A DNA stretch of 24,542 nucleotides from a virus: positions 1 through 24,542 of the IMG/VR virus record IMGVR_UViG_3300005529_000097. One strand, 5' to 3'. This document shows, in pieces, positions 1-24,542 of the stretch. Below the pieces are notes generated by a model that had not been told where the DNA came from, ran no database searches, and saw only the letters and a list, made by a program, of their open reading frames with translations. The position numbers were made by a program, and so were the translations under genes. Each line of letters opens with the position of its first letter. Positions within the stretch are counted from its first letter, which is position 1.

Positions 1-199
1 CGAACAACCAGCACCCACCCCCAGCCCAGCCAAGCCACCACCACAACCCAAACCAGCAACACCCCGGCACACCCCAAAACCAAGCCACACAAGAAAAACA
101 AGCCCCCAACCCAGCCACCGAACAGACACGGCCAGACAGTCGTGCCGTGTGTGTCGCGGCGTGGTTTGTGAAACGGTCAGTGCGGGCGGCTGGATCTGA
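1..199. other. T-free, C-rich low-complexity tract; no gene assigned
   Basis: The first 139 bases contain no T. In bases 1-120 I count 61 C, 46 A, 13 G and 0 T. All three plus frames are open through the tract and would encode Pro/Thr/Lys/Gln-rich peptides, so it might be the 3' end of a gene cut by the window edge, but no frame is favoured. A C-rich, G-poor, unstructured plus-strand transcript is also what a Rho utilisation (rut) site looks like. From about base 140 composition returns to normal. Confidence 0.5.
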
Positions 200-224
200 A
201 TGCCTTTCAGACGCGGTGTGCGCT

Positions 225-262
225 GTGTGACGTTGTATGTACAGCGTGTTACGTTGTATGAC
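225..262 (+). promoter_or_regulatory. Tandem operator-like repeats upstream of RHH regulator
   Basis: Two direct copies of GTGT(G/T)ACGTTGTATG begin at 225 and 246, exactly 21 bp (two helical turns) apart, just before the preferred start at 263. TACGTT at 250-255 within the second copy fits an actinobacterial -10 (TANNNT) seven bases before the ATG. A third copy lies at the end of the gene. RHH dimers commonly bind tandem half-sites cooperatively at their own promoters, so these are candidate autoregulatory operators. Confidence 0.55.
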
Positions 263-604
263 ATGCGATCGACCCCGCACACGGCCCGTTTCCCTGATGA
301 CGTGTGGGAGGCGGCGAAAACCCGGGCGGCTCGTGAGCACCGCACTATGACTGACGTGCTGGTGCGGTTGCTGCGGGAGTGGGGCACCGGTGAGACGGAT
401 GTCCCTGTGTCGCTGCCTGCCCGGCTAGTCGCGGCCGGTGACGGGGCGCCGGAGGTCCCGGCGGCCCCGGCGCTGGCTGTGGCGGGGGGTGGCGGGGGCC
501 GGGGGGCTGTTTCGAAGCCGGCCCGCGGTGGCCGGGACGGCTGCCTGCATCCTGGTGTTGGGCGGAAGCAGCGTTGCCCGGCGTGCGGTATGTACAACGT
601 GTGA
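263..604 (+). CDS. Ribbon-helix-helix regulator with C-terminal CxH/CxxC module
   Basis: A 113-residue protein. Residues 5-40 match a CopG/Arc-type ribbon-helix-helix: a short strand (TPHTARFPDDVW) followed by two amphipathic helices ending LVRLLREW. A Pro/Ala/Gly linker follows (about 45-90), then a possible zinc module, C94-x-H96 and C105-x2-C108. The frame is open from an upstream ATG at 200, but those 21 codons would be made from the operator-like repeats, so ATG 263 is preferred; it lacks a Shine-Dalgarno and may be leaderless. The gene runs toward dnaN on the other strand. Probably a DNA-binding repressor or antitoxin-like regulator; no toxin partner is next to it. Confidence 0.65.
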   Translation: MRSTPHTARFPDDVWEAAKTRAAREHRTMTDVLVRLLREWGTGETDVPVSLPARLVAAGDGAPEVPAAPALAVAGGGGGRGAVSKPARGGRDGCLHPGVGRKQRCPACGMYNV

Positions 605-626
605 CGTTGTCATGCGCTGTATGTAC
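588..626 (+). repeat. Third copy of RHH-associated motif, with palindrome
   Basis: GTGTGACGTTGTCATGC at 599-615 repeats the motif seen at 225 and 246. Here it also forms a perfect inverted repeat, ACAACG (594-599) and CGTTGT (605-610) around five bases, and GTATGTAC occurs on both sides (588-595 and 619-626). It covers the last codons and stop of the RHH gene, so the same bases encode the protein's C-terminus. Possible operator allowing looping across the gene; function inferred. Confidence 0.5.
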
Positions 627-627
627 G

Positions 628-664
628 GCCGCGCCCGGCTCGAGGATCGTGGGCCGGGCGCGGC
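628..664. terminator. Hairpin between convergent RHH and dnaN genes
   Basis: A perfect 12-bp inverted repeat, GCCGCGCCCGGC (628-639) and GCCGGGCGCGGC (653-664), with a 13-base loop, sits between the stop of the RHH gene (604) and the stop of the minus-strand clamp gene (673). Its place suits a bidirectional terminator, but there is no clear T-run on either side. Confidence 0.5.
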
Positions 665-672
665 GCGTCTGG

Positions 673-2313
673 TCAGACTGCCTGGCGTGCCTGGCGGCAC
701 ACTTCGGCCCACGCCGTCTCATGCGCGCGGACAAACTTGCTGGCGGCCCGTTTGCCGTCGAATTCGGCCCGGTTGCCGGACGGGTGCCAGTAGGCGATCA
801 GGTGACGTGCCCCGCCGGTGACGCTGGCCGTGATCGAGTAGGGCTGGCCTCCGCCCCACGACCCGGGCTTGCCCGGCCGCAACGCTACTTCGCGTCCCCA
901 CCGGTCTTTCAGTCCCGGGATGATGGCCCGCAGCTCACCGGCAGTCTCCGGCGCGGTGGGGGTGGCCTGGCGGATGATCCGGGTAACCGTGGCAGGCTTG
1001 GCAGGCTTGGCGGGCTGCGGCGCCGTCTCGGGCGTCTCCGTGGTGGCCGGGTCAGGCTTGACCTGGGCAGCCTCGGCGGGCGCGTCCTTGACCTCGGCGG
1101 GCTTGGCGGCCGGCTGCGGCTTGACCGCTGGCCGGTCGATGCGTATCGGCATCACCAGGCCGCGGAACCCACCCGGCCGCGAACCCTCCGGCGTGATGAC
1201 CAGCGGCTTGCCCACGGCCACCCATCCGAGCGTCACCGGCCCTTTCAGGCTGGCCAGGATGCTGCCCACGTAGGCCGGGTTATAGGCCACCGTGTGACCG
1301 ACCACCCGGTAACCGGGCCCGGACGTGGCCACGCCACCCATGTCCAGCCGGCACGGCACGCTGGCTGACGAGACAACTTTGCCGTCACGCCGCCCGGTCA
1401 CCGTCACCCGGCCCGACCGGAACTCCAGGTACACGGGCGAATTCTTCTCGATCACGGCGCCCGCGCGCTTGACCGCTTCCGCCAGCGTGCCGGCGTCAAC
1501 CGTGGCGGTCACTTCGGATGTCTTCGGCAGCAGCGACCGGAAGCGCGGGAACTCGCCATCGATGGGATGCACGATCAGGTCCCGCGTGCCGTCCGAGAAA
1601 CCGGCGAACTCGCCATAGCCGTCCTTGCACCCATCCATCGGCGCGGCCAGGTGAACCGTCACGTGCGCGTTCTTGGCGGCCAGCTTGGCGTATGTGGCCA
1701 GGATCTTGGCCGGGATCGACGCCTGGCGGCCGGCCGCGTCACCGGTGCCCGCTGCGATCTCTTCCACTGCGAGCCGGTAACGGTCGGTCGCTGCCAGCGT
1801 GATACCGGACTCTGCGAAGTCAAACAACACCGTTGTCAGCGACCGCAGCGTGTCGTCAGTGGACGCGCACACAGCCACCCGCCCGACCGCGCCGGCGAAA
1901 ACGCTTCCGTCCACCGTCGCGACCTCGGCGGGCATCGCCGGCAAGGTGGGGTAGTCCGCCACCGGAAGGAGCTCCACTGACGCACTCACACCCTCGCATT
2001 CGAGCGTGAGCGTGTCACCGGTGGCTGTGGCGGTCACTGTCGCGCTCTTGCCCCCCGGCAAGCCCTTCACCGCAGTAACCAGCTCCCGGCCGCGTGGCAG
2101 GATCGTTCCGGCGGCCGTGACATCGGCGGAGACGCGCGCCCGGGCGGTCATGTCGTAATCGAACCCACTGACCGTGACCGTGCCAGTGCTGGCCTGTAGG
2201 TGAACCCCTGCCAGCACTGGCACGGCCGGCCGCGTAGACAGTCCTTTGACGGCCCATGCCAGCCCGGCTGCCAGGTCGCTCTTGCTTACGGTGAACATCA
2301 CTTCGGTAGTCAC
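673..2313 (-). CDS. dnaN: DnaN-like DNA polymerase sliding clamp with C-terminal extension
   Basis: A 546-residue protein. Residues 1-393 look like a complete bacterial beta clamp, the ring that tethers DNA polymerase III to DNA: ATDRYRLA (175-182) stands at the family's TDGHRLA position, FPRFRSLLP (255-263) at FPDYRRVLP, and VMPIRI (388-393) at the C-terminal MPMRL motif. Host DnaN proteins end about here (roughly 370-380 residues). This one continues with a Pro/Ala/Lys/Glu linker (about 395-450) and an unrecognised domain (about 455-546) rich in Trp and Arg. The start is GTG at 2313, nine bases after GGGAGGG. It is the last gene of a three-gene minus-strand unit and probably serves phage replication or modifies host polymerase use. 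Confidence 0.88.
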   Translation of the reverse strand: MTTEVMFTVSKSDLAAGLAWAVKGLSTRPAVPVLAGVHLQASTGTVTVSGFDYDMTARARVSADVTAAGTILPRGRELVTAVKGLPGGKSATVTATATGDTLTLECEGVSASVELLPVADYPTLPAMPAEVATVDGSVFAGAVGRVAVCASTDDTLRSLTTVLFDFAESGITLAATDRYRLAVEEIAAGTGDAAGRQASIPAKILATYAKLAAKNAHVTVHLAAPMDGCKDGYGEFAGFSDGTRDLIVHPIDGEFPRFRSLLPKTSEVTATVDAGTLAEAVKRAGAVIEKNSPVYLEFRSGRVTVTGRRDGKVVSSASVPCRLDMGGVATSGPGYRVVGHTVAYNPAYVGSILASLKGPVTLGWVAVGKPLVITPEGSRPGGFRGLVMPIRIDRPAVKPQPAAKPAEVKDAPAEAAQVKPDPATTETPETAPQPAKPAKPATVTRIIRQATPTAPETAGELRAIIPGLKDRWGREVALRPGKPGSWGGGQPYSITASVTGGARHLIAYWHPSGNRAEFDGKRAASKFVRAHETAWAEVCRQARQAV

Positions 2314-2358
2314 TTTGGGTAACCCTCCCGTTGCCCTAGTGGATGGTTCGATGCGTGG

Positions 2359-2583
2359 TCAGGCGAACTCGCGCAGAACGGCTAGGTAGTCCTCGCCATC
2401 CCAGGTGAGCCGCACGCAGTCGCTGTACTCCGGGTCAGTGGATATCCAGCCGTGCCGTTGTGCGCGCTGGCGGGTGGACTTGCTCACCTGGCGGTCGATG
2501 CGCGCGACGGTGCATGGCGGCAACTCCGCCATCGCCAGCGCTGCCAGGTCCTTACGCTCTGCTGCGGTGAGTTTGCGTGCCAT
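2359..2583 (-). CDS. Small hypothetical protein upstream of dnaN
   Basis: A 74-residue protein with a charged N-terminal helix (LTAAERKDLAALAMAEL), then a basic stretch (DRQVSKSTRQRAQRHGW) and an acidic, aromatic C-terminus. The order of a basic helix and a WISTDP/VRLTWDG beta hairpin could be a small winged-helix-like DNA-binding fold, but I recognise no family. ATG at 2583 follows GGGAGGG (complement of 2591-2597) by seven bases. It lies 45 bases before dnaN and is probably cotranscribed with it. Confidence 0.7.
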   Translation of the reverse strand: MARKLTAAERKDLAALAMAELPPCTVARIDRQVSKSTRQRAQRHGWISTDPEYSDCVRLTWDGEDYLAVLREFA

Positions 2584-2628
2584 TGCTGATCCCTCCCGAT
2601 CGTTTGGCTAGCCCCATGTGGGCTGTGA

Positions 2629-2652
2629 GCCGGCCCGGTCACCCGGGCCGGC
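2629..2652 (-). other. Intercistronic hairpin in the minus-strand unit
   Basis: A perfect 10-bp inverted repeat (2629-2638 with 2643-2652) closes a 4-base loop in the 77-base gap between the first and second minus-strand genes. It lacks a T-run, so it may be an mRNA processing or stability element, or a weak terminator limiting downstream expression. Confidence 0.4.
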
Positions 2653-2660
2653 CGGACAGC

Positions 2661-2870
2661 TCACGCGGAACCGATTCGCCCCATCGCGGAATCGTGCCTG
2701 TCCCACGCCGCCACGACAGGCCAGGGAACGCCCGCCACGTCCACCCGCATCGCCACTACCTCACGCCAGGTCAGCTGAGGATTGGCCTCCACCCGCTCTG
2801 CTTTGGCCGCGCGCCATCCCACTTCAATCTCGCGCCGCTCGTCCGCGGTCCATGTCCACGTCTCGCCCAT
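2661..2870 (-). CDS. Small hypothetical protein, first gene of minus-strand unit
   Basis: A 69-residue protein, Trp-rich and mostly helical: a charged helix (TADERREIEVGWRAAKAERVEA), then LTWREVVAMRVDVAGVPWPVVAAW. I recognise no family. The frame is open further upstream, but the shared Shine-Dalgarno GGGAGGG (complement of 2881-2887) is ten bases before the ATG at 2870 and only one base before the ATG at 2879, so 2870 is chosen. It directly follows the promoter/operator region at 2912-2940 and leads the unit ending in the clamp gene. Confidence 0.6.
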   Translation of the reverse strand: MGETWTWTADERREIEVGWRAAKAERVEANPQLTWREVVAMRVDVAGVPWPVVAAWDRHDSAMGRIGSA

Positions 2871-2911
2871 CGCTGCCATCCCCTCCCGTTGCTTGCGCCT
2901 CACACTAGTGG

Positions 2912-2940
2912 ACTCTACCCTACTAGGGAAGAGTTGACAC
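2912..2940 (-). promoter_or_regulatory. Promoter with 23-bp near-palindromic operator for the dnaN unit
   Basis: Bases 2912-2934 read ACTCT-A-CCCTA-C-TAGGG-A-AGAGT, a near-perfect 23-bp palindrome: both pairs of five-base arms match, and only the symmetric A positions and the centre break symmetry. On the minus strand a -10 TAGAGT (2917-2912) lies 17 bases after a -35 GTGTCA (2940-2935; four of six consensus bases). The palindrome fills the spacer and -10, the classic place for a repressor site. Transcription would start near 2905, about 35 bases before the first gene. Confidence 0.55.
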
Positions 2941-3215
2941 GCAGATTCAGCAATCCTCGGCGTGTCGGCACACACACTGACCAGCGACGGGACCAGACCC
3001 CCGGACCCGGGACACCCCCCGGAACCCACCCCCTCCCCCCCGGTCCGGTACCAGATGTGCCAGGCAGCCCCCGCGCACCAATCAGCCTCTTGCCCTCAAC
3101 CCCCTAACGTCACATTCCCTCCCTTTTCACCCCCGGCCGTTTCCCTTCCGTTCCCGGGTCACGAAGCAGGGCTCGCGATTTTCCGGGGGTGCCCGTGCCG
3201 AGACGGCCCATGGTT
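2941..3215. other. Intergenic region, C-rich on the plus strand; no gene seen
   Basis: Between the divergent minus-strand and plus-strand units there is no convincing gene. Bases about 3000-3180 are C-rich and G-poor on the plus strand with several C-runs; frames across them give only Pro-rich low complexity. A 7-bp inverted repeat (CCGGACC 3001-3007, GGTCCGG 3042-3048) has a long loop. The composition resembles the window's first 139 bases, and both tracts precede an RHH gene. Confidence 0.5.
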
Positions 3216-3247
3216 CGATACCGTGATATCGTCCTCACTGTGAGTGA
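3216..3247 (+). promoter_or_regulatory. Promoter and two palindromes at the second RHH gene
   Basis: CGATA (3216-3220) and TATCG (3227-3231) form an inverted repeat around six bases. It overlaps a TANNNT -10 candidate, TATCGT (3227-3232), which ends seven bases before the GTG at 3240. A second palindrome, TCACT-GTG-AGTGA (3235-3247), is centred on the start codon. Repressor binding at either site would block initiation, which suggests autoregulation by the RHH product. No good -35 is visible. Confidence 0.5.
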
Positions 3248-3434
3248 CGAGACGCAGGGTTTCCCGGTGCGCCTGCCGAAGGCCGTCTACGAGCGGCTGC
3301 GGCGTGCCAAGTTCGATCACCGTGTCCCGATGAACGTGATCGTCACCGAGGCTGTGGACCGGTTCCTGGCCGACGAAGACGCGGTCGCCGGGTTCGCGGA
3401 GACTGTGCGAGCATCGAGGGGGAGGCAGTCATGA
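3240..3434 (+). CDS. Ribbon-helix-helix (CopG/Arc-type) regulator
   Basis: A 64-residue protein with an RHH pattern: strand GFPVRLPKAVYERL followed by two helices through VPMNVIVTEAVDRFL. Such proteins bind DNA as dimers by inserting the paired strands into the major groove. The frame is open from GTG 3189 and ATG 3210, but GTG 3240 is preferred: the RHH strand follows at once, and a -10-like TATCGT ends seven bases upstream, as expected for a leaderless actinobacterial mRNA. Its stop overlaps the next gene's ATG (ATGA). Probable repressor of its own operon. Confidence 0.7.
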   Translation: MSDETQGFPVRLPKAVYERLRRAKFDHRVPMNVIVTEAVDRFLADEDAVAGFAETVRASRGRQS

Positions 3435-3676
3435 CAGCAGGTAACCGGCCCAGGAGGCAGCCGGACCGTGGTGAGCAGATGCAGGCGCTCGGGGGGCTGG
3501 CGGCGATCGTGATCGGGGCGGTGCTCGTGTACCTGCTGAGCCCGCGTGCGCCGCTGGCCCAGCACCCGGGTTCCCCGGCGGCGCTGCTGGGGGTCGGGCT
3601 GATCGGCGGGGGGATCGCGATGATCGCGGAGGTCATGAGGAAGCCGCACCCGGGGCGTGGGGCGAGGCGGCGGTGA
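3431..3676 (+). CDS. Small two-helix membrane protein
   Basis: An 81-residue protein with a basic N-terminus, two hydrophobic segments (about 20-36 and 50-69) joined by a short loop, and a basic C-terminus ending GRGARRR. This predicts a helical hairpin with both ends in the cytoplasm. It overlaps the RHH gene by ATGA and the next gene by GTGA, so translation is probably coupled. The shape would fit a holin, but there is no endolysin nearby and its place among regulatory genes argues against that; function unknown. Confidence 0.7.
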   Translation: MTAGNRPRRQPDRGEQMQALGGLAAIVIGAVLVYLLSPRAPLAQHPGSPAALLGVGLIGGGIAMIAEVMRKPHPGRGARRR

Positions 3677-3876
3677 ACGGAACGGGTGGCCCTCGGCGCG
3701 TCCCGGGCACGAGCGTCACCGCCTGCCCGGACTGCGGCGCCGGGCTCGGCGGCGCTCGTGGAGTTCACTCCAATGCGCGCAGCATCTGGTGTCTCGGCTG
3801 CGGGTGGGGCTGCAACCGAGACAGCACCGGCCAGCCAGTGACCCCTGATGGCCGGCCGGTCTTGAGGCAGCGGTGA
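3673..3876 (+). CDS. Small zinc-ribbon protein
   Basis: A 67-residue protein with C18-x2-C21 and C40-x2-C43, plus C47, spaced as in a zinc ribbon (ACPDCGAGL then WCLGCGWGC). The rest is short and polar. GTG start overlaps the upstream stop (GTGA), and its stop overlaps the following GTG in the same way. Such small ribbons in phages often bind nucleic acid or polymerase, but no specific role can be assigned. Confidence 0.72.
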   Translation: MNGTGGPRRVPGTSVTACPDCGAGLGGARGVHSNARSIWCLGCGWGCNRDSTGQPVTPDGRPVLRQR

Positions 3877-4307
3877 GCGCTGAACTGGCGGAGTTCCTGA
3901 CCGCCTGCCTGGACGAGGACGAGGCGGCTGCAAAGGCGGCGGCCGGTCCTGACTGGCTGGAAGACGGCTCACCGTCACTGGTGGTCTTCACCCGCCAGCA
4001 GGATGAAGGCCCGCGGCAGGGCGTGCGCGGTATTGCCTGGTGCAGCAACGGCTACGACGATGATCGCGCGAACATGGCCCACATCGCCCGCCACGACCCG
4101 GCCCGCGTGCTGCGTGAGGTCGAGGCTGGCAGGCACCTCATCGCTGACTACTCGGCCGTGACCGAGGACGCGCCACCCGACCGGTACCTTCCGACCGGCG
4201 AACTACAACCGGAGTGGGCGCAAGTCGAGTGCCTGCACCGTGAACTGACCCGGCGCGCCGGGGTCTACAGCGACCGCCCCGGATACCGGCAGGTGTGGGC
4301 TCCGTGA
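3873..4307 (+). CDS. DUF6221-family protein
   Basis: A 144-residue acidic protein. It begins with an EFLTACLDEDEAAAKAA helix and carries the signature HIARHDPARVLREVEAGRHL (70-89) typical of actinobacterial DUF6221 proteins, which are common in Streptomyces and their phages; their function is unknown. C-terminal residues 120-144 are predicted helical and basic. It overlaps both neighbours by GTGA. Family assignment is from memory of the motif. Confidence 0.8.
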   Translation: MSAELAEFLTACLDEDEAAAKAAAGPDWLEDGSPSLVVFTRQQDEGPRQGVRGIAWCSNGYDDDRANMAHIARHDPARVLREVEAGRHLIADYSAVTEDAPPDRYLPTGELQPEWAQVECLHRELTRRAGVYSDRPGYRQVWAP

Positions 4308-4465
4308 CCGGCCGGCGTGGCGGCAAGGCAACCGCGACGCGCCGGGCCACCGAGCGTGCCGCTTCGGACGGGAAGCACGTCCATTACGCCGCCCGCGACG
4401 GGATGTGGTGCATCACCCGGCAGCCCATCGGGTTCCTGTACGTGCTGCTGACACGCCCGGCTTAG
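4304..4465 (+). CDS. Small basic hypothetical protein (53 aa)
   Basis: The 53-residue frame starts GTG at 4304, overlapping the stop of the DUF6221 gene (GTGA), and ends TAG at 4465. The N-terminal half is strongly basic (MTGRRGGKATATRRATERA); the second half has an aromatic stretch (HYAARDGMWCITRQPIGFLY). The coupling overlap and GC-rich third codon positions support a real gene. Function unknown; a nucleic-acid-binding peptide is possible from charge alone. Confidence 0.55.
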   Translation: MTGRRGGKATATRRATERAASDGKHVHYAARDGMWCITRQPIGFLYVLLTRPA

Positions 4466-4512
4466 TCACGCCGCGTCACGGTTTCGGTCACACGCCGTGG
4501 CACACTGTCACC

Positions 4513-5115
4513 ATGAGCAACCACCCGGCTCAGCGCCCCCGAAGCGGCAACGACGGAGCAGCCTCCCCGAACGGTGCGGCAGGCTTCACCAGAACCCCGG
4601 AGCAGGCGGCTGACAGCATCATGGCCCAGCATCTGGCTGGGCTTCAGCAGATCCTCGTGAACCTGCCCCGCATGGTCGCCGACGCGGTAGGGGTCGCGAT
4701 CCAGTCGTCCGGGCCGCTCGGGCTGTGCGTCACGTGCTTGGGGCGGCTGCAGGAGTGGCAGCGCGCCCACGGCGACGAGGTGGCGCTGGCGCGGGCGAAA
4801 GCGCTTGAGGCCGCCGGCGGGGACGAGGCCGCCGCGGCGGAGGGGATCATCCCGTTTCTGCGGCCCGAGCTGCGGCCCGGCGGGCCGGAGGCGGCGCCGT
4901 CGATCCTGAACGCGCAGATGATCGTGAACGGGACCGGGGTGTGCGTCCCCGACGCACCCGCGGCCGGGCTTGTGCCGCAGCAGGCGCAGCCGGCGCGGGC
5001 GCCGATCCTTGTCCCGCCGCCGGGGATGAGCCACGCCGCCGCCGTCCATGCGGCCCGCCACGACCCCAACCTGCCCGGAATGCCCGAGCAGGTCGCTGAG
5101 GGGATGAAGGGCTAG
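4513..5115 (+). CDS. Hypothetical actinophage protein with CxxC motif
   Basis: A 200-residue protein. Residues about 25-62 form an amphipathic helix region (QQILVNLPRMVADAVGVAIQ), followed by a CVTCLGRLQEWQRAH segment, an acidic/Ala helix, and a long Pro/Ala-rich C-terminal region. The frame is open from 4405, but ATG 4513 is chosen because upstream codons overlap the preceding gene and CACACT (4501-4506), a weak -10, lies six bases before it. I do not recognise a named family. Confidence 0.65.
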   Translation: MSNHPAQRPRSGNDGAASPNGAAGFTRTPEQAADSIMAQHLAGLQQILVNLPRMVADAVGVAIQSSGPLGLCVTCLGRLQEWQRAHGDEVALARAKALEAAGGDEAAAAEGIIPFLRPELRPGGPEAAPSILNAQMIVNGTGVCVPDAPAAGLVPQQAQPARAPILVPPPGMSHAAAVHAARHDPNLPGMPEQVAEGMKG

Positions 5116-5119
5116 CGGG

Positions 5120-5437
5120 GTGGGAACGGCGAAAGGAACCGCGACCCGTCCCACCGCTGCCGGGCTGATCCGCCGCGACTTCCACGGGGCGGTGCTGCTG
5201 AAGTACTACATCCCGCTGCCGGACGGCGGGAACGCTCAGGCGTTCATCGGCAAGGTGTCGGTGTTCAGCGACGAAGAGGCCCTCGGGTTCAAGGTCAGCG
5301 GCGGCGAAAGCAACTGGTGTGTCCGCGTCGCCGGGGCGTCGGCGGCGCTGACCTTTCCAGGCTGCCAGGTCCGCGCCGTCATCGCGCTCCCGGCCGGCGC
5401 AGGGGCGAAGAACACCGACTACTGGCCGGTTCCGTGA
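5120..5437 (+). CDS. Hypothetical protein, beta-rich
   Basis: A 105-residue protein alternating hydrophobic and polar residues in a beta-rich pattern (AVLLKYYIPLPDGG, FIGKVSVFSDEEA, WCVRVAGASAALTF). The start is GTG 5120, with AAGG (5107-5110) nine bases upstream; four bases separate it from the preceding stop. Its stop overlaps the next GTG (GTGA). Function unknown. Confidence 0.6.
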   Translation: MGTAKGTATRPTAAGLIRRDFHGAVLLKYYIPLPDGGNAQAFIGKVSVFSDEEALGFKVSGGESNWCVRVAGASAALTFPGCQVRAVIALPAGAGAKNTDYWPVP

Positions 5438-5601
5438 AGCTCCTGGCCGAGCACGACACACAAGCCGGCCCGCAGGCCACGGCCCGGGAGTTCCGGGTGA
5501 TCGGGACCGGCCGCGCGCTGCCCGAGGGTGCCCGCTGGGCCGGCACCTGCCCGCGCACAGCCGCGGGGGAAGTCTGGCACCTGTACGAGGTCACGCCGTG
5601 A
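5434..5601 (+). CDS. Small hypothetical protein (55 aa)
   Basis: A 55-residue protein read from the GTG at 5434, which overlaps the upstream stop (GTGA); its own stop overlaps the next GTG in the same manner. It has a REFRVIGTGRALPEGARW core and ends VWHLYEVTP, a pattern of two or three beta strands. The start inside the longer open frame (from 5317) is chosen by the coupling overlap. Conserved actinophage proteins ending in HLYE are common, but I assign no function. Confidence 0.6.
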   Translation: MKLLAEHDTQAGPQATAREFRVIGTGRALPEGARWAGTCPRTAAGEVWHLYEVTP

Positions 5602-5873
5602 CCGCACCCATCCAGGTCCGGGCCGGCCTGACCCTGCCCGAACGGCTCACCCTCCGCGAACTACTCGTGGACTGGTACGCCGAGCACGGCATCGACGAGG
5701 AACACGCCATGCGGCAGCACCGGGGGCCGTCCTGCTTCACCGGGGCGCCGCTGCACGAGCCGTGCGGCAGCGAGGGGCCGGGCGGCGTGGGGTGCATGTG
5801 CGAGTGCCACGACGCCGCCGCGCCCACTGAACGCGCCGCGCCGGTCCCGGCAGCCGAAGAGGCGGAGGTGTAG
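5598..5873 (+). CDS. Small Cys-rich hypothetical protein
   Basis: A 91-residue protein with an N-terminal helix (LPERLTLRELLVDWYAEHG) and a Cys/His cluster in its second half (C46, C56, C66, C68 and His70, the last part reading GCMCECHD), suggestive of metal binding. The C-terminus is Ala/Pro/Glu-rich. It starts at a GTG overlapping the preceding stop. Function unknown. Confidence 0.62.
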   Translation: MTAPIQVRAGLTLPERLTLRELLVDWYAEHGIDEEHAMRQHRGPSCFTGAPLHEPCGSEGPGGVGCMCECHDAAAPTERAAPVPAAEEAEV

Positions 5874-5875
5874 CG

Positions 5876-6268
5876 GTGCCCGTCATCGACTGCCACTGGT
5901 GCGCTGAGCAGCACGGCGACCTGCTGCTGTGCGCCCCGGCGAAACGGATCCTCGACGCCCTCTATGCCCGCGGCATGGAACTGAACATGCCCACGATCGA
6001 GTTCCCTGAGCCTGTCCACGGCGCGGGGATGTTCGGTGACGGCACGGTGCTGGTGTCGCAGTTGGTGGTGAAGGCCGCGGTCGTGCCGGTCGCTGGGGTG
6101 CACCAGCCGACCCTGATCTTCACCGGCCTGGACGCTGGGCGGCGGCCGTTGCCGTCGTGGGTGGTCCCGGCCGACGAGGAAGGGATCGGGGCGGTGGTGA
6201 AACTCGTCAGCGACACCGGGGACATGGCGGTCCGGGGAGCCAGGAAAGCGCGGCGGGAGGCGTCATGA
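5876..6268 (+). CDS. Conserved phage hypothetical protein, CxxC near N-terminus
   Basis: A 130-residue protein beginning with a CHWC motif (Cys6-x2-Cys9) and a further Cys at 19, then a helix (AKRILDALYARGMEL) and a beta-rich C-terminal part. The GTG at 5876 is preceded by GGAGG about six bases upstream; the stop overlaps the next ATG (ATGA). Metal binding is possible; no family is recognised. Confidence 0.62.
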   Translation: MPVIDCHWCAEQHGDLLLCAPAKRILDALYARGMELNMPTIEFPEPVHGAGMFGDGTVLVSQLVVKAAVVPVAGVHQPTLIFTGLDAGRRPLPSWVVPADEEGIGAVVKLVSDTGDMAVRGARKARREAS

Positions 6269-6600
6269 GCACAACCAGCGACCGGGGTGACCCGCGCCTG
6301 GGGCACGGCAGCGACACCGCACCGGTCCCCATGAACGACGTCTACCTCGTCCTGTCCGAGGAGGACCGGGCGAAAGGCTTCGTGCGCCCCGTCCGCCAGT
6401 CCTACCGGCACCGCGACCCCGGCTGCGAAGCCGTCACCACCATGTCGCGGGCCATCGCCGAGACCTACGCCCGCGACCCGGCGTTCTACGGAGCCACCTA
6501 CTGCACCGGCTGCCGGATGCACAGGCCGACCGGGGCAGAAGGCGAGTTCACCTGGATGGACGCCGCAGGCAACGACACGGGGGAGCTAGTCGGCACCTGA
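6265..6600 (+). CDS. Conserved phage protein with CxxC motif
   Basis: A 111-residue protein. The block DVYLVLSEEDRAKGFVRPVR, a conserved Cys in PGCEAVTTMSRAIAETYARD, and the closing YCTGCRMHRP are hallmarks of a small protein widespread in actinobacterial and other phages. The three Cys plus His could bind zinc. ATG 6265 is chosen within a longer open frame because it overlaps the preceding stop as ATGA. Function unknown. Confidence 0.75.
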   Translation: MSTTSDRGDPRLGHGSDTAPVPMNDVYLVLSEEDRAKGFVRPVRQSYRHRDPGCEAVTTMSRAIAETYARDPAFYGATYCTGCRMHRPTGAEGEFTWMDAAGNDTGELVGT

Positions 6601-6623
6601 CGCCTGACACATCGGGGGGTGTG

Positions 6624-7550
6624 ATGGCCAAGCAGCACGATCGGTACTGGGTCCACAGCGCGCCGGAGGATCTGCCCGGCGGCACCGAAGGGCTCCGGGA
6701 ATGCGGGAGGGGGCTGTGGTGCGCGGCCCGGCAAATCAACCCCGCCACTGAGCGGGTGATCACGCCGGCGATGTCGCCGCGGGCGTTCTGCATGAAGGAC
6801 GAGGGCATCATCGCCCAGGCCCTCCGCGACCTGCCGGCCGTGTACAAGCGGCTCGGGGCGGCGATCGGCGACCCGCAGTCGGCGGAGATCCTGCTGAGGA
6901 TGCCGTTCGGCCCGTCGCTGCCGATCCGCGGCGACGTCGACGAACTGCTCCGCCTGATCAAGGAGACGCTGGCCGGGTGGGAGGAACGGGTCCGCGCCGC
7001 CGCCGGGTGGACGCCGCTGGACACCCAGGAAACCCTCGCCCGCTCCTGGCAGGCCACGGTGGAGCAGGCATGCGAGACGCTGGGCAACCTGATCTGGACC
7101 ATGTTCGGGCTGGAGTACGAGCCGATGTGGCGGCCGAAACCGTCGCAGCGTGACATCGACGCCGGCGTGGCCCCCGAGGTGGTGCTCGCCGTCGAGGAGT
7201 CCGCCCTGGTGCTGCTCGACGGGGCGTGGGCCGGCAGGGAGATCCTCCGCATCGAGTACGGCGCCCGCGCGGTCATGCTCGAGACCGACCCGCAGCCCGA
7301 AGACCTGGTGGGGGTGCCGTGCCGCCGGCCGGGCTGCGACCACTACGCGCTGCGGCGGGCGGCGCTGCCGTCCCACGCGGGGGACACCGAGTTCTGGTCG
7401 CAATGCCAGGTGTGCGGGCACCTGATGACCCGCGCCGACTACGACGTCTGGGTCGGGCAACTGGCCGCCTTCCATCGGGCGCGACTGGCCGCGATGCCCG
7501 TGCTCGGCGCGGTCCCGGCGCCGTTAGCGACGACCGGGGAAGCCGCCTAG
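6624..7550 (+). CDS. Hypothetical phage protein with C-terminal zinc-binding motif
   Basis: A 308-residue, mostly helical protein. The N-terminal part has a Cys-containing conserved segment (GLWCAARQINPATERVITP); a middle helical region (about 105-165) is rich in Trp and Glu; the C-terminus has C233-x4-C238 and C261-x2-C264, a likely treble-clef or zinc-ribbon arrangement. A G-run at 6614-6619 is the ribosome site; ATG 6624 is preferred over the GTG at 6621, which sits almost on the G-run. This type of protein often precedes the terminase genes in actinophages; its role is not known to me. Confidence 0.75.
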   Translation: MAKQHDRYWVHSAPEDLPGGTEGLRECGRGLWCAARQINPATERVITPAMSPRAFCMKDEGIIAQALRDLPAVYKRLGAAIGDPQSAEILLRMPFGPSLPIRGDVDELLRLIKETLAGWEERVRAAAGWTPLDTQETLARSWQATVEQACETLGNLIWTMFGLEYEPMWRPKPSQRDIDAGVAPEVVLAVEESALVLLDGAWAGREILRIEYGARAVMLETDPQPEDLVGVPCRRPGCDHYALRRAALPSHAGDTEFWSQCQVCGHLMTRADYDVWVGQLAAFHRARLAAMPVLGAVPAPLATTGEAA

Positions 7551-7584
7551 GAGGCATGCCGGACACGCCCGGGTGATCGTGTGA

Positions 7585-7613
7585 TTGCCACCCGTAGCGA
7601 GCCATGGTACTTT
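7585..7613 (+). promoter_or_regulatory. Sigma70-like promoter before packaging genes
   Basis: TTGCCA (7585-7590) and TACTTT (7608-7613) are separated by exactly 17 bases, close to TTGACA-N17-TATAAT, in an otherwise GC-rich region. Transcription would begin near 7620 and run into the small HTH gene, terminases and head genes. This is the best sigma70-type match I see on the plus strand. Confidence 0.65.
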
Positions 7614-7631
7614 GCGCCGTAGACGAGTATG

Positions 7632-7656
7632 CCCCGGGACAGGTGCCCGGGGTTTT
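7632..7656 (+). terminator. Intrinsic-terminator-like hairpin in the packaging leader
   Basis: CCCCGGG (7632-7638) pairs with CCCGGGG (7646-7652) around a 7-base loop and is followed directly by TTTT, a textbook intrinsic terminator on the plus strand. It lies about 12 bases after the predicted transcription start and 20 bases before the HTH gene, so it can end transcripts from upstream and may also attenuate the new promoter. Confidence 0.7.
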
Positions 7657-7676
7657 CGCATGTCAGGGGGCTGCTG

Positions 7677-7937
7677 ATGGAAATCGTCCCGCGTCCTGAC
7701 GGGCTCATCACCGTCGCCCAGGCGGCTGCGCTGTGTGGAGTTAAGCCTCCGGCGGTCCGGCACTGGATCAACCGCGGCTACGACTCCCGGGATGGCAGTG
7801 AGCACCTGTACCTCCGCGTCGCCCGCCGCGACGGCCGGGAGATCCTGCTCGACCCGGTGGACGTGGCCAAAGCCAAGTACGCGACCGACGTCCGGGCACG
7901 CCGGGTCACCGGCTTTCATCCTGCCTACGCCGCCTGA
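7677..7937 (+). CDS. Small MerR/excisionase-like HTH protein
   Basis: An 86-residue protein. Residues 10-34 (LITVAQAAALCGVKPPAVRHWINRG) match the MerR/excisionase-type helix-turn-helix that reads 'VxEAAxxLGVSxxTVRxWxxRG'; the rest (YLRVARRDGREILLDPVDVAKAK) resembles the wing and following helix. ATG 7677 has AGGGGG nearby upstream and excludes codons overlapping the terminator hairpin. It is the first gene after the promoter/terminator and lies before the terminases, so it may regulate late genes or assist packaging-site recognition. Confidence 0.72.
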   Translation: MEIVPRPDGLITVAQAAALCGVKPPAVRHWINRGYDSRDGSEHLYLRVARRDGREILLDPVDVAKAKYATDVRARRVTGFHPAYAA

Positions 7938-7949
7938 CGAGAGCACCTG

Positions 7950-8180
7950 ATGGCCACCGGGCACGAGCCTGTCGAGCAGGTCCGCCACACCGTCACCGTC
8001 ACCTGCACCTCTTCGGGGCCGCTCACCGGCGCCACCGAAGACGAGAACGGGTCACCGTCGACGGTCCTGGCCGACGTCGAGGCGTTCTGTGCCGCGCTGC
8101 GGGCCCGTGGCGCCAGTGACGGCCTGGTGATCGGCGGCGCCGGGGAACTGTCCGCCGTCGTGAACCTCGGGGGTGAGTGA
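7950..8180 (+). CDS. Small hypothetical protein before terminase
   Basis: A 76-residue protein with a beta-rich first half (RHTVTVTCTSSGPLTG) and a helix (STVLADVEAFCAALRARG) before a Gly-rich end. Its stop overlaps the terminase small subunit start (TGATG). No family recognised. Confidence 0.6.
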   Translation: MATGHEPVEQVRHTVTVTCTSSGPLTGATEDENGSPSTVLADVEAFCAALRARGASDGLVIGGAGELSAVVNLGGE

Positions 8181-8743
8181 TGCCACGCAGCAGTAACAAG
8201 GGCGGCCGCAGGCGCACCCTCGAGCAGGTCGGCAGGGACGCCGAGGCGCTCGCCCTGCACTGCCAGGGGAAGACCTACCGCCAGATCGCCACCGCGCTCG
8301 GCTGGAAGAACCAGGCCAGCGCGTTCCAGGCGGTGAAGCGGGCCATCGCCGACCGGCAGCGGGACAAGCTGGAGCAGGTTGACCACTTCACGCTGGCGAT
8401 AGCCCGGATCGAGGCCGGTCTGCGCACCTGCCAGGAGATCATCGACACCCCGCATTTCCTCGCCGCCCCGGGCGGGAAGATCGCCACCGTCTGGGACGCG
8501 GAACTGGAACGGGATGTGCCGGTGCTGGACGACGGGCCGAAGCAGCGGGCCATCACCGAGATGCGCCACCTCAACGATCAGCTCATCCTGCTGATGGACC
8601 TCAAGCCGCCGTCGAAGCAGCGGATCGAGGTTGTCACCGAGGACGTGGTGAACCGGGAGATCGAGAAGCTGACGAAGGAGATCGCCGATGCCGGGGGCGC
8701 CCCTGGTCCAGGCGTCGTCCGAGAAGCTCCAGCATCTAGCTAG
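8180..8743 (+). CDS. terS: Terminase small subunit
   Basis: A 187-residue protein beginning with a basic stretch and a helix-turn-helix (about 14-55, including GKTYRQIATALGWKNQASAF) followed by long charged helices, the usual plan of phage small terminases that recognise the packaging site and regulate the large subunit. ATG 8180 overlaps the preceding stop; GTG 8177 is also possible. The 3' end overlaps the large subunit gene by 56 bases in another frame, which supports the assignment by context. Confidence 0.8.
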   Translation: MPRSSNKGGRRRTLEQVGRDAEALALHCQGKTYRQIATALGWKNQASAFQAVKRAIADRQRDKLEQVDHFTLAIARIEAGLRTCQEIIDTPHFLAAPGGKIATVWDAELERDVPVLDDGPKQRAITEMRHLNDQLILLMDLKPPSKQRIEVVTEDVVNREIEKLTKEIADAGGAPGPGVVREAPASS

Positions 8744-10265
8744 GCTCCGGGAGCAGAAAGCCGCGATCGAGGCCGGCCGGATGGCCGGTCTCGACGTGTT
8801 CCCTCTGCTCGGCTACCAGCCGCACGCCCAGCAGCAGTTGTTCCACAACGCCACCGAATCGGACGTTTTGTACGGTGGGTCGGCGGGTGGCGGCAAGTCC
8901 GTCGCCATCGTCGCGGAAGGGCTGAAATGGTCAGCTAGGTACCCGAAGTTCCGGACCCTGCTGATCCGCCGCTCCTACGACGAACTGGAAGAAAGCATCT
9001 TCCCCGCGCTGCGGAAGTTCGCCTACGGGGAAGCGATCGGCGCCAAATGGAACGGGGTCAAGCGGGAACTGAGGTTCCCCAACGGGTCCCTGTTCCGGTT
9101 CCGCTACCTCGAATCCCTCGACGACGCCTCCCGCCGGCAAGGTGGCGAGTACCAGCTGCTCCTGGTGGACGAGCTCACCCTGATGGCACCCGGTGTCGTG
9201 GACTTCCTGCGGTACGAGCGGCTCCGGTCGGACGGCACGCTGCCGGTCGTCGGGGTGCGGGCCACCTCCAACCCGGGCGGCCCGTCGCACGCCGAGGTGA
9301 AAGACCGCTACATCGAGCCCACCGAGTTCGGCAAGAAGGTCGTACAGGACGGCCACGGGCTCACCGTGCGTTTCATCCCGGCCCGGGCCACCGACAACCC
9401 CCACCTCGACCGCGGGTACATGGCCCGCCTCGACGCCATCCCCGACCCGAACCGCCGCGCCGCGATGCGCGACGGCGACTGGTCGGTGTTCTCCGGCATG
9501 GTGTTCCCCGACTTCAGCCCGGACCGGCACATCATCGAGCCGGCCGAACTGCCCGCCTCCTGGCTGCGCTACTCGAGCGTGGACTGGGGCTACACCGCCC
9601 CGTGGGCTGTGCTGTGGGCCGCGGTGGACGAGGACAGCCGCGTGTGGGTCTACCGGGAACTATACGAAAAAGGCGTCGGCGAGGAAGACCAGGCGCGGCG
9701 CATCCTGGCCGCCGAGAACGAGGGCGAGCTAATCACTGCCCGCTGGGCTGACGACGCGATGTGGGCGCTGCGCGGGGACGCGAAGCCGATCGCCAGCGTC
9801 TACGCGGACGGCGGCGTGCACCTTACCCCGGCTGGCAAGGGGCCCGGGTCGCGGGTGCAGGGCTGGCAGCGGTGGCATTCCTACCTGGCCGAGGACGGCG
9901 CGTGCCCGCGCCACCGGGCGATGGGCTGGGAAACCTGCCCGAAGATCCACATTTTCTCCACCTGCCGCAACCTGATCCGCGAGATCCGCTCGCTCCCGTA
10001 CGCGACGGTGGGCAACCCCGAGGACTCCGACCCCAAGGCTGACGACCACTGCATGGACGCTGGCCGCTACCTGCTGGTCAACCTCGGCGGCGGTGCCCAG
10101 TTCTTCACCGCCCCGCCACCCCCGGCCCCGCTCGGCCCCGGTGCCCCGCTGACCCCGATGGGGAACTACGCCGTCCGGGACGCGCCCAAGGTGGCCGCCG
10201 CCGACCGGCGGCAGGGCGCCACCCAGACATGGCAGGACGCGCTGGCCTCCTCCCGCCCCACCTGA
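8688..10265 (+). CDS. terL: Terminase large subunit (DNA-packaging ATPase/nuclease)
   Basis: A 525-residue packaging motor. The ATPase half has a Walker A motif GGSAGGGKS (63-71), Walker B LLLVDE (157-162) and coupling motif TSNPGG (193-198). The nuclease half has acidic residues typical of the RNase H-like fold: SSVDWGY with D299, WADDAM with D355/D356, and DDHCMDAGRY near the C-terminus. ATG 8688 follows GAAGGAG with good spacing and overlaps terS by 56 bases. It translocates DNA into the prohead and cuts concatemers. The last about 65 residues are a Pro/Ala-rich tail. Confidence 0.96.
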   Translation: MPGAPLVQASSEKLQHLARLREQKAAIEAGRMAGLDVFPLLGYQPHAQQQLFHNATESDVLYGGSAGGGKSVAIVAEGLKWSARYPKFRTLLIRRSYDELEESIFPALRKFAYGEAIGAKWNGVKRELRFPNGSLFRFRYLESLDDASRRQGGEYQLLLVDELTLMAPGVVDFLRYERLRSDGTLPVVGVRATSNPGGPSHAEVKDRYIEPTEFGKKVVQDGHGLTVRFIPARATDNPHLDRGYMARLDAIPDPNRRAAMRDGDWSVFSGMVFPDFSPDRHIIEPAELPASWLRYSSVDWGYTAPWAVLWAAVDEDSRVWVYRELYEKGVGEEDQARRILAAENEGELITARWADDAMWALRGDAKPIASVYADGGVHLTPAGKGPGSRVQGWQRWHSYLAEDGACPRHRAMGWETCPKIHIFSTCRNLIREIRSLPYATVGNPEDSDPKADDHCMDAGRYLLVNLGGGAQFFTAPPPPAPLGPGAPLTPMGNYAVRDAPKVAAADRRQGATQTWQDALASSRPT

Positions 10266-10284
10266 ACCGGTCCCGGGAGGTACG

Positions 10285-12396
10285 GTGCAGCTAACCGGCC
10301 TCCTGCCGTGGCGTGTGGCCGAACGGAAACGGAACGCCGCACCCCCCACTACCCCGGCGCCGATCCCGGCGGGGTTCAGCGGGAAACTGCCGGCCCGGTC
10401 CGGGTTCATCCTCGGCGTCCCCCCGCAGGGCACCGACGCCAACGACTACAGCCAGGGCGCGGCCACCGAGACCGACCGCGGCACCCTCCTGCAGGAACTG
10501 TGGGAGGAATACCTCCGGTGCCCGTGGGCGTGGGCGTCAGTCAACGCCATCGCACGGACCGTCACCGCCGGCGGCCTGGTGATGAAATGGGACTCCGACA
10601 CCGGCGAAGGCGACCAGAAGCAGCCGGCCAAGCCGCCGCAGGTGCTGGCGTTCGAGCGGCTGCTGGCATTCTGCAACCCCGAGCAGGACATCCGCCAGCT
10701 CATGCGCAACGTGGTCGCCGACCTGCAGGTGTTCGCGGACGCGTTCATAGAGGTCGTGTGGCTCGGCAACCTGCCGGTGGCGCTGTACAACCAGGACTGC
10801 CCCACCACGTTCCCCGTCACCGACCAGCACGGGAACGTGACCGGGTACAAGCAGGTCACCGAGTACGGGCAGGAAGCGGACTTCGAGCCGCACCAGATCA
10901 TCCACATCTCGCTGGACTCCGCCCGCCCGTCGATGCTCGGGGTGTCCCCGACGCACGCGGCGGAAGAGTCGATCGTCGCGTGGATGTTCCTGCACTCGTG
11001 CGAGAAGGAAGCGGCCCGGCGCGGGCTGCCGCCGAACATCCACGCCGACCACCCGGCCGGGACGCCGGACACCGAGGTCACCAGGTGGCAGGACCAGTAT
11101 CAGGTCCGCAACATCGGCCCCCAGAACGTGGGGACGCCGATCACCACCAAGGGCGGCGGGAAGGTAAACGAGCTCCAGTCGGCGAAGCTGTCGGAAATCC
11201 TGGCGGCGAAGAAGGAAGCCCGCAACGAGATCGTCTCCTCCTACGGTGTCCCGCCCGCCAAGATCGGGATCATCGAGTCCGGGAACCTCGGCGGGGGCAC
11301 GGGCAGCGACCAGAACAAGACCTGGTTCCTCGACATCATCCAGCCGACCGGCGGCCTGGTCGCCGAGAAGATCCAGTTCCACCTCGCGGTGAAGGCGTTC
11401 GGCGTCATCGGCTGGCACGCCGAGTTCGCCGGCGTCGACTACCGCGACGACCAGACCATCGAGAACATCCGCGACATGCGGCTGCGCAACGGCGCCTGGA
11501 CGAGAAACCGGTACGCCGCCGACATCGGGGAGCCCCCGGTGGACGGCGGCAACGACCCGGTGCTGGTCGCCCGGCAGGACATCATCTTGTGGCGCGACAT
11601 GGCCGACCGGTCCCGCGCCGGGGTGGAAGCCCTCACCGGCGACCCGGCCACCGGGCAGGACGGGCCCGCCGCGGACGGCCCCGGCAAGCCCGGCCCCGCG
11701 CCGAACCCCGGGCCGGGGTCGGCGGTGGGGAACGAGGCGATCCGCGCCATCGTCGCGGCGGTCGTCGCCGAACTGCGCGCAGGCGACCCAGGTTCGCTGC
11801 TGCTCGAGCACACGCCGAAGCTCACCGCCGGCGACCGGGTGTGGAACCAGCTGTCCCGCAACTTCCCCGCCTCGTCGCTGGAATGGGTGAAGGACGCACG
11901 GTGGGAAGGCCCGGTGCTGCTGCACCCCGACCAGATCGCCACCGAAGACCTCCCCGAATGGACGGCGAGCCATGACGGGCCGGACGTGGCCCGGCTAAAG
12001 CGGAAACTGGGCCGCACCGGCAAGCTGAAGCCCGCGGTGCTGGTCCGCACCCCCGGGTCGCTCAAGGACGTCATCGTGGACGGCCACCATCATGTCCTCG
12101 CGGCGCTGGAAGCCGGGCATCAGGTGCGGGCGTACGTCGGGCATGTCGACGACGCCGTGGGCGGCTGGACAACCATGTCCACCCGCCAGCACCGCCGGGC
12201 CGAAACTGTGGGCGAGGCCGCCAAGGTGGACCCGCGGGACGTTCACTACCGGCCGGCCACCAGCACCGCCGAGCGGTGCGGGACCTGCGTCATGTTCCGG
12301 CCCAGGGGCGACGGCAGCGAAGGCGGCTGCACGATCGTCCGGGGCGTCATCGAGGCCGGCCATGTGTGCGACCGGTGGGCGGACAAGGAGGGGTGA
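10285..12396 (+). CDS. Portal protein fused to ParB-like domain and Cys-rich tail
   Basis: A 703-residue protein. Residues about 60-440 match phage portal proteins, the dodecameric ring at one capsid vertex through which DNA enters (the ALYNQDCPTTFPV region, a HISLDSARPSMLGVSP loop, and the helical stem). A Pro/Gly linker (451-482) leads to an extra region: a segment ending WVKDARWEGPVLLHPDQI, then a ParB/sulfiredoxin-like domain (about 540-625) with the signature VDGHHHVLAAL (598-608), and C665-x2-C668-x13-C682-x12-C695 at the end. Portal proteins are usually 400-520 residues. GTG 10285 follows GGGAGG by four bases. The fusion could bring a DNA- or nucleotide-acting domain to the portal vertex. 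Confidence 0.9.
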   Translation: MQLTGLLPWRVAERKRNAAPPTTPAPIPAGFSGKLPARSGFILGVPPQGTDANDYSQGAATETDRGTLLQELWEEYLRCPWAWASVNAIARTVTAGGLVMKWDSDTGEGDQKQPAKPPQVLAFERLLAFCNPEQDIRQLMRNVVADLQVFADAFIEVVWLGNLPVALYNQDCPTTFPVTDQHGNVTGYKQVTEYGQEADFEPHQIIHISLDSARPSMLGVSPTHAAEESIVAWMFLHSCEKEAARRGLPPNIHADHPAGTPDTEVTRWQDQYQVRNIGPQNVGTPITTKGGGKVNELQSAKLSEILAAKKEARNEIVSSYGVPPAKIGIIESGNLGGGTGSDQNKTWFLDIIQPTGGLVAEKIQFHLAVKAFGVIGWHAEFAGVDYRDDQTIENIRDMRLRNGAWTRNRYAADIGEPPVDGGNDPVLVARQDIILWRDMADRSRAGVEALTGDPATGQDGPAADGPGKPGPAPNPGPGSAVGNEAIRAIVAAVVAELRAGDPGSLLLEHTPKLTAGDRVWNQLSRNFPASSLEWVKDARWEGPVLLHPDQIATEDLPEWTASHDGPDVARLKRKLGRTGKLKPAVLVRTPGSLKDVIVDGHHHVLAALEAGHQVRAYVGHVDDAVGGWTTMSTRQHRRAETVGEAAKVDPRDVHYRPATSTAERCGTCVMFRPRGDGSEGGCTIVRGVIEAGHVCDRWADKEG

Positions 12397-12584
12397 TGAA
12401 CGCTCTGGAAGTGCTGCGCCGCCTGCTCGAGCTGGCCGCGCTCGGGCTGGCCATCGCGGTGACGGTCCTGGTGTTCGCGAAGGTGGGCTCGCTTCAGCTG
12501 CGGTGGGCGCTGACGGCGGTGGCGCTGCTCGCGGTCACCCTGGACGCCGCGCTGCGGCCCCCGGCCGGCCGGCCGGCTGGTTAG
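12396..12584 (+). CDS. Small two-helix membrane protein
   Basis: A 62-residue protein with two hydrophobic helices (LLELAALGLAIAVTVLVF and WALTAVALLAVTLDAAL) and a basic segment between them. ATG 12396 overlaps the portal stop (TGATG) after an AAGGAGGGG ribosome site. It lies between portal and protease genes and may be a holin-like or envelope-acting protein, but position argues against an ordinary lysis cassette; function unknown. Confidence 0.62.
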   Translation: MNALEVLRRLLELAALGLAIAVTVLVFAKVGSLQLRWALTAVALLAVTLDAALRPPAGRPAG

Positions 12585-12586
12585 CC

Positions 12587-12763
12587 ATGGCGCTGACGGT
12601 TCCGGTGGTGTGCGGCCGGTGCCAGTCCCGGAACGTCGTCCCGCACTGCGAGACGTCACCGAACTGCCCGTGGATCCACTGCCAGGACTGCCGGCACGTC
12701 ACCGGGATCGCGTTCGGGGAGCCCAGGGTCATCCCGGCGCTGCGGATGACAGGCGGCCGGTGA
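12587..12763 (+). CDS. Small zinc-ribbon protein in head gene cluster
   Basis: A 58-residue protein with CGRC (C9-x2-C12), two further Cys (C21, C27) and CQDC (C32-x2-C35) with flanking His, a likely zinc ribbon. ATG 12587 is two bases after the preceding stop; its stop overlaps the next GTG (GTGA). No function can be assigned. Confidence 0.62.
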   Translation: MALTVPVVCGRCQSRNVVPHCETSPNCPWIHCQDCRHVTGIAFGEPRVIPALRMTGGR

Positions 12764-12906
12764 ACGGCGACCCGGACCCCGAGCCGCCGCCCGAGGAGCC
12801 GTACACGCTACCCGGCACCACCCCGGCGTTCGAGCCCGCCACGCTGCCGAACCGGCCCGTCACCGCCACCGACGCTGCCCCGTTCATCCAGAAGATCATC
12901 GCGTAG
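12760..12906 (+). CDS. 48-residue protein sharing a peptide with the capsid N-terminus
   Basis: Read from GTG 12760, which overlaps the upstream stop (GTGA), this short, acidic, Pro-rich protein ends TDAAPFIQKIIA. The major capsid protein begins with GASPFIQKVIDP, so PFIQK(I/V)I is shared; the DNA over this stretch is also nearly identical (CCGTTCATCCAGAAG in both). The protein may be a capsid-interacting peptide or a relic of duplication. Otherwise unrecognised. Confidence 0.55.
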   Translation: MNGDPDPEPPPEEPYTLPGTTPAFEPATLPNRPVTATDAAPFIQKIIA

Positions 12907-12919
12907 CACAGAGGAGACG

Positions 12920-13261
12920 ATGGCCCCCACCCCGCCCCGCGTGGTCTCCCTCCGCATCAGCGAGCCCGTGCTCAAAGACATCCTCCGCCTTGACGACCTC
13001 AGCCTCGCCGGCGCGTCCCTGGAACGCTCAGGCGACTGTGTGACCCTGGTCCTGTACGTGGAGCGGGCCGACGCCCCACCCGGCGCGACGGAGATGTGCC
13101 CGGTGTACCAGCGGGACACCGAAGTAGCCGACCCGGTGAGCATGACCGGCATCGGCTGGTACCGCAACGGGTTCCAGATCCGGCCACCAACCCCACCCGA
13201 GCCCGAGCCGCCCTCGGATGGGCTGGCGCGGCCCCGTGAGGCAGGCCGCCATGCCCGGTAG
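12920..13261 (+). CDS. Hypothetical protein, mixed alpha/beta
   Basis: A 113-residue protein with a beta-rich core (VVSLRISEPVL, DCVTLVLYVERAD) and a Pro-rich C-terminus. The ATG has GAGGAG about five bases upstream. Its last 11 bases overlap the next small gene. Located between portal and protease; could be a minor head protein, but no family is recognised. Confidence 0.6.
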   Translation: MAPTPPRVVSLRISEPVLKDILRLDDLSLAGASLERSGDCVTLVLYVERADAPPGATEMCPVYQRDTEVADPVSMTGIGWYRNGFQIRPPTPPEPEPPSDGLARPREAGRHAR

Positions 13262-13358
13262 CGACTACATATGTCCCGAATGCCTGGCCGGGGACTGCGA
13301 CGACGACCCGCAGGCATGCACGTCACGCAACTGCGGCTGCTGCGGCACCGCCCGCTGA
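13251..13358 (+). CDS. Very small Cys-rich protein (35 aa)
   Basis: This 35-residue frame overlaps the previous stop and has seven Cys: CPEC, C16, C23, and NCGCC. The Cys density and tight spacing suggest a metal-binding peptide. Too short for certainty; support comes from its coupling overlap and non-random Cys pattern. Confidence 0.42.
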   Translation: MPGSDYICPECLAGDCDDDPQACTSRNCGCCGTAR

Positions 13359-13400
13359 CCGCCCCCACGGGGCCACCCACACCGAACCGGAGGTGAGCCC

Positions 13401-13829
13401 GTGGGCGCATACGACCCGCAAGGACGCCTGATCTGGTGCCTGTCCGGCTCCGGGCAGCCCACCACCATCAACGCCGCGGGAAACTCCGGCGGCTGGGGCG
13501 ACACCCCGCCGGCTGAGTACCCGTCGTCTGCGATCGACCTCGGCCGCGCGACAGACGTAACGATCATCGCCGCGGCCACCGGCATCACGGCGTCGCCGAC
13601 GTGGACGGTCAGCCTCGACCTGTACGACAACCAGGGCAACCTGATCCCCGCCGTGCTGTCGCTGACCGCCGTGACGGCAGCGAACACCCCGAAGACGGCC
13701 TCGATCGGGCTGCACGGGCCAACAGCCGCCACGTACATGCCCCTGCCGCTCTGGGGCCGCATCTCGTGGACCCTCACCGGGTCTGGGGCTGCGGTGTCCG
13801 GGGCCGAGATCAGCGTCTGGGGGCGATGA
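13401..13829 (+). CDS. Beta-rich protein, possible head decoration or fibre
   Basis: A 142-residue protein that looks all-beta, with alternating hydrophobic strands such as TDVTIIAAATGITA and WTVSLDLYDNQGNLIPAVLSL. GTG 13401 has GGAGGTGAG upstream. It lies just before the protease/scaffold gene, where some phages carry head decoration or fibre genes; that role is inference only. Confidence 0.6.
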   Translation: MGAYDPQGRLIWCLSGSGQPTTINAAGNSGGWGDTPPAEYPSSAIDLGRATDVTIIAAATGITASPTWTVSLDLYDNQGNLIPAVLSLTAVTAANTPKTASIGLHGPTAATYMPLPLWGRISWTLTGSGAAVSGAEISVWGR

Positions 13830-13832
13830 GGG

Positions 13833-15758
13833 GTGGCCAGGACGATCGCAACGATCGGCGGGACAGCGGTCGCGCCGGGAGTCAGCCTCAACCGCCGCTG
13901 GTACACCCGGCCCGTCATCGCCGCGGCGGTGGCGAAAGCACAGGAGCGGATCAGCAGCGACGGCTTGCCGCTCACGATGCTCACCCACCACGGCGCCGAT
14001 GACGATTCGACCCGCATTGTTGGCAAGGTCACGTCGATGTCGCTGGCCGAGGACGGTTCCGCCCGGTTCACCGCCGACATCGCTGACACCGAGCACGGCC
14101 GCACTATCGCGGCACTGGCCGACGATAGCGGCGACGGTGGCCCGTTCCTGAAGTCCATCAGCCTGCGCGGCGCGTGGGAGGGCAAGGTCAGCCGGGTCAC
14201 CGGCCCGGACGGCAAGGCCGCCGAGCGGGGTGAGGGGCTGAGCTTCGACGGGTTCGACTTCACCAAGACACCCGGCGTGGGTGCCGCGAAGCTCGACACC
14301 TTCGCCTGGGCGGCGGACGGCCAGCAAGAAACCACCGAGCGCGTGCTCATCACCGAGTCAGTGGAGGGGACCGTGACGGTCACCGAGACCACCGAGGACA
14401 CCACCACGGGCCAGGAGGCCCCGGCGCCACCCGCCGCCCCGCCAGAGGGCCTGCGGGAAACCCTGGCGGTGGTCCTCGGGCCAGTCCGCGAGGCCGACAA
14501 CGCCACCCCGGCCATGTCCAAGCGCGGCTCGGGGATGTCCGGCGGGGGCCGGAAGTGGGCGGACCCGGGCTACCAGAGCGACAAGAAGCAGCGTTACGAC
14601 ATCACCACCAAAGCCAAGGCGCTCACGGCGTGGCGGTACATCAACCAGGCCAGCAAGGCGGCCAAATACTCCTCATCCCAGCTGAAGAACATCAAGGGCC
14701 GCATCCGGTCCGCCCTCAAGGGTTTCGGTGTGTCGGTGTCCACCGAGTCGGCCCCGGGCTGGGGGTTCGAGGAAGCCCACCAGATCAGCGAGCCGGTGGC
14801 CGAGTACTACGGCGACTCGTCCCGCGCCGGGTCGTGGTGCGTCTCCGCGTCCAACGGCCCGGTCAACCTGTCGCTGTCCTCGTACTGCATGGACCCCGCT
14901 GACCTGGATGTCATCATCCGGGCGGCGGCCGACGCCGCCTGCAAGGCGCTTGCCGCGCTCGACCCGGACATGGACGGCGACGTCGATGTCCCCGGTGTGG
15001 GAGACGGCTCCGACACCGACCATGACAGCGGCCACGAGTCCGCGGAGGACCCAGAACTCACCGAGGCCACCGGCCCCGGTCAGCCCGCCGACGCGCGGGA
15101 AACTACCAACGGAACGGAGGCTCCCGTGACCACGGAGGCAACCACCACCCAGGGCGGGAGCGCCCCGTCCACCACCACGGCACCCGCCGCAACCGGCGCG
15201 TCCGCCCCGGCGGCCACCGAGACGGCCCCGGCCGCGACCGAGACTCAGGAGCAGCGCGAGAAGCGGCTCATCGCCGAAGCCCTCAAGGCTGCCGGCGTCA
15301 CGCCGCCCGTGGAGGAGACCCAGGAGCAGCGCGAGCAGCGGCTGATCGCCGAGGCTCTCAAGGCCGCCGGTGTCAGCCAGGCCGCCCCGGCTGCCCAGCC
15401 CACCCCGCCTGCACCCGCCACACCGGTCACCGAGACCGAGGAGCAGCGGATCGACCGCATGGTCGGCGAGCGCCTGGCCGCGGCCGGGCTCAAGCCGCCG
15501 GCCGAGGTCACCGAGGAGGAGAAGATCGACCGGATCGTCACCGAGCGGCTGCAGGGCATGGTCGCTGACGGCTCGATCCAGGTCCGCCGCTCTGGGCTGC
15601 TCGTCCGCGAGCACAACGTCCCCACCGGCGAGGCCGACAACCCCGGCAAGACCGAGGGTGAGCTGGCCAAGACCAGCGAGGACGAGTTTTTCGACTACGC
15701 CGGCGCGGCGCTGGTGAAGAACGCCGAGCACACCAGGGCGTTCGGCGGCAGCCGCTAA
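13833..15758 (+). CDS. Prohead protease fused to DUF6582-type segment and scaffold
   Basis: A 641-residue protein with three parts. (1) Residues about 1-165 resemble HK97/herpes-type (U35/S78) prohead proteases: LTHHG (50-54) and FLKSISLRG (105-113) are the likely His and Ser regions. (2) Residues 240-300 (KWADPGYQSDKKQRYDI onward) resemble the DUF6582-type phage segment, followed by NGPVNLSLSSYCMDPADLDV and an acidic loop DPDMDGDVDV like a calcium-binding loop. (3) Residues 471-576 carry four TQEQRxxRLIxExLKAAG-type repeats, a helical scaffold-like region. It should cleave and shape the prohead before DNA entry. Internal GTG codons with good ribosome sites may give shorter scaffold products. 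Confidence 0.82.
   Translation: MARTIATIGGTAVAPGVSLNRRWYTRPVIAAAVAKAQERISSDGLPLTMLTHHGADDDSTRIVGKVTSMSLAEDGSARFTADIADTEHGRTIAALADDSGDGGPFLKSISLRGAWEGKVSRVTGPDGKAAERGEGLSFDGFDFTKTPGVGAAKLDTFAWAADGQQETTERVLITESVEGTVTVTETTEDTTTGQEAPAPPAAPPEGLRETLAVVLGPVREADNATPAMSKRGSGMSGGGRKWADPGYQSDKKQRYDITTKAKALTAWRYINQASKAAKYSSSQLKNIKGRIRSALKGFGVSVSTESAPGWGFEEAHQISEPVAEYYGDSSRAGSWCVSASNGPVNLSLSSYCMDPADLDVIIRAAADAACKALAALDPDMDGDVDVPGVGDGSDTDHDSGHESAEDPELTEATGPGQPADARETTNGTEAPVTTEATTTQGGSAPSTTTAPAATGASAPAATETAPAATETQEQREKRLIAEALKAAGVTPPVEETQEQREQRLIAEALKAAGVSQAAPAAQPTPPAPATPVTETEEQRIDRMVGERLAAAGLKPPAEVTEEEKIDRIVTERLQGMVADGSIQVRRSGLLVREHNVPTGEADNPGKTEGELAKTSEDEFFDYAGAALVKNAEHTRAFGGSR
14363..14375 (+). promoter_or_regulatory. 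Possible internal translation start in protease/scaffold gene
   Basis: GGAGGGG (14363-14369) lies three bases before an in-frame GTG at 14373 (residue 181), at the end of the protease part. Initiation here would give a product with the DUF6582 and scaffold parts only. Spacing is short, so this is the weaker of the two candidates. Confidence 0.35.
15116..15128 (+). promoter_or_regulatory. Possible internal scaffold start
   Basis: GGAGG (15116-15120) lies five bases before an in-frame GTG at 15126 (residue 432), just before the Thr/Ala linker and scaffold repeats. Initiation would give a 210-residue scaffold-like protein, like the nested Nu3 of phage lambda gene C. Proposed from sequence only. 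Confidence 0.5.
15243..15560 (+). repeat. Four helical repeats in scaffold part
   Basis: Four copies of a T(Q/E)E(Q/E)(R/K)xxRxxxExL-type unit begin at residues 471, 496, 535 and 560, spaced 25, 39 and 25 residues. The first two are almost identical (one residue of 19 differs); the last two are diverged. They predict charged amphipathic helices, consistent with scaffolding. Confidence 0.7.
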
Positions 15759-15772
15759 CCGCACCATCCCCG

Positions 15773-15812
15773 GGCCGCGCCGGGCGCGTTCACCAGCGCC
15801 TGCGCGGCCTTC
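15773..15812 (+). other. Hairpin upstream of capsid gene
   Basis: In the 151-base gap before the capsid gene, GGCCGCGC (15773-15780) pairs with GCGCGGCC (15802-15809) and an inner stem GGCGC/GCGCC (15783-15787 with 15796-15800) extends it. A short TT tract follows, so partial termination or mRNA processing between scaffold and capsid is possible. The rest of the gap holds only the capsid ribosome site. Confidence 0.5.
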
Positions 15813-15909
15813 CGCACGCCAACCCTGACCGCCAGCGCTGAAACATGCCCTGGTGCCCCCGGGCGGAGACGGTCGCCAGTTCCCTCCAACCCGGAAGGAG
15901 TCACATACC

Positions 15910-17286
15910 GTGACTAGCCAGGTTCGTGAGGCGCTGACCGCTCTCGGCGCGTCTCCGTTCATCCAGAAGGTCATCGACCCTGTCCTGGTCGAGCTCCAGC
16001 GCCGGTACGCGCCGCTGGTGCGGTCCATCCCGTCCCAGCGGTGGACGACCGACGTCTACAACTTCAACCAGCGCACCACCGTCCCCGGCGGCGGTTTCGT
16101 CGTGGACGGCGGCTCCCGGCCGCTGACCTCCAGCACGTACGTGCAGAACAGCGTCCAGATGAAGCACATCCTGTCGGTGGGCGCTGTCACCGGCTACGCG
16201 GAGGCGATCACCTCCGACCTCATCGGGTCGCTGCGGCGCACAGAAATTATGGGCGCCACCCAGGGTTTCTACTGGGACGTGGAGACCGGCATCTGCTGGG
16301 GCAACGCCGCGTCCACGATGAACGGCGCGCAGCCGCAGTACGACGGCCTCGACACCCTCGTGTCCGACTTCACCTCCGGGTACTTCAACTCGGTCGACTT
16401 CGCGCACGGGACGTTCTCGCTGGGCACGATGGACAAACTGATCGACATCATCGCCCGCAACGCGAAGGTGCCGGTCGAGAACTCCAACTGGCAGTTCGTG
16501 CTGTCCACCACAGCCAAGAGCAAGGTCTCGCAGCTGCTGGTGAACCAGCAGCGGTTCGAGCAGGTCGAGATCGCCGCCGGCCTGGTCGTGGACACCTACC
16601 GCAACATCCCGATGGTGCCCACGTCGTTCCTGTCGCCGGCCGGGTACGCCATGGGCGCGGTCACCGCGACCACGGCGACCACGGGCGGGTCGATCCCGGC
16701 GTCTACCACGTTCTACTACAAGGTGGCGCCGGTCATCTCCCGCCAGGGCGAGGCGCTGCCTTCGGGTGAGGTCTCCCAGGCCACCGGGTCCGGGACCGGC
16801 ACCAACATCATCACGCTCGCGTTCACCCCGCCGACCGGCGAGGACGGCCTCTCGGCGCAGCTGTACAAGGTGTACCGGGGCACGGCGTCGGGGAGCGAGT
16901 CGTTCCTCGGCTACGTGGACGCCTCGGTCGGCCTGATGTCCGATGGGGTGACCCCGATCCCGACCACGTCGATCATCGATACCGGCACGGCGCTGGTCCC
17001 GCAGAACGGCTCCACGGTGCCGGGGACGCTGCCCACGGCGTACTACGGGACGAACGCGAACCTGCTGCCCCCGGCGGCCGGGGACGAGTCGATCTACCTG
17101 ATCAGCCGGGTCAAGAACAACGTGGTCCGGCCGTACGTGCGAGAAGCCAGGCCACTCGATGTGTATCCAACCACGGCCAGCCCGGACAGCCTGCCCTACG
17201 CACTTATCGGAGATACGTGCTTCGCGGTGCGTGCCTCCCGGTTCGTCGCACGGGCGGCCCGGGTCGCGGTGTCGCTGACCTCCTGA
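15910..17286 (+). CDS. Major capsid protein (HK97-like) with inserted beta domain
   Basis: A 458-residue protein starting at GTG 15910, nine bases after GGAAGGAG; an upstream in-frame ATG (15853) has no such site. The N-terminal part (VREALTALGASPFIQKVIDP onward, with the DVYNFNQRTTVPGGGFVVDGG region) and C-terminal part fit an HK97-like capsid subunit. Between them, residues about 248-381 form a beta-rich insertion resembling an Ig/fibronectin type III domain (TTFYYKVAPVISRQGEALPS, LYKVYRGTASG). Inserted domains like this decorate some capsids from outside. It should be the most abundant structural protein. Confidence 0.88.
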   Translation: MTSQVREALTALGASPFIQKVIDPVLVELQRRYAPLVRSIPSQRWTTDVYNFNQRTTVPGGGFVVDGGSRPLTSSTYVQNSVQMKHILSVGAVTGYAEAITSDLIGSLRRTEIMGATQGFYWDVETGICWGNAASTMNGAQPQYDGLDTLVSDFTSGYFNSVDFAHGTFSLGTMDKLIDIIARNAKVPVENSNWQFVLSTTAKSKVSQLLVNQQRFEQVEIAAGLVVDTYRNIPMVPTSFLSPAGYAMGAVTATTATTGGSIPASTTFYYKVAPVISRQGEALPSGEVSQATGSGTGTNIITLAFTPPTGEDGLSAQLYKVYRGTASGSESFLGYVDASVGLMSDGVTPIPTTSIIDTGTALVPQNGSTVPGTLPTAYYGTNANLLPPAAGDESIYLISRVKNNVVRPYVREARPLDVYPTTASPDSLPYALIGDTCFAVRASRFVARAARVAVSLTS

Positions 17287-17305
17287 CCCGGAGGCGCACC
17301 GGACA

Positions 17306-17360
17306 CGCAGTGAGGGGGACCGCCCGGCCTTCGGGGGCCCGGACGGTCCCCCTCACTGCG
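17306..17360 (+). other. Very strong hairpin after the capsid gene
   Basis: A perfect 17-bp stem (17306-17322 with 17344-17360) encloses an inner CCGG-type stem with a TTCG loop. It begins 19 bases after the capsid stop and ends 22 bases before the next start. No T-run follows, so it is more likely an mRNA-stabilising or processing element that raises capsid expression than a complete terminator. Confidence 0.65.
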
Positions 17361-17382
17361 CCCCACCCAGGAAGGAACCAGC

Positions 17383-17697
17383 ATGAACGAGCCCACTGTC
17401 CCGCTCCGCAAGGCGTCGGGGGGCTGCTCGGTTCTCGGCTACATGTGGCCGGAAGACGGCGCGGTCGTGGACGTCGAATACGGCGACGCGATGACCCTGC
17501 TCGCCATCCAGGACGGGGATTTCACCGTCGCGGACGACGACTTGCCGAAGGTGAAGCCGGCCGCCGTCACCGAGCCCGGCCCGGAGGCGGACGTCACCGA
17601 GCCCGCACCCACAGCGGACGCCGGGGTGGCCGAGCCGAAGCAGGGCAGCAAGCCGCACCCGCGCAACGTCGGCCGCGGCACCACCACCAAGCGCTGA
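17383..17697 (+). CDS. Small head protein downstream of capsid, hypothetical
   Basis: A 104-residue protein with a folded N-terminal half (VLGYMWPEDGAVVDVEYGDAMTLL) and a Pro/Ala/Glu then basic C-terminus. ATG 17383 has GGAAGGAA upstream. A small gene of this kind often follows actinophage capsid genes; role unknown. Confidence 0.65.
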   Translation: MNEPTVPLRKASGGCSVLGYMWPEDGAVVDVEYGDAMTLLAIQDGDFTVADDDLPKVKPAAVTEPGPEADVTEPAPTADAGVAEPKQGSKPHPRNVGRGTTTKR

Positions 17698-17860
17698 GAC
17701 GTGCGGGGCGGCCGACTGGCCGGCCAAAGGGCAGGTAGCCAAACCGCTCCCGGGTGCGATACTCGCGCGCCCGGCCGCGGGGACGAGGTGTGAAGGGTTT
17801 CCAAGCAGAAGGCCAGTGGACCCGCCTGCCGCCGCCTCGCACACCACCGGGGGGTGAGCG
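17698..17860. other. Gap of 163 bases, no gene; short palindrome
   Basis: No gene is seen. TGGCCGGCCA (17717-17726) is a perfect 10-bp palindrome, and GATACT near 17757 could be a weak -10 without a clear -35. A G-run before 17861 is the ribosome site for the next gene. Confidence 0.4.
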
Positions 17861-18550
17861 GTGGCCGATGACGTCACCCCGCTGTGCTCGGTGGAGCAGT
17901 TCACAGCCGGCGCCTACGGCGACCTGGTCTCCGGCTACAACCCGGCCACTGTGGCGGATTACCTCGGCGAGGCCACCCGCAAATGCGAGGACATCACCGA
18001 CCGCCGGCTCGCCCCGTTCACCGGCCTGACCGAAACCACCAGGGCGTCCGGGATCGACCCGGACGAGTACGGCGGGGTACAGGGGATGCCGGTCAGCATC
18101 CAGGCCACCCTCGGCCAGTCTGAGGCGTCCGCGCTGGGCATGACGAACCTGGTCCGGCACACGTGGCTGCGCCAGTACCCGCCGCGCTACCCGGACCTGT
18201 GGCTTCAGAACCCCACGATCCAGGTGCTGGTGATCCGCTCCTACGGCGGCATCCAGCCCATGACAACGGCACAGATCCTCGACGGCCCTGACGACACCGG
18301 GCACGTCTGGTTCCAGCTCGGCCAGTTCATCCCGGTCGGGTCGCGGATCCGGGTGACCTACCCGGGTGGCTACACCGTCGCTGTCCCCGGTTCGCTGAAG
18401 CGGGGGTGCGAGTACATCGCGGCGTCGATCGTGGTGCGGGAACTCGACCCGGACTCCACCAGCCACGACCCGGACCAGCTGTACGACACGGGCGTGCGTT
18501 GGCTCAGCGGCTATCACCGGGACGGGGGCTGCGGTGAGCGGGCCCGCTGA
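17861..18550 (+). CDS. Head-tail connector (HK97 gp6-like adaptor)
   Basis: A 229-residue protein with a helical N-terminal part (PATVADYLGEATRKCEDITDRRL) and a beta-rich middle, the plan of gp6-like adaptors that bind the portal from below and form the first connector ring. Position after the capsid gene supports this. GTG 17861 follows a G-run. It overlaps the next gene by 17 bases. Confidence 0.65.
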   Translation: MADDVTPLCSVEQFTAGAYGDLVSGYNPATVADYLGEATRKCEDITDRRLAPFTGLTETTRASGIDPDEYGGVQGMPVSIQATLGQSEASALGMTNLVRHTWLRQYPPRYPDLWLQNPTIQVLVIRSYGGIQPMTTAQILDGPDDTGHVWFQLGQFIPVGSRIRVTYPGGYTVAVPGSLKRGCEYIAASIVVRELDPDSTSHDPDQLYDTGVRWLSGYHRDGGCGERAR

Positions 18551-19037
18551 CGCGGTGCAGCGCGAGGCGGACTGGCTGGCGACGGCCGGCGATTCACTGC
18601 CTGCCCTGCTGGCCCCGGACGGCCCGTGGCAGGTTGTGCAGGCGTACTGGCCGGGCGCCCGGTTCGCGGCGATGAAAACCGGCATCTACGTGCAGCGCCG
18701 CAAGGCTTCGGTGCCGAGGTTCGGCGGCCAGCGGCTGATGCCGAAGTACTCGTTTCTGCTGAAACTGGTGTGGCCGGCGAAGAATGTCACCGCCACGTCG
18801 GGGCTGGCCGAGGGCGCGCAGCAGGACTTTGACAACGCGATCGCGCTGCTGCTTCAGCGGATCGACGGCCTCCCGGGGGACAAAACCCACGGCGGCCGGT
18901 TCCTGTCCGTGGGCGAGACACCACCCGGCACCTACCCGACTGTGGACTTCGCCGACCCGGAGCAGACAATCCCGGTGCTGTCGGCGTTGCGGGCCACGGT
19001 CACCTACAACGCCGACGACCCGGAAATTCTCGGCTAG
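18534..19037 (+). CDS. Probable tail terminator / neck protein
   Basis: A 167-residue protein overlapping the adaptor by 17 bases. It has an alpha/beta pattern (YSFLLKLVWPAKN, then a helix AQQDFDNAIALLLQRI and a DPEQTIPVLSALRATVTY strand) like gpU-type tail terminators, which cap the tail tube and join it to the head. Placement between adaptor and tail tube genes agrees. Identification is moderately sure. Confidence 0.55.
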   Translation: MSGPADAVQREADWLATAGDSLPALLAPDGPWQVVQAYWPGARFAAMKTGIYVQRRKASVPRFGGQRLMPKYSFLLKLVWPAKNVTATSGLAEGAQQDFDNAIALLLQRIDGLPGDKTHGGRFLSVGETPPGTYPTVDFADPEQTIPVLSALRATVTYNADDPEILG

Positions 19038-19067
19038 CCCGATCCCCAAGCGACCCGGGAGGCTCCC

Positions 19068-19379
19068 GTGCGCCAGCAACTGCCCGAAGACGCCGGCTAC
19101 CCGCTGAACGTCAATGGTGTCGGCCCGGTCCACCCGGGCGACGTGTTCGACGCCCCGCTTCCCGTCCCGGGCTGCCGCCTGCTCGACCCGCCTCCGGCGC
19201 CAGACGGCGCGGACGGCCCGCAGGACGGCCCAGCGGACCCCGCCGCAGGTGACGGCGACGGCGGCGGCGTTCCCGAGCCCACAGGGCCGCAGGGCGACGG
19301 CGCGGACCCGGCCGCCGGGGACCCACCAGCAGAACGGGCTCCTGCCCGCCGCAACTCATCGAAGGGAGCGCGGGCATGA
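19068..19379 (+). CDS. Small Asp/Pro/Gly-rich protein before tail tube
   Basis: A 103-residue protein with a short folded start (LPEDAGYPLNVNGVGPVHPGDVFD) then a disordered Asp/Gly/Pro/Ala region and a basic end. GTG 19068 follows GGGAGG by five bases. Its stop overlaps the tail tube ATG (ATGA). Likely a minor neck or tail protein; function unknown. Confidence 0.55.
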   Translation: MRQQLPEDAGYPLNVNGVGPVHPGDVFDAPLPVPGCRLLDPPPAPDGADGPQDGPADPAAGDGDGGGVPEPTGPQGDGADPAAGDPPAERAPARRNSSKGARA

Positions 19380-20536
19380 GTGGCGTGCTCAGCCGCCTGA
19401 CCAAGCTTGGGATGGCCAAGGAAGACGACAACGGGGAGTACAAGATCCCATCGGTGTCGGTGCCGTGGAACACCGCCAAATACGTCGACATCACCGACCC
19501 GCTGCGGGACGAGTCGGTCCGCGCGAACGACGACGTCCTCCAGGCGCTCCAGCCGGGGGCGAAGAACACGACGTGGGAACTGGACATCAACTCCTACGCC
19601 GACTTCATCGGGCACCTGTTCGTCGGCATGGGCCTCTTCGACACCGTGGTTGCCGGTGTCTCCACGACCCTTTCGTCCGCGACCACGGCCGGGGCGACAT
19701 CCATCTCGGTAGCCGTGACGATCCCACAGGGGTCCATCATCAAGGTCGGCACCGGCGCCGCCGTGGAGTACGCCACCACCGGCACACCGTCCGGCTCGGG
19801 GCCGTTCATCATCCCGGTCACCGGCGGCACCGGGGCGGGCCTGATCAGCGCCCACGGTTCCGGTGACCCGGTGGTGGGGCAGGCCACCCACACGTTCAAG
19901 CAGAACCGCACCTTCTCGACCGTGTGGCCGTCCTACTCGTTCACCACGAACGATGGCGTCGACATCCTCGGCTGGGCCGGGTGCGTCATGTCCGAACTCC
20001 AGGTGAAGATCGACCCGAAGGGCCTGATCACCCTCTCGCCGAAGTACGCCGGGATGCCCTCGGGCACCCAGGCCGATTTCATGTACGGCGCCAGCGCTGT
20101 GCAGCCGGCGCCGGGCTGGGCGTGGACCGTCACCAACGCCGGGGCGGCGTCCACCCGCGGCCTGACGATGGACATCACGTTCAAGCGCGCCCAGGAACTG
20201 ATCCACGGCTCCACCGGCGAGCAGGGGCCGCGTGAGGTTTTCGCGGGCGCGCTGGAGATCGACGGCAGCTACAAGGCGATCTTCGAGTCCGACACCGACA
20301 TCAACCTTTTCCGCAACTACACCCAGACGGTCACCACGCACACCATGTCGCAGCCGGTGAGTTTCGGCGGCGCGTCGGTGGCAGTGACCATGTCGCAGTC
20401 GGGCTACACGACCGGGGAGGTCGTCAACTCGGGCCCGTACCTGCAGCTTGACCAGAACGTCTCCGGCATCGCGAACGCGACCGATGGCGGGGTTACGTCC
20501 GTGGTGGTCAAGAACTTCGTTTCTAGCGCGTTCTGA
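19376..20536 (+). CDS. Major tail tube protein with inserted domain
   Basis: A 386-residue protein that fits a tail tube subunit: mostly beta, with the N-terminal KYVDITDPLRDESVRANDDV region and later strands. Residues about 92-172 (SSATTAGATSISVAVTIPQG onward) look like an inserted beta domain that would project from the tube. ATG 19376 overlaps the upstream stop. It is followed by a terminator and by tail chaperone genes, as in long non-contractile tails. Confidence 0.78.
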   Translation: MSGVLSRLTKLGMAKEDDNGEYKIPSVSVPWNTAKYVDITDPLRDESVRANDDVLQALQPGAKNTTWELDINSYADFIGHLFVGMGLFDTVVAGVSTTLSSATTAGATSISVAVTIPQGSIIKVGTGAAVEYATTGTPSGSGPFIIPVTGGTGAGLISAHGSGDPVVGQATHTFKQNRTFSTVWPSYSFTTNDGVDILGWAGCVMSELQVKIDPKGLITLSPKYAGMPSGTQADFMYGASAVQPAPGWAWTVTNAGAASTRGLTMDITFKRAQELIHGSTGEQGPREVFAGALEIDGSYKAIFESDTDINLFRNYTQTVTTHTMSQPVSFGGASVAVTMSQSGYTTGEVVNSGPYLQLDQNVSGIANATDGGVTSVVVKNFVSSAF

Positions 20537-20560
20537 CCGGGATCGCCCCGGTCTTTCCTT
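20535..20560 (+). terminator. Intrinsic terminator after tail tube gene
   Basis: GACCGGG (20535-20541) pairs with CCCGGTC (20547-20553) around a 5-base loop, followed by TTTCCTT. It starts within the stop codon of the tail tube gene and would reduce transcription into the less abundant chaperone and tape-measure genes. Confidence 0.6.
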
Positions 20561-20579
20561 ACCTGAAGGGTGGCCAACT

Positions 20580-21086
20580 GTGCCTGGCTACGCTGCTCGA
20601 ACCATCCGCCTCAACTTCGACCTGACCGAAGACCCGCAGAACGACCCCATCTGGGTCGTCATCAAAAACCCCAAGCTCCTGCCGCCGCAGATGTTCCGCA
20701 ACAGCGGCGCCGCCGAACTTGAGGTGGACGAGGCGACCGGCCAGCCGAAGAACGCCGACGCCGCCGCTGACACCGGGGCGCAGATGGCCGGGCGGCTCAT
20801 CGTCGCCTGGCGGGTCTACGACGCCACCACGTCGCCCGAGTTCGACCCGCAGACCGGCGAGGAACTGCCCGGCACCACGCAGGATCTTCTCCCGGCCCCC
20901 GCCGGGGGCAACGGTGTCCCGCCGGAGCAGTACGCCAAACTGCCAGGCGAGATCCAGATCAAGATCATGGAGACGATCGCGGAGGCGATAAACCCTTCCA
21001 AAGCCCAGAGTACGCAGAACTCCTCTGGGCAGCCGAATCCGCCTACGACGGAACTTGGCAGTCCGGAGCCCTCCCTCCAGAGCTAG
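20580..21086 (+). CDS. Tail assembly chaperone, short form
   Basis: A 168-residue protein starting GTG 20580 after GAAGGG. It lies between the tail tube and tape measure genes and ends in a Ser/Pro/Gln-rich tail, as in lambda gpG-like chaperones that bind the tape measure during tail assembly. The last 29 codons are replaced in the frameshift product. Confidence 0.78.
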   Translation: MPGYAARTIRLNFDLTEDPQNDPIWVVIKNPKLLPPQMFRNSGAAELEVDEATGQPKNADAAADTGAQMAGRLIVAWRVYDATTSPEFDPQTGEELPGTTQDLLPAPAGGNGVPPEQYAKLPGEIQIKIMETIAEAINPSKAQSTQNSSGQPNPPTTELGSPEPSLQS

Positions 21087-21235
21087 CCGACTTCGAGGCG
21101 TGCCTCGCATTCAAGCTCTCGTGGCGGCAGTGGCACGAGGAGACACCGCTGTACATCCAGCGGGTGTTCAGCGACCTGCTCGGCATCCGGCGCAAGTGCG
21201 AGCGGCAGGCAGCGGAGCGTGCACGCCGGGGGTGA
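20580..21235 (+). CDS. Tail assembly chaperone, long form by -1 frameshift
   Basis: Translation to base 20996 followed by a -1 shift (resuming at 20996) gives a 218-residue product like lambda gpGT. The -1 frame is open for 79 codons (FQSPEYAELLWAAESAYDGT onward) to TGA 21233-21235, shows sensible protein composition, and has no good start of its own. The shift site is A_AAC_CCT (20990-20996). It ends three bases before the next gene's ATG. Confidence 0.78.
20990..20996 (+). other. Slippery heptamer for -1 frameshift
   Basis: AAACCCT in the reading frame A_AAC_CCT follows X_XXY_YYZ: both tRNAs can re-pair as AAA and CCC after slipping back one base. It lies near the end of the short chaperone frame, where this event is expected in long-tailed phages. 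Confidence 0.7.
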
Positions 21236-21238
21236 GCC

Positions 21239-21715
21239 ATGCGGCTGCACGACCTGCCCGGCTACCTGCACATGCTCCAGGTCCGTGCAGGTGAGGCGGC
21301 GATCCCGGCGGCGAACGCGATGGGCCTCGACTACGAGGATGAGCTCAAACGGGTCCTGACCCGCCGCTCCCACGCGCCCGGGACCAGGACACCCGCGCCG
21401 CCGGGGACGCCGCCGGCGCGGGTGTCGGGGGCGCTGGCCGGGTCGGTGACCACCCGCCGTGCGACGACGCCGGTTGTGGCGACGGCGGTGTCGGGGCCGC
21501 GGCTGCCGCCGAGGGACTACGTCCAGGAGTACGGCGGGGAAATGTCGGCCCGGCCGGGCAATTTGATGCACTACATCTACGATGGCCCGCGCTACTCGGA
21601 GCACGTCGTGGTCCCGGCCAGGCCGTACGCCCGGCCAACGGCGCTGGCGATGATGGCAGACGGCCGGCTCGCCCAAGCCGCAGCCGACGCCTTCTACAAA
21701 GCCATGTGGGGCTGA
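21239..21715 (+). CDS. HK97 gp10-like head-tail or tail protein
   Basis: A 158-residue protein with a helical N-terminus (LHMLQVRAGEAAIPAANAMG), a basic loop, SGALAGSVTTRRATTPVV, and a closing YARPTALAMMADGRLAQAAA helix, as in HK97 gp10/minor tail connector proteins whose C-terminal ARPxxxPA...F pattern I recognise. Such genes usually lie between connector and tail terminator; here it follows the chaperones. Confidence 0.55.
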   Translation: MRLHDLPGYLHMLQVRAGEAAIPAANAMGLDYEDELKRVLTRRSHAPGTRTPAPPGTPPARVSGALAGSVTTRRATTPVVATAVSGPRLPPRDYVQEYGGEMSARPGNLMHYIYDGPRYSEHVVVPARPYARPTALAMMADGRLAQAAADAFYKAMWG

Positions 21716-21721
21716 CAGGGC

Positions 21722-21735
21722 GGGGGTGACCCCCC
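21722..21735 (+). promoter_or_regulatory. Hairpin over tape-measure ribosome site
   Basis: GGGGG (21722-21726), TGA and C-run (21730-21736) can form a 5-bp hairpin containing the G-rich sequence that would serve as ribosome site for the start at 21737. It could limit tape-measure translation. Confidence 0.4.
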
Positions 21736-21736
21736 C

Positions 21737-24542
21737 GTGACGATGCCCCCGATCGAGGAACGCTTTACTGCGGACTCGTCCGCATATATCCGTGCCCTCG
21801 AGGAGATGGAAGCAGCCGCTTCGGCGGCCGACGCCGCGAACGCGCGGCTCATCTCCGGGCTTCAGCACCTCCGGGACGTCCAGGCCGAACTCGCCGGGGC
21901 CGTCACCGAGGCCACGGGCGCGGTGGACCGCAGCACCGAAGCCGAAGACGCCGCCGCGGCGGCGGCGCAGGCGGCGGCGGAGCAGGCGCGTGCCCTCGCG
22001 CAGGCGGCCACCGAGACGACCACAGCCGAAGACGCCGCAGCCGAAGCGGCAGCCGCCGTCGCCCGGGAGGCGGCTGCCGCCGCGGCCGAGCAGGGGAACC
22101 TGCGGAACTCTTTCGTCAGCGAGGCCACGGCTGCCGAAGAGGCCGCCCGGGTGCTGGACGAGCTCGCGGTGGACGAGGACCGGCTCGCCCTCATGGCGGA
22201 CGTCGCCGCGGGGGCGATCACGCGGCTCGACGAGGCCACGGCCATGTTCGCCGCCGGCGAGGACGCTGCTGCTGCCGCCGCTGGGCGGACGTCGGCGGCT
22301 CTCGCCGGGCAGGCTGGCGTCACCACCGGCAAAGCCGGCGCAACCGACGCCCTCGCCGGCGCTGTGGGCAAGCTCGCCGCCGCTGAGGAAGCAGCGAAGG
22401 TCAAGGCTGAGGCGTCCGCTGCCGCGCTCGCCGCCGAGGCTGAGGCGGCACGGGCGGCCGCGTCGGATTCGGGGGCGCTATCCCAGGCGGCGCTGCTGCT
22501 CGGCGTGTCCGAGGGTGAGCTTGCGGGGGCGCTGCACGCCACGGCGGACGACGCCGACGCCTCGGAGACAGCGATCCGGTCGCTGGCCGAGGCCGCGGCC
22601 CTGCTCGGGGTGTCCCAGCAGACCCTGTCCGAAGCTTTGCAGTCCACCGGCAATGCCCTGGACACCGAAGCCGCTGGTGCGAGCAAGGCGGCGGCGGCGT
22701 CCCGGTTCTTCTGGCTGACAGCCAACCAATGGCACTGGGTGCTCGGGGTGTCGGCCGAGATTCTGGCGGTCACGGTCCCGGCGATGATCGCCCTCGGCGC
22801 AGCGATGGACGTCGCCGCGCAAGGCGCCCAGATGACCGAGCAGCACATGGTCGCGCTGTGGACCGCGTGTGAGGCCACCGGCAACCAGTTCGGCATCTCG
22901 GCGGGGCAGGCGCTCGGGTTCCGGGACGCGCTGCAGGCGGCGCAGGACAAGGCCAACGCCCAGGTCTATGAGGCGCTCGGCGGGGCGCTCGACGCCGTGG
23001 GCGGCAAGTTCTCAAGCTTCGCCGCCGGGGCTGACCAGTCGCTGACGAAGGTCAGCACCGGGTTCACCGGCCTCGCGGCCACCGGCAACCAGGTGCTCGA
23101 CCAGTTCGACATCTTCGTGGCCCATTTCCAGTACGACATGGTCACCGGGTTCGGGCAGACGGTGTCGGGGCTGCTGGCCAGCATGGTGCCCGACCTCACC
23201 GAACTGAGCCAGGTGCTCGGCAACTTCGGCCACCTAACCCTCAACGTCGCCGCCGACATGCCCGGCCTGGCCGAGGCGCTGCTGAAGATCCTCGACGCCA
23301 TCACCCGCCTCGCTGTCGCCGCGACCAGCCTGGGGAACTTCTCCCACTACCTGATCCTGGTCGCCCTCGGCGCGGAAGAGTTCTACCGCTGGGGCGGCCT
23401 GCTGGTCACCATGCTCGGCAAACTGGGGCTGGCGACCAGCATCGCCACCGATGGCATGTCCAAAGGCGCGGTCATCGTCGCGAAGTTCGCCAACGTCTTC
23501 GCCACCATCGCCGGCATCCTGCCCCGGGCCGCGGCCGCCCTGCTCAGCTTCACCGGCACCGCCATCACCAAACTCGGGAACCTGGCCACCGGGGCGGAGA
23601 ACGCCGGCGGGGCCTTCTCCCGGATGGGTGCGCAGTTCGCGGCGGTCGCCGAGGACACCTTGATGCTGGCGTGGGTCGGCGCCGGGATCGTCGCAATCGC
23701 CGCCCTCGGCGTCGTCCTCGCGCACGTGGAGACCGACGCGCAGCGGTTCGCTGACGGGGTCGACAAGGCGGTCGCCGCCGCGTCCAACCTCACGGTGATG
23801 AACACCCTCGCCAACGCGATCGGGTCGGCCACCACCAAGCTAAACCAGCAGGCCGCGGTCCTGCGCGGCTACCCGCCGGTCGTGCAGTCCACCTCCCTGG
23901 CGTTCGGGTTCATGGGCACCTCCGCCGGGGTCGCCGCCACCAAGAACACCGCCCTCGCCGGGGCTGTGGGGCTCGCGTCGATGGCTTTGCACGCCATCGG
24001 GATCAACGCCCTGCAAGCCGGCCAGGAGCAGATGCAGCTCTCGCAGGCCCAGCAGAAGTGGATCGCCGAGTCGGAGAACGTCGTGCAGGGCGCGGCGATG
24101 ATCTCCCGCGAGTACGGCGTCAACTTCGTCGGCGCGCTCGAACTGGCGCAAACCGCCGGGGTGCACCTCACCCAGGGTCTCGCCGGGATGAGCGAGGAAG
24201 CGGTCACCAACCGGATCCGCATCGCGGACCTGGTCGCCGGCTACCAGGCGATGGGGCAGAACTCGTCCGCGATCTCGTCCGACATGGAAGACCTCGCCGT
24301 CCAGTCGGGGCTCGCCGCCACGAAAGTGCAGCAGCTTTCCCAGGCGATGCAGCAGTACAACGCCAACCTCGCCGGCGGCACCGGGGACGTCGCCGGGTTC
24401 GCGCAGTCGCTGGCCCAGATCGGGATCAAAGCCGGGTCAGCGTCCAGGGGTGTCGGTGACCTGGGCAAGGCGTCGTCGATCAACCTGCCGAAGGTGAACC
24501 AGTTCGCCCAGGCGCTCGCCAAAGGGCCGGTCGGCGCGCAGC
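21737..24542 (+). CDS. Tape measure protein (partial, continues beyond window)
   Basis: The frame is open from GTG 21737 (or ATG 21743) to the window end, at least 935 codons. Residues about 20-240 are an extremely Ala/Glu-rich helical region; two related segments, AALLLGVSEGELAGAL and AAALLGVSQQTLSEAL, follow; then hydrophobic stretches (near 330-360 and 643-665) and long helices. Size, Ala-rich coiled-coil nature and position after the chaperones identify the tail-length ruler, which spans the tail lumen and may aid DNA passage into the cell. Confidence 0.88.
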   Translation, partial: MTMPPIEERFTADSSAYIRALEEMEAAASAADAANARLISGLQHLRDVQAELAGAVTEATGAVDRSTEAEDAAAAAAQAAAEQARALAQAATETTTAEDAAAEAAAAVAREAAAAAAEQGNLRNSFVSEATAAEEAARVLDELAVDEDRLALMADVAAGAITRLDEATAMFAAGEDAAAAAAGRTSAALAGQAGVTTGKAGATDALAGAVGKLAAAEEAAKVKAEASAAALAAEAEAARAAASDSGALSQAALLLGVSEGELAGALHATADDADASETAIRSLAEAAALLGVSQQTLSEALQSTGNALDTEAAGASKAAAASRFFWLTANQWHWVLGVSAEILAVTVPAMIALGAAMDVAAQGAQMTEQHMVALWTACEATGNQFGISAGQALGFRDALQAAQDKANAQVYEALGGALDAVGGKFSSFAAGADQSLTKVSTGFTGLAATGNQVLDQFDIFVAHFQYDMVTGFGQTVSGLLASMVPDLTELSQVLGNFGHLTLNVAADMPGLAEALLKILDAITRLAVAATSLGNFSHYLILVALGAEEFYRWGGLLVTMLGKLGLATSIATDGMSKGAVIVAKFANVFATIAGILPRAAAALLSFTGTAITKLGNLATGAENAGGAFSRMGAQFAAVAEDTLMLAWVGAGIVAIAALGVVLAHVETDAQRFADGVDKAVAAASNLTVMNTLANAIGSATTKLNQQAAVLRGYPPVVQSTSLAFGFMGTSAGVAATKNTALAGAVGLASMALHAIGINALQAGQEQMQLSQAQQKWIAESENVVQGAAMISREYGVNFVGALELAQTAGVHLTQGLAGMSEEAVTNRIRIADLVAGYQAMGQNSSAISSDMEDLAVQSGLAATKVQQLSQAMQQYNANLAGGTGDVAGFAQSLAQIGIKAGSASRGVGDLGKASSINLPKVNQFAQALAKGPVGAQ

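Follow-up and report, generated by a model that had tools for sequence, protein, structure and literature searches.

A viral portal protein with ParB/sulfiredoxin-like and HiPIP-like C-terminal domains, two modules that recur and shuffle among phage head proteins

The window analysed here is the whole contig of an uncultured virus in IMG/VR (24,542 bases), and its head genes include one open reading frame of 703 codons, in which a portal protein is followed by a linker and two further domains (Table 1). The frame starts with a GTG codon, which is preceded by a GGGAGG-like ribosome site, and GC3 lies between 0.88 and 0.95 across the portal, the linker, the ParB-like part and the tail. The portal is of the HK97/PBSX type, with PF04860 matching residues 82-367 above its cut-off, and these significant models, together with a terminase gene upstream and protease and capsid genes downstream, identify the product as a phage portal protein. 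An initial annotation had described a portal fused to a ParB-like domain and a four-cysteine tail, and this is borne out by the uninterrupted frame and by the recurrence of the fusion in relatives. Internal stops and frameshifts between the domains were looked for in 10285-12396 and none is present; a programmed frameshift or separate genes are thus ruled out by the one continuous frame. The extent that had been proposed for the added part, 11635-12396, holds for the two folded domains, while the remainder includes low-complexity linker sequence.

Table 1. Head genes of the window and domains of the fused portal protein, with the basis of each assignment
Feature	Position	Strand	Basis
Portal - linker - ParB/sulfiredoxin-like domain - HiPIP-like domain, 703 aa	10285..12396	+	Open frame, HMM matches, GC3, dN/dS
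Portal region, residues 64-468 (approx.)	10474..11688	+	PF04860 5e-20; PHROG 12 6e-28
Gly/Pro/Ala-rich low-complexity linker, residues 451-510	11635..11814	+	Sequence; conserved in L010
ParB/sulfiredoxin-superfamily domain, residues 511-632	11815..12180	+	AF2 model, Foldseek PDB, profiles (SerK, SbnI, Noc, ParB)
HiPIP-like domain, residues 647-703, probable [4Fe-4S] site	12223..12393	+	PF01355 below cut-off, profile, AF2, Foldseek
Terminase large subunit	8688..10265	+	PHROG 979 3e-33; PF04466 1e-5
Head maturation protease-like protein with DUF6582	13833..15758	+	PHROG 207 2e-6; PF20223 2e-9
Major capsid protein	15853..17286	+	PHROG 752 5e-25; PF17236 2e-5

Two further frames of the window were noted. 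A short ORF of about 48 aa just 3' of the portal gene (12763-12906, plus strand; EPPPEEPYxLPGTxPAxEPxTLPNRPxTAxDAAPFxxKIIx) is conserved, being also present in L002, L004, L005 and L010, and a DNA polymerase III beta-clamp look-alike, judged by eye from its translation, lies at 673-2313 on the minus strand, opposite to the head genes.

The first of the two added domains contains the stretch VDGHHHVLAAL (residues 598-608, at 12076-12108), which had originally been read as a ParB/sulfiredoxin signature, and structure prediction confirms the fold. With an alignment of 38 members, the AF2 model reaches a pLDDT of 94-98 over residues 511-632, and in Foldseek searches of the PDB superfamily members fill most of the top ranks, namely PadC, KorB, ParB, plant sulfiredoxin (TM 0.67 to the target), Noc, free serine kinase and SbnI. 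Structure prediction and profile search had been suggested as checks in the initial annotation, and by both of them the relatives keep this fold; by profile, the closest solved structure is free serine kinase (SerK, 5e-6), followed by SbnI (2e-3) and by Noc and ParB (both about 1e-2). No Pfam model, PF02195 included, recognises the window domain, which is absent both from the nine members with weak matches to ParBc_2 and from the six with weak matches to ParB_N. Within the central motif DG is invariant and is followed by R or H at G+3, the variants being DGHHR (16 members), DGHHH (14, the window among them), DGWHR (4), DGHTR (3) and DGAHR (1).

Membership of the ParB/sulfiredoxin superfamily is therefore settled by fold and profile, whereas identity as a ParB clamp is not. 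A CTPase clamp or a nuclease acting on incoming or packaged DNA, the function originally favoured for this domain, would be in keeping with the common superfamily fold, with PadC, KorB and ParB among the best fold matches, and with the DdrB-like ParB domains of phage P1, which are packaged and predicted to be DNases (PMC5512222). However, HMM searches of the window protein matched no HTH or dimerisation family, the GERR motif of clamp-type ParB proteins occurs in none of the 38 aligned members, and the arginine of GxxR is replaced by histidine in 14 of them, including the window. Furthermore, the nearest profile is that of a serine kinase, and a Pyrococcus furiosus homologue of SerK was itself once called a nuclease, and the enzyme from Thermococcus kodakarensis turned out to be a serine kinase (PMC5120207). 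Support for the clamp or nuclease reading ends at the shared fold, and we regard it as improbable; the related idea that the portal extension marks the packaged end of the genome is unsupported. Instead of a DNA clamp, the domain is most likely an enzyme or switch that binds NTP or NDP, of the kind represented by SerK and sulfiredoxin. The alignment with SerK spans only SerK residues 27-82, the rest of that protein being absent and a HiPIP fold standing in its place, and at the position of the catalytic Glu30, which falls in a weakly aligned stretch, the profile consensus has Ala. The GCHR motif, which holds the catalytic cysteine of sulfiredoxin, is missing from all 38 members. The nucleotide that a superfamily member binds, if it binds one, is unreadable from sequence (PMC12704722).

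The second domain, the tail, has exactly the cysteine spacing first noted for it, C-x2-C-x13-C-x12-C (C665, C668, C682 and C695, at 12277-12369), and is preceded by Tyr655. In an alignment of 23 such tails the Tyr, the four Cys, a Gly and a Met are invariant. Taken alone, the window tail matches PF01355 at 0.0095 (16.6 bits, below the Pfam gathering cut-off of 22), and among solved structures the HiPIP PioC comes closest to it (E 0.024). Matches to PF01355 at E <= 0.1 were obtained for 12 of the 23 alignment members (best 9.9e-5), and the profile built from all 23 finds the HiPIP of R. marinus (3h31) at 6e-9 and PioC at 2.5e-8. The best of five AF2 models of the tail has a pLDDT of 94 (range of the five, 60-94), and HiPIPs take all of the first 17 places among its Foldseek matches in the PDB, ahead of the HiPIP-like small subunits of glycyl radical enzymes. 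With only 57 residues, modest E-values are to be expected for single Foldseek matches (they are 0.01 and above), so that the fold call draws on the agreement of the ranks. By four-Cys spacing and predicted fold the tail thus belongs with the HiPIPs, with a Pfam score below the cut-off.

Either zinc or an iron-sulfur cluster had been considered for the cysteine set, and the second option has fared better. Four cysteines by themselves leave the metal undefined, and a zinc knuckle that merely resembles a HiPIP would also fit the sub-threshold Pfam match of the window; against it stand the invariant Tyr ahead of the cysteines, the HiPIP spacing, the profile E-values and top fold matches that are HiPIPs exclusively, which makes such a knuckle quite doubtful. 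Because model, fold ranks and profile agree on a HiPIP fold, a [4Fe-4S] cluster is likelier than zinc, and the modelled domain probably binds one such cluster.

Related HiPIP-like modules exist beyond the window. The tail of L036, the same module in another position, is 47% identical to the window tail. In BFVD, a collection of predicted viral structures, hits to this fold include phage proteins that bear the names HiPIP, XkdF, prohead protease, zeta toxin and, of particular note, ParB/Sulfiredoxin, as well as SppA-type protease proteins, the single E-values being weak; given the proteins named HiPIP, such folds in phages are not new to automatic annotation, although our literature search found no paper on them. 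Free-standing HiPIP-like proteins of about 60-85 residues (L067-L078; WGLSKxxANYRPA...) were found in 11 of 396 genomes of the phylum to which the metagenome-assembled genome (MAG) described below belongs. Two of their neighbourhoods were checked, both of them ordinary chromosomal ones, and it is plausible that the phage module has its cellular relatives in these small proteins.

About 30 viral contigs, near-identical ones among them, and one contig of a Streptosporangiaceae MAG encode a portal fused to a ParB-like domain. The same C-terminal fusion in viral relatives and in a MAG contig excludes an assembly artefact. The scan for the ParB-like domain, which was not exhaustive, yielded 29 loci in 2.9 million contigs. 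Separate scans for the tail, seeded with the window and L036 tails and later with wider alignments, did not contain the ParB-like part in the query and gave 30 viral loci, 17 of which also hold a ParB-like domain, in the same polypeptide (12 loci) or in a neighbouring gene (5 loci). With near-identical contigs merged, this corresponds to about 15 of 26 loci, given here as raw counts.

The order of the modules varies widely. Portal-ParB-HiPIP is found in the window, L039 and L040, and in L043 with a head-protein-like stretch ahead of ParB; further arrangements are portal-ParB-HiPIP-Nudix (L042, L044), portal-Nudix-ParB-HiPIP-2H (L041), portal-HiPIP-Nudix-ParB (L050), portal-ParB-Nudix-HiPIP-MuF (L052), portal-HiPIP-ParB (L057) and portal-HiPIP-ParB with a MuF-like part, judged by eye, between the last two (L036, L047). 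The portals themselves belong to different families, PF04860, PF06381 and PF06074 in the case of the ParB-like module and PF04860 and PF06074 in the case of the HiPIP module. Distances between ParB-like domains and between HiPIP modules are weakly correlated (Mantel r 0.41 with a near-duplicate pair and 0.23 without it), and the two modules therefore mostly move separately and need not work as one unit. In the combined model of both domains the tail falls below a pLDDT of 55, so that no interface between ParB-like and HiPIP domains is predicted.

These data bear on the possibility that the two domains form a redox pair, in which the HiPIP cluster feeds electrons to, or gates, the enzyme of ParB/sulfiredoxin fold. 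HiPIP folds are classical one-electron carriers, and the modules are physically linked in 12 polypeptides, with HiPIP directly after ParB in several of them. Yet Nudix or MuF domains often lie between the modules, which vary largely independently, most ParB-like portals found here have no HiPIP module, and the sulfiredoxin motif is missing. We consider such a pair very improbable, and the same low probability attaches to a more elaborate proposal, in which a portal-fused HiPIP coupled to a nucleotide-dependent enzyme of ParB/sulfiredoxin fold would serve as a redox-gated device for counter-defence or take-over, released with the genome.

Gain and loss of the tail can be followed in a close relative, L010, whose portal carries the ParB-like domain and no tail. 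Its ORF stops after the ParB-like part and is directly adjoined by the next gene, and the difference from the window is a clean indel, that is, gain or loss of the tail module. In the available pairs amino-acid changes are rarer than silent changes in the portal, the linker, the ParB-like part and the HiPIP module (ParB-like dN/dS about 0.35 for the window against L010; HiPIP pN/pS 0.08-0.16 in other pairs), and both added parts are under purifying selection between relatives.

Several variants were observed in the course of these comparisons. L011 carries two tandem ParB-like domains on one portal (4390-6783), and L034 (1618-6426) and L056 (1892-6340) are portal fusions with intein-like Hint/LAGLIDADG or intein-splicing domains, inserted within the portal domain in one of them and after MuF in the other. 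In L062 (4549-7044) the HiPIP-like module adjoins a domain that is also present in minor head proteins, endolysins and DarB-like antirestriction proteins. L041, L042, L046 and L053 have a small domain (PHROG 6439 in L042) that either comes after the HiPIP module or ends the same protein, and in L053 it matches Streptomyces and Microbacterium phage proteins named capsid maturation protease or ADP-ribosyltransferase. The matches of the L053 HiPIP gene in these phages are confined to that other domain (query residues 73-162).

Among named phages, none with the portal-ParB-HiPIP form was found, and Sonali, Gilgamesh, Pam4 and Bm1, which were considered as carriers, have neither module. The HiPIP profile found nothing in the L037 genome, and when genomes were searched across the family with the ParB-like profile, weak general matches were all that appeared outside L037's own genome. 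Other candidates were set aside individually: a downstream match in L001, taken for a HiPIP in a second frame, does not contain such a Cys motif; the tblastn match of the tail to McGalleon gp28 has an E of 2 and apparently runs against the coding sense annotated for that gene; mycobacteriophage ribonucleotide reductases match the tail at E 5-10; matches of the first profile to UVR8 are chance matches of the repeat type; and those of L044 in T4-like phages concern Nudix only.

The C-termini of portal proteins lie inside the capsid. About 12 copies of the extension would therefore be locked inside the head, and what had been envisaged at the outset, a ring with twelve copies and their carriage in the particle, is a reasonable inference given portal biology and the Nudix, 2H and MuF domains that recur next to these modules. 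The flexible linker could then be the site at which the head maturation protease, encoded slightly downstream, frees the modules, and these would act at the start of infection, like the Nudix, 2H and MuF domains that occupy this place in related phages. Seen in this way, the portal C-terminus would be a head-internal cargo region of interchangeable modules with a role in early infection, a proposal that we hold at about even chances. Location, release, delivery and target of the modules are all inferred, with the delivery step borrowed from related architectures, in which Nudix, 2H and PBECR fusions to MuF or portal proteins are read as head-packaged, injected effectors (PMC5512222, PMC9503650).

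Since the same fold occurs in head proteases, the main rival to the cargo proposal is a structural role of the HiPIP domain. Here, the added domains would be structural or morphogenetic, the HiPIP being a metal-stabilised docking module for portal, protease and scaffold and the ParB-like part binding DNA or nucleotide during packaging, with nothing delivered. The BFVD matches, which comprise XkdF and head proteases as well as toxins, are consistent with this, as are the small separate HiPIP genes directly behind ParB-carrying head genes (L053, L058), the occurrence of HiPIP-like small subunits in glycyl radical enzymes, and the precedent of lambda gpL, a virion protein with an Fe-S cluster of unknown function (PMC10721106). 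A portal, however, needs no extra signal to reach the head, the ParB-like domain also occurs away from portals, on a 2H phosphoesterase (L027, L031, L032), and L010 lacks the tail, which is thus dispensable for assembly there. A purely structural role appears unlikely to us, albeit a serious competitor to the cargo proposal.

Electron transfer in bacteria is the textbook role of HiPIPs, and their recurrent fold in phage head proteins raises the testable question of metal clusters in virions; the recurrence of an iron-sulfur-type module on portals makes the finding one of fair interest. Scans seeded with one module by itself place the ParB-like and HiPIP domains in a common pool of shuffled parts, to which Nudix, 2H and MuF also belong. 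The nucleotide range of the ParB superfamily has only recently been opened up, in a PF02195-based survey (PMC12704722) which may have missed the window domain, as this has no match to that model.

The fused portal can be compared with several known systems. SerK and SbnI belong to the same superfamily and have the stretch KPxxLxxxPGxxxxxIVDGHHR in common with the phage domain, which lacks the rest of SerK and any context of amino-acid metabolism. The CTPase clamps ParB, Noc and KorB share the N-terminal ParB fold and differ in the clamp-specific motif and domains discussed above, and sulfiredoxin shares the fold without its catalytic cysteine being retained. Members of the HiPIP family (PF01355, including PioC and the R. 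marinus protein) resemble the tail in fold, in four-Cys spacing and in the Tyr before the first Cys, whereas the phage module is fused to a portal, scores below the Pfam cut-off as a single domain and has a predicted metal site. In the cultured Arthrobacter phage Sonali, gp3 is a portal-Nudix-MuF fusion with its modules at the same position as those of the window, the ParB-like and HiPIP-like ones being absent. DdrB of phage P1, a polyvalent protein, has a ParB-superfamily domain (PMC5512222), and its family is distinguished by an extra helix with a Tyr and by a conserved active-site Arg, at which the window has His. A ParB/sulfiredoxin-like domain on portals is unreported in the available passages of PMC5512222 and PMC9503650; the words "HiPIP" and "iron" are absent from the former text (2017), and "ParB" and "iron" from the latter (2022). 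A close parallel is offered by the polyvalent and MuF- or portal-fused virion effectors as a group, which combine enzyme domains (Nudix, 2H, PBECR, ART and others), location in head gene clusters and shuffling in the way seen here, and this published theme of portal- and MuF-fused virion enzymes is extended by two modules, neither of which we found described on portals in the literature.
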